From the NCBI GenBank assembly GCA_002281875.1, contig NCHN01000002.1, positions 110,936 to 174,935 on the forward strand: a stretch of 64,000 nt of DNA, in the 5' to 3' direction. How positions within the stretch are numbered: position 1 is the stretch's first letter; each line of letters starts with the position of its first letter. The notes below the pieces were generated by a model, which did no database searches, was not told the origin of the DNA, and was given only the letters and a program-made list of their open reading frames with translations. The position numbers were made by a program, and so were the translations under genes. The DNA is from Sphingobacteriia bacterium 24-36-13. GTDB taxonomy: Bacteria > Bacteroidota > Bacteroidia > Chitinophagales > Chitinophagaceae. Positions 1 to 64,000 of the stretch are shown one piece after another.

Positions 1-148
1 TACTCCAAATAAATGTACTGAGTGCCAAGGCTTTCATGAAGAACCACAATGTGCTGCGGTTTGTCCTGTAGATTGTTGTGTTCCAGATGAATTATACCAA
101 GAAACAGTAGATGAACTGATGGCTAAGAAAGCAAAAATGCATATTTAA
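1..148 (+). CDS. 4Fe-4S ferredoxin, C-terminal part (5' end outside window)
   Basis: The second reading frame is open from the window edge to a TAA at 146-148 and gives 48 residues. They contain a CTEC pair, then QCAAVCPVD with further cysteines, the end of a bacterial 4Fe-4S dicluster ferredoxin, followed by a short acidic and basic tail. Such ferredoxins are small soluble electron carriers. The N-terminal cluster motif lies outside the window, so whether it carries one or two clusters cannot be read here. The gene ends 17 nt before ddl on the same strand, so cotranscription is possible but functionally unexplained. Confidence 0.85.
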   Translation, partial: TPNKCTECQGFHEEPQCAAVCPVDCCVPDELYQETVDELMAKKAKMHI

Positions 149-165
149 CTAGCTCAACTATTTAC

Positions 166-1146
166 ATGAAGCGCAAAGTAGCATTGGTTACCGGCGGACT
201 AAGTGGGGAAGCTCAAATTAGTTATAAGAGTGCCATTACGGTTGGGAATAATGTGGATCGTACTAAATATGATTTGTATAAAATTGACATTAATGCAACA
301 GGATGGTGGTATGAAAATGCAGTAGGGGAAAAATCCTTGGTAAATAGAGACGACTTTTCAATAGTAGACAATGGCAACACCATTCATTTTGATGTAGCAT
401 TAATGTGTATTCATGGAACTCCTGGAGAAGATGGAAAATTGCAAGGTTATTTTGATATGTTGGGCATTCCTTATACCAGCTGTGATGCGGCAACATCTGC
501 CTTAACCATGAATAAGCGATACACGGTTGCTGTTGCAGCATTTGGAGGAATTAATGTTGCTAAGTCAATGCACTTATTTAGTCATACACCAGTGGGTGTT
601 GAACTGATTTTAGCGCAGCTTCGATTGCCTCTATTTGTTAAGCCAAATAACGGTGGTAGCAGTATAGGGATGAGTAAAGTAAATACTGCTGAAGAATTAG
701 CCCCAGCTTTGTCTAAAGCCTTTAAAGAAGATCATCAAATTTTAGTGGAAGAATTCATAAGTGGAAGAGAATTTACCATTGGTGTATTTAAGCAAGGCAA
801 TACGATTTCTGTTCTGCCTATAACTGAAATAAGTACGCAAAATGAATTCTTTGATTTTGAGGCAAAGTATCAAGGCAAAAGTATTGAAACAACCCCAGCA
901 ATCATTGATGATACAATGAAGCAACATCTTTCTGATGCTGCTAAAAAAGTATATGAAATTTTTAATTGTAGAGGGGTGGTTAGAATTGATTTCATTTACG
1001 ATACCCTTCAACAAAAACCGTTTATGTTAGAAGTAAATACAGTGCCTGGGCAAAGTGAAGCTTCTGTAATACCTCAACAGGTAAGAGCGATGGGAATGCG
1101 GTTGACTGATTTTTATTCTGCAGTAATTGAACAAGCATTTCATTAA
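166..1146 (+). CDS. ddl: D-alanine--D-alanine ligase
   Basis: The 326-residue protein matches the length and order of Ddl: an N-terminal pre-ATP-grasp domain (VTGGLSGEAQ near the start), a central ATP-binding region (LFVKPNNGGSSIGMS about 195-210, VEEFISGREFTIGV about 234-247) and the C-terminal EVNTVPG about residue 290. It joins two D-alanines with ATP to make the dipeptide that ends the peptidoglycan stem peptide, in the cytoplasm. The downstream PASTA-domain gene is also linked to peptidoglycan by family. The ATG at 166 fits the start of the fold and no earlier start is needed. Confidence 0.95.
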   Translation: MKRKVALVTGGLSGEAQISYKSAITVGNNVDRTKYDLYKIDINATGWWYENAVGEKSLVNRDDFSIVDNGNTIHFDVALMCIHGTPGEDGKLQGYFDMLGIPYTSCDAATSALTMNKRYTVAVAAFGGINVAKSMHLFSHTPVGVELILAQLRLPLFVKPNNGGSSIGMSKVNTAEELAPALSKAFKEDHQILVEEFISGREFTIGVFKQGNTISVLPITEISTQNEFFDFEAKYQGKSIETTPAIIDDTMKQHLSDAAKKVYEIFNCRGVVRIDFIYDTLQQKPFMLEVNTVPGQSEASVIPQQVRAMGMRLTDFYSAVIEQAFH

Positions 1147-1191
1147 TTTTAATATCCAATTAAGGTCCTTCATTTTCATTAAATTATTATC

Positions 1192-2010
1192 GTGTTTAAA
1201 TTCATAACAGAAAAGCCACTTTGGGTAAATATAGTAACTGGCATAGGATTGATTCTTATGCTCATTTTACTATTCTTTGGCTCACTTGATTGGATTACAG
1301 GGTATGGTAAATTTGAAAAAGTGCCCAATGTAGCTGGGCAGCATATTTTAGCCGCTCAAAAAATATTAGAAGACAAAGGATTTGAAGTGGTGATTCTAGA
1401 TTCAGTATATATAGATACCATCGCTAAACAAGCTGTTATTAAACAAGCTCCTGAAGCGGATGCAGTTGTAAAAACAGGAAGAACTGTTTATCTTACTTTG
1501 AATAGGACTATTCCTCCACAAGTTGAAATGCCCAATTTGACTGGCTTCTCCATCAGAAGTGCTGAAATGTATTTACAGAGTTTGGGGCTGAAATTGGGAT
1601 TTGTTACTTACAAACCTGATATTGCCCGCAATGCTGTATTGGAGCAATTATTGAACGGCACACCAGTTAAGCCAGGTGAAAAAATTGCGATTGGTAGTGT
1701 AATTAATTTGGTACTTGGAAGTGGTGTTGGAGGGGATGAAACAGACGTGCCTGATTTGGTTGGCTTAACTTTGGATCAAGCTAGGTCTACGTTATCTTCT
1801 TTAAATATTAATATAGGTTCAATTGTGGCTTCCGGAATGATTAAAGATTCTGCGGCTGCATTTGTTATCAAGCAAAATCCTCCTTTAGTGAGTGATGTAC
1901 CAGGAGCGGATGGCTTGCCGGTTAAAAATAAAATTAGACAAGGACAAATTATGGACTTGTATATTAGTGAACAAGCTCCAATAAAAGATACAACCAGTAA
2001 TAACTTTTAA
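1192..2010 (+). CDS. Membrane-anchored protein with three PASTA domains
   Basis: The start is GTG (MFKFITEK), followed by one hydrophobic segment at about residues 14-36 and then three PASTA-type repeats (VPNVAGQ about 47, MPNLTGF about 115, VPDLVGLTLDQA about 190). PASTA domains bind muropeptides or the beta-lactam-like end of stem peptides, usually on PBPs or Ser/Thr kinases. Here no kinase or transpeptidase domain is attached, so this is a stand-alone PASTA protein with the repeats in the periplasm. It lies 45 nt after ddl, which supports a cell-wall role; the exact function is unknown. The 272-residue length is usual for such Bacteroidota proteins. Confidence 0.85.
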   Translation: MFKFITEKPLWVNIVTGIGLILMLILLFFGSLDWITGYGKFEKVPNVAGQHILAAQKILEDKGFEVVILDSVYIDTIAKQAVIKQAPEADAVVKTGRTVYLTLNRTIPPQVEMPNLTGFSIRSAEMYLQSLGLKLGFVTYKPDIARNAVLEQLLNGTPVKPGEKIAIGSVINLVLGSGVGGDETDVPDLVGLTLDQARSTLSSLNINIGSIVASGMIKDSAAAFVIKQNPPLVSDVPGADGLPVKNKIRQGQIMDLYISEQAPIKDTTSNNF

Positions 2011-2016
2011 AACTGA

Positions 2017-2331
2017 ATGATTATGCAAACAATAACTGTGGAAGAATTGAAAGCCAAATTAACAGCGGGCGAAAACATCCATTTAGTAGATGTGAGAGAA
2101 TCACACGAGAGAGCAGATTTTAATATCGGTGGACTACATTTACCTTTAGGAAATATTCAAACAATGCAAATTGATGAATTAGAAGAATGGAAAAATGAAC
2201 CCATCTATATTTATTGCAGAAGTGGAAATAGGAGTGGACAAGCTTGTTTAATTTTAGAAACTGCTGGTTTCAGTAATTTAATCAATGTAACTGGTGGAAT
2301 GCTTGCTTGGCAAGATCGAATTAAAGATTAA
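2017..2331 (+). CDS. Single-domain rhodanese-like protein
   Basis: A complete single rhodanese domain: VDVRESHERADFNIGG about 25-40 and the active-site loop IYCRSGNRSGQA about 68-79, with the catalytic cysteine inside CRSGNR. Such proteins move sulfane sulfur as a protein persulfide. It begins 6 nt after the PASTA gene, so the two are probably cotranscribed. The start may be ATG 2017 or ATG 2023 (M-I-M at the N-terminus); no sequence feature decides between them. The specific sulfur acceptor is not known. A strong hairpin terminator follows at 2356. Confidence 0.9.
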   Translation: MIMQTITVEELKAKLTAGENIHLVDVRESHERADFNIGGLHLPLGNIQTMQIDELEEWKNEPIYIYCRSGNRSGQACLILETAGFSNLINVTGGMLAWQDRIKD

Positions 2332-2355
2332 AATAATTTAACATCAATTTACAAT

Positions 2356-2398
2356 GCCCCAACTTGGATTACCAAGTATTGGGGCTTTTTTTGTATTC
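2356..2398 (+). terminator. Intrinsic terminator after the rhodanese gene
   Basis: GCCCCAA and CTTGG pair with CCAAG and TTGGGGC around an ATTA loop, with a two-base bulge on the 3' side, and a run of seven T follows. It ends the ddl/PASTA/rhodanese transcript. It also overlaps the first codons of the longest possible reading frame of the next gene, which argues that the next gene starts at ATG 2411. Confidence 0.85.
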
Positions 2399-2410
2399 AA
2401 ATTTATTGCT

Positions 2411-4864
2411 ATGTTTAAAAAAGGCCTATTACTGTTGATTGTAATGAGTATGAAGTTGGGTGCATTTGCTGCAGTGATATCAGGTGTTATACTATCGGCA
2501 GGTAAAACTGCTCCTTTGGCTTTTTCTTCTGTTTTAGTAAAGGGAACTACAAAAGGTGCTTCTGCCAATAATATTGGATTTTATAGTATTACATTGGAGC
2601 CAGGTGAATATATTTTAGTATTTCAATACATTGGTTATCAAACAATCGAAAAAAAAGTAACGGTAGGAAAAGTAAATCAGATCATTAATATAGAATTACC
2701 TCCACAAGATTATCAATTGAATGAAGTGATTGTTAAAACTGGGGGAGAAGATCCCGCATATGGTATTATTCGAAAAGCCATCGCAGCCAGAGTAGAACAT
2801 TTAAAAGAAATAAAGCAATTTACTACAGAGGTATACATAAAAGGGCAAATGCAATTGCGTGATTATCCCAAAAAGTTCATGGGGCAAAAAGTAGATTTTG
2901 AAGATGGCGATACCAGTAAACAGAAAATGTTGCTCTTGTCTGAAACCATTGCAAAATATTCAGTAAGTGAACCCAATCAAAGAAAAATTGAAGTAGTATC
3001 CACTAAAGTAAGTGGACGAAGCAATGGATTTGGATTTAGTAGTCCGCAAATTATTTCCTTTTATGAAAATATTATATCATTAGGTAGTGGATTAAATCCA
3101 AGAGGTTTTATTTCTCCCATTTCAGATAATGCTTTAAATTTTTATAAGTATAAGTTTGAAGGTACGTTTTTTGAATTCGGAAAAGAGATTAGTAGGATTA
3201 AAGTGATTCCCAAAAGAGCTTACGAGCCTTTATTTACAGGGTATATACATATCACTGAAAATGATTGGCATATACAAAGTATTGATTTGAAATTATTACG
3301 CGAGCAACAAATGCAGTTACTTGATTCTTTAATACTTCAACAACAATATATTCCTGCGGGACCTTATTGGGTAATAAAGCAGCAGGTGATTTATCCTTAT
3401 GGAAAGTTTTTCGGCTTTGATTTCTTTGGAAGTTTTTTACAGGTGTATGATCAATTTGATTTAAGCCCCAAGTTTCAGCCTAAATATTTTAATAGTACGG
3501 TACTTAAATTTTATGATAGCTCCAATAAAAAGTCGATGGCTTATTGGGATAGTATTAGACCTTTACCATTATTGCTAGAAGAAATAAAAGATTATCAGAA
3601 AAAAGATAGTCTAGAAAAAGTAAGAGAATCCCCTGGTTATTTAGATTCATTAGATAAGATTCGGAACAAATTTAATTTTACAAACTTATTGCTTACGGGT
3701 AAAAATTTCAGTAAGCGAAAAACTAAAACGAGCTTTAATATTGAACCCTTAATTAATACGGTGAATTTTAATACGGTTGAAGGAGGCGTAATTAATTTAT
3801 CTCCTCAGTGGCGCAAGCAAATGGAAGGAAGAAAATCGTTGACCATTATTCCTGAATTGCGTTACGGGTTTGCAAATAGACATTTTAATCCGTCTATCAC
3901 TGCTAATTATACTTTTGGTAAAAAATATATTCAGTCTTTTAGTATTGCTGGAGGCAAGAAAGTATTTCAATTTAATAATGCTGCACCCATTTCTGAATTT
4001 ATAAATAGCTATTATACATTGATGCGTGAGCAAAATTTCATGAAAATTTATGAAGCTGATTTTTTTAGATTGAATTACAATTCAGGTATCGGTAATGGGC
4101 TCAATTTTTCTGGATCCATTCAATTTCAAAATAGAAAGCCGCTGGAAAATTTAGGAGATATTGCATTTTGGAAGAATTTCCCTAATCGCAGTTTCAGTCT
4201 TAATCATCCAACAGAATTAGGACCTGCTCCTATGCAAAACCATCAAGCATTTTTAGTAAGTGCTGGAATATCTTGGTTGCCCGGAGCTAAATACGTTGAA
4301 TATCCAGACAGGAAAGTAAATATTGGATCGGGTTATCCTACATTTACGCTCTCTGTTACAAAGGCTTTTGCTGGTATACTAGGTGCTGATGCAAATTATA
4401 CAAAGTGGAGAATCAATATTTCTGACGAATTAGATTTAAAATTAGCAGGAGAGTTGAAGTATTCTTTTTCGGCAGGTGGTTTTTTGCAAAAAGACAAAGT
4501 GTTCGAACCAGACCAAATTCATTTTTTAGGCAATCAAGTTTTATTTGCTGGTCCATTTACACGATCTTTTCAATTGGCTCCTTATTACCGGTTTAGTAAT
4601 ACCGCTTCTTTGTATGGAACTGGCCATATTGAATATCATTTTAATGGATTATTAACCAATAAGATTCCTGGGTTTAAAAAATTGAATTGGTTTTTGGTTA
4701 CAGGAGCCAATACTTTATTACAAGAGAAAGGCAATTATTATGTTGAATATTTTGTTGGGCTAGAGAATATATTCAAAGTCATCAGAGTAGATTATATCCG
4801 TTCTATAGAAAAAGGAGGAGCACCGAATAGTGGCATTCGGCTTGCCTTGCCATTTGTGAGATAA
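2411..4864 (+). CDS. DUF5686-type outer-membrane protein with carboxypeptidase-like N-domain
   Basis: From ATG 2411 ([14 protein letters not shown]) the protein has 817 residues and begins with a clean signal peptide ending near AFAA. An earlier in-frame ATG at 2354 would place the terminator hairpin inside the coding region and bury the signal peptide, so it is rejected. After the signal there is a carboxypeptidase D regulatory-like beta domain (about 25-105), then a long region ending in alternating beta strands rich in Tyr/Phe, typical of the DUF5686 family, which is confined to Bacteroidota. Outer-membrane placement is inferred from the beta-rich C-terminus. Its substrate or role is unknown. 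It sits alone between a terminator and the trhO promoter. Confidence 0.8.
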
Positions 4865-4876
4865 TTCGTAATTTTG
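4847..4876 (+). promoter_or_regulatory. TTG-N19-TAATTTTG promoter for trhO
   Basis: TTG at 4847-4849 is followed 19 bases later by TAATTTTG at 4869-4876, matching the Bacteroidota -33/-7 consensus. Transcription would begin near 4883, downstream of the first in-frame ATG (4879), which therefore cannot be the main start of trhO. Confidence 0.65.
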
Positions 4877-4935
4877 CTATGAATTTTGGCTGCCCTGCAA
4901 GCAGCTCCATTATTAATCGGAACATAGCAGTTGCT

Positions 4936-6051
4936 ATGTCTAAAATTTATTTTATGGCAGTATTACACAATCGTGTCTCCAATCAGGAGCTGAAAGAACG
5001 TTTAATGAAAGAGACGTTCAAGAGAACAACCATCAGTTTTTATCGGTATTTCCCAGTACAAAATCCACAGGAGTTTAGGGATGCTTTGTATAAGCAGTTA
5101 AATGCTATTCAGGTATTTGGAAGAATATACATTGCTAAAGAGGGAATTAACGCACAAATAAGTGTTCCTGAGCATTTCATGGATGATTTTAAGCAAATTA
5201 TGCATTCAATTCCTGGGTTAGAAAACTTGCGATTAAATATTGCAGTAGAAGATCCTATGGGTTTAAATGATCCTTTGCTACAAGGGAAAAGTTTTTGGGT
5301 ACTTAAAATTAAAGTAAGAGAGAAAATTGTAGCAGACGGAATTGACGACCCTGAATTTTCAATGGAAAAAAAAGGTAAGTATTTGAATGCGGCTCAAATG
5401 AATGAAATGTTGAACGACCCCAACACCATCGTCATTGATATGCGCAATCATTATGAATATGAAGTAGGTCATTTTGCCAATGCTTTAGAAATTCCTTCAG
5501 ACACTTTTAGAGAGCAGTTGCCCATGGCAGTGGATATGTTGCATGGGAAAGAAGATAAAAATGTGGTGATGTACTGTACCGGTGGTATACGTTGTGAAAA
5601 AGCAAGCGCATATATGTTGCATAAAGGATTTGAGAATGTATACCATTTAGAAGGTGGCATTATTCATTATGCCAATGAAATAAAAAGACAAGAACTTACA
5701 CCGAAATTTATAGGGAAAAATTTTGTTTTTGATGATCGTTTAGGTGAACGTATTACACCCGATATCATTGCGCATTGTCATCAATGTGGAGAAGTTTGTG
5801 ATACCCATACCAATTGTAAAAATGATGGTTGTCACTTATTGTTTATACAATGTAATTCATGTGCTGAGAAATATGAAGGATGTTGTAGTACTGAATGCAA
5901 AGACACTATTCATATGCCTGCTGAACGACAAGCTCAAATTAGAAAAGGCATTGATAAAGGTCAAAATATTTTCAACAAAAGCAGTGCGAGAATTAGACCT
6001 CGACTCGATGAAATTATTCAAGCTAAAAAAATAGCGGGGACTTCAATTTAG
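4936..6051 (+). CDS. trhO: tRNA uridine 5-hydroxylase TrhO (rhodanese family)
   Basis: The rhodanese family member YceA/TrhO makes 5-hydroxyuridine at the wobble position of certain tRNAs. The sequence shows the N-terminal ferredoxin-like domain ([15 protein letters not shown]), a central rhodanese domain with the active-site loop [14 protein letters not shown], and a C-terminal cysteine-rich segment ([23 protein letters not shown]) that probably binds zinc. The ATG at 4936 ([12 protein letters not shown]) is chosen because the promoter predicts transcription from about 4883; ATG 4954 is a further option. This gives 371 residues, normal for Bacteroidota homologues. The gene ends 5 nt from the convergent purC. 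Confidence 0.88.
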
Positions 6052-6063
6052 TCCTGCTATTTT
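6027..6063. terminator. Bidirectional hairpin between trhO and purC
   Basis: AATAGC plus GGGGACT pairs with AGTCC plus GCTATT, with one bulged G, flanked by A-runs on the left and T-runs on the right. The hairpin overlaps both stop codons, so it can end transcription from trhO (rightward) and purC (leftward). Confidence 0.65.
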
Positions 6064-6986
6064 AATAATTTATTCAGTGCTTGATTAACAGCTTCTACCG
6101 TTTCAGTCTCAGTTAAATCAATGGGAATAAATTGTTCTCCAATCACTTTTTCGTATAGTTCAATATACCTTTTACTGATGGTATTAATCCATTCATCGGT
6201 CATAACAGGAACTGTTTGCCCTTCTTTGCCCATAAAATTATTGGCAATTAACCATTCTCTTACAAATTCTTTACTCAATTGTTTTTGTCTTTCACCTGTT
6301 GCTTGACGTTGTTCAAAATTGTCTGCATAAAAATACCTAGATGAATCAGGGGTATGTATTTCGTCCATTAAATAAATGGTATCTCCTAACTTACCAAATT
6401 CATATTTGGTGTCTGCTAAGATTAATCCTCTTTTAGCAGCTATCGATTTGCCTCTCTCAAATAAAGCGAGTGCATATTTTTCTAGGGTGGCCCATTCTTC
6501 GGCAGTTGCTAATCCTCCTATAATAATTTCTTCCTTGGAAATATCTTCATCATGCCCTTCTGCTGCTTTGGTGGATGGGGTTATTAACGGTGTAGGGAAA
6601 AAATCATTTTCCTTCAAACCTTCCGGCATTTCTACACCGCATAAGGTTCTTTTACCCGATTGATAGGTTCTCCAAGCATGACCCACTAGGTTTCCCCTAA
6701 CAACCATTTCAATTTTGAAAGGCACACATTTTTGACCAATCGACACATTTGGAGCTGGACAGCTTATTAACCAATTAGGGCAAATATCTGCTGTTTGCCC
6801 TAGCATATAAGCGGCTATTTGATTTAAAACCTGGCCTTTATAGGGTATTGTACGGGGTAAAATCACATCAAAAGCTGAAATCCGATCGCTAGCAATCATT
6901 ACCAATAAATCGCTTCCTATGGAATAAACATCTCTTACTTTTCCTTTGTAAAATCCAATCTGTTGTGGGAAGTTATGTGGTGCCAT
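6057..6986 (-). CDS. purC: Phosphoribosylaminoimidazole-succinocarboxamide synthase
   Basis: A 309-residue SAICAR synthase of the longer type. It couples CAIR with aspartate using ATP in de novo purine synthesis. Visible family signatures are [12 protein letters not shown] near the N-terminus, [13 protein letters not shown] (about 33-45), the [16 protein letters not shown] block (about 92-107) and [10 protein letters not shown] (about 190-199). The start at 6986 has a TAATTTTG box just upstream on the same strand. It is a single-gene unit, convergent with trhO and divergent from a TonB receptor gene. Confidence 0.95.
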
Positions 6987-6990
6987 TCGT

Positions 6991-6998
6991 CAAAATTA
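6991..6998 (-). promoter_or_regulatory. TAATTTTG -7 box of purC
   Basis: The + strand reads CAAAATTA, that is TAATTTTG on the minus strand, 4 nt before the purC start codon. Transcription would begin at or very near the ATG, which implies a leaderless or almost leaderless message. I see no good TTG at the usual -33 distance. Confidence 0.5.
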
Positions 6999-7132
6999 AA
7001 TACACCAATGTCTAAAACCTTCTATCCTACATAATTTTTGTCCACAAATAGCTGAATTCTTGTATAAATTAAATTTTTACGTGAACTTAACATATCCTAT
7101 TTTGCTTAACAATTCAAACTAAAATTGCCAAT

Positions 7133-10102
7133 ATGAGAAGACTATTAACCCATTTCGGTCTGTCTGTGGTTGCGCTTTTATTGAGTTTATCAGTAATAGC
7201 ACAACAAACAACAACCGTTTCAGGCAGTGTAAAGAACGGAAAAACGAAGGAATTGCTATCTGCAGTTTCCATTTCTGTTAAAGGAGGTACCGCTGGTACT
7301 TACACAGACGACAAAGGAAATTTCAAGTTCTCAACTGTTCAAAAACTTCCTTTTACCCTTGTGATTTCATCGGTTGGATATGCTGCAAAAGAAGTAGCTA
7401 TCAAACAAAATAACCAAGATGTTGTAGTTGAACTAGAAACTGCATTTACATTAGGTGACGAAATCGTAGTTTCTGCTTCAAGAGTTCCTGAAAGAATTTT
7501 GGAGTCTCCTGTTTCTATTGAAAGAATTAGTACAGCTGCTATTCGCAATTCACCTTCTGCCAATTACTATGACATGATTGCCAATCTTAAAGGGGTTGAC
7601 GTGGTGTCTGCTAGTTTAACTTTTACCAGTGTTGGTACACGTGGATTTAACAGTAGTGGTAATACTCGTTTAAATCAAATTGTAGATGGTATGGATAACC
7701 AAGCTCCAGGTTTAAACTTTTCAGTTGGTAATGTAATTGGATTAACTGAATTAGATGTAGATAATATTGAGTTACTTCAAGGCGCTTCTTCTGCATTATA
7801 CGGTCCAGGTGGTACCAACGGTACTTTACTAATTAATAGTAAGAATCCATTCAAGTACCAAGGATTGAGTTTCCAAATTAAAACGGGTATCAACCACGTA
7901 GATGGTTCTCAGCGTCCTAGATCTCCTTATTACGATTGGAGTGTTCGCTATGCTAAAAAGATCAATGACAAATGGGCGTATAAAATGAATGTTCAATTTG
8001 TACAAGCTCAAGACTGGTTGGCTAACAACAGTGGCAACTATTTAAGATCTCCACTGTCTGCAAGTCCTAATGGAAATGTAGTTCCTGGAACTCGGTTAAC
8101 AGATCCTAACTATGATGGTGTAAATCTTTATGGAGATGAAACCAATGCAGATTTACGCAGTGCTTTTGCTGGTGTTATTGCAGGCAATCCTTTCTTAGCT
8201 TTGCTTCCTGCAGGCACATTCCCTGGCATTACATCACCTATTCCAATTCCTTCTTCTGCTGTTTTAGGATCTTTTGCAAATTCCCCATTGTATGTTTCTA
8301 GAACTGGTTACAATGAGAATCAAGTAGTTGATCCAACTACATTGAATGTTAAATTGAGTGGTGCATTGCATTATAAAATAAGTGATAAGATTGAAGCAAT
8401 TGCTGCAGCTTATTGGGGTATGGGTAATACCGTTTACACTGGTAGTGACCGTTACTCATTGAAAGACTTAAAAATGGGTCAGTATAAATTAGAGTTGAAA
8501 GCAAAGAACTGGTATGTTAGAGCTTTCACTACTCGTGAAAATTCTGGCGCATCTTTTAACTCTACTATTGCTACTCGTTTATTTAATGAAGCTTGGAAGC
8601 CTAGTGCAACTGCATGGTTCCCTCAGTTTGTTGGGGCAACTGTTGGTACTGCTTCTAGTGGTGCTGTTGGTACTTATATTGGTGCACTTGCTGCTGGTTA
8701 TGCTGCAGGATTAGGTGCTGGTTTATCACCAACTGCTGCATTAACTGCTGCTCAGGCAGCTGCTCCTGGTGTAGTTGCTGCAAACAGAATTAATATTTTG
8801 AATGGTGCTAGAAACGTTGCTGATGCTGGCAGACCTACTGGATTTATTGGTAATAATCCTTTATTCCAACAAATTGCTGGTACACCTATATCTCAAGGTG
8901 GTGGTTTATTTGTTGATAGAACAACTCTTAAGAGTTTAGAAGCACAATACAATTTGTCTGATGATTTAGGCTTATCTGAGAAAGGAACCGATTTAATGAT
9001 TGGTGGAAATATTCGTCAGTATGGTTTGAATTCTCAGGGTACTTTATTTGCTGATACAGCGGGTAATATCAATATCACTGAAACTGGTGCTTATTTGCAA
9101 ATTTCTCAGAAAATGTTTGGAGATCGTTTAAAGATCACTGCTTCTGGTCGTTACGACAAGAACACCAACTTTAAAGGTCGTTTTACTCCAAGAGTTTCTG
9201 CTGTAATTAAACTTGCACAGGATCATAATTTACGTTTCTCTTACCAAACAGCTTACCGTTTCCCAACCACTCAAAACCAGTGGATCAACTTATTAGTTGG
9301 TGGTGGTACTCGTTTGATGGGTGGTTTGCCTCAATTAAGAGATTTCTACAATTTCAATGGCAACCCTGCCTATACTTTAGCTAGTGTTCAAGCATTTGGT
9401 GCTAGTGCTTTAGCAGGTGCTCCTAATCCAGGTTTGTTGCAACAACAACAATTTGGAGAATTTAAGCCTGAGTCTACCACTTCATTTGAAGTTGGTTACA
9501 AGGGGTTAATTGGAAAGCGTTTATTAATTGATATTTATGCTTATCAAGCTAGAAACAAAGATTTCTTAAGTGGTGTTACCGTAATTCAAGCAAGAGCAGG
9601 GTTACCTCCAAGCCCATTGAATGTTTTAAGTGCAAATAATAGAATTGCTTACAGCATTTCTACCAATGCACCTGGATCAGTTGATGTAAAAGGATGGGGT
9701 GCTTCATTAGAGTACTTAATGCCAAGAAACTTCTCTATTAATGCAAATATGTACTCTGATGTGATAGGTGCTTTACCTGTAGGATTTGTATCTTACTTCA
9801 ATACACCTAAATATCGTTTCAATGCTGGATTCGCTAATAGCGGTTTTGGTAAAGACAATAAGTTTGGGTTTAATGTAACTTATAAGTGGGTGGATACTTT
9901 CGAATATGAAGGAACATTTGCTGTTGGTCAAATTCCTTCTTATACTACTGTTGATGCAATGGTTAGTTACAAATTACCAAGCATTAAGTCTTTAATTAAA
10001 GTTGGTGGAACCAATATCTTTAATAAATATTATGCAAATGGTTTCGGTAACGTACAAATTGGCGGCTTATACTATGTAAGCTTTGGCTGGAATGTATTTT
10101 AA
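7133..10102 (+). CDS. TonB-dependent outer-membrane receptor with carboxypeptidase-like domain
   Basis: A 989-residue protein with a signal peptide (ends SVIAQQ), a carboxypeptidase regulatory-like domain (about 28-105), a plug domain (ERILESPVSIERIS about 120; LLQGASSALYGPGGTNG about 212) and a C-terminal beta-barrel ending in FGWNVF. It imports a ligand across the outer membrane with TonB energy. No SusD partner follows, so it is not a SusCD pair and the substrate is unknown. One odd region at about residues 500-560 is dense in Ala/Gly/Thr (GTYIGALAAGYAAGLGAG), unlike a normal barrel loop. It is a single-gene unit closed by a strong terminator. Confidence 0.9.
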   Translation: MRRLLTHFGLSVVALLLSLSVIAQQTTTVSGSVKNGKTKELLSAVSISVKGGTAGTYTDDKGNFKFSTVQKLPFTLVISSVGYAAKEVAIKQNNQDVVVELETAFTLGDEIVVSASRVPERILESPVSIERISTAAIRNSPSANYYDMIANLKGVDVVSASLTFTSVGTRGFNSSGNTRLNQIVDGMDNQAPGLNFSVGNVIGLTELDVDNIELLQGASSALYGPGGTNGTLLINSKNPFKYQGLSFQIKTGINHVDGSQRPRSPYYDWSVRYAKKINDKWAYKMNVQFVQAQDWLANNSGNYLRSPLSASPNGNVVPGTRLTDPNYDGVNLYGDETNADLRSAFAGVIAGNPFLALLPAGTFPGITSPIPIPSSAVLGSFANSPLYVSRTGYNENQVVDPTTLNVKLSGALHYKISDKIEAIAAAYWGMGNTVYTGSDRYSLKDLKMGQYKLELKAKNWYVRAFTTRENSGASFNSTIATRLFNEAWKPSATAWFPQFVGATVGTASSGAVGTYIGALAAGYAAGLGAGLSPTAALTAAQAAAPGVVAANRINILNGARNVADAGRPTGFIGNNPLFQQIAGTPISQGGGLFVDRTTLKSLEAQYNLSDDLGLSEKGTDLMIGGNIRQYGLNSQGTLFADTAGNINITETGAYLQISQKMFGDRLKITASGRYDKNTNFKGRFTPRVSAVIKLAQDHNLRFSYQTAYRFPTTQNQWINLLVGGGTRLMGGLPQLRDFYNFNGNPAYTLASVQAFGASALAGAPNPGLLQQQQFGEFKPESTTSFEVGYKGLIGKRLLIDIYAYQARNKDFLSGVTVIQARAGLPPSPLNVLSANNRIAYSISTNAPGSVDVKGWGASLEYLMPRNFSINANMYSDVIGALPVGFVSYFNTPKYRFNAGFANSGFGKDNKFGFNVTYKWVDTFEYEGTFAVGQIPSYTTVDAMVSYKLPSIKSLIKVGGTNIFNKYYANGFGNVQIGGLYYVSFGWNVF

Positions 10103-10122
10103 CGAATAGCCTAATATTTTAT

Positions 10123-10159
10123 AAAAAACCCTCCCGTGTAAAACTCGGGAGGGTTTTTT
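10123..10159 (+). terminator. Strong intrinsic terminator after the TonB receptor gene
   Basis: CCCTCCCG pairs perfectly with CGGGAGGG around a 9-base loop, with six A before and six T after. The T-tract end (TTTG 10157-10160) also supplies the -33 element for the pdhB promoter. Confidence 0.92.
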
Positions 10160-10189
10160 GGTTTTATATAGGTTTATCTTCTATTTTTG
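10157..10189 (+). promoter_or_regulatory. TTTG-N21-TATTTTTG promoter of pdhB
   Basis: TTTG at 10157-10160 and TATTTTTG at 10182-10189 are 21 bases apart, a good Bacteroidota promoter. The GTG that would open the longest reading frame (10189) lies on the last base of the -7 box, so it cannot be the start codon. Confidence 0.7.
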
Positions 10190-10212
10190 TGCTCATTTTA
10201 AAATATCTGATT

Positions 10213-11199
10213 ATGCGATCAATAGCGTTTAGAGAAGCCCTTCGTGAAGCAATGAGTGAGGAAATGAGAAGAGATGAAAAGGTTTTCTTAATGGGTGAAG
10301 AAGTTGCTCAATACAATGGGGCATACAAAGTAAGTCAGGGAATGCTGGCAGAATTTGGTGATAAACGTGTGATTGATACGCCCATTGCCGAATTGGGTTT
10401 TACTGCTGTAGCTGTTGGTGCAGCTCAAAATGGTTTGCGACCAGTTGTTGAATTCATGACCTGGAACTTTGCTGTTTTAGCAATGGATCAAATTCTGAAT
10501 ACAGCTTCAAAAATGCTTGCAATGAGTGGAGGCCAAATTGGCTGTCCAATTGTATTTAGAGGGCCTAATGGTAGTGCAGGTCAGTTAGGTGCTCAGCACT
10601 CTACTGCTTTTGAAAGTTATTATGCCAATATTCCTGGCTTAAAAGTAGTTTCCCCTTCAAACGGTTACGATGCAAAAGGGCTTTTAAAGCAAGCGATTCG
10701 TTTTGAAGAAGATCCTGTTATGTTCATGGAAAGTGAAGTGATGTACGGTGATAAATCAGAAGTTCCTGATGAAGAGTATTATATCCCTTTAGGAAAAGCC
10801 GATGTAAAAAGACAAGGAACAGATGTTACCATAGTTTCATTTAATAAAATGATGAAAGTGGCACTAGGAGCTGCGGAGGAATTAGCCAAAGAAGGGGTTA
10901 GTGCTGAAGTTATCGATTTAAGAACCATCAGACCATTAGATTGGATGACTATTTTAGAAAGCGTTAAAAAAACCAATCGTTTAGTAATTATTGAAGAGCA
11001 GTGGCCATTTGCTTCTATTTCATCTGAAATTAGTTATCGAATTCAAAAAGAAGGGTTTGATTACTTAGATGCCCCTATCAGAAGAATTACCAGTGCCGAT
11101 GCGCCTATGCACTATGCTCCTAATTTAACTGCCTTAGCTATACCAGATGTTACAAGAACGGTTAAGTTGGTGAAGGAAGTGATGTACATGAAAAAATAA
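10213..11199 (+). CDS. pdhB: Pyruvate dehydrogenase E1 component, beta subunit
   Basis: The 328-residue protein is the E1 beta chain of the 2-oxo acid dehydrogenase family: FREALREAMSEEM at the N-terminus, the MGEEVAQYNGAYKV thiamine-site segment (about 27-40), RGPNGSAGQLGAQHS (about 117-131) and the C-terminal transketolase fold (DLRTIRPLDWMTI about 235). With the alpha chain it decarboxylates pyruvate and transfers acetyl to lipoyl-E2. The alpha and E2 genes are not in this window. ATG 10213 is chosen because the upstream GTG lies in the promoter. lipB, which supplies octanoyl groups for lipoylation of such complexes, lies elsewhere in the window. Confidence 0.93.
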   Translation: MRSIAFREALREAMSEEMRRDEKVFLMGEEVAQYNGAYKVSQGMLAEFGDKRVIDTPIAELGFTAVAVGAAQNGLRPVVEFMTWNFAVLAMDQILNTASKMLAMSGGQIGCPIVFRGPNGSAGQLGAQHSTAFESYYANIPGLKVVSPSNGYDAKGLLKQAIRFEEDPVMFMESEVMYGDKSEVPDEEYYIPLGKADVKRQGTDVTIVSFNKMMKVALGAAEELAKEGVSAEVIDLRTIRPLDWMTILESVKKTNRLVIIEEQWPFASISSEISYRIQKEGFDYLDAPIRRITSADAPMHYAPNLTALAIPDVTRTVKLVKEVMYMKK

Positions 11200-11215
11200 G
11201 TTTGATTATATTTTA

Positions 11216-11243
11216 GCAAAGCCCGAATTAATTCGGGCTTTGC
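11216..11243. terminator. 28-bp perfect palindrome, terminator after pdhB
   Basis: Fourteen bases (GCAAAGCCCGAATT) are followed at once by their exact reverse complement. The hairpin has a GC core (GCCCG/CGGGC) but only a three-T run within the stem, so it resembles a bidirectional terminator or a processing hairpin. It covers the TTG that would open the longest frame of the next gene. Confidence 0.7.
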
Positions 11244-11257
11244 TGTTTAAGCTCGTT

Positions 11258-13333
11258 ATGCATTCCTATTTATTAAAATTTATTGCTGCTTTAATATTGT
11301 TGCTTTCTTGTATAAATACAAAAGCACAAGATACTTTATTGAACAAAGAAGTGTCCTTGAAAGACGTGGTTGTAACTGCATTTAATGCTCGAATTAAATG
11401 GAAAGAAACACCAGCAGCAGTGTCTATTTTAAATAAAAAAGTATTGATGCAGTTTTCGCCTGCATCAATTTTACCCGCAATGAATTTGGTTGCTGGAGTA
11501 AGAATGGAAGAGCGTTCTCCAGGAAGTTATCGACTATCTGTGAGAGGTAGTTTGTTGCGGTCTCCTTTTGGTATAAGAAATGTAAAAGTGTATTGGAATA
11601 ATATCCCTTTTTCAGATGCAACGGGTAATACTTACCTAAATCTAATTGACCCTTCTTTAATTGATCATGTGGAGATTGCCAAAGGTCCGGCATCTAGTAT
11701 GTATGGTGCGGGAACGGGGGGAGTGTTTTTATTTAATCAGGATATTCCCTTCTCTGATAAACAAAAGCAATCTGCTAACATTGTATTAACTGCTGGTTCT
11801 TTTGGGTATAATCAACAACAGTTTCAATTGAATAATACCAATAAACAATTTACTTCTAGTTTACAATTACATCGTTTGCAATCAGATGGATACCGAGAGC
11901 AATCCAATTTAAATAGAACAGGAATTTCATGGAGTGCTGGATTGAGAAGGGCGAAACACTTCATCAAAACAGGATTTTTTTTTACACAGTTATATTATCA
12001 AACACCAGGTGGTATAACAGCAGCTCAAATGTTGATTAATCCTCGTTTGTCTCGACAAGCAACACCTACTTTGCCTAGTGCTATTGAGCAAAAAGCGGCC
12101 ATTCAAAATAATACCATTTGGTTAGGGTTGCAAGACAATTATCAAATTAATCAACAACAAATAATTAAAAGCTTTATATCAGTAAATCAAACCAATTTCA
12201 CTAATCCATTTATAACTAATTATGAGAAAAGAAATGAATTGAATTTATCTGCTGGAATCCAATGGGTTATTCAACCCAAATTCAATCAAAACAAATGGCA
12301 ATGGGTTGTAGGAACAGAATATTTAATTAATGAATCTGCGATAAAGAATTATACCAATAACAAAGGGGTTGCTGGAATGATTCAAGCGGATGATATTGTT
12401 TATACACGACAGGGATTCCTATTTACTCAATGGAGTTTTAAACCTACTCAAAAGCTATTATTGAATGCCGGGATAAGTTTAAATCAGCAAGTGTACGAAT
12501 TCAAATCTTTATTATTAATGAATCAACCGCTTTTAAAAAGAAAAATACAATCACCTATTAGCCCAAGATTTACTTTGAACTATAGCTTGAATGCGAACTT
12601 AAATTTATATGGAATTATTGCAAGAGGTTTTTCCGCACCAAGTTTAGCCGAAATTAGGCCATCTGATGGTAATTTTTATCCTCAATTAAATGCAGAACAG
12701 GGTTGGAATGCCGAGATTGGAATTAAAGGTAGTTTACTAAATGATCAGGTTCTATTAGATGTATCATTTTATTCTTTTCAATTAAAAAATGCAATAGTAA
12801 GAAGAGTAGATTTAAATGGAAATGAATATTTTGTCAATGCAGGAGCCACCAAGCAGAATGGTCTTGAGGTTATGATTAAATATATATTGGTTAAAGATTC
12901 AAAAGAAAGAAAGTACAATATCGATTTTACCAATTCTTTCAGTTTCCAACCATATCGTTTCACTAATTATCAGCAGGGGGGTACGGTATTTAATGGCAAT
13001 CCAATTACTGGGGTTCCAAAATTTATTTGGGCATCAACTTTAAACCTTTCCCATACAAACGGATGGGCATTTAATATTAGTGCAAATTTGACAAGTAGGA
13101 TATCCTTGAATGATGCTGCAACAGTTTATGCTGAAGGATATGAATTGTTGCAAGCAAAATTATCTAAGCAATTTAAATGGAAGCAATCTTATTTTCAGTT
13201 ATTTGTAGGCGGAGATAATTTATTAAATCAGTCTTACAGTTTAGGTAATGATATCAATGCAGTTGGAAATAGGTACTATAATCCTGCGCCAACTCGTAAC
13301 GGTTACATGGGTATTAGAATCAATTTGCAATGA
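11258..13333 (+). CDS. TonB-dependent receptor (FecA/BtuB-like class)
   Basis: From ATG 11258 (MHSYLLKFIAALILLLSC) the protein has 691 residues with a signal peptide ending TKAQ. There is no carboxypeptidase-like domain; the plug follows directly (VSLKDVVVTAFNAR, then SPGSYRLSVRGSLLRSPFG and KGPASSMYGAGTGG at about 145), and then a barrel with FSAPSLAEIRPSDG in its middle and a final GYMGIRINLQ. This layout is typical of receptors for siderophores, vitamins or metals; the ligand cannot be told. The TTG at 11240 is rejected because it lies in the palindrome. The gene precedes a response regulator by 24 nt. Confidence 0.88.
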   Translation: MHSYLLKFIAALILLLSCINTKAQDTLLNKEVSLKDVVVTAFNARIKWKETPAAVSILNKKVLMQFSPASILPAMNLVAGVRMEERSPGSYRLSVRGSLLRSPFGIRNVKVYWNNIPFSDATGNTYLNLIDPSLIDHVEIAKGPASSMYGAGTGGVFLFNQDIPFSDKQKQSANIVLTAGSFGYNQQQFQLNNTNKQFTSSLQLHRLQSDGYREQSNLNRTGISWSAGLRRAKHFIKTGFFFTQLYYQTPGGITAAQMLINPRLSRQATPTLPSAIEQKAAIQNNTIWLGLQDNYQINQQQIIKSFISVNQTNFTNPFITNYEKRNELNLSAGIQWVIQPKFNQNKWQWVVGTEYLINESAIKNYTNNKGVAGMIQADDIVYTRQGFLFTQWSFKPTQKLLLNAGISLNQQVYEFKSLLLMNQPLLKRKIQSPISPRFTLNYSLNANLNLYGIIARGFSAPSLAEIRPSDGNFYPQLNAEQGWNAEIGIKGSLLNDQVLLDVSFYSFQLKNAIVRRVDLNGNEYFVNAGATKQNGLEVMIKYILVKDSKERKYNIDFTNSFSFQPYRFTNYQQGGTVFNGNPITGVPKFIWASTLNLSHTNGWAFNISANLTSRISLNDAATVYAEGYELLQAKLSKQFKWKQSYFQLFVGGDNLLNQSYSLGNDINAVGNRYYNPAPTRNGYMGIRINLQ

Positions 13334-13357
13334 TTAACTTCGTAAATAAACCATAAT

Positions 13358-14509
13358 ATGGCTTCTATACTAATTATTGATGACGAAAGAGCAATTCGGA
13401 ATGTATTAAAAGACATTTTAAATAATGAAGGATATACAACAGATGAAGCAACAGATGGGGAAGAAGGGTTAAAAAAATTCAAATTGGCTAATTTTGATTT
13501 AGTGCTTTGCGATATTAAAATGCCTAAAATTGATGGCATTGAATTTTTGCAAAAAGCCAAAGAAATTAATGCAGATGTTCCTATTATCATCATTAGTGGG
13601 CATGGCAATATTGAAACTGCTGTAGACGCAGTTAAAAAGGGCGCATTTGATTATATTTCTAAGCCACCAGATTTAAATCGGTTGTTGATTACCATCCGGA
13701 ATGCCATGGATAAAAACAGTTTGGTAAAAGAAACCAAAGTATTAAAGAAAAAAGTGGCTGGTATTCAGGAAATCATTGGACAATCTGCTCCCATTATTAA
13801 GATTAAAGAAACGATTGAAAAAGTAGCTTCAACAGATGCCAGGGTTTTAGTGACAGGTGAAAATGGAAGTGGGAAGGAATTGGTAGCAAGATGGCTACAC
13901 GAAAAAAGCAATAGATCCGCTGGTACTTTAATTGAAGTGAATTGTGCTGCTATACCTGCAGAATTAATCGAAAGTGAATTATTTGGGCATGAAAAAGGCT
14001 CATTTACTTCAGCTATTAAACAGCGAATTGGAAAATTTGAACAAGCCAATGGGGGCACCCTTTTTTTAGATGAAATTGGTGATATGAGTTTGAGTGCTCA
14101 AGCTAAAGTGCTTAGAGCTTTGCAAGAGGGTAAAATAACTAGGGTGGGTGGAGATAAAGAAATTGCAGTAGATGTTAGAGTGGTAGCAGCAACAAATAAA
14201 GATTTATTAAAGGAAGTTGAAGAGAAAAATTTTCGTTTAGACTTATACCATCGTTTAGGGGTTATTTTAATTCATGTTCCATCTTTAAATGACAGAAGAG
14301 AAGATATTCCACTATTGGTCAATCATTTTTTGATTGAAATAGCTAAAGATTACGGGCAAGCACCAAAATCTATAGCAAACAATGCTTTAGAGCTCTTAAA
14401 AAAGCATAATTGGACAGGTAATATTCGGGAGTTAAGAAATGTGGTGGAGCGCTTGATTATTCTTTCTGGGAAGGAAATTTTAGCAGAGGACGTTAAAAAT
14501 TATATTTAG
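13358..14509 (+). CDS. NtrC-like response regulator without DNA-binding domain
   Basis: The 383 residues comprise a receiver domain (IDDERAIRNVL; phospho-acceptor Asp in LVLCDIKMPKIDG about 51; Lys in YISKPPDLN about 103) and a sigma-54 AAA+ domain (Walker A GENGSGKELVA about 165, Walker B TLFLDEIGDM about 230, arginine region NIRELRNVVERL about 360). The protein ends at EDVKNYI with no Fis-type helix-turn-helix. The loop that contacts sigma-54, normally GAFTGA, reads GSFTSA. It may therefore act without a fixed DNA site, or not through sigma-54 at all. No partner kinase is adjacent. Confidence 0.88.
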   Translation: MASILIIDDERAIRNVLKDILNNEGYTTDEATDGEEGLKKFKLANFDLVLCDIKMPKIDGIEFLQKAKEINADVPIIIISGHGNIETAVDAVKKGAFDYISKPPDLNRLLITIRNAMDKNSLVKETKVLKKKVAGIQEIIGQSAPIIKIKETIEKVASTDARVLVTGENGSGKELVARWLHEKSNRSAGTLIEVNCAAIPAELIESELFGHEKGSFTSAIKQRIGKFEQANGGTLFLDEIGDMSLSAQAKVLRALQEGKITRVGGDKEIAVDVRVVAATNKDLLKEVEEKNFRLDLYHRLGVILIHVPSLNDRREDIPLLVNHFLIEIAKDYGQAPKSIANNALELLKKHNWTGNIRELRNVVERLIILSGKEILAEDVKNYI

Positions 14510-14529
14510 CAAAACATTATATTTAATTA

Positions 14530-14560
14530 TTGAGCATTGTATTTGAATTAGATACATTTG
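14530..14560 (+). promoter_or_regulatory. TTG-N20-TACATTTG promoter of the lepB-cdd unit
   Basis: TTG at 14530-14532 and TACATTTG at 14553-14560 are 20 bases apart; transcription would start about 14567, giving a 5' leader of roughly 13 bases before the lepB ATG. Confidence 0.6.
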
Positions 14561-14579
14561 TTTAAACTAAAACCGTTTT

Positions 14580-16088
14580 ATGGGCTTAGCATTGTTTATT
14601 ATAGGAACTATAGGTTGGCATATTGGAATGTATGGTATGTTTAAGAAAGCAGGTATAGATGCTTGGAAAGCCTTTGTTCCATTTTACAATACATGGGAAA
14701 TTGTGCAGAAAGCAGATATAAAGCGTTTTTGGTTCTGGTTGCAATTGATTCCTATAGCAGGTCAGTTTATTACTATATGGATCACTATCATTTTTGTAAT
14801 GAACTTTAAGAAAGTGTCTGTTCCTGCGCATGCAGCTGTCGTTTTCTTTCCCTTTATTTATTTCCCATATTTAGGATTTTCTGAAAAAGAAAAATGGCAT
14901 GGTCCTCAAGCGCTGAACCATTATCATAAACCTGCTTCAAGAGAATGGATTGATGCGGGGGTTTTTGCGGTAGTTGCTGCAACCATCATAAGAACATTCG
15001 TGTTTGAAGCCTATGTAATACCAACAGAAAGTATGGAGAAGAGCTTGTTGGTGAATGACTTTTTGTTTGTAAGCAAAATGAGTTATGGGCCACGTGTTCC
15101 TCAAACGCCTGTTTCATTTCCTTTTGTGCATAATATCATGCCTTTTAGCTTAACTACTCCTTCGTATATAAAAGAAGTTCAGTTGCCTTATAAAAGACTC
15201 CCAGCATTAACTTCTGTCAAAAGAAATGACGCGGTTGTTTTTAATTTTCCTGCAGGAGATACCATTATTAATTTACCTGAGTTTGGAAGTAAAATTACTT
15301 ATTACGAAGTTCTACGGAGTAGTCAATTTAAAGGGGATCGAGATGCATTATTAGCGGAGTATCCAATATTGGTTCATCCAATGGACAAAACCGATAATTA
15401 TATCAAGCGTTGTGTAGGTGTTCCTGGGGATGTATTAGAAATAAAAAATGCAGATTTATTCATCAATGGTCAGGCTGCGGTAATACCAGCAGGTGCTCAA
15501 ACAGATTATATTGCCACCACGAGCGGGTCGGGCTTTTCTGATGAGTTTTTACAAGACGAATTGGGAATAGATTTAGAGAATAACAATGGTAATTTTTCTC
15601 CTGGTCCAGATAGTAAAACTTATATTTTTAATATTACTGCTGCTGCAGCAGAGAAAGTAAAAAAGTACCCAGGTGTTGTTTCTTTAACCAAGTATGTTGA
15701 TACGAATGTGGGCATGTTTTTTCCTAATGATGAAGCGAATTTCCCTTGGACATTAGATAATTATGGACCGCTTACCATCCCTCAAAAGGGCAAAGCAATT
15801 GCCTTGAATCAAAATAATATTTCATTATATCGCAGGTTAATTACTGTTTACGAGCATAATGTTTTGGAAGAGAAAGACGGGCAATTCATTATTAATGGCA
15901 AAGTGGTTAATAGCTATACCCCTCTATACAATTATTATTGGATGATGGGAGATAATCGTCATAGAAGTCAAGACAGTCGTTTCTGGGGTTTTGTTCCTGA
16001 AACGCATATAGTGGGTAAAGCTTCTTTAATTTGGTTTAGCTGGAATAAAGGGCCAAGATGGGATAGATTATTTAAAGTGATTCAATAA
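14580..16088 (+). CDS. lepB: Signal peptidase I, long form with extra N-terminal membrane domain
   Basis: Signal peptidase I cuts signal peptides from exported proteins at the outer face of the inner membrane. The catalytic serine is in IPTESMEKSLL (Ser151), the general-base lysine in YIKRCVGVPGD (Lys276), and the C-terminal box is MMGDNRHRSQDSRFWG (about 460). At 502 residues it is much longer than the enterobacterial enzyme (about 324). The extra length is an N-terminal block of about 120 residues with three hydrophobic segments, resembling DUF5684, plus inserts between the catalytic boxes. Long Lep proteins of this form are usual in Bacteroidota. It is followed by cdd after 5 nt. Confidence 0.93.
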   Translation: MGLALFIIGTIGWHIGMYGMFKKAGIDAWKAFVPFYNTWEIVQKADIKRFWFWLQLIPIAGQFITIWITIIFVMNFKKVSVPAHAAVVFFPFIYFPYLGFSEKEKWHGPQALNHYHKPASREWIDAGVFAVVAATIIRTFVFEAYVIPTESMEKSLLVNDFLFVSKMSYGPRVPQTPVSFPFVHNIMPFSLTTPSYIKEVQLPYKRLPALTSVKRNDAVVFNFPAGDTIINLPEFGSKITYYEVLRSSQFKGDRDALLAEYPILVHPMDKTDNYIKRCVGVPGDVLEIKNADLFINGQAAVIPAGAQTDYIATTSGSGFSDEFLQDELGIDLENNNGNFSPGPDSKTYIFNITAAAAEKVKKYPGVVSLTKYVDTNVGMFFPNDEANFPWTLDNYGPLTIPQKGKAIALNQNNISLYRRLITVYEHNVLEEKDGQFIINGKVVNSYTPLYNYYWMMGDNRHRSQDSRFWGFVPETHIVGKASLIWFSWNKGPRWDRLFKVIQ

Positions 16089-16093
16089 AGGGA

Positions 16094-16573
16094 ATGAAAG
16101 AAATTGTATTCCAATACCAAGTTTTAGAAAATGCATCTGCTCTTTCTTCTGAAGATGCCCAGTTATTGCAAAAAGCTAGAGCAGCCACTTCAAAAGCATA
16201 TGCTCCATACTCACAATTCCAAGTTGGAGCAGTAGCCATGTTAAATAATGGAGAAACAATTGAAGGGACCAATCAAGAAAATGCGAGCTATCCGGTTGGG
16301 ATATGTGCAGAAAGAGTATTGCTATCTGCTGTATCTTCTTTTTACAATGGTATAGCAATTAAAACAATTGCTATTAGTTGTCACAATTTAAAAGGAGAAA
16401 GTAAGAACCCGGTAAGCCCTTGTGGAATATGTAGACAAAGTCTTTTAGAACAAACTATAAGACAGCATCAACCCATCAAACTTATTTTAAGTGGGATGGA
16501 AGGAGTTGTATATATTTTAGAAGATGCTTCGGCACTTTTGCCACTGAGTTTTACAGCAGCTGATATGAAATAA
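16094..16573 (+). CDS. cdd: Cytidine deaminase
   Basis: The 159-residue protein has both zinc motifs of homotetrameric cytidine deaminases: CAERVLL (about 75, the Cys-Ala-Glu form with catalytic glutamate) and SPCGICRQ (about 112). It converts cytidine and deoxycytidine to uridine compounds in pyrimidine salvage. An N-terminal stretch of about 25 residues precedes the usual start of the domain (LLQKARAATSKAYAPYSQF). It follows lepB by 5 nt, probably on the same mRNA, although the functions are unrelated. Confidence 0.93.
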   Translation: MKEIVFQYQVLENASALSSEDAQLLQKARAATSKAYAPYSQFQVGAVAMLNNGETIEGTNQENASYPVGICAERVLLSAVSSFYNGIAIKTIAISCHNLKGESKNPVSPCGICRQSLLEQTIRQHQPIKLILSGMEGVVYILEDASALLPLSFTAADMK

Positions 16574-16577
16574 TCCT

Positions 16578-17840
16578 TTATTGATTAGCTATTGAATATC
16601 GATTGTTCTCTTTTTTAAAATAAAAAGTCAGCATTAAGGATAATACTAAATAGGCACTTATGATATAGGGCATTATAGGTATAATTTTTCTAAGCCCAAA
16701 CCATCCATCGGTATCAATTATAAAGTAAATGCCAATGCCAAACTTGAGTATTTCCCAAGCCCATGCATTTGGATTGCCATCCATTAATTCAGTAAATGCA
16801 TAAACAAATACAAAAATAAATAGGCCATAATAAAACATACCAGGGCTTCCGATGGTGGCAATATTTCCAAATAAATAGCTAATGAACAATAGTAACAGTC
16901 CTAGCTGTATCCAAACCCAAGCAGTAAAGAATGGGCCAGCTTTAGTTTCATATTTCTCAAAGTGATATGGGTCTTCAATTTTAAATACGGGATATTTTTC
17001 TGCAACATCTGCAGGCCTCCATCCAGTAGGCATAAACCAAATACGTAACTTGTCTTTTATATTTTCTGCATGCCATGCGTCTTTTATGAGTAACCATAAA
17101 TGCATGAAATTAATTTTGATTGGATTCCATGTTCTTACAGGTCTTGTGATACCATAAACAGGTTTAATATGTGGTAATTCTTCCTGATACGTGCCAAACC
17201 ATTTATCCCAAAAAATAAAAATTTGGCCATAATTTTTATCTAAATATTCTGGATTAATTGCATGATGTACTCTATGATGAGAAGGGGTTACAATAATTTT
17301 TTCTAACCAACCCATTCTGTCAATATGTTGGGTATGGTACCAAAATTGTGCAAACAAATGTAAGGGAGCTACTACTGCAATTACTTGTGTTGGAATTCCT
17401 AAAAGAGCAGCTGGTAAAAGGAAAATGGTGAATAATCGTACAAAAGTGGAAATGCTTTGGCGCAAAGCGCAAGCAAGATTAAAATCTTCACTGCTATGGT
17501 GAATGATATGTGCGTTCCAGAAAAAATTAAATTCATGATCAATTCGGTGCACTAAATAACCTGTTAAGTCTAGTGCAATAAAAGCAATGATATAAAGTAA
17601 TACAGTAGCTTCAATTTGAAACATGGCCCAATGGGATACCATCCAATCATAACTTAAAACAGCAATACTTAATCCCAAAACATCTTTGGTTGAATTGGTA
17701 ATTCCCGATGTTAAACTAGATACCATATCCATGGTTCTAATGGTATCATTTCCTTTTCGAATTCCCCACCATTTTTCCAGTAAAATTAATACCAAGAAAG
17801 CTGGCATAGCAATGAGTAGAATTTTTCCGTAAGTTTCCAT
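16578..17840 (-). CDS. Fatty acid hydroxylase/sterol desaturase family membrane protein
   Basis: The 420-residue protein has several membrane segments and the histidine clusters of the di-iron hydroxylase superfamily: HRIDHEFNFFWNAHIIHHSSE (about 98-118) and HHRVHHAINPEYLDKNYG (about 190). These ligate two irons for O2-dependent hydroxylation or desaturation of lipids. The C-terminal third adds more hydrophobic segments not needed for catalysis. The substrate is unknown; bacterial relatives act on fatty acyl, carotenoid or alkyl-ether lipids. It stops 5 nt from the convergent cdd. Confidence 0.85.
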   Translation of the reverse strand: METYGKILLIAMPAFLVLILLEKWWGIRKGNDTIRTMDMVSSLTSGITNSTKDVLGLSIAVLSYDWMVSHWAMFQIEATVLLYIIAFIALDLTGYLVHRIDHEFNFFWNAHIIHHSSEDFNLACALRQSISTFVRLFTIFLLPAALLGIPTQVIAVVAPLHLFAQFWYHTQHIDRMGWLEKIIVTPSHHRVHHAINPEYLDKNYGQIFIFWDKWFGTYQEELPHIKPVYGITRPVRTWNPIKINFMHLWLLIKDAWHAENIKDKLRIWFMPTGWRPADVAEKYPVFKIEDPYHFEKYETKAGPFFTAWVWIQLGLLLLFISYLFGNIATIGSPGMFYYGLFIFVFVYAFTELMDGNPNAWAWEILKFGIGIYFIIDTDGWFGLRKIIPIMPYIISAYLVLSLMLTFYFKKENNRYSIANQ

Positions 17841-17891
17841 AATTATTAGCTTAAAGATAATAAGCTATTATCAAAATAACTGTATAATTAA

Positions 17892-19142
17892 ATGAAAATA
17901 ACCATCATAGGCGGAGGTATCATTGGATTAAGTAGTGCTTGGTTTTTGAACAATGCAGGGCATGAGGTAACAGTGATTGATAAAACAGATATGCAAAACA
18001 ATTGCTCTTATGGCAATGCAGGTTATGTTTGCCCAAGTCATTTTGTACCTTTGGCTACTCCAGGAATTGTTACACAAGGATTAAAGTGGATGTGGAACCC
18101 TAAAAGTCCTTTTTATGTTCAACCCCGTTTGGATATTAATTTAATAAAGTGGGGATGGAAATTCATGCAAGTTGCAACAGAACAATATGTGGAAAAAGCC
18201 GCAATCCCTTTAAGAGATATTGCTTTGTTGAGTCAATATTGGTATGAACAATGGGATCAATCTGCCGAGTTTAATTTTTCATATGAACACAAAGGATTAT
18301 TGGAGATTTTTAAGACCAATAAAGGTGGAGACAAGTGTAAAGCTTTGTGCGATAAGGCGCATCAATTGGGGTTACTAGATACTACCATGCTTTCTAAAGA
18401 TGAGTTACAGTCATTAGAGCCACAAACCGAGATAGATGCTTTGGGGGCGCTGTTTTTTAAATGTGACGCTCATTTATACCCCAATAAATTAATGCAACAA
18501 TTATTAGACATTCTGGCCAAAAAAGGGGTAAATCTGGTTAAGGGAGAAGAAGTAATTGGCTTTGAAAAACAAGGTAAAAAAATAACAGGAGTAAAAACAA
18601 ATAAAACCATTTACCCAACAGATGAAGTAGTACTATCTTCTGGCTCTTGGAGCAGAGAATTGGCGGCAAAGCTGAATATGGATTTGTTGTTAATGCCTGG
18701 AAGAGGTTATTCAATCACTTTAGAGAATTCACCTTATCATATTAACCATCCAAGTGTTTTAGTGGAAGGAAGAGTTGCTTTAACTCCCATGGATGGGAAT
18801 AAAATCAGATTTGGGGGTACAATGGAAATCACTTCAACTAAAACTCCCCCAAGAATGAATAGGGTTCAAGGCATAGTAGATGCTGTTAAAACTGTATATA
18901 CTCAATTTGATATTGAATTACCTCCTAATGAGAAAATTTGGTATGGGTATAGACCTTGTTCTGCAGATGGGCTCCCTTATATTGGGAGAATAAATCAATG
19001 GGATAATTTGATTATGGCCACAGGACATGCAATGGTTGGCTTAAGCTTAGGGGCAGGTACGGGCAAATTAGTTGCAGAAATTGTTGAAGGAAAGGCATTG
19101 AGTATGGATATATCTCCTTTTCATCCAAACAGATTTGACTAA
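17892..19142 (+). CDS. FAD-dependent D-amino acid dehydrogenase (DadA-like)
   Basis: The 416-residue protein starts with a Rossmann FAD motif (IIGGGIIGLSSAWFL, residues 4-18) and ends with the DAO-family FAD-contact region (GYRPCSADGLPYIGR about 353, then ATGHAMVGLSLGAGTGK). This arrangement is that of DadA-type dehydrogenases, which oxidise D-amino acids to 2-oxo acids and pass electrons to the quinone pool. Close relatives include D-hydroxyproline dehydrogenase, so the substrate is open. It is divergent from the hydroxylase gene, with about 50 bases between them containing an AGCTTA/TAAGCT inverted repeat. Confidence 0.85.
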   Translation: MKITIIGGGIIGLSSAWFLNNAGHEVTVIDKTDMQNNCSYGNAGYVCPSHFVPLATPGIVTQGLKWMWNPKSPFYVQPRLDINLIKWGWKFMQVATEQYVEKAAIPLRDIALLSQYWYEQWDQSAEFNFSYEHKGLLEIFKTNKGGDKCKALCDKAHQLGLLDTTMLSKDELQSLEPQTEIDALGALFFKCDAHLYPNKLMQQLLDILAKKGVNLVKGEEVIGFEKQGKKITGVKTNKTIYPTDEVVLSSGSWSRELAAKLNMDLLLMPGRGYSITLENSPYHINHPSVLVEGRVALTPMDGNKIRFGGTMEITSTKTPPRMNRVQGIVDAVKTVYTQFDIELPPNEKIWYGYRPCSADGLPYIGRINQWDNLIMATGHAMVGLSLGAGTGKLVAEIVEGKALSMDISPFHPNRFD

Positions 19143-19186
19143 GCTAAACTTCTATAATATAAGGCTTACATAAATCAATGATGTTG

Positions 19187-19194
19187 TATTTTTG
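19187..19194 (+). promoter_or_regulatory. TATTTTTG -7 box of bshC
   Basis: TATTTTTG lies 8 nt before the bshC start codon, so the message would have almost no 5' leader. No clear TTG is found at the expected -33 distance. Confidence 0.5.
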
Positions 19195-19202
19195 CATTCT
19201 AT

Positions 19203-20804
19203 ATGGATTGTAGCACCCAGTATTTGCCATACGAAAAAACAGGATTTTTTTCTAAGATTGTTCAGGACTACTTGCAACAACACGAAAATTTAAAGCCATT
19301 CTATTTGCATAATACCGATTTAAACGGTGTACAATCTGCAATGAATGCTAGAGATCTCCATCCGGTAAACAGAAGCGTACTAGTAGAAGAACTGACTTTA
19401 CAATACCAGGGGATTGCAATTCCCCCCAAAGTGCAAGAGCATATTCAATCATTGCTTTTGCCTAATGCATATACCATTACTACCGCGCATCAGCCGAATA
19501 TTTTTACCGGGCCGCTCTATTTTATTTATAAGATTATTCATACCATCAAGTTGGCATCGGAGCTTGGTGAAAAATTCCCCGAGAAAAAGTTTATTCCAGT
19601 TTATTATATGGGGAGCGAAGATGCCGACTTAGATGAACTGGGGTTTGTAACTATTGGGGGAGAAAAATTAGTTTGGAACACTACTCAAACAGGGGCAGTG
19701 GGTAGAATGAAGGTAGACAAAGCTTTTATTTCACTCATCCATTCAATATCAGGTCAAATTGGCGTTTTGCCATTTGGAAATGAGTTGACACAATTATTTT
19801 CAACTTGCTATACTCTTGGAAAAACCATACAACAAGCTACTTTAGAATTGGTTAATGCAATGTTTGGGTCTTTCGGGTTGCTTGTATTAGTTCCTGATAA
19901 TGCTCGATTAAAAAGTATGTTTGCTCCTATTATTGAAAAGGAATTAATCGAGCAATTTTCTCAGCAAATTGTTGCAACAACCATTGGTCAATTGCAAGAA
20001 AATTATAAAGTACAGGCTGCAGGTAGACCAATCAATCTGTTTTATTTAATTGATGATAAAAGAGAAAGAATTGAATTCAATGATGGTGTTTATTCCGTAG
20101 TTAATTTAAACATTCAATTCACCAAAGAAGCTCTTTTACAAGAGCTTCAGGATCATCCTGAAAGGTTTAGTCCCAACGTTATTTTGCGTGGAGCATTTCA
20201 AGAGTCAATACTTCCCAATATTGTTTTCATAGGGGGAGGAGGAGAACTGGCATATTGGCTTGAACTTAAGAATGTGTTTGCAGCTGCTGGCGTTGCATTT
20301 CCGATTCTTCTGCTGCGCAATTCTTTTGCCATATTGTCTCCTAAAATTGCTGCCAAGCAAGCTGCTTTAGCACTAACTGATGAAGAACTGTTTTTACCAA
20401 CGCATCAATTGGTTAAAGAATACGTAACAAATCATTCAGATAAAGAATTAAGCCTTTCTGTAGAATTGGAAAACTTGACTCAATTTTACACGAAGCTTCA
20501 TCAAAAAGCTGCATTAGTAGATGCGTCTTTAATTGAGCATATTCGCGCATTAGAAGCTAGTGCTTCGAAAAAAATTAAAGGGCTCGAAACTAAAATCAGA
20601 AGAGCAGAAAAAAGAAAATTTGCTACCGCTGAGCATCAAATTCAAGTATTGAAAGAAAACTTGTTTCCCAGCAATAGTTTGCAAGAGCGTCAAGAAAATA
20701 TTGCCCTTTTTTACAGTAATTATGGACCATCCATTATTGAATGGATTTATGCATCTTCTAAAGGGCTCAATTCGGCTTTTGGCTTAATTAAGTTGACTCA
20801 ATAA
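19203..20804 (+). CDS. bshC: Bacillithiol biosynthesis cysteine-adding enzyme
   Basis: The 533-residue length and sequence fit BshC, a Rossmann-like protein with a C-terminal coiled coil. Visible marks are TTAHQPNIFTGPLYFIYK (about 97-114), YYMGSEDADLDEL (about 138-150), ILRGAFQESILPN (about 325) and the long helical tail (IRRAEKRKFATAEHQIQ about 460). It ligates cysteine to glucosaminyl-malate, the last step to bacillithiol, a low-molecular-weight thiol of Firmicutes and many Bacteroidota. bshA and bshB are not in the window. The stop codon directly abuts the stop of the convergent PBP gene with no base between them. Confidence 0.92.
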   Translation: MDCSTQYLPYEKTGFFSKIVQDYLQQHENLKPFYLHNTDLNGVQSAMNARDLHPVNRSVLVEELTLQYQGIAIPPKVQEHIQSLLLPNAYTITTAHQPNIFTGPLYFIYKIIHTIKLASELGEKFPEKKFIPVYYMGSEDADLDELGFVTIGGEKLVWNTTQTGAVGRMKVDKAFISLIHSISGQIGVLPFGNELTQLFSTCYTLGKTIQQATLELVNAMFGSFGLLVLVPDNARLKSMFAPIIEKELIEQFSQQIVATTIGQLQENYKVQAAGRPINLFYLIDDKRERIEFNDGVYSVVNLNIQFTKEALLQELQDHPERFSPNVILRGAFQESILPNIVFIGGGGELAYWLELKNVFAAAGVAFPILLLRNSFAILSPKIAAKQAALALTDEELFLPTHQLVKEYVTNHSDKELSLSVELENLTQFYTKLHQKAALVDASLIEHIRALEASASKKIKGLETKIRRAEKRKFATAEHQIQVLKENLFPSNSLQERQENIALFYSNYGPSIIEWIYASSKGLNSAFGLIKLTQ

Positions 20805-23210
20805 TTATTTATTCCCACCTGGCTTTTTCACTGGCGGTGGTAACACTGCTTTGGGTTTTTCTGCAGTCTTAGGGGCATTACTTGGCGGTACAACAGGTGG
20901 TGTGACAGGCTTTTTATTTTCAATAATGATATCTGATTCTGCTCCTAAATCTTCTGGTTTAATGTTTTTAGGAATTTCATAATCTTCTGAAGTGCCTGTT
21001 CCCATATCTTCTCCTTCACCCCCTAAAATGGGGTTGGTACCATTGATATAATCAATGATAATATCATTACTCATTACTTCAGGCTTAATAAAGCTGAGTT
21101 TAGTATCAATACCACAATTAGGATCTGCTGCAGCTTTATTAAAGAAATATGCCCAGATTGGCATAGCTGCTCTACCACCTTCTCCATTTTTACTATTGAA
21201 CCGAATAAAACGATCATCACAACCAACCCAACCTCCTGCAAGGTATTGCGGGGTATACCCCATGAACCAAGCATCACTGTTGTTATTGGTGGTTCCTGTT
21301 TTTCCAGCAACTTGTAATCCCCCTGGAATACCATATCCCCAAATTCCTGCACCTGTTCCATTGGTCAATACTCCTTGCATCATTTTAATAACTGAGTAAG
21401 CTGTAACATCATTGATTACTTCTTTTCTTTGAGGCGTAAAAGTGGCTAATACATTTCCATTTCTATCTTCAATTCTGGTAATATACATCGGCTTTGCATT
21501 AAAGCCTCTTCCAGGAAACATACTGTATGCTTGCATCATTTCAAATAAAGAAATTTCACAAGCGCCTAATGCAATAGAAGGATATGGGTCAATTTTAGTT
21601 TTCAACTCGCATTTCTCTAGGAATTCCACAAATCTTTTAGCGCCATTATTGGCGGTATTATCTAACTGCTTCATAATATAAGCAGAAGCACAGTTTCTAG
21701 ATTTGGCTAGTGCAATGGCCATTGGAATAGTTGCACCGGTGCATGTTTTAGACGTTGCAGGAACCAAGCCATATTCTCCAAAATTTTGTTGAATATCTTG
21801 AACAGGCGAATTCGGGTTTAATCCGGCTTCTTCAATTGCTAAGCTATATAACAATGGCTTAATCGTACTTCCCACTTGTCTTTTTGTATTGATATTGGCA
21901 TGGTCATATTTAAATGTTTTAAAATCAATACCACCTACCCAAGCTTTTATTTGACCATTTAATGGATCCATCACCATAAAACCTGCTTGCAACATTTGTT
22001 TGTGATACTTAATCGAATCAAATGGAGTCATAGTGGTATCTATGCCTCTATTATTGTTCCAAGCAAATACACGCATGGGTACTTTTTGATAGAAAGTGCG
22101 CAAATTTTCTTCGTCGGTTAAGCCTTCTCTCTTTAAATTTTTCCAACGATCGGTTTGTTTGATTGCTTGATCTAAATTTGTTTCAAAACCTTTCCAAATG
22201 CTACCAGTTCTTATGTTTTCTTGCGTGTTGAAGAGTTTTTGCATGTAGCTCATATGTTTTGCTACTGCTTCTTCTGCATAGAGTTGCATTCTAGGATTGA
22301 TGGTGGTATAAATTTTTAAACCGTCTCTGTATAAGTCGTACTGATCGCCATTGTTTTTGGTGTTTTCTTTGCACCATTTTTTCATTTCTTCTCCAAGAAT
22401 CATTCTAAAGTAAGGCCCTAATCCTGTGGTTTCATCTAATTTTTTGTAATTCAATTCAATGGGCTGGCGTTTCAAAATTTCCGCTTGCTGTGCATCTAAA
22501 TAGTTGTTTCTAACCATTTGGCTTAGAACCGTATTTCTTCTGTCTAAAGATAATTTTGGGTTTCTTCTTGGGTTGTAAAGGGTTGCACCTTTAAGCATTC
22601 CTATAAGTACTGCAGCTTCTTCTACATTTACTCTATCGGGTTCCTTTTGAAAAAATGTTTTCGAGGCGTTTCTGATTCCATAAACATTATCACTATATGC
22701 AACGGTATTTAAATACAAAGTGATGATTTCTTCCTTTGTAAAATTTCTTTCTAATTTAACAGCAATGATTCCTTCTTTAATTTTTTGCAATGCCCGTAAA
22801 ATAAAATTCTTTGTACTCCAGTTCTCTGTAAATAAATTCTTGGCAGTTTGCATGGTGATGGTACTTGCTCCTCCTTCACTACCCAAATAAAATATGGCCC
22901 TGCCTAATGATCTTGCATCAATGCCGCTGTGCTCATAAAATCTTTCGTCCTCGGTTGCAATTAAAGCTTCAATAATATGCTTACTAATGTCTTTATATTG
23001 TACGTTAATTCGGTCTTCTATATAGTACTTACCCATTAGCGTGCCGTCTTCAGCATAAACCTGTGAAGCCAATGAAGCGGAGGGGTTTTCAATATCATCT
23101 AAGTCGGGCATACTCCCAATCCAGCCAAAATTGAGCATTGCCAACAGAATAATTACAAAGGCAACGCCTCCAAAAAATATACGCCAAAAAATACGAACCG
23201 GTTTACTCAT
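20805..23210 (-). CDS. Class A penicillin-binding protein (PBP1A-like)
   Basis: The 801 residues make one membrane helix (about 8-28), a glycosyltransferase 51 domain (ATEDERFYEHSGID about 85, GGASTITMQTAKN about 113) and a transpeptidase domain with all three active-site motifs: GSTIKP (SxxK about 448), SRNCAS (SxN about 510) and GKTGTT (KTG about 625). It polymerises and crosslinks peptidoglycan in the periplasm. The C-terminal 60 residues are rich in Pro, Lys and Glu and look disordered. The gene starts 30 bases downstream of the large TPR gene on the same strand, so cotranscription is possible. Confidence 0.93.
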   Translation of the reverse strand: MSKPVRIFWRIFFGGVAFVIILLAMLNFGWIGSMPDLDDIENPSASLASQVYAEDGTLMGKYYIEDRINVQYKDISKHIIEALIATEDERFYEHSGIDARSLGRAIFYLGSEGGASTITMQTAKNLFTENWSTKNFILRALQKIKEGIIAVKLERNFTKEEIITLYLNTVAYSDNVYGIRNASKTFFQKEPDRVNVEEAAVLIGMLKGATLYNPRRNPKLSLDRRNTVLSQMVRNNYLDAQQAEILKRQPIELNYKKLDETTGLGPYFRMILGEEMKKWCKENTKNNGDQYDLYRDGLKIYTTINPRMQLYAEEAVAKHMSYMQKLFNTQENIRTGSIWKGFETNLDQAIKQTDRWKNLKREGLTDEENLRTFYQKVPMRVFAWNNNRGIDTTMTPFDSIKYHKQMLQAGFMVMDPLNGQIKAWVGGIDFKTFKYDHANINTKRQVGSTIKPLLYSLAIEEAGLNPNSPVQDIQQNFGEYGLVPATSKTCTGATIPMAIALAKSRNCASAYIMKQLDNTANNGAKRFVEFLEKCELKTKIDPYPSIALGACEISLFEMMQAYSMFPGRGFNAKPMYITRIEDRNGNVLATFTPQRKEVINDVTAYSVIKMMQGVLTNGTGAGIWGYGIPGGLQVAGKTGTTNNNSDAWFMGYTPQYLAGGWVGCDDRFIRFNSKNGEGGRAAMPIWAYFFNKAAADPNCGIDTKLSFIKPEVMSNDIIIDYINGTNPILGGEGEDMGTGTSEDYEIPKNIKPEDLGAESDIIIENKKPVTPPVVPPSNAPKTAEKPKAVLPPPVKKPGGNK

Positions 23211-23240
23211 GGTTAATGCGCTGTTTTTGTAAGGGTAAAA

Positions 23241-26153
23241 TTAATACTTATCGGGAAACAGATTTCTCACTAGTTGCCAATAAGTAGTTGTTTCTCCTTT
23301 TTTTCTTAAAAGGGCTAGGTTTTTAGGACTAATAATGCTAAAGCTGTATTTATCGGTAGTTAGCCAAGGCATGATTCTAGATGCTGCTAAAGATTTATTC
23401 TTATCGGTATAAGTGCTTGCTTCCGCAGCATTTTTAAATGGCCCCATTAAGAGTATTTGTTCTGTTTCGGTTACTCTAATTACATTAATGGGGAGTTTCT
23501 GTCCATAATACCGCTCTTGGTTAAATCTATTAAAAGCGTTTCTTGCTTCACTCACAAAAATTGGGTCTACTTTATATAATGCAATGGCAACATATTGTGA
23601 ATCTGATGCATTAAACTCATAGGTTTCAGGAGCAACTATTTTTTCAATTGGTGCTGCGGTAATAGGCAAATTAGTAGTTACTTTTTCTGGCACTTTTACA
23701 ACTGTTGGCGCTTTTGAAACAATAGGTAAATCTTGTGCATTGGTGGCGTTTAAATCTATTTTTCTTTCAACTACTTCAATAGGCCTTTCTACAACAAGAT
23801 TAGTTAAATAAGCTTCTATCTCAGCTCTTTTGTTTAGCACTTCTAACATGGTTTTTGCTTTTTCTGCAATTGGGCTAGATGGAAAGAGTCGATTAATTTC
23901 GTTCAGTCTGATTTTAGCAACACTGTCTTGCTTTTGTTTAATATAGTAAACCGATTCTATGTAGAGTAATTGGGGTGTCCAATAAGAATTACCTAATTGT
24001 GCATCTGCTTTCTTTTTGTTGGCAATGGCTTCATCAAATTTTCCTTCAATAAATTGGTTGTAAATATTTTCGTAAAGTTGGTTGGTTATTGCTGGTTTTA
24101 AATCTACTCCAGATTGAAGTAGTTGATTGTTTTTTCCTTTAGGGTAAAATGAATTTAATAGTTGCTTTACAGAATCTGCTTTTTTTAACTCGTTTTCTTT
24201 TTGATAACAATTATGTAATTGAAACCAAACTTCTTCTAATTCACTACTCTCGGTAAAACGTTTTGCAATTTCTTCATAAGTTTCAGTGGCCGCTAAAACA
24301 TCTCTTAATTGATATTGGAAAATACCAGCTGTTAAAATAAGTGCTTTTAAAATGGTATCATTAGAAGTGGCTAGTTTTTCGGTAGTAGTTGGGATACTGT
24401 CTCTCAATGTTTCTATGCTCAAAATAGTATTTTGTGTTGCTTTTGAGCTGTTGGGCTTTTGGTCATTATCAATTGCTATTGCGCCAACATTTCTATCTAT
24501 TGCAGACTGTCTTCTCCAGTTATCAATATTGGGTCTATTGCCCCATTTAGCTTTAAAATCTGAAAGTCCCTTGGTTTTAAGGGAGTTGTTCATAAAGTAA
24601 AATCCTGTATTGCCAGATGGAGGTGCAAACAAGTCTGTTGGTGCAGCTATTGCATTACCTGATCCAAAACTTGTTTCTGAATCTGTATCTTTTAATCCTT
24701 TTTCTTTTCTTAATTTTTTTAATATTGCTTTTAATAAAGCTTCTCTTTCAGGTTCAGGCAGTAAAGCAATTCGTTGAAGACTATCCTCTCTGTTAACTGA
24801 TCTAAGCGAAAGGGCAATTCTTTTTAAAGGGGATTTTTTTTGATTAACAGTGCTAGCTTCTGTTGCATTTAGTAAGCTGATTGATAAACTGTCATAAGCA
24901 GCTGATGCAGGTATATATTTTTTATTTTTATAGAGGGTTTCAGCTAAAAGAAAATAGGATTTTGATTTCTGAATATTATTACCCTCGCTATAGTTTATGC
25001 TTTTATATAACCAGTTTTCAGCATTTTTTAAATTGTTTTGTCTGATTTCTAATTCGGCTGCTGCATAATAAATTAGGTCTCTGAAGCCTTGGTATTTTTC
25101 CTTTTTTGCCATTGCCAAAAGCTGCGATAAATGAAAATTAACCGCATTCACTTTTTTATCGGAAGACAACGCAACAATATTTAGCCGAGCATACACATCC
25201 ATCAGTGGATCAGTAGTATGACTAATTGCCTTTTCATACCAAACAACTGACAATGAATCTTGGTTAGACAAGGAATACATTTGGGCAATCAAATATTCCC
25301 ATCTTGCTGTTTCTAATTTTGTATTCGCATTGGGTAAAGCTTTCGAAAGATAAAATGCCGCACTATCAAATTGCTTTTCCTTATAAAGCAAATAGGCAGT
25401 GTATTCGTTCCAAGTAGTTTTTAATCTTTCAGGGAAAAATTTGTCTGCAGCTAAAATTTGTAATAAGGCTTCTGCTTCTGCTAGCTTTTCTTGTTCAATA
25501 AAATTTCGAGATTGAAATAAAAAGCTTTCATTTCTTGCAGGCTTTGGCGAACTAATTTTTTTCCAAAAATTTCTTTTTTCATCGGTGCTAATTGAAAATG
25601 AACCGCCTTTACTGCTTAAATTACTGCCAATAGGTAAGTCGTAACCATCGTCTTTGGCTGCAAATGCATAGTTGATATAATTGAACACCAATGCAGCCGA
25701 ATCAAAATCTTTTCGATGCATATAAGCATTACCCATTAATAAGTACAACTGGTCTACCCAATCGCTTCTTAAGTCGTGCAATAATATGCCAGCGGTACAT
25801 TTGTAAATAACACTGTCTATTTGCCCTTTCGCTGTTTCATTTAATGAGTAATTATAGAAAGGCAATAGTTGGGTGTAATCTTCTTTGTGTTGGTTTTTTG
25901 CAGCTAAAATAATATCATTAAGCTTAACCGATGCATTGTAATAGTAATTGTAATGGCTAACGGTGTTATTATAGAGTCTTTTTGGGATTGTAAACTTTTT
26001 ATTGCCTGTTTTTTCTGCAGGGAGTAAACGGCTTTGGTATTTTTCTGGTTTGGTTAATTCAATAGAAGTATTGGGTTGTGCATGTAAAAAAGCACAACAG
26101 AATAGAAGAATGCCTAAAAGGCCCTGTTTTGGATATTTTAGAAATTGGCGCAT
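23241..26153 (-). CDS. TPR protein resembling type IX secretion component PorW/SprE
   Basis: The chosen start (ATG at 26153, MRQFLKYPKQGLL) gives 970 residues with a signal sequence ending FLHAQ; a longer in-frame extension upstream lacks such order. The N-terminal region contains HYNYYYNASVKLND and LLPFYNYSL, patterns I recall from the PorW/SprE family, followed by several tetratricopeptide-like helix pairs (about 100-450 and 610-780). The C-terminal 100 residues (SQYVAIALYKVDP to NLFPDKY) form a small conserved end domain. PorW/SprE is a periplasmic TPR lipoprotein of the Bacteroidota type IX secretion and gliding system. No clear lipobox is visible, so the assignment is by overall pattern only. 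Confidence 0.65.
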   Translation of the reverse strand: MRQFLKYPKQGLLGILLFCCAFLHAQPNTSIELTKPEKYQSRLLPAEKTGNKKFTIPKRLYNNTVSHYNYYYNASVKLNDIILAAKNQHKEDYTQLLPFYNYSLNETAKGQIDSVIYKCTAGILLHDLRSDWVDQLYLLMGNAYMHRKDFDSAALVFNYINYAFAAKDDGYDLPIGSNLSSKGGSFSISTDEKRNFWKKISSPKPARNESFLFQSRNFIEQEKLAEAEALLQILAADKFFPERLKTTWNEYTAYLLYKEKQFDSAAFYLSKALPNANTKLETARWEYLIAQMYSLSNQDSLSVVWYEKAISHTTDPLMDVYARLNIVALSSDKKVNAVNFHLSQLLAMAKKEKYQGFRDLIYYAAAELEIRQNNLKNAENWLYKSINYSEGNNIQKSKSYFLLAETLYKNKKYIPASAAYDSLSISLLNATEASTVNQKKSPLKRIALSLRSVNREDSLQRIALLPEPEREALLKAILKKLRKEKGLKDTDSETSFGSGNAIAAPTDLFAPPSGNTGFYFMNNSLKTKGLSDFKAKWGNRPNIDNWRRQSAIDRNVGAIAIDNDQKPNSSKATQNTILSIETLRDSIPTTTEKLATSNDTILKALILTAGIFQYQLRDVLAATETYEEIAKRFTESSELEEVWFQLHNCYQKENELKKADSVKQLLNSFYPKGKNNQLLQSGVDLKPAITNQLYENIYNQFIEGKFDEAIANKKKADAQLGNSYWTPQLLYIESVYYIKQKQDSVAKIRLNEINRLFPSSPIAEKAKTMLEVLNKRAEIEAYLTNLVVERPIEVVERKIDLNATNAQDLPIVSKAPTVVKVPEKVTTNLPITAAPIEKIVAPETYEFNASDSQYVAIALYKVDPIFVSEARNAFNRFNQERYYGQKLPINVIRVTETEQILLMGPFKNAAEASTYTDKNKSLAASRIMPWLTTDKYSFSIISPKNLALLRKKGETTTYWQLVRNLFPDKY

Positions 26154-26236
26154 AAAATCCATTAAAAATACAGTTATTTCTGCACCATACAGATATAAAA
26201 CCGAACCAATCCTTACCTTTAACCAGTTTTTATAAT

Positions 26237-26632
26237 ATGAATAAAATAAATACAGGAAATACATTTAAACGATTAAGGAATACCTATCGTTTGGTAATTA
26301 TGAATGACGATACTTATGAAGAGATGGTCGCATTTAGATTGTCTAGATTAAGTGTATATATAGGTTTAAGTACTGTATTTGTTTTATTGGTTGGTTTTAC
26401 TATCGCCTTAATTGCTTTTTCTCCTTTAAAATATTATATACCTGGGTATGGTACCAAGGAAAGTAGAACTGCTCTACAGATATTAAAAATCAGGACCGAT
26501 TCACTAGAAAATGAAATAAGATATAAAGAGCAATATTTAGAGGGAATAAAAAAGGTATTGGCTGGTGATAAACCAGCTACTTTAGATACAGTACCATTGG
26601 CTTTACCTAAAGTGGAAGCTTCAAACGATTAA
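26237..26632 (+). CDS. Small membrane protein resembling the N-terminus of Bacteroidota M23 peptidases
   Basis: The 131-residue protein has a cytoplasmic N-terminus (FKRLRNTYRLVIMNDDTYEE), one transmembrane helix (about 45-70) and a short periplasmic tail with a predicted coiled coil (LQILKIRTDSLENEI). The N-terminal half resembles the membrane anchor of Bacteroidota M23-type peptidases, but there is no peptidase domain and the frame closes with TAA at 26630-26632. It is divergent from the TPR gene and 10 nt before another membrane protein gene. It may be a stand-alone scaffold; function unknown. Confidence 0.7.
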   Translation: MNKINTGNTFKRLRNTYRLVIMNDDTYEEMVAFRLSRLSVYIGLSTVFVLLVGFTIALIAFSPLKYYIPGYGTKESRTALQILKIRTDSLENEIRYKEQYLEGIKKVLAGDKPATLDTVPLALPKVEASND

Positions 26633-26642
26633 ATCGTCATTA

Positions 26643-27050
26643 ATGAAAAGCAAATTTCAACAGTCATATATTCCCCTTATTATTTTATTCGGCGTCGTAA
26701 ATACTATCTGTATTCTATTTAATGATACACTAAAACTAAAACAGATAGATCCAATCATGGTAGCAGGCGCAAACACCTTATTGTTTGTAATTTGTTCAAT
26801 CAGTATACGGTCCCAAATTAAATCAGCTAACAATACCAATCCACATGCTATGGTAAGAGGCGTAATGGGGTCTGTAGTTTTGAAATTATTTGTCTTAGGG
26901 ACCGCCGCCTTTATTTACTTGTACAATGTAGGGGAAGCCCAAAGTGTAAATGGGATTTTTGTTAGCATGGGATTGTATATCGTTTATACTTGGTTAGAAG
27001 TGAAAATGGCTATGCAAATAAAACCTACAAAGAAAGATGGCAGCAATTGA
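26643..27050 (+). CDS. Conserved hypothetical four-helix membrane protein
   Basis: The 135 residues contain four hydrophobic stretches (about 9-27, 37-56, 73-94, 104-123) joined by short loops, with a basic C-terminus (KPTKKDGSN). I do not recognise the family; the size and topology recall AtpI-like or small transporter-accessory proteins, but no motif supports this. It lies 10 nt after the preceding membrane protein gene and overlaps the next gene by 14 nt, so the three form one operon. Confidence 0.75.
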   Translation: MKSKFQQSYIPLIILFGVVNTICILFNDTLKLKQIDPIMVAGANTLLFVICSISIRSQIKSANNTNPHAMVRGVMGSVVLKLFVLGTAAFIYLYNVGEAQSVNGIFVSMGLYIVYTWLEVKMAMQIKPTKKDGSN

Positions 27051-27672
27051 GCATCCATTGCATGAATTGGCTCGGTTTTTACCCGCAGGTAGTTTTGACT
27101 ATGTTGTAAAATATCTTTACCAATATAAAGTACACTTAACTGTTGCTAAAAGTAGAAAATCGGTTCTGGGTGATTATAGGCATGCACATCAGGGCAATAA
27201 CCATCGAATTAGTGTAAATGGGAATTTAAATGTGTATGAATTTCTAATTACACTTTTACATGAGTTGGCCCACTTACTTACTTTTGAACAGTATCAAAAT
27301 AGGGTAGAGCCACATGGAAAAGAATGGAAGGGAATATATAGTAAGTTATTGATTGATTTCGTAGGATTTGGGGTATTCCCCACAGAAATAATTACTGCAT
27401 TGCAAAAATCAATTATCTCTCCCGCTGCTACAGCAAATGGCGAAACAGAATTATTAATGGTTTTACGAAAGTATAATGCTGTAAAGAAAGAGGGAGTTTG
27501 TTTTATTGCTGACTTACCTGAAGGCGCCCTATTTAGGCTTTCCAATGGGAAAGTATTTAAGAAAGGGGAGCTCCGCAGAAAGCGATATACCTGTTTTGAA
27601 TTAAAAACAGGTATGATGTATACAATAAGTGCAATAACAGAGGTGAAACAGTTGGAAGTGATTAATCAATAA
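27037..27672 (+). CDS. SprT-like domain zinc metalloprotein
   Basis: The 211-residue protein carries the zincin motif HELAHLLTFEQY (about 72) with a third likely ligand in PHGKEWKGIY (about 91), the pattern of SprT/Spartan domains. Such proteins are putative metalloproteases; eukaryotic Spartan degrades DNA-protein crosslinks, while bacterial members are poorly studied. The C-terminal part (FIADLPEGALFRLSNGK, FKKGELRRKRYTC) matches the extension of Bacteroidota SprT-like proteins. Its start overlaps the upstream gene by 14 nt, suggesting coupled translation. Confidence 0.85.
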   Translation: MAAIEHPLHELARFLPAGSFDYVVKYLYQYKVHLTVAKSRKSVLGDYRHAHQGNNHRISVNGNLNVYEFLITLLHELAHLLTFEQYQNRVEPHGKEWKGIYSKLLIDFVGFGVFPTEIITALQKSIISPAATANGETELLMVLRKYNAVKKEGVCFIADLPEGALFRLSNGKVFKKGELRRKRYTCFELKTGMMYTISAITEVKQLEVINQ

Positions 27673-27710
27673 AAAAAGCCATTAGGAAATATTAATTCCC
27701 AATGGCTTTT
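27671..27710. terminator. Bidirectional terminator between sprT-like gene and sucC
   Basis: AAAAGCCATT pairs with AATGGCTTTT, and inside it GGAA pairs with TTCC after one mismatch, around a 7-base loop. A-runs on one side and T-runs on the other let it serve both convergent genes. Confidence 0.85.
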
Positions 27711-27728
27711 GACTACTTCGAATATATA

Positions 27729-28940
27729 TTATGCAACAGCCTGCTTCACCAAAGCGGCTGCTTCACTTAATTGTATTGCAGATTGAACTTTTAATCCACT
27801 TTCGTCAATTAATTTCTTAGCTTCAACTGCATTAGTACCCTGTAATCTTACAATAATTGGGATATTGATATTGCCTAGTTTATTATAGGCTTCAATTACT
27901 CCAGCTGCTACACGATCGCATCTTACAATACCCCCAAAAATATTGATCAAAATGGCTTTTACATTTGGATCTTTCATGATAATGCGGAAACCTGCTTCAA
28001 CAGTTTGTGCATTTGCTGTACCACCTACGTCTAAGAAATTGGCTGGTTCACCACCGCTCAATTTAATCATATCCATGGTAGCCATAGCTAATCCTGCTCC
28101 ATTTACCATGCAACCAACATTACCGTCTAGTTTAACAAAATTCAAATTGTATTGACCTGCTTCTACTTCGGTAGGGTCTTCCTCTGTTACATCTCTTAAA
28201 GCTGCAACATCTGGATGACGCATTAAAGCATTGTCATCAATATTCATTTTACAATCAACTGCAATAATCTTTTCATCACTTGTTTTGAATAGTGGATTAA
28301 TCTCCAACATTCCACAATCTAAGCCTACATAAGCATTGTATAAATTTGTTACAAACTTTACACAGTTTTTAAATGCTTCGCCACTTAATCCCAAGTTGAA
28401 TGCAATTTTTCTTGCTTGGAAGCCTTGCAAACCACCGCCAGGGTGAACCCACTCTTTAAATATTTTTTCTGGAGTATTATGTGCTACTTCTTCAATATCC
28501 ATTCCACCTTCGGTACTATACATCACCACATTCATTCCTTTTGATCTATCTAATAAAATAGATAAGTAGAATTCTTTAACTGGGTTTGGCCCAGAATAAT
28601 ACACGTCTTGTGCAACTAAAATCTTGCTAACCTTTTTTCCTGCATCGCCTGTTTGAATGGTTACCAATGTGCCACCTAAAATATTCTTAGCAATACTGGT
28701 AACATCTTCCGCACTTTTAGCAACAGCTACACCTCTTTGTTCTGTACCTACAATTTTCCCTTTTCCGCGTCCGCCAGCGTGTATTTGGGCTTTCACTACG
28801 GCAAAATTATTGCCAGTTTGGGTTTTTATTTGACGATAAGCCTCTTCGGCCGCCATTACGGTGTCAACTGCTATACCTTCCTGTACAGGAACTTGGTATT
28901 TTTTGAGTAATTCTTTAGCCTGGTACTCATGAAGATTCAT
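27729..28940 (-). CDS. sucC: Succinate--CoA ligase (ADP-forming) beta subunit
   Basis: The start is set at 28940 so that the protein begins MNLHEYQAKELLKKY, the family-wide N-terminus, giving 403 residues. ATP-grasp features are VKAQIHAGGRGKGK (about 45) and the C-terminal nucleotide/CoA-ligase domain carries VDCKMNIDDNA and NIFGGIVRCD (about 319). With SucD it makes ATP from succinyl-CoA in the TCA cycle. sucD is not adjacent here, and the gene is transcribed alone toward the shared terminator. Confidence 0.95.
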   Translation of the reverse strand: MNLHEYQAKELLKKYQVPVQEGIAVDTVMAAEEAYRQIKTQTGNNFAVVKAQIHAGGRGKGKIVGTEQRGVAVAKSAEDVTSIAKNILGGTLVTIQTGDAGKKVSKILVAQDVYYSGPNPVKEFYLSILLDRSKGMNVVMYSTEGGMDIEEVAHNTPEKIFKEWVHPGGGLQGFQARKIAFNLGLSGEAFKNCVKFVTNLYNAYVGLDCGMLEINPLFKTSDEKIIAVDCKMNIDDNALMRHPDVAALRDVTEEDPTEVEAGQYNLNFVKLDGNVGCMVNGAGLAMATMDMIKLSGGEPANFLDVGGTANAQTVEAGFRIIMKDPNVKAILINIFGGIVRCDRVAAGVIEAYNKLGNINIPIIVRLQGTNAVEAKKLIDESGLKVQSAIQLSEAAALVKQAVA

Positions 28941-29001
28941 ATGGAACAATTTTTGCGAAGATAAGATAATCGTGGATGCAGATTTAAACCTTTTGTTAAA
29001 A

Positions 29002-29033
29002 TTGTTGTTGTAACATTAATTTTTGTATTTTTG
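29002..29033 (+). promoter_or_regulatory. TTG-N21-TATTTTTG promoter of the yceI-like gene
   Basis: TATTTTTG at 29026-29033 is preceded by a TTG triplet repeat at 29002-29010, giving possible spacings of 15, 18 or 21 bases. Transcription would start about 29040, 16 bases before the ATG. Confidence 0.65.
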
Positions 29034-29055
29034 AAAAATCTAAATAAAAATCAAC

Positions 29056-29628
29056 ATGAAAAAAATGGCATTAGCGCTGTTAAGTACAGCTTTTTTAGCA
29101 GGCATTTATTCTTTTACTGGTGTATCAAGTATTAAAGAAGTAATCACTTATAAAGTAGAAGCCGGAAAGAGTCGAGTTGACTGGGTAGGTTCTAAGAAGA
29201 ACGACTTCCATACAGGTTTTTTCAATGTTAAAAGTGGTGCTGTACAAGTTAATGCTGGTAAAGTAACTGGTGGTGAGTTTGTTATTGATTTAGCTAATAT
29301 TAAAGTTACCGATGCTGCTGGTGCTAAGTTAGAAGGCCACTTGAAGTCTGGAGATTTTTTTGATGTAGCTAAATATGGTGAAGCTACTTACAAAATCACT
29401 AATGTTGTTTACAGCGACGAAACCAATGCTACTATTACTGGTGAATTAAACTTGAAAGGTGCTAGCTTACCTGTAAGCTTCAAAGCAGCTATTCGTAGTG
29501 CAGACGAGAAAGGCTTATTTGCAGAAGCTTTCTTTGCCATGGATAGAACCTTATTTGGTATTAACTACGGTGTTGGAAATATTGCTAAAGATGTACAGGT
29601 TGCTGTTCACCTTTATGCTACTAAGTAA
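29056..29628 (+). CDS. YceI family periplasmic lipid-binding protein
   Basis: The 190-residue protein has a signal peptide (MKKMALALLSTAFLAG, cut about residue 20-24) and one YceI lipocalin-like barrel: YKVEAGKSRVDWVGSKK at the start of the domain and HLKSGDFFDVAKYGEATYK (about 95-113) in the middle. Family members bind isoprenoid or amphiphilic ligands in the periplasm; the ligand here is unknown. Its codon use and strong promoter suggest good expression. It is a single-gene unit with its own terminator. Confidence 0.9.
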   Translation: MKKMALALLSTAFLAGIYSFTGVSSIKEVITYKVEAGKSRVDWVGSKKNDFHTGFFNVKSGAVQVNAGKVTGGEFVIDLANIKVTDAAGAKLEGHLKSGDFFDVAKYGEATYKITNVVYSDETNATITGELNLKGASLPVSFKAAIRSADEKGLFAEAFFAMDRTLFGINYGVGNIAKDVQVAVHLYATK

Positions 29629-29653
29629 TTATTGATAACTGACTATATCAAAA

Positions 29654-29691
29654 GAAAAGTCCCGATTACAATTTGTAGTCGGGACTTTTTT
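29654..29691 (+). terminator. Strong terminator after the yceI-like gene
   Basis: AAAAGTCCCGATTACAA pairs with TTGTAGTCGGGACTTTT with one G-U pair, followed by T. The mirror A/T ends could also stop the convergent dinB-like gene. Confidence 0.88.
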
Positions 29692-29707
29692 AGTGGTATT
29701 GAATTAA

Positions 29708-30217
29708 TTATAAATAACGCTCTTCAATAATTTTTTTGTGATGCAATAAGTGACCGAATAATATAAATGCTATAGCATTAGCAGTTACTTTTTTATCACT
29801 TGCAATTCCACTATTCATTAATTGATTTTCAGTTAAAGAACTAATTAATAAATCAGTAGATTTTCTGAGGGCCTTAAACTCTTCTTTTAATGCTACAAAA
29901 GTTCTTTCATTCGCCTGTGCGGCTTGTGCATAAAGATTTTCATCAAATCCTGGCAAAGGGGTTGAATCATTTCTTGCAACCCTTAGTAATCTGTATTGCA
30001 TGATTCTTTCGGTATCAATTATATGCTGAATAAGATCTTTTATTGTCCATTTCCCTTCGGCGTATGCGTAGTCTCCTTTTTCATCGGGAAGATTTAAAAA
30101 AAAGTAAGTGAGTGGGTAAGACAATAATTTTACTACTTCTTGAATATCCGTTACCTCAACTTGATTAATATATCCTTCAAAATAGGCAGGGTATTCTCCT
30201 GAAAGGGGCTTTGGCAT
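29708..30217 (-). CDS. DinB-like domain protein
   Basis: The 169 residues form a predicted four-helix bundle of the DinB/YfiT superfamily, with three likely metal ligands: His in KDLIQHIIDTERI (about 67) and two in GHLLHHKKIIEERY (near the C-terminus). Members bind a divalent metal and some act as thiol or bacillithiol transferases. The presence of bshC in the same window makes a thiol-transferase role worth keeping in mind, but nothing proves it. The gene starts 2 nt after the S8 protease stop, so the pair is an operon. Confidence 0.82.
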   Translation of the reverse strand: MPKPLSGEYPAYFEGYINQVEVTDIQEVVKLLSYPLTYFFLNLPDEKGDYAYAEGKWTIKDLIQHIIDTERIMQYRLLRVARNDSTPLPGFDENLYAQAAQANERTFVALKEEFKALRKSTDLLISSLTENQLMNSGIASDKKVTANAIAFILFGHLLHHKKIIEERYL

Positions 30218-30219
30218 GG

Positions 30220-31890
30220 TTATTTTTTTGTGTTAGTATTTGATTTAATGGTAGAAGTAGACTTGAATTCATTGGCTATTTTCACTGCTTCAAATGCGTT
30301 TACAATTCCCCCTGTTTTAGATAAAGATTTGAATGGGACAATAGTGGGTTCTTGACCAGGCTTTAAACATTTAATATCATCAGCAGGTTTGGTTACAGAT
30401 TGTTCAATGATTTTCTTTATATCAATAGCAGTTAATTGAGGGTAATATGATTTTAAAATGGCTGCCACTCCTGAAACTATTGGGGTTGCCATACTGGTCC
30501 CTTTCAAATTCCCATAATTATTGCCACCAGGGATAGTTGAAAATATTTTTACACCAGGGGCAAATACATCCACTTGGGATTGACCATAGCTGCTGAAATC
30601 TGCTGCAATACTTGGGCCTAAATTAGGGTCACTGCTGGCCCCAACTGTAATATAATTTTTAGCATACGATTTCCAAGGATTTAGCCAAGGGCTGGGAAAG
30701 TTTTCAACTGAATCGAGGTTTTCTGCATCATTGCCTGCAGCATGAATGAGTAATACATCTTTTTGTTCTGCATACTTAACCGCACTGTCTACCCAGGCTT
30801 TTTCCGGGGAAAAAGATTTCCCAAAACTCATATTGATAATTTTGGCTCCATGGTCTACTGCATAACGAATGGCCAATGCAATATCTTTGTCGTATTCGTC
30901 CCCATCTGGAACAATTCTAAGCGTCATTATTTTTACTTGATCTGCAACTCCGTCAATTCCAATTCCGTTATTTCTTATTGCCCCTATAATACCAGATACA
31001 TGAGTTCCATGAGTAGGACCTGGACCCATTACATCGTTATTCCCATAAAATCTGTCTGATAAATTTTCATAATCGTCTCCAATGATTTCGCCTCTATAAT
31101 TAGGTGGAGCATTGTCTTTAGATTCAAATGCCGATTTTTTTCCTTCGATATATTCTTCTAATTCTTTTAAGGCACTTGAATTTTTTTCTTCCGGATCAAT
31201 TTGAAGCATTTTCATTACAGTCAGAAAGCCCAATTTTGCATCTCTTGCAGTTTTGGTAACTGGTTCAAATATTTCTAGTTTCTCACAATTATATTCATCT
31301 ACTCCCATTTCTTGTCGAAGAATTTTATCATGCCTTTTTAATGCTTTAGCAGTTACTTCTATAAACATTAAGTCCATTATTTCTTCTTGACTAAAGTTGA
31401 GTTCCTTTGCCGCTTTAGACCACATTTGATATTGTGATTTTTCTGTTGCTGAAAGGAGGCTGGTATCTATAAGAGTGGATTGATATCGATTCTTCCATTT
31501 GTGAAATACCCTAGCTCTTTCGTCCCCGGCTTTTTTGAGGCTTTTGCCATCTTTACCGCCTAAAAAATTCCAACCAAAAACATCGTCTACATATCCGTTT
31601 TTGTCATCGTCTATTCCGTTCCCAGGAATTTCTTTTGGATTTCTCCACAATACTTTTTTCAAATCCTCATGTGTAGTATCTACACCGGAATCTAATACCG
31701 CAACAATTACAGGTTGGGGCTTTTTATTTTTAGCCGCTAATAAATCGTATGCTTTATTTAAGCTTATTCCATAAACATGGTTCTTTTCTAAATCTAGTAA
31801 ATGCCAACCCTTCGGAATATCCGATTGTGCAAAAGAAGACAAATCAATTCCACATCCTAAAAAGATGGCAAGCGCTGTTCCACGAATCAT
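30220..31890 (-). CDS. Exported subtilisin-like (S8) serine protease with large insert
   Basis: The ATG at 31890 gives MIRGTALAIFLGCGIDL, a signal peptide ending SSFAQ; an ORF extension upstream lacks this order. The 556-residue protein has the complete triad: Asp in VAVLDSGVDTTHED (about 67), His in GPTHGTHVSG and Ser in GTSMATPIVSG, with the oxyanion Asn in HAAGND. Between Asp and His lies an insert of about 200 charged helical residues, which is common in Bacteroidota S8 enzymes but absent from subtilisin. No type IX sorting domain is visible at the C-terminus. It is probably periplasmic or surface-attached. Confidence 0.9.
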   Translation of the reverse strand: MIRGTALAIFLGCGIDLSSFAQSDIPKGWHLLDLEKNHVYGISLNKAYDLLAAKNKKPQPVIVAVLDSGVDTTHEDLKKVLWRNPKEIPGNGIDDDKNGYVDDVFGWNFLGGKDGKSLKKAGDERARVFHKWKNRYQSTLIDTSLLSATEKSQYQMWSKAAKELNFSQEEIMDLMFIEVTAKALKRHDKILRQEMGVDEYNCEKLEIFEPVTKTARDAKLGFLTVMKMLQIDPEEKNSSALKELEEYIEGKKSAFESKDNAPPNYRGEIIGDDYENLSDRFYGNNDVMGPGPTHGTHVSGIIGAIRNNGIGIDGVADQVKIMTLRIVPDGDEYDKDIALAIRYAVDHGAKIINMSFGKSFSPEKAWVDSAVKYAEQKDVLLIHAAGNDAENLDSVENFPSPWLNPWKSYAKNYITVGASSDPNLGPSIAADFSSYGQSQVDVFAPGVKIFSTIPGGNNYGNLKGTSMATPIVSGVAAILKSYYPQLTAIDIKKIIEQSVTKPADDIKCLKPGQEPTIVPFKSLSKTGGIVNAFEAVKIANEFKSTSTIKSNTNTKK

Positions 31891-32007
31891 GTAGTGTAAA
31901 TTTTCTCTCTGCACAAATTTGCACAATACTGTTGATATATAACAATGCCTATTTTTAATTTATCAAATCATTAAGCTTAGCATCGTCCTATATATCCTAA
32001 CAAAATG

Positions 32008-33045
32008 TTAAACCTTACTATATTGTCTCCATTTATCAATCGCAGCTTCCATATCTGCAGGTAAAGGGGATTCAAAAAAGATTTCTTTTCCAGTGTGTGG
32101 ATGAATAAATCCGAGCGTTTTTGCATGCAGCGCACATCTTGGACAAGCTTCAAAACAATTGTCTACAAATTGCTTGTACTTTGAGTATATAGTGCCTTTT
32201 AAAATTTTATCACCCCCATATTCTATGTCGTTAAAAAGCGTATGCCCAATATGTTTCATATGCACCCTTATTTGGTGTGTTCGCCCTGTTTCTAACTTAC
32301 ATTCCACCAAGGTTACATAATTGAATCTTTCTAACACTTTAAAATGGGTTATTGCATGTTTTCCTGTATCGCCTTCAGGATAAGCGTCAAACATTTTTCT
32401 ATGTTGTTTATGGCGAGCAATATGTGCGTTAATAGTACCTTCCTCTTCTTGTATATTCCCCCATACTAAAGCAATATATCTTCGGTTAACGGTATGATTA
32501 AAAAACTGTTTGGCTAAATGTGCAGCGGCTTCTCCAGTTTTAGCCAAAACAATTAATCCGGTGGTGTTTTTATCTATTCGATGAACTAATCCAAATCGGG
32601 GTAAACTTTCTTCGTTTAATTGAGGATTCTGTTGTCTCAAATAATAGGCCACACCATTTAATAGGGTTCCGCTAAAATTGCCAACACCGGGATGCACCAC
32701 CATATTAGGGGGTTTATTTAAAACCATTAAAAAATCGTCTTCATAAACAATATTCAAAGGAATGGGCTCCTCTTTTAAAATGGTATGTTCAGGATTAATC
32801 AAACTCATCAAAATGATTTCATCTCCTGGCTTTATCTTATAGTTGCTTTTAACTGTTTTACCATTTACAGTTAAAAACCCTGCTTCAATTCCTTGTTGTA
32901 CTTTATTTCTGGTAGCTCCTTCCATATGCATCTGAACCCATTTGTCTATTCTGAAGGGTTCTTGGCCTTTGTCAACAGTAAAAATCTTGCGTTCGTACAA
33001 GGCATCAGATTGCTCTTCTGAAATTAATTCGGTATCTATTTGCAT
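32008..33045 (-). CDS. RluA-family 23S rRNA pseudouridine synthase (RluD-like)
   Basis: The 345-residue protein has an N-terminal S4 RNA-binding domain (FRIDKWVQMHMEGATRNKV about 32-50) and the RluA catalytic domain with HRIDKNTTGLIVLAKT (about 155), where the Asp of HRID is the catalytic residue, and ALHAKTLGFIHPHTGKE near the C-terminus. It isomerises specific uridines of large-subunit rRNA. RluD is the likeliest match from the S4 domain, but RluC or RluA-like specificity is not excluded. It is transcribed divergently from lipB across only 28 bases. Confidence 0.9.
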   Translation of the reverse strand: MQIDTELISEEQSDALYERKIFTVDKGQEPFRIDKWVQMHMEGATRNKVQQGIEAGFLTVNGKTVKSNYKIKPGDEIILMSLINPEHTILKEEPIPLNIVYEDDFLMVLNKPPNMVVHPGVGNFSGTLLNGVAYYLRQQNPQLNEESLPRFGLVHRIDKNTTGLIVLAKTGEAAAHLAKQFFNHTVNRRYIALVWGNIQEEEGTINAHIARHKQHRKMFDAYPEGDTGKHAITHFKVLERFNYVTLVECKLETGRTHQIRVHMKHIGHTLFNDIEYGGDKILKGTIYSKYKQFVDNCFEACPRCALHAKTLGFIHPHTGKEIFFESPLPADMEAAIDKWRQYSKV

Positions 33046-33069
33046 GCGGCAAAATTAACTTTATTTTTG
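33039..33069 (+). promoter_or_regulatory. TTTG-N19-TATTTTTG promoter of lipB
   Basis: TTTG at 33039-33042 (inside the first codons of the divergent rluA-family gene) and TATTTTTG at 33062-33069 are 19 bases apart. The lipB ATG begins at 33074, only 4 nt after the box, so transcription would start almost at the AUG. Confidence 0.7.
33050..33057 (-). promoter_or_regulatory. TAATTTTG -7 box of the rluA-family gene
   Basis: The + strand reads CAAAATTA, i.e. TAATTTTG leftward, 4 nt before the start codon at 33045. Transcription would begin at or within a base or two of the ATG, suggesting a leaderless mRNA. Confidence 0.55.
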
Positions 33070-33073
33070 TGGT

Positions 33074-33802
33074 ATGGAACAGGAAGTCATTTTCAACGAT
33101 TTAGGTAAAAGAAGCTATAAAGAAGTTTGGGACCAGCAAGAAGCTTTATTAAAAGCAAATGCAGATATTAAAATGGCTTTTAAATTTGGGAATCAACAGT
33201 TCAATGCTCCTGAAACCATACCAACCTTACATCATTTATTATTTGTTGAACACTTTCCTGTATACACATTAGGTAAAAATGGTAAAGAAGAGCATGTATT
33301 AATTAGTGAAACAGATCGGCTAAAAAAAGGCATTGAATATTTTCATATAAATAGGGGGGGAGACATCACTTTTCATGGGCCAGGACAATTGGTTGGGTAT
33401 CCAATTTTAGATTTAGAAAGATTTAAAACCGATTTGGGATGGTACTTAAGATCATTAGAAGAAGTAATCATTAAAACCATGGCAGATTATGGTTTAAAAG
33501 GGGAGAGAAGTGCGGGTGAAACAGGGGTTTGGTTAGATGCTCATATTAAAGGGAAAGAAAGAAAAATATGTGCTATGGGAATTAAGTGCAGCAGATGGAT
33601 TACCATGCATGGATTTGCATTTAATATAAATACAGACCTCACTTATTTTGATCATATAGTTCCCTGTGGAATTCAAAATAAGAAAGTGACATCTTTGGCA
33701 CAAGAACTAGGACGAATAATCGATTTTGAGGAAGTCAAGTATAGGGTTAAGAAACATTTTGAAGCCATATTCCCATGCAAATTGATTGGCGAACCTGCTT
33801 AA
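33074..33802 (+). CDS. lipB: Lipoyl(octanoyl) transferase
   Basis: The 242-residue protein shows the LipB signatures RGGDITFHGPGQLVGYPIL (about 95-113) and KICAMGIKCSRWITMHGFA (about 158-176), where the cysteine of KCSRW is the acyl-enzyme nucleophile and the lysine of the same motif assists. It moves octanoate from acyl carrier protein to the lipoyl domains of E2 subunits and GcvH. It thus prepares the complex to which PdhB belongs. The stop codon overlaps the stop of the convergent gene by 4 nt. Confidence 0.95.
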   Translation: MEQEVIFNDLGKRSYKEVWDQQEALLKANADIKMAFKFGNQQFNAPETIPTLHHLLFVEHFPVYTLGKNGKEEHVLISETDRLKKGIEYFHINRGGDITFHGPGQLVGYPILDLERFKTDLGWYLRSLEEVIIKTMADYGLKGERSAGETGVWLDAHIKGKERKICAMGIKCSRWITMHGFAFNINTDLTYFDHIVPCGIQNKKVTSLAQELGRIIDFEEVKYRVKKHFEAIFPCKLIGEPA

Positions 33803-34332
33803 TGTAGCAGAAATTTGTTTCTTTCTAACAGTTCTCCGTTACAGTATAATTCAAAATCATACCATCCACTATGATAAAAATTGCTTTTTTCAATTATCCA
33901 ATAATCTTCTTTCAAGTTGGTAATATTATGTAACAACAATTTGCCATCATAAATAAATAAGCTGTATCGTTTGGTATTCGTATTGGGTAATTGAATGGTT
34001 AAATTCCCTTTAGAATTAGTAAATACATATATAGAAGGCGCCCAATTGTCTTGAATTTCCGGCGAAGTTGTTGCTTCAATTGTTGCTGGTGAAAATTGAA
34101 GACTTCTTTTGCCTATTCTTGTAAGCGTGTCTTTGGTATTTGCAAATATGGAATCTTTGAACTTTTTGTAATCGCTAGCAGACAACTCTTTGAACAATTT
34201 ATTTTTAATAAAAATCCTTTGAGTCAAAGCAGTTTTATTAGCACTTTTGGGTATTTTTTTTTGTGCAACAGCTAATTTCAAAAAGCCGAAAAAACAAATG
34301 ATTATTAAACTGAAACTTCTCATACTCATCAC
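33799..34332 (-). CDS. Hypothetical secreted protein
   Basis: The 177-residue protein has a signal peptide (SLIIICFFGFLKLAVAQ) followed by a Lys-rich stretch and a C-terminal beta-rich part (GNLTIQLPNTNTKRYSLFIYDG; SNFYHSGWYDFELYCNG). I do not recognise a family. The C-terminal segment could be a small beta sandwich. It lies 18 nt downstream of the PLP-enzyme gene and is probably cotranscribed. The start could be the first, second or fourth codon (M-M-S-M). Confidence 0.65.
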   Translation of the reverse strand: MMSMRSFSLIIICFFGFLKLAVAQKKIPKSANKTALTQRIFIKNKLFKELSASDYKKFKDSIFANTKDTLTRIGKRSLQFSPATIEATTSPEIQDNWAPSIYVFTNSKGNLTIQLPNTNTKRYSLFIYDGKLLLHNITNLKEDYWIIEKSNFYHSGWYDFELYCNGELLERNKFLLH

Positions 34333-34350
34333 AAATATATTTTTTTAAGA

Positions 34351-35232
34351 TTAATAAATTAACCTTCCAGGCGCTAAACTTCTATTACCTTGTAACCCTC
34401 CACTATGTATTAGCAAAATATTGGCATTATCGCTAAAATATTGCTGTTGAATTAAGTTTTCAACAGCATAAAAAAGCTTTGAAGTATATACAATATCAGT
34501 AGGCAACTTTTCTCTTTTAAATAATTGGTTCATATAATCAATTAATTCAGCGGGATGTTTAGCATAGCCTCCAAAATGATAATCGTGTAGGGTAGTAAAT
34601 ATTTTATTTTTTTTCGGTGGGAGTAAGGCTGTAACCAGATCATTTAACCCAGTATTATTCTTTAACACACTAACGCCAATTACCAATTGATTTTCATTAG
34701 ATCCAATAATTAGTCCAGCTAACATGGTTCCAGTTCCACAAGCACAAATAATATGTGTAAAAGCAGAACAGTCCTTGGTTCTTAAAATGGTAGCTGCACC
34801 AAGTGCTCCATTAATACCATAGCCTCCTTCATTAATCCAAAACCAATCTTTATTGGCCAATTCTTCCATCACCACTTCTTTGTATTTGTATGCATCTCTT
34901 GAAATAAAATGCAATTGCATTCCCAGCGCCTTTGCTTCCAATAAACTTGGCGAATCATTCCATTCGCCTCTAATAAACCCAACAGAATTGAATCCATTTA
35001 ATTTGCAAGCAGCCGCAAGAGCAACAATATGATTGGAGTAGGCTCCGCCAAAACTGGCAATGGTATTGCATTTGAGTCGTTTAGCTTCCTCCAGATAAAA
35101 CCTAAGTTTAAACCATTTATTCCCACTTATAATAGGATGAATTAAGTCTGTTCTAAGGGTTGAAACTTTAATATTTTCAGTTCCTAAGCTATTCAGCTCT
35201 TGTATGATTATTTTATTTGTATCGAATAACAT
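34351..35232 (-). CDS. PLP-dependent D-cysteine desulfhydrase / ACC deaminase family protein
   Basis: The 293-residue fold-type II PLP enzyme shows the lysine motif SGNKWFKLRFYLEEAKR (Lys about 37), SFGGAYSNHIVALAA (about 60-74) and CGTGTMLAGLIIG (about 165), the phosphate-binding loop. Family members split D-cysteine to pyruvate, sulfide and ammonia, or deaminate aminocyclopropane carboxylate. D-cysteine desulfhydrase activity is more usual outside plant-associated bacteria, but the substrate cannot be read from the sequence. It is divergent from the nucleotidyltransferase gene. Confidence 0.85.
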   Translation of the reverse strand: MLFDTNKIIIQELNSLGTENIKVSTLRTDLIHPIISGNKWFKLRFYLEEAKRLKCNTIASFGGAYSNHIVALAAACKLNGFNSVGFIRGEWNDSPSLLEAKALGMQLHFISRDAYKYKEVVMEELANKDWFWINEGGYGINGALGAATILRTKDCSAFTHIICACGTGTMLAGLIIGSNENQLVIGVSVLKNNTGLNDLVTALLPPKKNKIFTTLHDYHFGGYAKHPAELIDYMNQLFKREKLPTDIVYTSKLFYAVENLIQQQYFSDNANILLIHSGGLQGNRSLAPGRLIY

Positions 35233-35243
35233 TTTTTTATCAA

Positions 35244-35272
35244 TTGTTGCAATGTTAAATGATTTAACTTTG
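35244..35272 (+). promoter_or_regulatory. TTG-N18-TAACTTTG promoter of the nucleotidyltransferase gene
   Basis: TTG at 35244-35246 and TAACTTTG at 35265-35272 are 18 bases apart; the ATG follows at 35290, with an expected leader of about 11 bases. Confidence 0.65.
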
Positions 35273-35289
35273 TATTGTAAATTTAAGCT

Positions 35290-36189
35290 ATGAAACCTAC
35301 CCTTGTAATTTTAGCTGCTGGAATGGCAAGCCGTTACGGAAGCATGAAACAAATACAGTCTTTTGGCCCTGATGGAGAGACCATCATGGATTATTCCATT
35401 TACGATGCCATTGAGGCTGGATTTGGTAAAGTTGTATTTATTATTCGAGAAGAATTTGCTGAACAATTCAAAAGTATTTTTGAGCCAAAATTGGCTGGAA
35501 AAATTGCTACTGATTATGTATATCAATATTTAGAAGCATATACCAATGGCTATGCAATACCAGCTGATAGAGCAAAACCATGGGGTACTGCTCATGCTGT
35601 ATTATGTTGTAAGGGTAAAGTGAATGAACCCTTTGCCGTTATTAATGCAGATGATTATTATGGTCGTGACGCCTTTCATAAGGCATACGATTTCTTAACT
35701 ACCATTTGTAATGACAATACTTTTGCATTGGTTGGATATGAGTTACAAAAAACGTTAAGTGAAAATGGCAGTGTAAGTAGAGGAGTATGTACTGCCGATG
35801 CTGATAATAATTTGACAGAAATTAATGAACGTACTAAAATTTATAGAGAAGAAGGAGAAATTGTATTTGAAGATGAAAATGGGAAAACACCTTTGCCCGG
35901 AAGCAGTTTGGTAAGTATGAACTATTTCTGTTTTTCTCCTGCTTTTATTGATATGTGTGAAAATATGTTCACTGAATTTTTAGCTGCTAAAGGACAGGAG
36001 TTAAAATCGGAGTTCTTCATTCCTTATGCAGCCAACGAGTTTATCCAATCTGGCAAAGGTGTATTAAAAGTGCTACCTACATCTGCTCAATGGTTTGGTG
36101 TAACTTACAAAGAAGATGCTCCTGGTGTACAAGCTGCTATTAGCCAATTAGTAGAAGATAAAGTGTATCCAGCTTCTTTATGGAAATAA
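35290..36189 (+). CDS. Sugar-phosphate nucleotidyltransferase family protein
   Basis: The 299-residue protein opens with the nucleotidyltransferase signature LVILAAGMASRYGSMKQIQ (residues 4-22), where the GxASRxG-type loop binds the NTP, and has an NADDYYGRDAFHKAYDFL metal-site segment (about 117-134). Enzymes of this fold join NTP and sugar phosphate to make NDP-sugars. The residues do not single out glucose, mannose or N-acetylhexosamine, so no name is given. It is a single-gene unit. Its stop is about 10 nt from the convergent protease gene, where a weak AAATAGT/ACTATTT hairpin lies. Confidence 0.82.
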   Translation: MKPTLVILAAGMASRYGSMKQIQSFGPDGETIMDYSIYDAIEAGFGKVVFIIREEFAEQFKSIFEPKLAGKIATDYVYQYLEAYTNGYAIPADRAKPWGTAHAVLCCKGKVNEPFAVINADDYYGRDAFHKAYDFLTTICNDNTFALVGYELQKTLSENGSVSRGVCTADADNNLTEINERTKIYREEGEIVFEDENGKTPLPGSSLVSMNYFCFSPAFIDMCENMFTEFLAAKGQELKSEFFIPYAANEFIQSGKGVLKVLPTSAQWFGVTYKEDAPGVQAAISQLVEDKVYPASLWK

Positions 36190-36199
36190 ATAGTATTAA

Positions 36200-37321
36200 C
36201 TATTTTCCGTAAGCTTTTACAAAATAAACACAGTCTTCTAATTTATTGATTTGAACTTTTCGTTCTACACCTTTTAAAGAAGATTTATTGGGAAGTTTTA
36301 CTCTTTGAAAAGCAGTATCACTTTTCTTTAAATCTTCAATAATTGAATGAATATTTTTTGATTTTACTGCAAATGCAACACCATCTGCTTGTGCTTGTTT
36401 TGTACTTAATACCCCAATTACTTCCCCATTCTTGTTAAATACTGGGCCGCCTGAGTTACCAGGATTAGCACTTATTTGAATTTGATAAGAAAGTGAATCT
36501 CCATTGAAACCAGACTTTGCACTTAAGTAGCCCATTCCATAAACAATTTCGTTTCTAGGATAACCTAAAGTGAAAATTTCTTCTCCTAAATCTGAGTTGC
36601 TTTTTTGAATGGTATAAGGGATAGACTTGATGGCTTCATATTCATCATCATTAATTTTTAGAATGGCCAAATCTTTAACATGGTCTATAAGCACAATGGA
36701 CGATTTGAACTCTTTGCCCTTACTATTTACGACAATAGCACCTGTACCCTTAAGAATATGGGCATTGGTAACAATATATCCTTTTACGTCTACTAAAAAC
36801 CCTGATCCTCCACTTAATAATCTTGCATTGATTGGAATTTTAGAAGTTACTTCATTAATAATATTTCCTTGGTATTGTTGATTTTTCTTAACTACTTCTA
36901 AATCTTTACCTAATTGTTCTAGTTTAGGATCGTTAACTGCGGTAGAGAAATACATGGCCAACCCACTGATGAATAGGGCAATCACACCACCTACAGATGC
37001 GGCAATAGTAGTGACTCTTTTATATTTATTAAAGAATTGAATTACTTTTCCTTTAGTGTTTAATGTACCCCCTTCGTTAAGGTCTCCCCTTTCTAACAGG
37101 TTCTGATGAACCTCATGTAATGTTTGTTTAATCTGAATATTAGCGGAATAATCGGCAATTTGGTGTAAGAACATATTGTGTTCTACCACCATCTGATCAA
37201 TTTCAGGAGTAGTATTGCGCAGGTTCTCAAAATAAGCACGTTCTTCAGGGCTCATTTCTTCCCTGAGGTATCTTTCAATTGCGTCTAATAATAAAATGTC
37301 ATCCATATACTTACTCTCCAA
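36200..37321 (-). CDS. Membrane protein: anti-sigma-like N-terminus fused to trypsin-like (S1C) protease
   Basis: The 373 residues have three parts: a cytoplasmic acidic helical region (1-100, with AIERYLREEMSPEERAYFEN, the shape of Bacteroidota anti-sigma factors), one membrane helix (about 103-125), and a periplasmic HtrA-like protease domain with the triad His188 (VTNAHIL), Asp217 (HVKDLAILKI) and Ser290 (NPGNSGGP). There is no PDZ domain. The start overlaps the ECF sigma gene by 11 nt; an alternative ATG at 37306 gives 368 residues just after the sigma stop. An anti-sigma factor carrying its own protease is inferred from topology and neighbourhood, not shown. Confidence 0.8.
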   Translation of the reverse strand: MESKYMDDILLLDAIERYLREEMSPEERAYFENLRNTTPEIDQMVVEHNMFLHQIADYSANIQIKQTLHEVHQNLLERGDLNEGGTLNTKGKVIQFFNKYKRVTTIAASVGGVIALFISGLAMYFSTAVNDPKLEQLGKDLEVVKKNQQYQGNIINEVTSKIPINARLLSGGSGFLVDVKGYIVTNAHILKGTGAIVVNSKGKEFKSSIVLIDHVKDLAILKINDDEYEAIKSIPYTIQKSNSDLGEEIFTLGYPRNEIVYGMGYLSAKSGFNGDSLSYQIQISANPGNSGGPVFNKNGEVIGVLSTKQAQADGVAFAVKSKNIHSIIEDLKKSDTAFQRVKLPNKSSLKGVERKVQINKLEDCVYFVKAYGK

Positions 37322-37877
37322 TATTATATTGCGAAAAGAATAATTTCTTTAATCGCATCAAACACTTGTATTTCTGGTTTTTTGCGTTGTCTGCATTAGT
37401 GTATCCAAATTCGGCCGCTAAAGCAGTCATGTCCATTTTTTTTAGATAGTATCCCTGTAATAAACTTTTGCAAGGTTCTCCTAAGCTATTCAAAGCCCTA
37501 TCCATTATAACGAACTCCGCATTCCTCTTTTCATGGGTTTCTAAATCTTCCTCAACGGCTACTGTTTCCTCAAACCCATCAACCGAACCAGTGAACCTAC
37601 CCATTTGTTGAAGTCTTTTTAACCAAAGCCTTCTGCAAACAGAATACAGATATGTTTTAATTTGACAAGTGAGCACAAAAGAATCTGTTTGAGACTTTTC
37701 ATATAAAGCAATCATTGCTTCCTGAAATATGTCTCTCGCTTCGTCATAGCTCCCATTATTATTCAATATAAAAGTCTGAATCATATTAAAATTATCTTTA
37801 TATATGATTTCGACCGCTTTTGAATCATTGTGAGCCAGACCCTTCAATAATGCTTGTTCGTTCGTATCTCCTTTCAC
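37311..37877 (-). CDS. ECF-type RNA polymerase sigma factor
   Basis: The 188-residue sigma-70-family protein has region 2 (YDEARDIFQEAMIALYEKS about 38-56, CQIKTYLYSVCRRLWLKRL about 66-84) and region 4 (LNSLGEPCKSLLQGYYLKK about 130, then a helix-turn-helix ALAAEFGYTNADNAKNQKY), without regions 1 or 3, as in ECF sigma factors. It directs RNA polymerase to a stress or envelope regulon. Its direct operon partner is the membrane protease protein, the likely regulator of its activity. The divergent small lipoprotein gene is a candidate target. Confidence 0.9.
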   Translation of the reverse strand: MKGDTNEQALLKGLAHNDSKAVEIIYKDNFNMIQTFILNNNGSYDEARDIFQEAMIALYEKSQTDSFVLTCQIKTYLYSVCRRLWLKRLQQMGRFTGSVDGFEETVAVEEDLETHEKRNAEFVIMDRALNSLGEPCKSLLQGYYLKKMDMTALAAEFGYTNADNAKNQKYKCLMRLKKLFFSQYNIGE

Positions 37878-37911
37878 TATCTGTTCCTTTAATACAGTTA
37901 TTGGCTTAAAA

Positions 37912-37967
37912 GTAACCCAAAATAGCCCTAAATAATTTCAAAAAAAAAATTTGAAACATCGGGTTAC
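37912..37967. repeat. Nested inverted repeats between sigma factor and lipoprotein genes
   Basis: GTAACCC (37912-37918) pairs with GGGTTAC (37961-37967), and inside it TTTCAAA pairs with TTTGAAA across an A-run. The outer repeat could be a two-fold regulator site or two outward-facing promoter elements. Confidence 0.6.
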
Positions 37968-37986
37968 CTTTTCCTCGTTTACGTAT
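37963..37986 (+). promoter_or_regulatory. Possible ECF-type promoter for the small lipoprotein
   Basis: GTTACC (37963-37968) followed by CGTAT (37982-37986) resembles ECF promoters in having an AAC/TACC-type -35 and a CGT-type -10 element, with a spacer of 13 bases, shorter than usual. There is no TAnnTTTG box in this leader. Transcription would start about 37993, some 30 bases before the ATG. The claim is inference. Confidence 0.35.
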
Positions 37987-38021
37987 TAATCTGTAATCAT
38001 TCAAACTAAAAAAGAAAAAAA

Positions 38022-38201
38022 ATGAAAAAATTGTTATTCGTTTTAGCATTAGGCGTATTCGCATCTTGCGCTGGAGAAAACAAAGAAGCTGCTGCTGACA
38101 CTACTGCAACAACTGTTGACACTGCTGCTGCAACTGTAGATACTGCTGCTGCAACTGTAGATACTACTGCTGCTCCTGCTGTTGACACAACTAAGAAGTA
38201 A
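38022..38201 (+). CDS. Small repeat-rich lipoprotein (59 aa)
   Basis: The frame begins ATG after an A-rich leader and encodes a signal peptide with a lipobox (GVFASCAGENK; Cys16), then a mature tail of about 43 residues made almost wholly of Ala, Thr, Asp and Val. The tail repeats TVDTAAA nearly three times with almost identical codons. It should be an outer- or inner-membrane-anchored lipoprotein with a flexible acidic tail, of unknown role. It is too short for many gene finders, and the opposite strand has a longer shadow frame that could hide it. It lies divergent from the ECF sigma gene. Confidence 0.8.
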   Translation: MKKLLFVLALGVFASCAGENKEAAADTTATTVDTAAATVDTAAATVDTTAAPAVDTTKK

Positions 38202-38294
38202 TTAGAACAATCTGTTGGTGAAGAGAACGAGTGAAGTCTAGCTTGCAGAAAGTACAACAGATTTAAAAGTTTCATATGGCAAGCAATCGTTAGA

Positions 38295-38329
38295 AGCCGC
38301 TCCGTTTCCACGGAGGGGCTTATTTTTTT
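38295..38329 (+). terminator. Terminator after the small lipoprotein gene
   Basis: AGCCGCTCCG pairs with CGGAGGGGCT with one G-G mismatch around a six-base loop, followed by TA and seven T. It separates the lipoprotein transcript from the aromatic operon leader. Between the lipoprotein stop and this site I see only a GCTTGC/GCAAGC pair (38239-38284). Confidence 0.8.
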
Positions 38330-38404
38330 AGATGAACTGAATAAAAACTAACTAACCTTAGTTTAATATTTTTCAAATAAATTTTTTGCTTCCCAATCAA
38401 TTCT

Positions 38405-38412
38405 TATATTTG
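38405..38412 (+). promoter_or_regulatory. TATATTTG -7 box of the aromatic operon leader
   Basis: TATATTTG matches TAnnTTTG. A T-rich stretch ending in TTG (38386-38388) lies 16 bases upstream, slightly close for a -33 element. Transcription would start about 38418-38420, at or next to the ATG of the leader peptide. Confidence 0.6.
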
Positions 38413-38419
38413 AAATATC

Positions 38420-38506
38420 ATGCAAACGGTAATTAACAACTGGTTCTATTCTTTTTATTATTTCTTCTTTATGAAAAGGAGCCGGGTCCAGTTTGCAAAA
38501 GCATAA
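38420..38506 (+). CDS. Phe/Tyr-rich leader peptide of the pheA operon (28 aa)
   Basis: ATG 38420 opens a 28-codon frame ending in TAA 38504-38506. Residues 8-17 read WFYSFYYFFF: five Phe, three Tyr and one Trp in ten codons (38441-38470), just before the genes for prephenate dehydratase, an aminotransferase and prephenate dehydrogenase. The run ends 10 nt before the 5' arm of an antiterminator, and the stop codon falls in the loop between the two antiterminator arms, so a ribosome that finishes would cover the 5' arm. This is the geometry of enterobacterial pheL. A chance frame with this composition at this place is improbable. No homology search was possible. Confidence 0.85.
   Translation: MQTVINNWFYSFYYFFFMKRSRVQFAKA
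38440..38485 (+). promoter_or_regulatory. Attenuator 1:2 protector hairpin
   Basis: CTGGTTC (38440-38446) can pair with GAGCCGG (38479-38485, reading GGAGCCGG from 38478), with three G-U pairs; most Phe/Tyr codons lie in the loop. When the leader is untranslated it would hold the antiterminator 5' arm and leave the terminator free. A ribosome in the aromatic run would open it. Confidence 0.6.
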
Positions 38507-38534
38507 AAGTTTTAAACAACGTATAGGTCCCGGC
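38481..38534 (+). promoter_or_regulatory. Attenuator 2:3 antiterminator hairpin
   Basis: GCCGGG (38481-38486) pairs with CCCGGC (38529-38534), followed after a T-T mismatch by CC/GG (38488-38489 with 38526-38527). Further in, GTTT pairs with AAAC and AAAA with TTTT around the leader stop codon. The 3' arm is the same segment that forms the left arm of the terminator, so only one of the two can form. Confidence 0.75.
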
Positions 38535-38554
38535 AAATAGCCGGGATTTTTTTT
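38528..38554 (+). terminator. Attenuator 3:4 intrinsic terminator before pheA
   Basis: TCCCGGC pairs perfectly with GCCGGGA around an AAATA loop, followed by eight T. It lies upstream of its operon (pheA ATG 38567) and downstream of a leader ORF, so it acts as a conditional stop, not the end of a gene. Confidence 0.92.
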
Positions 38555-38566
38555 ATCCATATAGCA

Positions 38567-39454
38567 ATGAACAAAACAAAAGAAAAAAATACCATTCCAA
38601 AAAGTAGCTTGCCGCAACAAGCTAATGGTATTTGTATTCAGGGTTATGAAGGTAGTTTTCATCAAGTTGCTGCTAGACATTTTTTCGGTAAAAACGTGGA
38701 AGTGATTCCTTGTGCTTCATTTAGACAATTGATAAAACTTGCTTTAGATGCTAACTCCTCTAAAGCAGCTGTAATGGCTATTGAAAACTCTATTGCTGGA
38801 AGCATATTACCCAACTATAATTTACTGCAAAAAGCAAATTTGAAGGTTGTAGGTGAAGTGTATTTATCTATCAGCCAAAATTTATTGGTTAATAAAGGTG
38901 TGGGTCTTTCAGATATTAAAGAAGTACACAGTCATCCGATGGCTATTTTGCAATGTCTTGATTTTTTAGAATCTCATCCTTACAAGTTAATTGAGACAGA
39001 AGATACTGCATTAAGTGCGAAATATGTTCACCAGCACAAGAGTAAACATATTGCTGCTATAGCAAGTAAACTGGCTGCTGAATTATTCAATTTAGAAATT
39101 TTAGCTCCAGATATTCAAACACAAAAAAACAATATCACTCGCTTTTTAATATTACAGAGAACCAAAGAAGCTCGGCCAATTATTGGGGCCAACAAAGCAT
39201 CTATATATTTTCAAACCAATCATTCCAAAGGAATTTTAGCAAAAGTGTTAACAGAAGTAGCAAAAACAGGAATCAATTTAAGTAAGCTTCAAAGTATGCC
39301 TATTCCTGGAAGTCATTTTAAATATGGATTCTATGCCGATATGGAATTTGATCAGCTAAAACAATTTGATAGCATGATGAATAAAATTGAATTGCTAACG
39401 AATAATGTAAAAGTGTTTGGAATTTATAAAAAAGGAAAACTGGTAAAAGGATAA
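38567..39454 (+). CDS. pheA: Prephenate dehydratase
   Basis: The 295-residue protein is a monofunctional prephenate dehydratase with C-terminal ACT domain. The catalytic part shows IQGYEGSFHQVAARHFF (about 24-40), AVMAIENSIAGSI (about 64-76) and NNITRFLIL (about 186), whose TRF-type motif is catalytic. The ACT part (GILAKVLTEVAKTGINLSKLQSMP about 223-246) normally binds phenylalanine for feedback inhibition. It makes phenylpyruvate from prephenate. It is the first gene behind the leader attenuator and starts 12 nt after the terminator T-run; the next gene follows after 2 nt. Confidence 0.95.
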   Translation: MNKTKEKNTIPKSSLPQQANGICIQGYEGSFHQVAARHFFGKNVEVIPCASFRQLIKLALDANSSKAAVMAIENSIAGSILPNYNLLQKANLKVVGEVYLSISQNLLVNKGVGLSDIKEVHSHPMAILQCLDFLESHPYKLIETEDTALSAKYVHQHKSKHIAAIASKLAAELFNLEILAPDIQTQKNNITRFLILQRTKEARPIIGANKASIYFQTNHSKGILAKVLTEVAKTGINLSKLQSMPIPGSHFKYGFYADMEFDQLKQFDSMMNKIELLTNNVKVFGIYKKGKLVKG

Positions 39455-39456
39455 TT

Positions 39457-40623
39457 ATGCAGATAGCTAAATCAAAAAGATTAGAAGGGATTGGAGAGTA
39501 CTATTTTTCGCAGAAACTTAGAGAAATTGAACATCTCAATAATGCAGGGAAAAATATCATCAATTTAGGAATAGGAAGTCCTGATCTTCCTCCACATCCT
39601 TCTGTAATACAAGCGTTACAAGAGCAAGCCAGCCTAAGTAGTACACATGCATATCAATCTTATAAAGGAGTACCAGCTTTGCGAAATGCAATAGCTAATT
39701 GGTATGAAAAATACTATCAGGTTAGTTTAAATCCGGAAACTGAAATATTGCCTTTATTAGGAAGTAAAGAAGGGATCATGCATATCTGTATGACTTATTT
39801 AAATGAAGGTGATCAGGTATTGATTCCCAATCCTGGTTATCCTACTTATACAAGTGCTGTAAAATTAGCTGGCGGTACACCTATCTATTTTGATTTAACA
39901 GAAGAAGGTAATTGGGAACCTAATTTTGAAGCTTTAGAAGCAAGTGATTTAAGCAAGGTAAAATTAATGTGGGTAAATTATCCTCAAATGCCTACTGGGA
40001 AAAAACCAAGTATTGAGTTATTTGAGAAATTGATTGCATTTGGTAAAAAACACCAAATTTTAATATGTCATGATAATCCGTATAGTTTTATTTTGAATGA
40101 TGAGCCCCTGAGTTTGCTTAGTATAGCAGGTGCAATGGATACAGCAATAGAATTAAATTCATTGAGTAAAAGCCAAAATATGGCAGGCTGGAGAGTAGGC
40201 ATGCTTTGTGGGGCAGCAGAAAGGATTAATGAAGTACTCATTTTTAAAAGTAATATGGACAGTGGCATGTTTTTGCCAGTACAATTGGCAGCTGCTACTG
40301 CATTAAGTTTAGAAAGGGATTGGTATGATTGGGTTAATGAAGTGTATGCAAAAAGAAGAGAAAAAGTATTTGAGTTATTAGATACCCTTCAATGCCAGTA
40401 TGCTACCAATCAGGTAGGCATGTTTGTATGGGCAAAAATTCCAGCAGGGGTAAAAGATGGTTATGAATTAAGTGATCAGGTCTTGTATAATAGCAATGTA
40501 TTTATAACTCCAGGAGGAATTTTTGGTACTGCGGGTAACCAATATATACGAGTGAGTTTATGTGGAAGCATCACCAAATTTGAGGAAGCCATTCAACGAA
40601 TAGAAGCTCAAAAGGCGAAATAA
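39457..40623 (+). CDS. Class I/II aminotransferase, probably aromatic
   Basis: The 388-residue fold-type I PLP enzyme has the internal-aldimine lysine in NSLSKSQNMAGWRVGM (about 234-249), the phosphate-binding region LLGSKEGIMHICMTYLNEGD (about 98-117) and a final RVSLCG segment. It resembles aspartate and LL-diaminopimelate aminotransferases. Its place between pheA and tyrA, 2 nt after the first and 9 nt before the second, makes phenylpyruvate and hydroxyphenylpyruvate the likely acceptors. Both products of the two flanking enzymes need exactly this step. Confidence 0.9.
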   Translation: MQIAKSKRLEGIGEYYFSQKLREIEHLNNAGKNIINLGIGSPDLPPHPSVIQALQEQASLSSTHAYQSYKGVPALRNAIANWYEKYYQVSLNPETEILPLLGSKEGIMHICMTYLNEGDQVLIPNPGYPTYTSAVKLAGGTPIYFDLTEEGNWEPNFEALEASDLSKVKLMWVNYPQMPTGKKPSIELFEKLIAFGKKHQILICHDNPYSFILNDEPLSLLSIAGAMDTAIELNSLSKSQNMAGWRVGMLCGAAERINEVLIFKSNMDSGMFLPVQLAAATALSLERDWYDWVNEVYAKRREKVFELLDTLQCQYATNQVGMFVWAKIPAGVKDGYELSDQVLYNSNVFITPGGIFGTAGNQYIRVSLCGSITKFEEAIQRIEAQKAK

Positions 40624-40632
40624 AAAACGATT

Positions 40633-41472
40633 ATGGTTATTACAATTGTAGGAACAGGATTGATAGGAGGCTCACTTTCATTGGCATTGCAAGCAAAAGG
40701 TTTTGCAAGCAAGGTTATTGGTGTAGAATCTAATAAAGAACATGCAGCCAAAGCAATCGAATTGGGATTGGTACATGAATGCTTAACATTAGCGGAAGCA
40801 ATACAAGCATCATCTGTAATCATTATTGCAACACCCATTAATGCTGCGGAACAATTACTGCCCATCATTTTAGACAAAGTGAGCAATCAAGTAGTGTTTG
40901 ATGTTGGTTCTACAAAATCAAAGATTGTTGAAGCGGTTAAAAATCATCCAAAAAGAGGAAGATTTGTTGCAACACACCCCATGTGGGGAACAGAAAATAG
41001 TGGACCATCTGCAGCAATTAAAGGTGCATTCAGTAAAAAAGCAACCGTTATTTGCGATAAATCGCATTCTGATTCAGACGCATTAGAAATGGTTGAGACA
41101 TTATACGCGTTATTAGAAATGCATATTCTGTACATGGAGTCTACGGCACATGATATGCATGTGGCTTACATTAGCCATATATCACATATTACTTCTTTTG
41201 CCCTTGCCAATACTGTTTTAGAGAAAGAGCGGGAGGAAGATGCCATTTTTGAACTAGCAAGTGGTGGTTTTGAAAGCACCGTTCGACTTGCAAAGAGTAA
41301 TGCTGCAATGTGGGTTCCCATTTTTATGCAAAATCGAGACAATATTTTGGATGTACTAAATGAGCATATCAGCCAATTGAGAAAATTCAAGTCGTGTTTA
41401 GAAAAAGAGAACGAAGCATATTTAGCAGAATTGATTGAAAATGCCAATGGAATAAGGAGAATACTTAAGTAA
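40633..41472 (+). CDS. tyrA: Prephenate dehydrogenase
   Basis: The 279-residue NAD(P)-dependent enzyme starts with IVGTGLIGGSLSLAL (5-19), a Rossmann motif with the TyrA-specific GLIGGS, and has DVGSTKSKIVEAV (about 94), THPMWGTENSGP (about 115, catalytic His) and HVAYISHISHI (about 176). It oxidises prephenate to 4-hydroxyphenylpyruvate. There is no fused chorismate mutase or ACT domain, so feedback must come from the leader or other enzymes of the cluster. Third gene of the attenuated operon. Confidence 0.95.
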   Translation: MVITIVGTGLIGGSLSLALQAKGFASKVIGVESNKEHAAKAIELGLVHECLTLAEAIQASSVIIIATPINAAEQLLPIILDKVSNQVVFDVGSTKSKIVEAVKNHPKRGRFVATHPMWGTENSGPSAAIKGAFSKKATVICDKSHSDSDALEMVETLYALLEMHILYMESTAHDMHVAYISHISHITSFALANTVLEKEREEDAIFELASGGFESTVRLAKSNAAMWVPIFMQNRDNILDVLNEHISQLRKFKSCLEKENEAYLAELIENANGIRRILK

Positions 41473-41498
41473 AACACCGCAAAGAAGGCTATATAGAG

Positions 41499-41506
41499 TA
41501 CCTTTG
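41499..41506 (+). promoter_or_regulatory. TACCTTTG -7 box before the DEAD-box gene
   Basis: TACCTTTG matches TAnnTTTG in the 51-base gap after tyrA. No good -33 TTG is seen. Transcription would begin about 41513, 11 bases before the helicase ATG, providing a route to the downstream aro genes that bypasses the attenuator. Confidence 0.5.
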
Positions 41507-41523
41507 CACAAATTTTAGAATAC

Positions 41524-43233
41524 ATGATTACATTTGAAGGGTTGGGAATTGACGAGCGTTTAATTCAAGCAACCACAGAGTTGGGGTATGTGAACCCAAC
41601 GGCAATTCAGGAACAGGCGATACCGGTCTTATTGAGCGGAACGACTGATTTTATCGGTTTGGCGCAAACCGGCACGGGAAAAACAGCAGCGTTTGGATTA
41701 CCCTTGTTACACATTATTGACGCAGCAGCTAAGTACCCACAGGCATTGGTGGTTTGTCCTACACGCGAATTGTGTTTGCAGATTGTTAAAGAGATTGAGC
41801 TGTTTAAGAAATATATGACCGGTATTTCGGTTGTTGCAGTTTATGGAGGAGCTTCCATCGGATTACAGATCCGTGATCTGAAAAGAGGCGTACAAATTGT
41901 TGTAGCTACACCAGGAAGACTAATTGATTTGATTGAGCGCAAAGCAATCAATTTAGAGCAAATCAGTTATGTAGTTTTAGATGAAGCAGATGAAATGTTG
42001 AATATGGGTTTCCAAGATGATATTGAATTCATTTTGAAAAATACTCCTCAACGAAACAGTACTTGGTTATTCAGTGCAACCATGCCACCAGAAATTAGAA
42101 AAGTGAGCAAGCGTTACATGAAAGATCCAAAAGAAGTAACGGTAGGTAAAGTAAATACTGCTAACAAGAGTATTGATCATCAGTACTATGTTACTACTGC
42201 TCATCATCGTTACGAAACGCTAAAGCGTATTATCGATTTTAATCCAGGTATTTATGGAATTATTTTTACTAGGACTAAATTAGATGCACAAGAAATATCA
42301 GAGCGTTTAACTAGAGAAGGATATGATATTGATGCATTACATGGCGATCTTACACAAGGTCAACGTGATAAAGTAATGGGTCAGTTTAGGGATAAAACAC
42401 TCCAATTATTAATTGCAACTGATGTTGCTGCAAGGGGTATTGATGTACAAGGTATTACCCACGTAATCAATTTTGAACTACCAGATGACGTTGAAATTTA
42501 TACGCATAGAAGTGGGCGTACGGGTAGAGCAGGAAATCAAGGAATTTGTATTTCTATTGTTCATGCCAAAGAAACGTATAAGCTTAAACAAATTGAAAGA
42601 ATCAATAATTGCCATTTCAGTAAACTAGATATTCCTTCAGGGAAAGATGTTTGTAGAAAACAATTTTTCTCATTTATGGATAAGTTATTGTCTGCAGATA
42701 TTAGCCATGGCGATTACGAAACCTATGTTCCTATGTTGGCAGAAAAGTTTGCCGATGTTAGCAAAGAAGACGTGTTAAAGCGTGTTGCTGCAATGGAGTT
42801 TGATCGATTCTTAAAGTACTATGAAAACTCAGAAGATTTAAATATTAGAGAGCGTGATAGAAGTGCAAAGAGAGATCCAAATGACCGTGGAGACAACCGA
42901 TCTGCACGCAGAGAAAGCGGAAGGGACGCTGGTAGAGATGCGGGCCGTGGCGATAGTAGAAAAGAGTATAAATCTGGGGGAGGTTACAGTAGGTTATTTG
43001 TAAACCTTGGAACTAAAGATGGTTTTTATAAGGCCAGCTTCTTGCAATTTGTATTAGATATGAGCGATCTTAAGAAAGAAGTATTGGGTCGTATTGATAT
43101 GAAAGATATGAATAGCTGGATTGAGATTGAGAAAACCGCAGCACAGCAAATGATTCGTTCTTTGGATGGAAAAAAGTACAAAGGAAGAAGCATTCGTATG
43201 AATGATGCCGATAGTGGAGGAGGACGCAGATAA
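41524..43233 (+). CDS. DEAD-box RNA helicase with DbpA-type RNA-binding domain
   Basis: The 569-residue protein has the Q motif (NPTAIQEQAIPVL), Walker A AQTGTGKTAAFGLP (about 47), DEAD (about 152), SAT and the HRSGRTGRAG motif VI. A charged linker rich in Arg/Asp/Gly (about 443-485) joins a C-terminal DbpA-like RNA-recognition domain (SRLFVNLGTKDGFYKASFL about 491-509). DbpA proteins act in large ribosomal subunit assembly. It sits in the middle of the aromatic cluster with a possible promoter in front and the DAHP synthase gene 26 nt behind, so it may drive the second half of the cluster. Confidence 0.93.
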   Translation: MITFEGLGIDERLIQATTELGYVNPTAIQEQAIPVLLSGTTDFIGLAQTGTGKTAAFGLPLLHIIDAAAKYPQALVVCPTRELCLQIVKEIELFKKYMTGISVVAVYGGASIGLQIRDLKRGVQIVVATPGRLIDLIERKAINLEQISYVVLDEADEMLNMGFQDDIEFILKNTPQRNSTWLFSATMPPEIRKVSKRYMKDPKEVTVGKVNTANKSIDHQYYVTTAHHRYETLKRIIDFNPGIYGIIFTRTKLDAQEISERLTREGYDIDALHGDLTQGQRDKVMGQFRDKTLQLLIATDVAARGIDVQGITHVINFELPDDVEIYTHRSGRTGRAGNQGICISIVHAKETYKLKQIERINNCHFSKLDIPSGKDVCRKQFFSFMDKLLSADISHGDYETYVPMLAEKFADVSKEDVLKRVAAMEFDRFLKYYENSEDLNIRERDRSAKRDPNDRGDNRSARRESGRDAGRDAGRGDSRKEYKSGGGYSRLFVNLGTKDGFYKASFLQFVLDMSDLKKEVLGRIDMKDMNSWIEIEKTAAQQMIRSLDGKKYKGRSIRMNDADSGGGRR

Positions 43234-43259
43234 TTTTATTAACAAGCAATCAAACGTAT

Positions 43260-44345
43260 ATGGAACAGACCTTACAGCAAGAAGCTAGTATCAACACCAT
43301 TCTTGCAAAAAGACCACTCATTATTTCCGGACCTTGCAGTGCGGAAACCGAAGAGCAAGTGCTGGCAACTGCTAGTCAACTTGCTGCAACTGGTAAAGTA
43401 GATATTTTACGTGCCGGAATTTGGAAGCCACGAACCAGGCCTGGAAGTTTTGAAGGTGTTGGAACTAAAGGTTTGCCTTGGTTGCAAAAAGCAAAAGAAT
43501 TAACCGGTTTGCCAGTAGCAGTTGAAGTAGCAACAGGTAAGCAGGTGGAAGATGCTTTGCATTTTGGCGTAGACGTTTTATGGATTGGTGCTAGAACAAC
43601 AGTGAATCCATTTAGCGTTCAAGATGTAGCTGATGCATTAAAAGGAGTGGATGTTCCAGTTTTGATTAAGAACCCTATTAATCCAGATTTAGAATTATGG
43701 ATTGGAGCTGCTGAACGTGTTGCGAAAGCTGGAATTAAAAACATCGGATTAATTCATAGAGGTTTTAGTTCATATGGTAACACGGAATACCGTAACGCAC
43801 CAATGTGGCATTTGGCTATTGAAATGAAGCGTAGGTTTCCTGAAATGCTGATGATTAATGACCCTTCCCATATTTGTGGAAGAAGAGATATTCTGCAGGA
43901 AGTGGCGCAAAAAGCAATTGACTTAGATTTTGATGGATTAATTATAGAGAGTCATATAGATCCAGATAATGCTTGGAGTGATGCTAAACAACAAGTTACT
44001 CCTGATGTATTGGGTGCTATGATTAGCGCAATGATTTGGCGCAAGGAAGACATTATTTCTGAAGAGTTGCATATTCAAATGGATAAAATGCGCGCTCAAA
44101 TAAATCAGTTAGACGATGAGCTTTTGCAATTATTAGGACAACGAATGAAAGTAGCAGATAAAATTGGACAATATAAAAAGGACAATAATATTACCATTTT
44201 GCAAACCAATCGTTGGAATGCCATATTAGAGCGAGCTTTTGTAAAAGGAGGGCAGCTTGGTCTTAGCCAAGAATTTATCACTAAGTATTTTGATGCGGTA
44301 CATATGGAAAGTATCAACCATCAAAATAAGATCATGAATTCATAG
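43260..44345 (+). CDS. Bifunctional DAHP synthase / chorismate mutase
   Basis: The N-terminal 265 residues are a type I-beta (KDPS-like) DAHP synthase: LIISGPCSAETEEQV (19-33), RAGIWKPRTRPGSFEGVG (about 52-69), MINDPSHICGRRD (about 198). The C-terminal 95 residues are an AroQ-type chorismate mutase (MDKMRAQINQLDDELLQLL about 277, RMKVADKIGQYK). It thus performs the first step of the shikimate pathway and the branch step to prephenate; in related fusions the mutase part mediates prephenate feedback. It follows the helicase gene by 26 nt and aroB starts 1 nt after its stop. Confidence 0.94.
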   Translation: MEQTLQQEASINTILAKRPLIISGPCSAETEEQVLATASQLAATGKVDILRAGIWKPRTRPGSFEGVGTKGLPWLQKAKELTGLPVAVEVATGKQVEDALHFGVDVLWIGARTTVNPFSVQDVADALKGVDVPVLIKNPINPDLELWIGAAERVAKAGIKNIGLIHRGFSSYGNTEYRNAPMWHLAIEMKRRFPEMLMINDPSHICGRRDILQEVAQKAIDLDFDGLIIESHIDPDNAWSDAKQQVTPDVLGAMISAMIWRKEDIISEELHIQMDKMRAQINQLDDELLQLLGQRMKVADKIGQYKKDNNITILQTNRWNAILERAFVKGGQLGLSQEFITKYFDAVHMESINHQNKIMNS

Positions 44346-44346
44346 T

Positions 44347-45366
44347 ATGCAGAAGAAGCGTTTTTTATTCTCTGGGAAAGAAACTGTTTTTTATTTTGAT
44401 GCAGTATTTAACGTTGTAGAAAAAATTGTTTCAAAAGAGAAAGCCATAATAGTAACAGATGAAAATTTGTTTCAAACCTATAAGCGAAAATTAAAGGGCT
44501 TTAATACCATTGTTTTAAAGCCAGGTGAGCAATTTAAGGTTCAACAAACAGTTGATGTAATTATTGATCAATTGATTTTATTGGGTGCGGATAGGCAAAC
44601 CACTTTAATTGGTTTTGGAGGAGGCGTTATCACAGATATAACAGGCTATGTTGCAGGAATTTATATGCGAGGAATTGAAGTAGGATATATTCCTACTTCT
44701 CTTTTAGCAATGGTTGATGCAGCAATAGGCGGTAAAAATGGAATTGATGTAGGCCTGTATAAAAATATGGTTGGATTAATTAGACAGCCTTCATTTTTAA
44801 TTTATGATTATAGTTTACTAAAATCATTGCCTTTGGCAGAATGGAAGAATGGGTTTGCAGAAATCATTAAACACGCCTGTATTAAGGATCAAAAAATGTT
44901 TGTTGAATTAGAGCAAAACAGTATTCCCAAATACAAAAAAAATCCTTCCTTACTGGCAAAGTTAATCATGCATAATGCATTGATTAAAATAAAAGTAGTG
45001 CAACAAGATGAGTTTGAAAAAGGTGATAGAAAGCTTTTGAACTTTGGGCATACACTTGGGCATGCAATTGAGAATATGTATCAATTAAGCCATGGTGAAG
45101 CCATCAGTATTGGTATGACCTATGCGGCATTGATGTCTCAGCAATTAAAATTTTATAAAGAGGCTGATAGGGTTATTCGCTTATTGCATCAATATGGGTT
45201 GCCTACAGTTGCCAATTTTGATGCAAAAAAGGCTTTTCGAATTTTATTAAAAGACAAGAAAAAGCAAGACGACTCAATCAATTATATTCTTTTGCAAAAA
45301 ACAGGAAAAGGAGTGATTCAACCTCTTTTGCTAGTGCAATTACAAGAGATTTTTAAACAGTTTTAA
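44347..45366 (+). CDS. aroB: 3-dehydroquinate synthase
   Basis: The 339-residue protein has the NAD-binding GFGGGVITDITGYVAG (about 90-105), the PTSLLAMVDAAIGGKNGID block (about 117-135) and the metal-site segments GFAEIIKHACIKD (about 173) and NFGHTLGHAIE (about 234). It turns DAHP into 3-dehydroquinate. It is compactly coupled with the preceding gene (1 nt) and with aroA (17 nt). Length is slightly short of the usual 350-360, with trimmed ends but all catalytic blocks present. Confidence 0.94.
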   Translation: MQKKRFLFSGKETVFYFDAVFNVVEKIVSKEKAIIVTDENLFQTYKRKLKGFNTIVLKPGEQFKVQQTVDVIIDQLILLGADRQTTLIGFGGGVITDITGYVAGIYMRGIEVGYIPTSLLAMVDAAIGGKNGIDVGLYKNMVGLIRQPSFLIYDYSLLKSLPLAEWKNGFAEIIKHACIKDQKMFVELEQNSIPKYKKNPSLLAKLIMHNALIKIKVVQQDEFEKGDRKLLNFGHTLGHAIENMYQLSHGEAISIGMTYAALMSQQLKFYKEADRVIRLLHQYGLPTVANFDAKKAFRILLKDKKKQDDSINYILLQKTGKGVIQPLLLVQLQEIFKQF

Positions 45367-45383
45367 TATTCCAATTTGTACTG

Positions 45384-46679
45384 ATGATTGCAACCATTCA
45401 TCCTATTAATATTCAAGGTGAAATACTTGCCAATGCAAGTAAAAGCTCTATGCAGAGAGCATGTGCTGCTGCATTACTGCATCAAGGAACAACTCATATT
45501 ATTAATCCTGGAAATAGTTTTGATGATTTGGCTGCTATTGAAATGATTCAAAAATTAGGAGCAGTTGTTGCAAAGAATACGAGTGAAAATATTACCATTG
45601 AAAGTAAAGGAGTATTGCCTTTTTCTAAAGAATTAAATTGTGGAGAAAGTGGATTAGGAATAAGAATGTTTACTCCTATTGCTGCTTTAAGTAATGCAAT
45701 ATTAACCATTAATGGAACTGGCAGTTTGTTAAAAAGACCGATGCATTTTTTTGATGAAATACTGCCACAAATCGGAATACAAATTAACTCTACAAATGGA
45801 TTTCTACCCATCACTATCCAAGGGCCATTAAAACCTGTAGACATTACAATTGATGGCTCATTGAGTTCACAGTTTCTGACTGGATTATTGATGGCTTATG
45901 GAGCTGCAAAAGCAGATGGGGTTACAATTACAGTTCGCGATTTAAAAAGTAGGCCATACATTGATCTTACTCTAAAAGTGATGGAAGCATTTGGAACAAT
46001 TGTTCGTAATAATGATTATGCCAGTTTTGAATTTCATACCGAAGATCAAAAAATTAAGAAAGAATCAATAGAATACCAAGTAGAAGGGGATTGGAGTGGA
46101 GCCGCTTTTTTATTAGTTGCTGGGGCAGTTGCTGGTAGCATAACTGTTAAAGGATTGGATGTGTTTTCAAAACAGGCAGACAAGGCAATCTTGCAAGCAT
46201 TATCTGATGCAGGAGCTGCACTTTCTGTTGAAGAACATCAAATAGAAGTTAAGTCATTGCCTTTGAAAGCTTTTCATTTTAATGCAACGGATTGTCCAGA
46301 TTTGTTTCCTCCACTGGTAGCACTGGCATCCTTTTGCGAAGGCACTACCGTGATAGAAGGGGTGAATAGGCTTGAACACAAAGAGAGTAATCGGGGGATT
46401 AGTTTACAAAAAGAATTTGGTAAATTGGGTGTTGAAATAAAGTTGCAAGACAACTTGATGTTGATTAATGGGCTTAGAAATGGATTACAGTTAAGTGCAG
46501 TACAATCGGGAACTGTTCATTCTCATCACGATCATAGAATTGCGATGGCTTCAGCCATCGCGGCTTTAAATGCGAATGGGCCAGTTACTATTGAAGATGC
46601 GGAGGCAATTAATAAATCTTATCCAGCATTTTATAGTCACTTGAAGCAATTGGGAGTTCGTGTAATAACTGAAATATAA
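45384..46679 (+). CDS. aroA: 3-phosphoshikimate 1-carboxyvinyltransferase (EPSP synthase)
   Basis: The 431-residue protein has the two-domain inside-out barrel of EPSP synthase: ANASKSSMQRACAAALL (about 12-28, the substrate lysine and serine), SLSSQFLTGLLMAYG (about 158) and DHRIAMASAIAAL (about 385). The usual N-terminal LPGSKS segment reads ANASKS and the glycine-rich LGNAGT-type loop reads CGESGLGIRM, both atypical of classical enzymes but seen in Bacteroidota homologues as I recall. It joins shikimate-3-phosphate and phosphoenolpyruvate. aroC follows after 25 nt. Confidence 0.92.
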   Translation: MIATIHPINIQGEILANASKSSMQRACAAALLHQGTTHIINPGNSFDDLAAIEMIQKLGAVVAKNTSENITIESKGVLPFSKELNCGESGLGIRMFTPIAALSNAILTINGTGSLLKRPMHFFDEILPQIGIQINSTNGFLPITIQGPLKPVDITIDGSLSSQFLTGLLMAYGAAKADGVTITVRDLKSRPYIDLTLKVMEAFGTIVRNNDYASFEFHTEDQKIKKESIEYQVEGDWSGAAFLLVAGAVAGSITVKGLDVFSKQADKAILQALSDAGAALSVEEHQIEVKSLPLKAFHFNATDCPDLFPPLVALASFCEGTTVIEGVNRLEHKESNRGISLQKEFGKLGVEIKLQDNLMLINGLRNGLQLSAVQSGTVHSHHDHRIAMASAIAALNANGPVTIEDAEAINKSYPAFYSHLKQLGVRVITEI

Positions 46680-46704
46680 AAACGTTTAAATATAAAACAG
46701 TAAG

Positions 46705-47703
46705 GTGAACGCATTTGGAAAGTTATTTAGTGTGCAAATTTTTGGAGAGTCTCATGGAGAATCCGTTGGATTAGTCATTGATGGATGTCCTGCTGGTCTT
46801 CCTTTATCTGTTGAAGATTTTATTCTTGATACCGAGAGAAGAAAGGGCGGAGTACAAAAAGGAACAACTCCTCGAAAAGAAGATGATTTGCCCATTTTTA
46901 AAAGTGGATTATTCAATGGAAAAACAACTGGTGCTCCCTTAACTATTTTATTTGAAAACAACAATACAAGAAGCCAGGATTACGATAAACATCGGTCTAT
47001 CCCAAGACCAGGCCATGCAGATTTTACAGCACATCTGAAATATGGAGGGTTTGAAGATTTTAGAGGCGGTGGACATTTTAGTGGTCGATTAACCGTATGC
47101 TTGGTTGCTGCAGGAGTGGTTGCCAAAAAGTTATTAGTTCAGCATAAGATACAGATTCAATCCCAAATAAGCGAAATTGGCGGAGAACTTGATATTGAGA
47201 AAGGATTGCAAAAAGCGATTGATGCAAAAGACAGTGTGGGCGGGATTGTGGCTTGCACAGCATCGGGCTTGCCGATTGGTTTAGGGGAACATTTTTTTGA
47301 TTCCGTTGAATCTCTCATTAGCCATGCTGTATTTGCTATACCTGCTGTTAAAGGAATTGAATTTGGAGCAGGATTTGCAGCTGCCCAAATGTATGGGTCT
47401 GAGCACAATGATGCCATTGAAAACATGTCGGGCCAAACTAAAACCAATCATGCAGGTGGAATAGTTGGCGGTATAACTAATGGAAATGATTTGTATTTTA
47501 GGGTTGCCATCAAGCCTACTTCTTCAACACCTAAAGAGCAGATTTCATTGAATTGGGAAACTAAACAGCAAGAACAATTTTCAATAAAAGGAAGGCATGA
47601 TTTGTGTATTGCATTAAGGGTTCCTGTAATTTTAGAAGCAGTAACAGCTATGGTCATTACAGATTTAATGTTACAAGAACAGAAATTAAAAAGAATTATA
47701 TAA
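46705..47703 (+). CDS. aroC: Chorismate synthase
   Basis: A GTG start (MNAFGKLFSVQIFGESHG) gives 332 residues. The family signatures are FGESHGESVGLVIDGCPAG (13-31, catalytic His17), RPGHADFTAHLKYGGFEDFRGGG (in two parts, about 99-121) and GIVGGITNGNDLYFRVA (about 254). It removes phosphate from EPSP with reduced FMN to give chorismate, the branch compound for Phe, Tyr and Trp. Genes for 3-dehydroquinase, shikimate dehydrogenase and shikimate kinase are not in the window. The next gene starts 1 nt after the stop. Confidence 0.94.
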   Translation: MNAFGKLFSVQIFGESHGESVGLVIDGCPAGLPLSVEDFILDTERRKGGVQKGTTPRKEDDLPIFKSGLFNGKTTGAPLTILFENNNTRSQDYDKHRSIPRPGHADFTAHLKYGGFEDFRGGGHFSGRLTVCLVAAGVVAKKLLVQHKIQIQSQISEIGGELDIEKGLQKAIDAKDSVGGIVACTASGLPIGLGEHFFDSVESLISHAVFAIPAVKGIEFGAGFAAAQMYGSEHNDAIENMSGQTKTNHAGGIVGGITNGNDLYFRVAIKPTSSTPKEQISLNWETKQQEQFSIKGRHDLCIALRVPVILEAVTAMVITDLMLQEQKLKRII

Positions 47704-47704
47704 A

Positions 47705-48010
47705 ATGAACGGAGAATTTATATATCATATTACTACGCAAGAAAAATGGGATTTGGCTTTAAAGCAAGGATTTTATGAGGCAGATACTTTGGCTAAAGAA
47801 GGGTTTATGCACTGCAGTACAGAAGATCAGGTTGCAGGTGTATTAGAAAGATATTATCATGGAATGAAAGGTTTAGTAAAGCTGACTATTCAGAAAGAAA
47901 AAGTAGAACGTCCACTTGTTTTTGAATTAGCCGGAAGCATTAATGAAGTTTTCCCTCATATTCATGGAACCCTAAATTTGGACGCAGTAGTTGAAGTAAC
48001 TGCTATTTAA
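47705..48010 (+). CDS. DUF952 family protein
   Basis: A 101-residue protein of the DUF952 type, which belongs to the ADP-ribosyltransferase-like fold: IYHITTQEKWDLALKQGFYEA at the N-terminus (in two parts), GFMHCSTEDQVAGVLERYY (about 36-54) and FPHIHGTLNLDAV at the end. The biochemical role is unknown. It begins 1 nt after aroC and so is the last gene of the aromatic run, apparently a passenger. No terminator hairpin was found after it; the 168 bases to the next gene show no clear promoter or structure. Confidence 0.85.
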   Translation: MNGEFIYHITTQEKWDLALKQGFYEADTLAKEGFMHCSTEDQVAGVLERYYHGMKGLVKLTIQKEKVERPLVFELAGSINEVFPHIHGTLNLDAVVEVTAI

Positions 48011-48178
48011 TCATTCTTAAGTCATTGAAAATCAGCCTGTATTTAGTATACATGGTTTATTTATATTATTTGAACTGATCTTCGGCATACAATTTGGCTA
48101 TTGTGGCAAAGAGTGCGAGGTTCATTTGGTGATTTTTAGTACCTTATATGCGCACTATTGTTCATTTAAAGCAATTGA

Positions 48179-48661
48179 ATGCAGTATAAAACAATTCTTA
48201 TCTTTTTTCTACTGATTGTTGGGAAAGCCCAAGGGCAAACTCAATCAGATTCTGTGCTATTTAATCCTGGTATGCCTGATAGCTTGTTGTGGTCTGCAGA
48301 TAGTGCGTTAAAAGCCGATGCCAATTTGGTTTTTACTGGGAAAGTGGTACTGGGCACAGCCAGTTATTATAGTGGTCGTTTTGAAGGTATTAAAACAGCT
48401 TCTGGTGAAAAATTTAGTAATAAAGCCTATACAGGGGCAAGTAATAGCCTCAAATTAGGAACATGGGTAAAAGTTACCAATATTAGAAATGGGAAATGGG
48501 TAGTAGTTAAGATTAATGATAGAATGCATCCTCGAATGAAGAAAAAGGGCAGAGTGATTGATTTAACTAGAGCAGCCGCTCAAAAATTACAATTTTTGAA
48601 TAAGGGTCTGGCAAAAGTGAAACTAGAAGTGGTTGAAGTGCCGGGTGGGAAAAATAATTAA
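48179..48661 (+). CDS. RlpA-like double-psi beta-barrel protein
   Basis: The 160-residue protein has a signal peptide (MQYKTILIFFLLIVGKAQG) and one RlpA-type domain: GTASYYSGRFEGIKTASGEKF (in part, about 59-79), LKLGTWVKVTN and VVKINDRMHPRMKKKGRVIDL (about 118-138, catalytic Asp region). RlpA proteins cut or bind denuded glycan strands; many have lytic transglycosylase activity and a SPOR domain, which is absent here. The absence of a lipobox suggests a soluble periplasmic protein. Confidence 0.88.
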   Translation: MQYKTILIFFLLIVGKAQGQTQSDSVLFNPGMPDSLLWSADSALKADANLVFTGKVVLGTASYYSGRFEGIKTASGEKFSNKAYTGASNSLKLGTWVKVTNIRNGKWVVVKINDRMHPRMKKKGRVIDLTRAAAQKLQFLNKGLAKVKLEVVEVPGGKNN

Positions 48662-48703
48662 AAGATAAAGTTATCATAATTTTAGAAAACCAATTTCTAC
48701 TTG

Positions 48704-48711
48704 TATTTTTG
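48704..48711 (+). promoter_or_regulatory. TATTTTTG -7 box of the ompA-like gene
   Basis: TATTTTTG lies 24 bases before the ATG; transcription would start about 48718, giving an AT-rich leader of about 18 bases. The -33 region has no clear TTG. Confidence 0.55.
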
Positions 48712-48735
48712 CCATAAATTAACAAAAACCTGTTT

Positions 48736-50085
48736 ATGAAGAAATTTCTGTTTTCTTTAATCGTTGTTGGTTTGGCAACGGCTTCTTTTGCACAAACACC
48801 TACCAGCTATAAGAAAAGAGCCAGTTTAGGAATTGCATTTTTCTTAAATGATATGTATACTGCGGAAAAAATCGGCAGAACTTCTCTTTCTCGTGTTCTT
48901 CAGAGTGGTGCTTTTACTCCTTTGAAGGAAATGAGTCCTGGTTTAAGCTTACAATATTTTGAAGGTATTTCTGAGCATGTAGACTTTATGGCTACTTTAT
49001 CTGGAACTTATACCAAATATCCTTTTTATAGAAAGTCTGGCGTTGCACCTTCTGTAAGAAGTCTTTTCTTGTTGGAAGCAGACGCTAATGTGAATGTTAA
49101 GTTGCTTACAGACAAATATGTTGTTGTTCCTTATGTAACATTTGGTGTTGGCGCTTCAATGTATAATGGAACCTATTTTGCTGCTCAAGGAAATACTGGT
49201 TTAGGATTACAATTTAATATTGGTGGAGAAACTTTCATCAATACTCAAATGTTGTATCGTCCTGCTATTTCTGGATTAGCAGTAAATCACACTGCATACT
49301 CTATAGGCATTGCTTCTCCATTGAAAGACAAGCCAGCTCCTGTAATGGTTACTCCTCCTCCAGCTCCTGTGGTTGCACCAGCTCCAGTTGATACCGACAA
49401 AGATGGTATTAATGACAAAGATGATAAGTGTCCTACAGTTGCAGGTATTGCCAAGTACAATGGCTGTCCTATTCCAGATACCGATAAAGATGGCATCAAC
49501 GATGAGAACGATAAGTGTCCTACCATTAAAGGAATTGCTAAATACAATGGATGTCCTATTCCTGATACCGATAAAGACGGTGTGAATGATGAAGAAGACA
49601 AGTGTCCATCAGTTCCAGGTTTAGCTCGTTACCAAGGATGTCCTATTCCTGATACCGATGGTGATGGAGTAAATGATGAAGAAGATAAATGTCCTTCAAT
49701 TAAAGGAGCTCGCGAAAACAATGGTTGTCCTGAATTAAAAGCAGCTTACAATTTTGACAATAAGAAAGTACAGTTTGTTTCTGGTTCTGCAGTATTGACC
49801 AAAGTGTCTAAAGTTGAGTTAAACAAAGTGGTAAAAGCGTTAAATGAGAATCCAACTTTGAAGCTTTTCGTAGAAGGACATACTGATGCTTCAGGAAATG
49901 ATAAAATCAATAATCCATTGTCATTGAAGCGTGCTAATGCAGTTAAAGATTACTTAGTAGCTCAAAAAATTGATGCTGCAAGACTTACTGCTGAAGGCTT
50001 CGGAAGCACTCAACCAATTGCAGACAATAAGACTGCAAAAGGTAAGGCACTAAATAGAAGAGTAGACTTTAAAGTTCAAGAGTAA
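48736..50085 (+). CDS. OmpA family protein with four thrombospondin-3 repeats
   Basis: The 449 residues comprise a signal peptide (ends SFAQT), an N-terminal beta-barrel (about 22-190), a Pro/Ala linker, four calcium-binding thrombospondin type 3 repeats (DTDKDGINDKDDKCP and variants, about 218-330) and a C-terminal OmpA domain (KLFVEGHTDASGNDKIN about 378, GFGSTQPIADNKTAKGKALNRR in part) that grips peptidoglycan. It links outer membrane and cell wall; such proteins are abundant in Bacteroidota. The repeats are close to identical at DNA level and could recombine. It is a single-gene unit with a terminator. Confidence 0.92.
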   Translation: MKKFLFSLIVVGLATASFAQTPTSYKKRASLGIAFFLNDMYTAEKIGRTSLSRVLQSGAFTPLKEMSPGLSLQYFEGISEHVDFMATLSGTYTKYPFYRKSGVAPSVRSLFLLEADANVNVKLLTDKYVVVPYVTFGVGASMYNGTYFAAQGNTGLGLQFNIGGETFINTQMLYRPAISGLAVNHTAYSIGIASPLKDKPAPVMVTPPPAPVVAPAPVDTDKDGINDKDDKCPTVAGIAKYNGCPIPDTDKDGINDENDKCPTIKGIAKYNGCPIPDTDKDGVNDEEDKCPSVPGLARYQGCPIPDTDGDGVNDEEDKCPSIKGARENNGCPELKAAYNFDNKKVQFVSGSAVLTKVSKVELNKVVKALNENPTLKLFVEGHTDASGNDKINNPLSLKRANAVKDYLVAQKIDAARLTAEGFGSTQPIADNKTAKGKALNRRVDFKVQE

Positions 50086-50105
50086 TTAGTGAACTACTAA
50101 TATTG

Positions 50106-50137
50106 AAAAAGCCCTGAGTTTACTCAGGGCTTTTTTT
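50106..50137 (+). terminator. Strong terminator after the ompA-like gene
   Basis: AAAAAGCCCTGAG pairs perfectly with CTCAGGGCTTTTT around a TTTA loop, followed by more T. Confidence 0.93.
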
Positions 50138-50236
50138 ATGCTTGTCTCGTTCTGAAAAAAGTTAACTACCAGATCAATAAATATGGATGGATTAAAGATT
50201 AATATTAGAAGCTCTAAGCCTCAGAAAAAATTTAAT

Positions 50237-50866
50237 TTAATGAATTCGATCCCCTCTTAATTCAAGATGTTTCATGATTTCAATTTCGTGCGCAAGCCAT
50301 TCCTTCCACCTAGCTCTAACTTTTGTTTTAGGAATATATAATTCTGCAAGGGTTATAAACAACGTATAGTGACCTGCTTCGCTTTCCATAAATTTTCGAT
50401 AGAATTTTCTAAGATAAGGGTCATCCAAACCTTCACTTAATCGTTTGAAACGTTCGCAGCTTCTTGCTTCAATTAATGCCATCGTGAGTAATTGATCTAA
50501 AAGTCGGTCTTCTATATGGCCACCCTTGTGTTGAAAAATCAATAACTGATTTACGTATTCATCTTTTCGTTGTTTTCCTAAAGCAAGCCCTCTTTTATTT
50601 AGTTCTGCCAGTACTGCTCTGAAATGTCCCCATTCTTCTGTAACAATAGGGGATAAGGCTTCTACCAATTCTTTTCTATCAGAATATCTTTGAATATAAG
50701 AAATACAGGTTAAAGCTGCTTTCTGCTCGCAATAAGCATGGTCAGTTAATATTGCTTCTAATGAAATGCTTGCTAGATCTACCCATCTTGGGTCTGTGGG
50801 TAATTGTAAGCCAAGGATATTCTTGGTATGCGTAGATAAGTTTTCGGTCATATAATGTTGGGTCAT
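50237..50866 (-). CDS. miaE: tRNA-(ms2io6A)-hydroxylase-like ferritin-fold protein
   Basis: The 209-residue protein has the di-iron ligands of MiaE in a four-helix bundle: AYCEQKAALTC, ILTDHAY, VTEEWGHFRAVLAELNKRG (about 78-96), IEARSCERFKRL (about 134) and SEAGHYTLFITLAELY (about 162). MiaE hydroxylates the isopentenyl group of ms2i6A37 in tRNA with O2. Its ATG overlaps the stop of the ATP-grasp-like gene (ATGA), so the two are translationally coupled. Last gene of a six-gene leftward operon. An alternative ATG 15 nt further in is less likely because of the overlap. Confidence 0.85.
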   Translation of the reverse strand: MTQHYMTENLSTHTKNILGLQLPTDPRWVDLASISLEAILTDHAYCEQKAALTCISYIQRYSDRKELVEALSPIVTEEWGHFRAVLAELNKRGLALGKQRKDEYVNQLLIFQHKGGHIEDRLLDQLLTMALIEARSCERFKRLSEGLDDPYLRKFYRKFMESEAGHYTLFITLAELYIPKTKVRARWKEWLAHEIEIMKHLELRGDRIH

Positions 50867-52059
50867 TTTTCAAAATAAGCAAGACTTCCTCCAACCCAGT
50901 CTTTATCTTGGTTGTATCTAACACCAATCATTTTTCCTTTGCTGAGGCGGGCTAAGTTATTGGTTGCAATAGGCCTTGCATTACCCTCTTTCCAAAAGTA
51001 AAATATTCTTAGCTCTGCTTTAGCAGGCTCGTTTGGGGTATTTATAACAGCAGCGTATTTAACCTTTTTTTGAAGGATCCAATTTTCTGGATCATTTACT
51101 GATTGAATATCTTCTGGTGTTACATCAATGACTACACCTTGCCCTGCAAAAGAGAACAGTGGTTTTAATACATAGTTTTCCAAGTCTTTTGGAACTTGTT
51201 TTAATTCATTCAAAAACCATGTAGTGGGAACATATGGATGATGAATAAATGGCAAAGTATATTTACTAATTCTGTAGAACCAATTGGGATGAGGAACCCA
51301 TTCAACATTTAATTCTTCAAAAAGTATCTTTCCTTTTTCTTGAATTTCTTTTTTCTGTTGTTGTAAATCATCAAATATAATCCTGTTATAAATGCGCTTA
51401 ATCTGTATTTTCTTATTGTCTTTAAAATAAAATAGGTCTGCTCCTTCTTTTATTAATTCGGTTAAACATACCACGGAAATACCTGTATATTCTGATGTAA
51501 AATAAAAGTCGATTTTTGTTTTTTGTTCATGCGGAAATAATTCTAATAAGATCACTTCTTCAGGTGAATAGTTGCTTACAATTATTTCATTGAGTAAGTT
51601 CGTATAGGTTTCTGTTGTAAATCCATTTAAATAACAACTATAGTTGTCTGGTATATTGAATTGCTTTCTACATATTAAGTCCTGCCAAATTTGATATCCA
51701 AATAATGTAGGGAATCCCTGCATTTCAATTAATTGTGGTTCTAATTCGCCTTGATCATTTTCACAGATTCCAAAGTCAAAAGCAATAAAATGGGTATGTT
51801 TATTTTGATTGGGAACCTGAACATTCAAGGGAATTGCATTGTTCGTTAATTCCGTGAAGTTGGGTTGAACAATAAAATCTACTATTGATTCACATGCAGA
51901 TAGTATTTTCTCTTTAAAAATTCGATCAATAAATACAGGTGTTTCGGCAACCCTAAATTCGATTGCTCCTTTAAACTTTTCATTTAACAAGGCAAGGTAT
52001 TGTTGATACCCAGCTACTGTAAAAGACTCGTTGAATTTTTTTCTGATTGCAGCAACCAT
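50863..52059 (-). CDS. Predicted ATP-grasp-like ligase, hypothetical
   Basis: The 398-residue protein has no family name that I recognise. Its C-terminal third looks like an ATP-grasp nucleotide site: YVLKPLFSFAGQGVVIDV (about 293-310, lysine and glycine-rich loop), NWILQKKVKYA (about 326) and AELRIFYFWKEG followed by NNLARLSKG, where an acidic and asparagine pair could bind magnesium. The N-terminal half has a HFIAFDFGICENDQGELEPQLIEMQGFP block (in two parts). ATP-grasp enzymes join a carboxylate to an amine or thiol. It lies 16 nt after a glutamine-amidotransferase gene and overlaps miaE, so a glutamine-dependent or peptide-like ligation is a fair inference only. Confidence 0.6.
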   Translation of the reverse strand: MVAAIRKKFNESFTVAGYQQYLALLNEKFKGAIEFRVAETPVFIDRIFKEKILSACESIVDFIVQPNFTELTNNAIPLNVQVPNQNKHTHFIAFDFGICENDQGELEPQLIEMQGFPTLFGYQIWQDLICRKQFNIPDNYSCYLNGFTTETYTNLLNEIIVSNYSPEEVILLELFPHEQKTKIDFYFTSEYTGISVVCLTELIKEGADLFYFKDNKKIQIKRIYNRIIFDDLQQQKKEIQEKGKILFEELNVEWVPHPNWFYRISKYTLPFIHHPYVPTTWFLNELKQVPKDLENYVLKPLFSFAGQGVVIDVTPEDIQSVNDPENWILQKKVKYAAVINTPNEPAKAELRIFYFWKEGNARPIATNNLARLSKGKMIGVRYNQDKDWVGGSLAYFEK

Positions 52060-52075
52060 AAAATATCATTTTGGG

Positions 52076-52915
52076 CTATAGTGAAACCAATTCTTTGGTG
52101 GCTTCATTTAGGAAGTTAGGAAGAATATGGTTGTAGGTCCACATGATTTTTCCGGGATCCATTAATTGTTCTACCATACTTTCCCATTTAGCTAATCCAT
52201 GGGCTTCAATAACTACATTTTTTTTGTCTTCTCTCTGCAAATACATAGCCATTCCAATGGCATCTGCTTCAGGATGAAACTGTGTACCCATAAAATACTC
52301 ATTAAAACGAACAGCCATTATAGCCCTTTCAAAAGGGACATGTGGCCTGTTTTTTTCAATTGCTAAAATGGCTCCTCCTAATGCCCTGATTTTTTCATGA
52401 TTGGGCTCAATCACTTGATAATCTCTACTGTCTACACAATAGAAAGGATCATTTAATCCATTAAATATTAATTCATGGTGGCCATCTTCCATCATATGTA
52501 CAGGGAAAACACCAAAGGAAGTAGATTTTCGTTTGCACACATTGCCAATTTCATAATGTCTGCAGAGTAATTGAAAACTATGGCATATAAAGAAAGCCTG
52601 TTTTTTAGGAAAACAAGTTGAACTATTGTTCCATTGCTCTAGTTTTTTTAACCAATTAAAATAAGCTGCTTCCCATTCTGTATCAACCGTATCCAAAGGA
52701 GATCCAGGCCCGCCGCTTGAAATGTATAAATCATAATCAAGAGAAGGGACAGACAAATGTTGACGAACATTAAATTCATCCAATTGAATAGGGGTATTAT
52801 TTTTTATGCTCCATTCGGCAAGTATGGCTCTTATACAACGCATTCCTTCATTAGCCTGACCTTCATATAGATCAAGTATGGCTACTTTGTAGGTTGTTTG
52901 GCTGGGTATTACCAT
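52076..52915 (-). CDS. Class I glutamine amidotransferase-like protein
   Basis: The 279-residue protein has a class I GATase core: GGPGSPLDT (about 68-76), the nucleophile in FFICHSFQLLCRH (Cys111) and the His/Glu pair of GTQFHPEADAIG (His214, Glu216). The nucleophile elbow has I-C-H-S where GMP synthase and carbamoyl-phosphate synthase have G-x-C-x-G, so it is divergent. The C-terminal 60 residues after the triad are extra. GATases release ammonia from glutamine for a partner synthetase; the ATP-grasp-like protein 16 nt downstream is the natural candidate. It begins 2 nt after the M42 peptidase stop. Confidence 0.82.
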   Translation of the reverse strand: MVIPSQTTYKVAILDLYEGQANEGMRCIRAILAEWSIKNNTPIQLDEFNVRQHLSVPSLDYDLYISSGGPGSPLDTVDTEWEAAYFNWLKKLEQWNNSSTCFPKKQAFFICHSFQLLCRHYEIGNVCKRKSTSFGVFPVHMMEDGHHELIFNGLNDPFYCVDSRDYQVIEPNHEKIRALGGAILAIEKNRPHVPFERAIMAVRFNEYFMGTQFHPEADAIGMAMYLQREDKKNVVIEAHGLAKWESMVEQLMDPGKIMWTYNHILPNFLNEATKELVSL

Positions 52916-52917
52916 GC

Positions 52918-54030
52918 TTATAAATAGCTAAGATTGGTCTTAGGCGTTAATGTTAATAAGGTTTCGTACATTAATTTGATGGTGTCTTCTATATCTTTTT
53001 TATGCAACATTTCTACCGTTGTATGCATATATCTTAAAGGGATAGAAATTAAAACGGAAGGACATCCATCGTTGGCATATGCAAAACTGTCTGTATCTGT
53101 TCCAGTGCTTCTGCTTAATGTGCGCATTTGAACTGGAATTTTGTTCTTCTCTGCAACTGTTTCTACCACTGCAAGTAATTTATTATGTATTGCAGGAGCA
53201 AAAGCAAGTGAAGGCCCCTTGCCACATTGAATATCCCCTTCAATAATCTTGCTAATCATTGGTGTACTGGTATCGTGTGTTACATCGGTAATGATGGCAA
53301 TATTGGGTTTGATTCTACGTGCAATCATTTCGGCTCCTCTTAATCCAATTTCTTCTTGCACTGCATTTACCACATAAAGTCCAAAAGGTAATTGCTTTTT
53401 ATTCTCTTTGAGTAGCCTAGCTACTTCAGCAATCATAAATCCCCCAACTCTATTGTCAAATGCACGACCAATGATAAAGTCGTAAGCCAATTCGTCGTAT
53501 CCTTCTTCATAGGTAACAACAGAGCCAATTCGAATGCCCAAGGCTTCTACTTCTTTTTTATTTCTTGCTCCACAATCCAAGCAAAGGTTTTCTATTTTAG
53601 GAGATGGTTCCTTTTGTTCAGGGTTACTTAAACGGGTATGAATTGCAGGCCAACCAAATACTGCTTTTACTGGTCCTTTTTTTCCGTGAATCAGCACTCG
53701 CTTTGCGGGGGCAATTTGGTGGTCTACGCCACCATTTCTTTTAAGATAGATAAGCCCTTGATCATTAATATAGTTAACAAACCAGCTAATTTCATCACAA
53801 TGAGCTTCAATTACAACTTTAAAAGGGGCGGTTGGGTTTACCACACCTACTGCAGTGCCATAAGGATCGGTAAATATAGTATCCACATAGGGCTTTATAT
53901 ATTCCATCCATAATTTTTGACCACCACTTTCAAATCCCACAGGGGATGGAGTATTGATATACGATTTTAAAAAATTCATAGACTTTTCGGTAATTACCGA
54001 CTTAGTCTTGCTTGTTTTTGCTTTGGCCAT
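52918..54030 (-). CDS. M42 family metallo-aminopeptidase
   Basis: The 370-residue protein shows the M42 (glutamyl aminopeptidase/TET) metal-site segments in order: VIEAHCDEISWFVNYI (about 69), GRAFDNRVGGFMIAE (about 188), AVQEEIGLRGAEM (about 219, catalytic Glu), DVTHDTSTP (about 243) and STGTDTDSFAYANDG (about 312), followed by PLRYMHTTVEML. These enzymes form large cages that cut residues from peptides in the cytoplasm. The N-terminal lysine- and threonine-rich extension of about 15 residues is extra. It starts 10 nt downstream of the UbiA-like gene. Confidence 0.92.
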   Translation of the reverse strand: MAKAKTSKTKSVITEKSMNFLKSYINTPSPVGFESGGQKLWMEYIKPYVDTIFTDPYGTAVGVVNPTAPFKVVIEAHCDEISWFVNYINDQGLIYLKRNGGVDHQIAPAKRVLIHGKKGPVKAVFGWPAIHTRLSNPEQKEPSPKIENLCLDCGARNKKEVEALGIRIGSVVTYEEGYDELAYDFIIGRAFDNRVGGFMIAEVARLLKENKKQLPFGLYVVNAVQEEIGLRGAEMIARRIKPNIAIITDVTHDTSTPMISKIIEGDIQCGKGPSLAFAPAIHNKLLAVVETVAEKNKIPVQMRTLSRSTGTDTDSFAYANDGCPSVLISIPLRYMHTTVEMLHKKDIEDTIKLMYETLLTLTPKTNLSYL

Positions 54031-54040
54031 TGTTAAAATT

Positions 54041-54958
54041 TTAATTTCCCAACATGCCGGTTATGCCACAAATTGCTTTCACCAGCATTAATCCGTCAAT
54101 GATTGCAAGATAATAGAGAATGCTTTTACGTTGGTGCATATAGGTACAAACAGTTATCAACAATACATAGGGTATACTGTTGAATAGTATGCTGAAAATC
54201 GAAAATTCTTGCCTAATAGCAAAAAACCAGTAAGCCAGCATGCTTAAAATAGTCATAGGGTATATAATCCAATTCAAAGTTTTTTTGAGTCCAAATTGAA
54301 CTACCCAAGTTTTTAACTGGTGGTTAGCGTCGTTTGCATAGTCTTTTATGTCAAAAAGAATACTAAGGATACTGATGAAAAACCAATTTTTAATGAATAA
54401 TATCCAGGTCATTATATCTAGACTTTTATCTTGACCGGGAAAGCTTAAATCATAAAAAAAAACCGGAGAAAATGATACCATACCAGCCCATACTCCTCCT
54501 ATAATTATTGGTTTTATTAGCCCATTGCCTCTAAGTCCCCACTTCCCCAAAATAGGATGCATCTGTTTATAATAGGCAATACCCATTAGTAAAAAACTAA
54601 ATAAAATTAGCCAGCTTTTAAAGTTTACTTTAGAAAAATGCGGTTGGAGACCATTCACAATTAAGAGGGAAATGATTGCAATCAGTATGGTTAGTATAAG
54701 TTGAGAACCTTCAATTTTCTTTTTATTGTGTAAATACCAAGCTGTTCTTTCGTTTAGATTAATTGGGTTTCTCCTTATTTCAATATAATAAGCATGCGTG
54801 TAATACAAAATAGTTGAGAAGCCTATTAATAAATAATAGAAAATATTATTAAGGGGTAGCCCTAGTTGTAATGAGCATTCAATAGAAAGTGCAACAGTGC
54901 AAATTGCATAGAAATAATTTCCGTAAAAAAAACCTTTTATCAATCCTATTCCTTTCAT
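54041..54958 (-). CDS. UbiA-like prenyltransferase family membrane protein, divergent
   Basis: The 305-residue protein has about eight membrane helices and the second aspartate-rich motif of the UbiA superfamily, DIKDYANDANHQLKT (about 206-220). The first motif, NDxxD in active enzymes, is not visible: the matching place after the second helix reads YIEIRRNPINLNERT, with N and E only. It may thus be a weak or changed prenyltransferase. Its start overlaps the lipoprotein stop (TAATG). The substrate is unknown, and its operon of peptidase and ligase genes is unusual for UbiA proteins. Confidence 0.7.
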   Translation of the reverse strand: MKGIGLIKGFFYGNYFYAICTVALSIECSLQLGLPLNNIFYYLLIGFSTILYYTHAYYIEIRRNPINLNERTAWYLHNKKKIEGSQLILTILIAIISLLIVNGLQPHFSKVNFKSWLILFSFLLMGIAYYKQMHPILGKWGLRGNGLIKPIIIGGVWAGMVSFSPVFFYDLSFPGQDKSLDIMTWILFIKNWFFISILSILFDIKDYANDANHQLKTWVVQFGLKKTLNWIIYPMTILSMLAYWFFAIRQEFSIFSILFNSIPYVLLITVCTYMHQRKSILYYLAIIDGLMLVKAICGITGMLGN

Positions 54959-55410
54959 TACCTGATTAAAATAATATCAGGAGAATTAATGGTGTCGCTT
55001 CTATTATTGGCTTTGTCTTTTAGCCAAAATCTAAAATAGGAAGTGTCGTTTCTATTCGTACATCCAACAATAGAAGGAGTTCCAGGTACATTCGCATTGT
55101 AAACAAATGTGACTTCTAATTTTCCTTTTAAATTTGGTGTGCCTGTAAAGTCAGGAACCCTGTTTGGGCTGATGAACTGAACACCGGGTGTGGTTGGACA
55201 AGTTTTAGAAATCTTTTGTACCCAAAGGGTGTCTTGAATATCTCCTTCTTTATCTGTAAAGTTTAAGCTGAAGATGAGCAAATTGCCCTGTCTGAGTTCT
55301 CTTGAATTCACTTCTCCGAATGAAAGTGTTGGTTTTGTATTAAATTCGTCTTTTTTACATCCGTAAAAAAAGCCAGTAATTGTCAGCAGGATTAATAATT
55401 TTGTTCTCAT
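54958..55410 (-). CDS. Hypothetical lipoprotein, Bacteroidota type
   Basis: The 150-residue protein starts with a lipoprotein signal (LLTITGFFYGCKKDE, Cys18) and has one beta-sandwich-like domain (SFGEVNSRELRQGNLLIF to NSPDIILIR) with a pattern NFTDKEGDIQDTLWVQ (about 50-65) found in many Bacteroidota surface lipoproteins. The role is unknown. It is the first gene of the six-gene operon and has a TAAATTTG box upstream. Confidence 0.75.
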   Translation of the reverse strand: MRTKLLILLTITGFFYGCKKDEFNTKPTLSFGEVNSRELRQGNLLIFSLNFTDKEGDIQDTLWVQKISKTCPTTPGVQFISPNRVPDFTGTPNLKGKLEVTFVYNANVPGTPSIVGCTNRNDTSYFRFWLKDKANNRSDTINSPDIILIR

Positions 55411-55426
55411 CAGGTTACTTTCTATT

Positions 55427-55434
55427 CAAATTTA
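55427..55434 (-). promoter_or_regulatory. TAAATTTG -7 box of the six-gene operon
   Basis: The + strand reads CAAATTTA, that is TAAATTTG leftward, 16 nt before the lipoprotein start codon at 55410. Transcription would begin about 55420. No clear TTG at the -33 distance. Confidence 0.5.
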
Positions 55435-55455
55435 GTTAAAACAATACAAATAAGC

Positions 55456-56439
55456 TTGGTGCTACCCATTGATATTAACAATATTTTTTCTGTAAATGAA
55501 TCCAGTTTTGATGACTTGTGCAATACTGTTTTTCAATTTCAATACCAATACAACCCAATTTATCGCAAATGGGTAGACCTAATTGATACATCGCCATCTG
55601 AACGAAAGATACCACAAAAGATACCGGCGTTGCCTATTTCATTTTTCAAAGAGCAGCGGGTAGTTACTGGAAATTGGCAGGAACAAAAAATTTTTGAGAG
55701 CAGCGGAACTACGGGAGTGGTAACAAGTAGGCATTATGTTGCCGATATAGCGATTTATGAACAGTCTTTTATTCAAGGATTTGAAAGACAGTATGGGCCT
55801 ATTCAGAACTGGTGTGTATTGGCATTATTGCCAGCATATTTGGAAAGAGAAAATTCTTCTTTGGTTTACATGGCCAATAAAATGATTGCCATTAGTGGGC
55901 ATTCAGAAAGTGGGTTCTATTTGTACAATTATGCCGAATTGGCCAATAAGCTAGCAGAATTGGAATTGCAAGGACAACCCGTATTATTGTTGGGAGTCAC
56001 ATTTGCATTACTTGATTTTTCTGCAACATTTCCATTGCATTTAAAACATACAGTGATAATGGAAACAGGGGGAATGAAGGGGAGGGGTAGAGAGCTCACT
56101 CGCCCAGAATTGCACGAAACCCTAATTTCTAGGTTCAAACTCAATCATATTCACGCAGAATATGGTATGACAGAATTATTGAGCCAAGCTTACTCAAAAG
56201 GTAATGGTAGGTATTATTGTCCGCCATGGATGAAAGTATATATTCGAAAAGAAGATGACCCTTTTGAATTATTAACGGAGGGAACAGGACTAATACAAAT
56301 CATAGACCTAGCAAATATTTACAGCTGTTCATTTATAGCTACCCAAGATATTGGGAAACTATATGCAGATGGAAGTTTTGAAGTATTGGGTAGGATGGAT
56401 CATGCCGATATACGGGGGTGTAGCTTACTGGTTGTATAG
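55456..56439 (+). CDS. LuxE-like acyl-protein synthetase / AMP-ligase family protein
   Basis: The 327-residue protein is short for an AMP-forming ligase and matches the LuxE class: the phosphate loop SSGTTGVVTSRHYV (about 76-89), MIAISGHSESGFYLYNY (about 145), ETGGMKGRGRELTRPELHE (about 201) and HAEYGMTELLSQAY (about 230), where the last resembles the adenylation core motif. LuxE-type proteins activate fatty acids as acyl-AMP and pass them to a carrier. The start codon is TTG at 55456 or GTG at 55459; no ATG fits. It is next to a glycosyltransferase gene, so polysaccharide or lipid decoration is possible. Confidence 0.8.
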   Translation: MVLPIDINNIFSVNESSFDDLCNTVFQFQYQYNPIYRKWVDLIDTSPSERKIPQKIPALPISFFKEQRVVTGNWQEQKIFESSGTTGVVTSRHYVADIAIYEQSFIQGFERQYGPIQNWCVLALLPAYLERENSSLVYMANKMIAISGHSESGFYLYNYAELANKLAELELQGQPVLLLGVTFALLDFSATFPLHLKHTVIMETGGMKGRGRELTRPELHETLISRFKLNHIHAEYGMTELLSQAYSKGNGRYYCPPWMKVYIRKEDDPFELLTEGTGLIQIIDLANIYSCSFIATQDIGKLYADGSFEVLGRMDHADIRGCSLLVV

Positions 56440-56447
56440 TGTTGCGG

Positions 56448-57575
56448 CTAAAAAATTGTTTTATACACTTCTACTTGTTCTCTCGCAATTTTGTTCCATG
56501 AGCAATGATCAATAACCATTTGTCTAGCATTCATTTTTTTTCTATTCCATTGAACCGTATCAATATCGTTCATGCTTTCTATAAAAGTTTGAGTAAGTGC
56601 TTCTACAGAATTTTCTTTTAATGGATAACCTGCATTTGCAGTTTTAATTAATTCCGCAAAATAGGTTTCATAGGAAACAATAGAAGGTATAGACATAGAA
56701 GCGCTTTCTAATACAACAAAGGGTGAATAGTCTAGTCTAGAAGGTCTTACCATAATATCTATTTTGCTGAGTTGTTCAAACTTCAGCGCACCATATACCA
56801 TAGGTTTTACAAATACATATTTATGCAATCCGAGTTTTTTAATTGATTTTAAAATATTATTTCTGTCTTTTCCATTTCCCATTATCCAAAGGACTGCATT
56901 ATTAGTGTTTGTTTTTTTAAATTTAGAGAATGCATTAAGTAAAATATCAATACCCATTCTATTCATGTTCAATTCTCCATAGAAACAATAAATAATTTCA
57001 TCATGTTTCATTATTTTGGGTGCAATATTGATATTATTATCAATTAATCCATTGGGAATAATATAAGACTTTTGTAGGTCGAAAGGATAATGGTTTAAAA
57101 GCTCTTTTCTTTCAAACTCACTTATAAAATGAATTGCGCTTGCCCAATTAATAATATTCGTATCAAAATTCTCAAAATGTCTTCGTTTTAAATAGCTCGC
57201 AGTTTTTAACGTGTATGAATTGTACCTGCCATGTGGAGATAAAATGTAGGGGCAGTTGTTTTTATGTAAGTGAAATATGATTGGATAAAATATTGGGATA
57301 ATACCCCCATGAATATGTACAATGGTGCTTGGTTTAATTGATTGGATTGCTTTTTTAATTTTGTCTAGTGTATTCCACATAAAAAGACTGTTACTAAAGA
57401 AAATTGCCTGGTAAGGCTTATGTTGTAATTGGTCTAGTGTGCCTGAACCAATGCCCCATATTTGAACGGTATGCCCCAACTTAATTTGTTCTGTTGCTAA
57501 TTGATTAGCAATATCAACCAAAGGGTTTATTTTTTCCTTTGCTTTTCTAGCAAAAACGATATGTATTATTTCCAT
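56448..57575 (-). CDS. Family 4 glycosyltransferase
   Basis: The 375-residue GT-B protein has an N-terminal domain with VHIHGGIIPIFYP (about 91) and a C-terminal nucleotide-sugar domain with WIMGNGKDRNNILKSI (about 220) and the E-x7-E-like segment DYSPFVVLESASMSIPSIVSYE (in part, about 281-302). It would transfer a sugar from an NDP-sugar in the cytoplasm to a lipid or polysaccharide chain. The sugar is not predictable. It ends 8 nt from the convergent LuxE-like gene. Confidence 0.88.
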   Translation of the reverse strand: MEIIHIVFARKAKEKINPLVDIANQLATEQIKLGHTVQIWGIGSGTLDQLQHKPYQAIFFSNSLFMWNTLDKIKKAIQSIKPSTIVHIHGGIIPIFYPIIFHLHKNNCPYILSPHGRYNSYTLKTASYLKRRHFENFDTNIINWASAIHFISEFERKELLNHYPFDLQKSYIIPNGLIDNNINIAPKIMKHDEIIYCFYGELNMNRMGIDILLNAFSKFKKTNTNNAVLWIMGNGKDRNNILKSIKKLGLHKYVFVKPMVYGALKFEQLSKIDIMVRPSRLDYSPFVVLESASMSIPSIVSYETYFAELIKTANAGYPLKENSVEALTQTFIESMNDIDTVQWNRKKMNARQMVIDHCSWNKIAREQVEVYKTIF

Positions 57576-57643
57576 AAGAAATTCTGCATTTATTTATTCC
57601 AGAATGAAAATACAGTATATTTAAATTACACAAAGAAATACCT

Positions 57644-57850
57644 ATGAAGTGGCGTGAACTAACTTCCCGTTCTATATTTATCGCTTATTTTTTACTATTG
57701 TTCGGTCAATTTTTATACTGGCTTGGAAGAATTTTTTCTATTCATAATATTAAGTGGTTCATTTTGAAACTCATTATTTACGCTTATTTGATTCTATGGC
57801 TATATAATTATATAAAAACCTGGCTAGGAACTTTAAAGCAATTTGGTTAA
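57644..57850 (+). CDS. Small hypothetical membrane protein (68 aa)
   Basis: Sixty-eight residues with two hydrophobic stretches (about 10-29 and 37-58) and basic ends (MKWRELTSRS; KTWLGTLKQFG), as expected for a two-helix inner-membrane protein. No family is recognised. It lies between divergent transcription and the PAS-REC gene (48 nt downstream). No clear promoter box is seen; TATATTTA nearby (57617-57624) is one base off the -7 consensus. The call rests on the ordered topology only. Confidence 0.45.
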   Translation: MKWRELTSRSIFIAYFLLLFGQFLYWLGRIFSIHNIKWFILKLIIYAYLILWLYNYIKTWLGTLKQFG

Positions 57851-57898
57851 CTTATTATAAAAGTAAAATAGCGTCATTCAATAAATCATACAATAAAA

Positions 57899-59758
57899 AT
57901 GCGATATCCATATAGTGTTGAAAGAAAATTATTAGATCAAATTTCGGCCAATGACCATTTTGTTTTCACCACAGATTTAGAAGCCAATATTACTTTTTGT
58001 AATGATGCATTTCAAAGAGTTTATCAAATTGTAGGTGAGTCAGTAGTTGGCGTAAATATAGACTCTTTGTTTAATGCCGCCGATGCGGGAATAATTAAGT
58101 ATGCTATACATCAGGCTTTACTTACAAAGTCTTCTGTTCCTCTAATTTTAAAATTGAAACATCCTGGACTTAACACAAGTGACTCTTTTATCCAGTATGA
58201 ATTTACTGTAGTAAACGATCGTAGGTCTTACCCAGTCGCTTTTTTGCTTGTTGGCAAAACTGCTGCTGCTTCCATTTTGCAAACTAATACGCCATCTGTA
58301 GTAAGTACTGGAGGAACGGGTATTTCAGGTCAAAATAGAGAATGGTTTCGTGAAATTGCAGACTATATGCGGGAAATGATGTGGATGAGCGATCACCAGC
58401 ATCAAATTAATTTCGTTAATAAAGCTTGGCTAAAATTTAGAGGTGTTTCTTTAGAAAATGAATCTGGTAACGGGTGGATGGATGGAATTTATTCAGAAGA
58501 TAAATACAAAGTAACAGAAGAGCAAAACATGGCATATCAATCTAAACTAGAATACACCATTCAGTTTAGGTATAGAAAATTTGATGCAACATATAGGTGG
58601 GTAGAAATGCAAGGTAGTCCTATGTATACGCATTTAGGCGATTTTGTTGGTTATGCGGGAACGTTACAAGATATAACCAATATGAAGGAGTTGCAATTGC
58701 AAATGAATAGGCAAAAAGAAATGTTAGAAGTGTCTAAAGTTGAATTTGCAAAATTTACAAAAATTGCTCAGAGAATAAATGTGGTAATCATTTTATGTGA
58801 TCCAGGATACAGGATTACTTGGGTAAATGATAGCTTTGTAAAATTGACCGGTTTCCCATTACGTGAGGTAAATGGTAAAGAACCAATAGCTATTTTGGCA
58901 GGTTCTGAAACTGCGCCTGATTCCCTATCTAAATTAAGACAAGCGATTGATCAAGGTAAAAGTTTAAGAACTGAAATTGTATTTTATGCCAAAAACGGAA
59001 ATAAAATTTGGTTGGATCTTAAAATGGAAACCTTGTTTGATAAACAAGGAAATATTATTGGCTATTTGACCATCCAAAATGATATCACTAAAAAGAAAAT
59101 GACTGAAAAAGATGTAGAAGAACAAATGGCACATCTAAAGCAGATTTCCGATATCGCGTCGTTTGAATTAAGGCATGAATTTTCTAAAATTTTACAGATT
59201 CTACAAACTGCTAAGTTTCAACAAAATACACTACAAGGATATCAGCAGATTTTATTAGATATAGAATCTTCTGCAAATACAATGAATCAGGCAATTTTAA
59301 AAATTTCTGATGAAGTTAGTTTTGCTTCTACTAGTAATATTGCTCTCAATAAATTCTTATTAAATCAAGCAATTGAAGAGATTATTTTAGTGGATGATGA
59401 CCATATGATTAATAAATTAAACTCTGTAATCATTCGGAATGTGATTCCTAATATGACGGTAACCGTTTTTGATAATATTGATGATGCAATAACCTATTTA
59501 CAAGGTAATCCTACTTTAAAACGGAAAATATTTTTAGACTTAAATTTTATGGGAAGAAATGGTTGGGATTTTTTAGAAGAATATGAAAAAATGAACCAAC
59601 CATGGCCTGTTATTATATTGACCTCTTCAATTGATCACAATGACTACGAAAAGTCTAAAAAATATTCTAACGTAACCCATTTTATTACAAAGCCTCTTAC
59701 AGTTCCACAATTTGAAGAACTCAGTGCATTAGATGAAGCTTCTCCAGTTGGGAACTAA
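57899..59758 (+). CDS. Multi-PAS protein with degenerate histidine-kinase dimer helix and C-terminal receiver
   Basis: The 619 residues hold three PAS-type sensor domains (about 12-125, 148-265, 284-398), a two-helix segment like a kinase dimerisation domain (about 405-475) and a receiver domain (about 493-612; Asp546 in IFLDLNFMGRNGWD, Lys in HFITKPLTVPQ). The place of the kinase phospho-histidine (S-H-E-L-R) reads SFELR at 421-425, and there is no ATP-binding domain. It can therefore sense and receive a phosphoryl group but cannot be a kinase alone. It has no DNA-binding domain. Its 3' end overlaps the convergent gene by 38 nt. Confidence 0.85.
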   Translation: MRYPYSVERKLLDQISANDHFVFTTDLEANITFCNDAFQRVYQIVGESVVGVNIDSLFNAADAGIIKYAIHQALLTKSSVPLILKLKHPGLNTSDSFIQYEFTVVNDRRSYPVAFLLVGKTAAASILQTNTPSVVSTGGTGISGQNREWFREIADYMREMMWMSDHQHQINFVNKAWLKFRGVSLENESGNGWMDGIYSEDKYKVTEEQNMAYQSKLEYTIQFRYRKFDATYRWVEMQGSPMYTHLGDFVGYAGTLQDITNMKELQLQMNRQKEMLEVSKVEFAKFTKIAQRINVVIILCDPGYRITWVNDSFVKLTGFPLREVNGKEPIAILAGSETAPDSLSKLRQAIDQGKSLRTEIVFYAKNGNKIWLDLKMETLFDKQGNIIGYLTIQNDITKKKMTEKDVEEQMAHLKQISDIASFELRHEFSKILQILQTAKFQQNTLQGYQQILLDIESSANTMNQAILKISDEVSFASTSNIALNKFLLNQAIEEIILVDDDHMINKLNSVIIRNVIPNMTVTVFDNIDDAITYLQGNPTLKRKIFLDLNFMGRNGWDFLEEYEKMNQPWPVIILTSSIDHNDYEKSKKYSNVTHFITKPLTVPQFEELSALDEASPVGN

Positions 59759-60332
59759 TAGTTTGCTTCATTAAAACACCATAGTTAGCGGCTTTACTTG
59801 GATGGAGAGAATAAAGCACTTCCATTAGCTCGTTTGAGTGCTTAAAAAACATTGCATTGTTTTGGGTAAGCGTTTTATTGTAATCTGAAGCATATGCAAT
59901 TATAGGGAGTTGCATATACATTGCTTCTAATAGCGATGCAGAAGTGTCTTCTTGATGATGAGAATCTATATAAATAAAACAATTTGTTCTAAGCATATTC
60001 AATGTTCTTAGTTGAATTTGTGGGTCTATTAATTTGATTAAGTAACTATTTTGATAGCGTTCATATAGTGCTTGACCATATGCATTGGCTTTCCAGTTCC
60101 CGATTGCTATTAGTGGATATTGATTAAATTTTTCAAAACCATCAAAAACGATATGGATATCATTTTCCGGTTCTGGTTCAGTAATCATTAATGCATATTT
60201 ACCATATAAAAAAGGGAATAAAGTATGATCCTTTGTTTGAATGATTTCATGGTTACAATGATCATTCAATAATTTTTGTGACATTTCTAATAATTGCTCT
60301 TTTATAAACACATTTACATTCATCACAGTCAA
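59721..60332 (-). CDS. Short glycosyltransferase-like protein (C-terminal GT-B half)
   Basis: The 203-residue protein resembles only the C-terminal half of a GT-B glycosyltransferase, with TSASLLEAMYMQLPIIAYAS (about 132-151), the nucleotide-sugar EX-type motif, but without the acceptor-binding N-terminal domain. It overlaps the end of the PAS-REC gene by 38 nt on the opposite strand. No nearby frame supplies the missing half. It may be a remnant, a half-enzyme that needs a partner, or a binding protein. The 119 bases upstream hold no clear promoter. Confidence 0.6.
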   Translation of the reverse strand: MTVMNVNVFIKEQLLEMSQKLLNDHCNHEIIQTKDHTLFPFLYGKYALMITEPEPENDIHIVFDGFEKFNQYPLIAIGNWKANAYGQALYERYQNSYLIKLIDPQIQLRTLNMLRTNCFIYIDSHHQEDTSASLLEAMYMQLPIIAYASDYNKTLTQNNAMFFKHSNELMEVLYSLHPSKAANYGVLMKQTISSQLEKLHLMH

Positions 60333-60451
60333 TTTTTTTCAATTGTTTACTTCTAATACGATGCCAAATACAGAACGATTATTTATTGTTGATTATCAGG
60401 TATTTATATTTATTTTCCTCAACACGAAATTCCCATATTTGGAATAAAAAT

Positions 60452-62833
60452 TTATTTTGGGAGAAATGCGTTTGGGTAATCTTCATTTAGTTGTGATAAA
60501 ACCTTTCTGATAGTTTCATTTAGTTCTTTTATATGGCTATGAATATATTGATCTAACTTACCAGTGCTTGCCATTTCTTCAATTAGTTTCACTTTGTTTG
60601 CAGCTGCCTTTATACCCATGCCTCGTAAAGCAGACTTCATTCGATGGGCGGTTTTCTCTACTTTTTTCCAATCATCTTCAGAAGCAGACTTTGTTAATTG
60701 TTCTATATCGGTTGGCATTGTTTTTAAAAATAATCCGACCATTTTTTGAATAAACTCAGGTTTCCCTTTCCCCATCCCCATAATTAATTCTTCGTTATAC
60801 AATTTTTCGTTTAATAGATTGTTTATCTCTATCTGTTCATCTTGTATTATAAAATGGGTATTGTCTAATACTTCTATAATCGTAGTTAATAATTGTGTTT
60901 CATGAAAGGGTTTACTTAAATAACCATTCATTCCAATTGTTCGATATCTAGTTTCATCTTTTTTAAATGCATTGGCAGTCATTGCAATAATTGGAATATT
61001 CTTCTTGTTTGGATCCTGCATACTTCTTATTATTGAAGTTGCTTGTATTCCATCTATATCTGGCATAGAGATATCCATTAGTATTAAATCGTATTGATAG
61101 TTGGTTACTTTTTCAATCGTTTCTTTTCCGTTTGTTGCAATGCTTATATATACGCCCTTTTCTTCTAATAAAGTTCTTGTTATAAACTGATTCATTTCAA
61201 CGTCTTCTGCTATTAGTATTCTACACCCTTTTAATTTTTCATAATTAGGCTTGAAAATGATTGGACTAGGAACCTTGATATTTTTTTTGATTGGAAGTAT
61301 ACAACTGAAAGTTGATCCTTTTTTGGGAATACTTTCTACAGCAATTCTTCCTCCCATATTTTCAATCAGCTTTTTACATATCCCTAATCCTAATCCAGTA
61401 CCTCCATACCTTCTGGTAATAGAACTATCTGCTTGTTTAAAAGGCTCAAATATTTGCTCTATTTGATTAGCTTCAATGCCAATACCAGTGTCTTTTATAG
61501 AAATCTTATACCAAAGTAAATTTTCAGTTTCAGATATACTACTAAGCGTAACCGATACCATTCCTTTATCTGAAAACTTAATAGCGTTACCTATAAGATT
61601 GTTTAAAATTTGTGATATTCTATAAGGGTCTCCTAATAATAAATCTTTTTTTTCTAACCCATTTTCAAATTTTAATAGTAATCTTTTTTCTTCTGCTTTG
61701 TATTGAAAACTTTCTACTGTAGAAGAAATTAAATCGTCTATCGAAAAAGGAATTTCTTCAAATGTAATATCGCCAGAAGAAATCTTTTCTAAATTCAATA
61801 TATCATTAACAATAACTAATAAGTTGTTGGCTGCTTCATCAATCATCAAAGCCATTTTATTTTGCTGTTGGCTTAGGGGTGTTTTTTTAATCAGATTTAC
61901 AACTCCTAAGATTCCATTTAATGGGGTTCTAATTTCATGACTAATATTTGCTAGAAATAGTTCTTTTGCTTTTGAAATTTCTTCAGTTAATAGTTTTGCT
62001 TTCTTTAAATCTTCCTCAGTTTTGACTCTTTCTGTTATATCTGTGTTTAATCCAATTATCATATTTAATTTACCTGCTTCATCTAGTATTGGTTTTATAT
62101 TTCTTAGGTAATAGCGAATTTCACCATTATCATTTATTTGCTTTTCCTCTATGGTTCCTTCTATTTTATTTTGTATTACTTGAGTAAATAATTCTTGATA
62201 CCTATTGGTATTGGAGTCAAATGAGTTTTTCTTTAGTGATTTATTTGGGTTAATCATCCACTCTAAAATGTATTGTCTTAGTTTTGCGTCTTTTACAGCA
62301 ATTGGATTAAGGAACAAATCTGCATAATCCGGATTCAGAACAGCAATATCATTGGGCAAATGATTGAAAAGTTCTCCATATGCTTTTTTAATTTTTTCTA
62401 GTTTTATCTCAACTAGTTTTTTTTCTGTAGCATTTTTATAATACCAAATATGACCTCTATATATTTCTCCTTCCAAAATAGGGGTATAGTCTCTTTCTAA
62501 GTAAATTCCATTATTTAATTCAACTCCATCATTGAGAACAGGTTGTCTTTCACTGAGTATTTCATTCGTTCTTTGAATAAAGTAATATTGGTTATCTAAA
62601 ACGGTTAAATCAATGCTATTATTCATGAATAAATCAGTCCCAATTAACTTTTCTATGGGAGATTCAATATTAAAGATGTTGCAAAAAACTTGGTTTACAG
62701 ATACTACAAGGCCAGATTCGTCTTCAATTAAAATACCTAGGTTTATATGATTGGTAATAGTATCAATTATTGATCCTCCTAAATAGGGAGCGTTTAATTT
62801 ATTTTTATCATATAAATGGCTATTACTCAGCAT
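60452..62833 (-). CDS. Hybrid sensor histidine kinase with PAS, receiver and HPt domains
   Basis: The 793-residue protein has two PAS-like domains (about 20-145 and 150-270), HisKA (NISHEIRTPLNGIL, His299), HATPase (NNLIGNAIKFSDKG, DTGIGIE, GTGLGLGI), a receiver (LIAEDVEMNQF about 541; Asp in LILMDISMPDIDG about 590) and a C-terminal HPt domain with its histidine in TAHRMKSALRGMG (about 732). There is no transmembrane helix, so sensing is cytoplasmic. It can run a full four-step phosphorelay, ending on the response regulator encoded just upstream (its start codon lies 2 nt after that gene's stop). Confidence 0.93.
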   Translation of the reverse strand: MLSNSHLYDKNKLNAPYLGGSIIDTITNHINLGILIEDESGLVVSVNQVFCNIFNIESPIEKLIGTDLFMNNSIDLTVLDNQYYFIQRTNEILSERQPVLNDGVELNNGIYLERDYTPILEGEIYRGHIWYYKNATEKKLVEIKLEKIKKAYGELFNHLPNDIAVLNPDYADLFLNPIAVKDAKLRQYILEWMINPNKSLKKNSFDSNTNRYQELFTQVIQNKIEGTIEEKQINDNGEIRYYLRNIKPILDEAGKLNMIIGLNTDITERVKTEEDLKKAKLLTEEISKAKELFLANISHEIRTPLNGILGVVNLIKKTPLSQQQNKMALMIDEAANNLLVIVNDILNLEKISSGDITFEEIPFSIDDLISSTVESFQYKAEEKRLLLKFENGLEKKDLLLGDPYRISQILNNLIGNAIKFSDKGMVSVTLSSISETENLLWYKISIKDTGIGIEANQIEQIFEPFKQADSSITRRYGGTGLGLGICKKLIENMGGRIAVESIPKKGSTFSCILPIKKNIKVPSPIIFKPNYEKLKGCRILIAEDVEMNQFITRTLLEEKGVYISIATNGKETIEKVTNYQYDLILMDISMPDIDGIQATSIIRSMQDPNKKNIPIIAMTANAFKKDETRYRTIGMNGYLSKPFHETQLLTTIIEVLDNTHFIIQDEQIEINNLLNEKLYNEELIMGMGKGKPEFIQKMVGLFLKTMPTDIEQLTKSASEDDWKKVEKTAHRMKSALRGMGIKAAANKVKLIEEMASTGKLDQYIHSHIKELNETIRKVLSQLNEDYPNAFLPK

Positions 62834-62835
62834 AT

Positions 62836-64000
62836 TTATTTAGTTATTTCTCCCTTTTGCATCATTCGATATATGGTTGATTTTCCGATGTCTAATTTTT
62901 TTGAAACCATGATAACGTCTTGATTATATTTATTTAAAAAGAATTGAATAATTTGCCTTTCATATTCCTTGAGGCTGGTTTCTTTATTAAGTAAATTACC
63001 AAGCTGATCATTATTGTCTATGTTTATATCGCAAGCTCCAATGATGTCTTTTTCAGCCATTACAATTGCTAATTCTATAATTGACTTCAGTTCTCTAATA
63101 TTACCGGGGAAATCATATTGTTTAAGTTTTACAATTGCTTCTTCACTTAATGTTTTTAATGGCAATCGATTGTCGTTGCAGAAACTTTGTATAAAGTGTT
63201 TAGCTAAAATAAGATAATCGTTGCCCCTTTCTCTTAGTGGGGGTAATTCAATGGTTAGACCTAAAAGTCTATAATATAAGTCTTCTCTAAATGTTTTGTT
63301 TTGAACTTCTTTCAAGAGATTTTTATGAGTAGCAACAATAATTCTAACATCTAATGAAATAGTTGAATTGCCTCCAATTCTAGTTATCTCTCTTTCTTGC
63401 AAAACTCTTAGAATCTTTGCTTGTAGGTGTAAATCCATTTCTGCTATTTCATCTAAGAATATGGTTCCTTTATTTGCTTCTTCAAATTTACCTATGCGCT
63501 TTCCATTAGCACCAGTAAATGCCCCCTTCTCATGTCCAAATAATTCGCTTTCTAATAAATCTGGTGGAATAGCAGCAACGTTTAATGCAACAAATGGATA
63601 TTTATGTTTGTTTGAGTTATAATGAATTGCCTTGGCTACCATTTCTTTACCAGTTCCTGTTTCGCCAGTTATTGAAACTGTGATATTTGTTTTTGCGGCT
63701 TTTTCGATCAGTTTAAAAACAGAATTAATTGCCTCACTTTGTCCAATAATTACTTTGGAAAAATCAAAATTCTTTTTAAGTGCATCTTTTAATGTTTCTA
63801 CTTCTTTTTTGAGTCCTTTAATTTCTTGTAAATGAAGTAATACATTCCAAAGTCTATCTTTAGTGTCCTCATCTTTTACTAAATAATCAAAAGCACCTGA
63901 TTTCAATAATTCTACCGCAGTATTGATTTGATCTTGACCTGATATAATAATTACTTCAATATCCGGATTAAATTCTTTTATCTTTTTTAATACCTTACTA
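62836..64000 (-). CDS. Sigma-54-dependent response regulator (5' end outside window)
   Basis: The frame is open through the window edge; the TTG at 63906 is only an apparent start, as the upstream residues IEVIIISGQDQINTAVELL continue a receiver domain. Visible parts are the receiver end (GAFDYLVKDED), the AAA+ domain (Walker A GETGTGKEMVA, intact GAFTGA, Walker B TIFLDEIAEM) and a C-terminal Fis-type helix-turn-helix (VSKKLDIGKSTIYRMMQ). It therefore activates sigma-54 promoters. The hybrid kinase gene follows after 2 nt, making a cognate pair. The DNA targets are not known. Confidence 0.93.
   Translation of the reverse strand, partial: SKVLKKIKEFNPDIEVIIISGQDQINTAVELLKSGAFDYLVKDEDTKDRLWNVLLHLQEIKGLKKEVETLKDALKKNFDFSKVIIGQSEAINSVFKLIEKAAKTNITVSITGETGTGKEMVAKAIHYNSNKHKYPFVALNVAAIPPDLLESELFGHEKGAFTGANGKRIGKFEEANKGTIFLDEIAEMDLHLQAKILRVLQEREITRIGGNSTISLDVRIIVATHKNLLKEVQNKTFREDLYYRLLGLTIELPPLRERGNDYLILAKHFIQSFCNDNRLPLKTLSEEAIVKLKQYDFPGNIRELKSIIELAIVMAEKDIIGACDINIDNNDQLGNLLNKETSLKEYERQIIQFFLNKYNQDVIMVSKKLDIGKSTIYRMMQKGEITK

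Follow-up and report, generated by a model that had tools for sequence, protein, structure and literature searches.

A predicted leader-peptide attenuator with both phenylalanine and tyrosine codons before the pheA operon of Sediminibacterium and many other Bacteroidota

Introduction

Leader-peptide attenuation is textbook biology in enterobacteria. The pheL leader of Escherichia coli is Phe-only, and the leaders of its ilvGMEDA and thrABC operons are examples of one leader peptide reading several amino acids. In the Rfam family Phe_leader (RF01859), as at the locus described here, a leader peptide with Phe codons, mutually exclusive hairpins and a terminator are located before pheA. In Bacteroidota, the Bacteroid-trp element (RF01692) is an RNA element found before trp genes.

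The articles cited by PMC number are used in excerpt, and statements about them extend to those excerpts. In 2010, leader-peptide systems had, to the knowledge of the authors of one study, been shown only in Proteobacteria and Actinobacteria (PMC2965389). As far as we found, attenuation in Bacteroidota has appeared in print as predictions or inferences (PMC1173090, PMC7366714, PMC9723704), and attenuation of the pheA operon was among the earlier predictions for the phylum (PMC1173090, PMC9723704). A table of 2005, based on the Merino database, lists a putative attenuator before pheA>hisHb>aroAIbeta-aroQ>tyrA of Bacteroides thetaiotaomicron (PMC1173090, Table 7), and a study of Flavobacterium psychrophilum inferred attenuation by leader peptides at amino-acid operons (PMC9723704). 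Leaderless leader ORFs are described for trpL of Sinorhizobium meliloti (PMC7298713) and for ilvBNC of Corynebacterium glutamicum, in which hairpin 1 is said to block initiation (PMC11857589).

In the literature that we searched, outside which most subscription journals lie, we found no leader of Bacteroidota described as combining Phe and Tyr. A study of 2010 by Lopatovskaya et al., cited in PMC4833913, may describe such leaders. Here, we analyse a Sediminibacterium locus in a window of 64,000 nt (the whole stretch of DNA under study), in which a predicted attenuator ends 12 nt 5' of pheA in a pheA-aminotransferase-tyrA operon. We consider it very probable that this element is a transcription attenuator, mediated by the ribosome, in which charged tRNA-Phe and tRNA-Tyr are sensed jointly.

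Methods

Searches for pheA were made in three collections of genomes. Among 100 relatives, 63 genomes matched, and 62 of 66 places were read; among 198 genomes of the order, 115 matched, and 100 of 115 places were read; and among 296 genomes of the phylum, 258 matched, and 53 loci were read, mostly those of the closest homologues, 20 of them hand-chosen. The main set comprises 169 loci after removal of five duplicates, and the 20 hand-chosen loci bring the total to 189. Loci are designated by L-numbers and the families sampled by f-numbers. A full call consists of an ORF of 8–75 amino acids with at least six F/Y in 11 residues, together with a terminator.

For the pairing of arms 2 and 3 (2:3), the duplex energy was compared with that obtained after mononucleotide shuffling of the middle segment. 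In the synonymous-codon control, the peptide was fixed, the codons were resampled and the pairing was compared. Covariation was counted on an alignment of all 82 family rows, with L015 taken from its first base. The distance termed the ruler is counted between two bases, the one that opens the last F/Y codon and the one at which arm 2 begins to pair.

Results

Genes of the operon and its surroundings

The genes downstream of the attenuator are the following:

38567..39454, + strand: pheA, prephenate dehydratase (NCBIfam NF008865, 198.3 bits, below the 219-bit curated cut-off)
39457..40623, + strand: aminotransferase (best models below their curated cut-offs)
40633..41472, + strand: tyrA, prephenate dehydrogenase (NCBIfam NF006307, 354.7 bits, above the 295-bit cut-off)
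41524-43233, same strand: DEAD-box RNA helicase, between tyrA and the DAHP synthase-chorismate mutase gene
46705-47703: ORF taken by eye for chorismate synthase

The helicase gene is followed by a DAHP synthase-chorismate mutase fusion, aroB and aroA. From pheA to the likely chorismate synthase gene (38567-47703), eight collinear ORFs are separated by short gaps, and each of the four terminator-like sites on the plus strand from pheA to 47703 falls inside an ORF. Most of the aromatic pathway may come under the control of this single attenuator. Among relatives, an aminotransferase homologue directly follows pheA on the same strand in 74/74 tested loci, these being the ones, out of 77 given, with at least 500 nt after pheA. 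Upstream of the leader, positions 38022-38201 hold a 59-residue ORF with a lipoprotein-like start (FASCAG) and end repeats of the AATVDT type.

Anatomy of the leader region

Between the upstream ORF and pheA, the following features are located:

38382..38388, + strand: -33-like TTTTTTG, 16 nt 5' of the -7 box (sequence reading)
38405..38412, + strand: -7 box TAnnTTTG, TATATTTG (sequence; consensus from PMC9723704)
38417, + strand: predicted transcription start, 3 nt 5' of the AUG, with the G of the box as -5
38420..38506, + strand: leader ORF of 28 codons with its ATG at 38420, MQTVINNWFYSFYYFFFMKRSRVQFAKA and stop (sequence reading)
38421..38446, + strand: arm 1 (38421-38429 and 38440-38446), from the fold, with family support mainly from other genera; its partners, 38479-38485 and 38488-38497, are arm 2 and bases 3' of arm 2
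38444..38470, + strand: control codons FYSFYYFFF, residues 9-17 (sequence reading)
38481..38489, + strand: arm 2, GCCGGGTCC, starting 13 nt beyond the first base of the last Phe codon
38526..38534, + strand: arm 3, GGTCCCGGC, common to antiterminator 2:3 and terminator 3:4
38540..38549, + strand: arm 4, GCCGGGATTT (sequence reading, terminator search)
38547..38554, + strand: eight T, predicted 3' end of the terminated RNA

A preliminary description of this DNA had named the TAnnTTTG box, the 28-codon ORF with WFYSFYYFFF at residues 8-17, the antiterminator 2:3 and a terminator with eight T, and the sequence bears out all four. The antiterminator joins GCCGGG-T-CC (38481-38489) with GG-T-CCCGGC (38526-38534) in eight pairs with one T.T mismatch, and the terminator is AGGTCCCGGC-AAATA-GCCGGGATTT at 38525-38549. 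The two structures are mutually exclusive, having arm 3 in common. The 1:2 pair of the same description, CTGGTTC (38440-38446) with GAGCCGG (38479-38485), is present but weak as given, two of its seven pairs being G-T. In the fold of 38417-38554, it is lengthened by pairing of 38421-38429 with 38488-38497, and the hairpin then includes the AUG region.

The predicted RNA folds at -38.7 kcal/mol (z -4.5), a value equalled by none of 200 shuffles. The 2:3 stretch alone reaches -17.3 kcal/mol (equalled by 6/200 shuffles) and the terminator alone -16.4 kcal/mol (0/200). Because 2:3 and 3:4 are almost equal in energy when each is taken alone, the outcome would rest on kinetics.

Promoter and predicted RNA start

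In F. psychrophilum, TAnnTTTG is located at -12 to -5 (PMC9723704), and transferring this spacing to the present locus gives a predicted start at 38417. The claim that transcription starts next to the AUG thus stands as a prediction, though the start is placed 3 nt upstream and not on the AUG itself. The exact box ends 4-7 nt 5' of the start codon in 49/53 genus leaders, with a spacing of 7 nt in 38/53; among the remaining four, the contig truncates two, and the other two carry the box with a single mismatch. This spacing predicts a 5' UTR of 0-3 nt in those 49 leaders. For comparison, a box is found 3-10 nt upstream in 4/49 long window ORFs, which were taken mechanically from the first ATG. 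A -33 promoter element is also known, and in Chitinophagaceae loci there are 69 occurrences of TTG 15-20 nt 5' of the box for 90 TAnnTTTG boxes.

Over all 137 leaders with a full call in the main set, 73 have an exact box 3-11 nt 5' of an ATG. Several f18 loci (e.g. L217, L221 and L227) have the box farther upstream, which suggests that leaderless translation belongs to this branch and not to the whole phylum. Leaderless mRNAs make up 5.5% of the mRNAs of F. psychrophilum (PMC9723704), and about 3.7% of 5' UTRs in B. thetaiotaomicron are shorter than 10 nt (PMC7366714).

Conservation of the ORF and terminator

The full call was obtained 5' of pheA at 137/169 loci, which belong to related species and are not independent, compared with 1/845 dinucleotide-preserving shuffles of the same regions. 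An F/Y ORF with at least seven F/Y in 11 residues precedes pheA at 163/189 loci, compared with 1/945 mononucleotide shuffles, and the full call, with its at least six in 11, was made at 147 of the 189; as in the main set, these counts cover related species. A separate set of 80 loci, which overlaps the main set and was counted apart, gave a full call in 67/80; 7/13 of the others have less than 200 nt of upstream sequence. By family, the 189 loci are distributed as follows (F/Y ORF with at least 7 in 11; full call):

Genus: 53/54; 48/54
Other genera of the family: 36/38; 34/38
f18: 33/37; 33/37
f19: 7/9; 9/9
f25: 18/18; 8/18
f23: 4/5; 5/5
f28: 3/4; 2/4
f31: 2/2; 0/2
f29: 2/2; 2/2
f54: 1/2; 1/2
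f39, f48 and f36: each 1/1; each 1/1
f67: 1/1; 0/1
f12: 0/3; 2/3

Neither F/Y ORF nor full call was found in f3 (3 loci), f2 (2 loci, one with less than 200 nt upstream) or f14, f17, f58, f70, f50 and f62 (1 locus each), and the F/Y ORF is absent from 26/189 loci altogether. In this sample, loci whose PheA homologues are closer have the element, and those with the most distant homologues lack it.

The counts given are the automatic ones, in which six of the 54 genus loci fail the full call. The contig of L012 begins within the leader, and L032, L033, L039, L042 and L046 were missed by the rule because the pheA alignment begins inside the attenuator. Among other genera of the family, the attenuator is likewise present by eye in L146 and L170, the hairpin of L155 is present with a poor T run, and the ORF of L179 is longer than the 75-residue limit. 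In L033, L039, L042, L046 and L146, the T run of the terminator abuts or nearly abuts the likely pheA start, so the hairpin could affect pheA translation as well. The f25 loci L238-L246 and L248 have a split F/Y run, NRFYFSNxFYFFF or close to it, and no terminator passing the rule; termination in such leaders may proceed via a weaker T run.

The nearest titled records for the locus are Sediminibacterium or unclassified Sphingobacteriia. Throughout the genus, the ORF, arms 2–4 and the spacing between promoter and ATG are conserved; Sediminibacterium salmoneum and S. goheungense both carry the leader. The ORF and the 2:3/3:4 logic also occur, with different arm sequences, in further families of the order, the class and the phylum. 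Conservation of the ORF and of the complementarity of arms 2, 3 and 4 in relatives had been set beforehand as the test of the idea, which survived it.

Pairing of the arms across loci

The 2:3 pairing ranks among the best 5 of 100 shuffles in 123/137 loci and in 44/44 of the genus subset. Arm sequences vary by family and yet match, as in CGAGAC with GTCTCG in L051. The stronger test of 2:3 is the synonymous-codon control, in which it reaches 0.05 or less in 36/46 genus loci, 29/32 loci of other family genera and 11/21 others. The 2:3 pairing is therefore kept by synonymous-codon choice.

Covarying arms had been proposed as a further check, and one of the two structures passes it. Over the 82 family rows, 90.5% of 3:4 cells pair, and 7 pairs and 41 cells are changed on both sides, compared with 3.8 pairs and 9.9 cells in shuffles, of which 0/500 reach either real value; 3:4 covariation also exceeds every slid version. 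For 2:3, 94.7% of cells pair, but a single pair is changed on both sides, which 429/500 shuffles match, and the covariation score of 0.073 is lower than that of partners slid by +1 (0.093). With one covarying pair, and shuffles behaving alike, 2:3 is conserved rather than covarying within the family. A 69-row subset without L015 and twelve deviant-looking rows had given 98.3% paired for 2:3, with offset 0 best; its pair counts flattered 2:3 and are superseded by those from all 82 rows.

The 1:2 hairpin behaves differently between groups. In a first test with the short 3' partner, it was among the best 5 of 100 in 24/137 loci and in 8/44 of the genus. In the extended test, 40/85 sequence clusters reach 0.05 or less against shuffles and 21/85 against swapped partners; 5/44 genus loci do so against swaps. 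The synonymous control for 1:2 gives 16/34 in other family genera, 2/48 in the genus and 3/55 elsewhere. Support for the extended 1:2 pairing thus comes from the family; beyond the family it is slight or lacking, and in the genus itself codon choice adds little. From these sequences, a 1:2 hairpin is likely in the family and would be the weakest part of the attenuator; outside the family, a two-hairpin version may operate.

The anatomy of the attenuator, its conservation, the covariation of 3:4 and codon-level selection on 2:3 are shown by these comparisons.

Control codons and alternative explanations

The short ORF is rich in codons for the amino acids of the operon, and its runs use TTT/TTC and TAT/TAC in phase. 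The joint presence of Phe and Tyr in one peptide, which the preliminary description held to be unusual, is confirmed but is no one-off, as both residues occur in 137/137 eleven-residue runs. That a real attenuator here senses one amino acid, Phe more likely than Tyr, with the other codons as tolerated neighbours, is unlikely. Phe residues do exceed Tyr residues, by 692 to 440 over the 137 runs, and in the window it is a Phe codon that comes last before arm 2, but both residues are found in every run, in an order that differs between loci, and the operon makes both amino acids.

Composition is kept while order is free, with 87 F/Y orders among 108 distinct runs, and this points to decoding, with charged tRNA being sensed, rather than to peptide sequence. 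It thereby also weighs against a peptide that acts as a product, through nascent-chain arrest or as a small protein in trans like peTrpL, which we regard as very unlikely. The codons over arm 2 are chosen for RNA pairing, and the ORFs of L024 and L029 stop before arm 2 and do without the tail SRVxFxKA. That tail is kept beyond arm 2 in much of the genus, as might suit a functional peptide, and a precedent for action in trans is provided by peTrpL of Sinorhizobium (PMC7298713).

The phase of the codons speaks against a translation-independent switch, whether riboswitch, T-box, protein-bound RNA or a pyrimidine tract that happens to spell F/Y. A U-rich tract is indeed present, and Phe and Tyr codons are pyrimidine-rich, but T makes up 79% at codon position 1, position 2 has 36% A and 46% T, and position 3 has 92% pyrimidine and 5% A. 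In addition, gaps in the family alignment from the start codon to the end of the run are multiples of three, and no Rfam family, T-box and riboswitches included, reaches its gathering score in the window; such a switch is highly improbable. Chance, with a terminator belonging to the upstream gene and an accidental ORF, has a negligible probability: short ORFs and terminators are common, but the upstream ORF is followed by a terminator-like hairpin of its own at 38300-38315, and conservation in relatives and the shuffles refute it, so that the leader ORF and terminator 5' of pheA are not chance.

Spacing of the control codons and the stop codon

The spacing within the leader agrees with a ribosome-mediated attenuator. 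The ruler measures 10-13 nt in 90/137 loci, with a mode of 13; it is shorter in 23/137 and longer in 24/137. A ribosome with a codon in its A site reaches about 12-13 nt beyond it, as given by the toeprint distance. With the mode at 13 nt, a stalled ribosome would halt at or just before arm 2, and at 10-11 nt it would touch the edge of this arm. The control codons are thus placed so that a stalled ribosome would leave arm 2 free.

A stop codon in the antiterminator loop, as first described for the window, is usual in the genus but not general. It lies 23-33 nt past the start of arm 2 in 71/137 loci, 1-20 nt past it in 43/137 and at or before arm 2 in 23/137. Two Sediminibacterium leaders (L024:131-262 and L029:2398-2529) have the stop codon directly 5' of arm 2. 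In every layout, a ribosome at the stop codon would lie over arm 2 or in the loop, and in the window its cover of arm 2 would be limited to the 3' part.

Discussion

Proposed mechanism

The reading as classical leader-peptide attenuation, put forward at the outset, is supported by the conservation of the ORF, 2:3 and 3:4 in relatives. The start site, translation, stalling, the amino acids that act and the direction of the response are predicted from the sequence as follows. Transcription would start about 3 nt 5' of the AUG, so that the leader ORF would be read from an essentially leaderless RNA. When Phe-tRNA or Tyr-tRNA is scarce, the ribosome would slow in codons 9-17 with its leading edge just short of arm 2, and arm 2 could then pair with arm 3. 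This antiterminator would let polymerase continue into pheA-aminotransferase-tyrA and probably the following aro genes. When both tRNAs are plentiful, the ribosome would pass arm 2 and reach the stop codon, which lies in the antiterminator loop, and would cover part of arm 2; 3:4 would form, and transcription would end near 38554. Without translation of the leader, arm 2 would be taken up by the extended 1:2 hairpin, and termination would be favoured.

A further-reaching interpretation is that this is an old switch of Bacteroidota, with leaderless initiation as part of the mechanism and dual Phe/Tyr sensing of the operon. We think it rather improbable. As the near-5'-terminal AUG would lie within arm 1, the 1:2 hairpin that frees the terminator would also shut the start codon. 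If this were true, one ribosome would serve each transcript, loading at once and staying with the polymerase, and dual sensing of Phe and Tyr would set the whole aromatic operon.

One switch can be traced across many families, and nearly every part of it has natural variants, including arm sequence, stop-codon position, F/Y order and promoter-to-start distance. These variants make it testable whether ribosome and polymerase are coupled in these bacteria, for whose phylum Shine-Dalgarno sequences are said to be absent (PMC9723704), and whether attenuation can work on a leaderless RNA. The arrangement suggests that the levels of Phe and Tyr control much of the aromatic pathway via one RNA.

Searches of the source genome for similar leaders were crude. 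Other F/Y runs (TWY x6), assessed by their number, gave 33 matches against 31 in the reversed control, which is no excess. His runs gave three matches in two places, of which one overlaps a 932-codon ORF and the other has no His-rich short ORF around it. No second attenuator came to light in this way, though one may exist.

Comparison with known systems

No covariance-model match to Bacteroid-trp (RF01692) was obtained in the window or in the genome it comes from. The window scores 20.9 bits against Phe_leader (RF01859), for which the gathering score is 55 (E 0.39); this is no better than for unrelated families, and the element is thus not filed in Phe_leader. Unlike that family, it has Phe and Tyr codons together, precedes pheA-aminotransferase-tyrA, belongs to another phylum and has a predicted leaderless start. 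The ilvGMEDA and thrABC leaders are multivalent as well, but they read branched-chain amino acids or Thr/Ile, whereas the amino acids here are aromatic.

Within the phylum, the attenuator tabulated for B. thetaiotaomicron (PMC1173090) shares the leading gene and a similar operon and is possibly the same element; the entry is putative, and its available text does not give leader peptide, codons or arms. The attenuation described for F. psychrophilum (PMC9723704) has the phylum and the inferred mechanism in common with our locus, gene and peptide not being named in the excerpt. The trpL and ilvBNC leaders (PMC7298713, PMC11857589) resemble the layout predicted here in having the ORF at or next to the 5' end of the RNA and differ in amino acids and phyla. 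The mechanism is thus classical and known; the dual specificity and the leaderless start, both as predicted here, together with the wide spread set this version apart.
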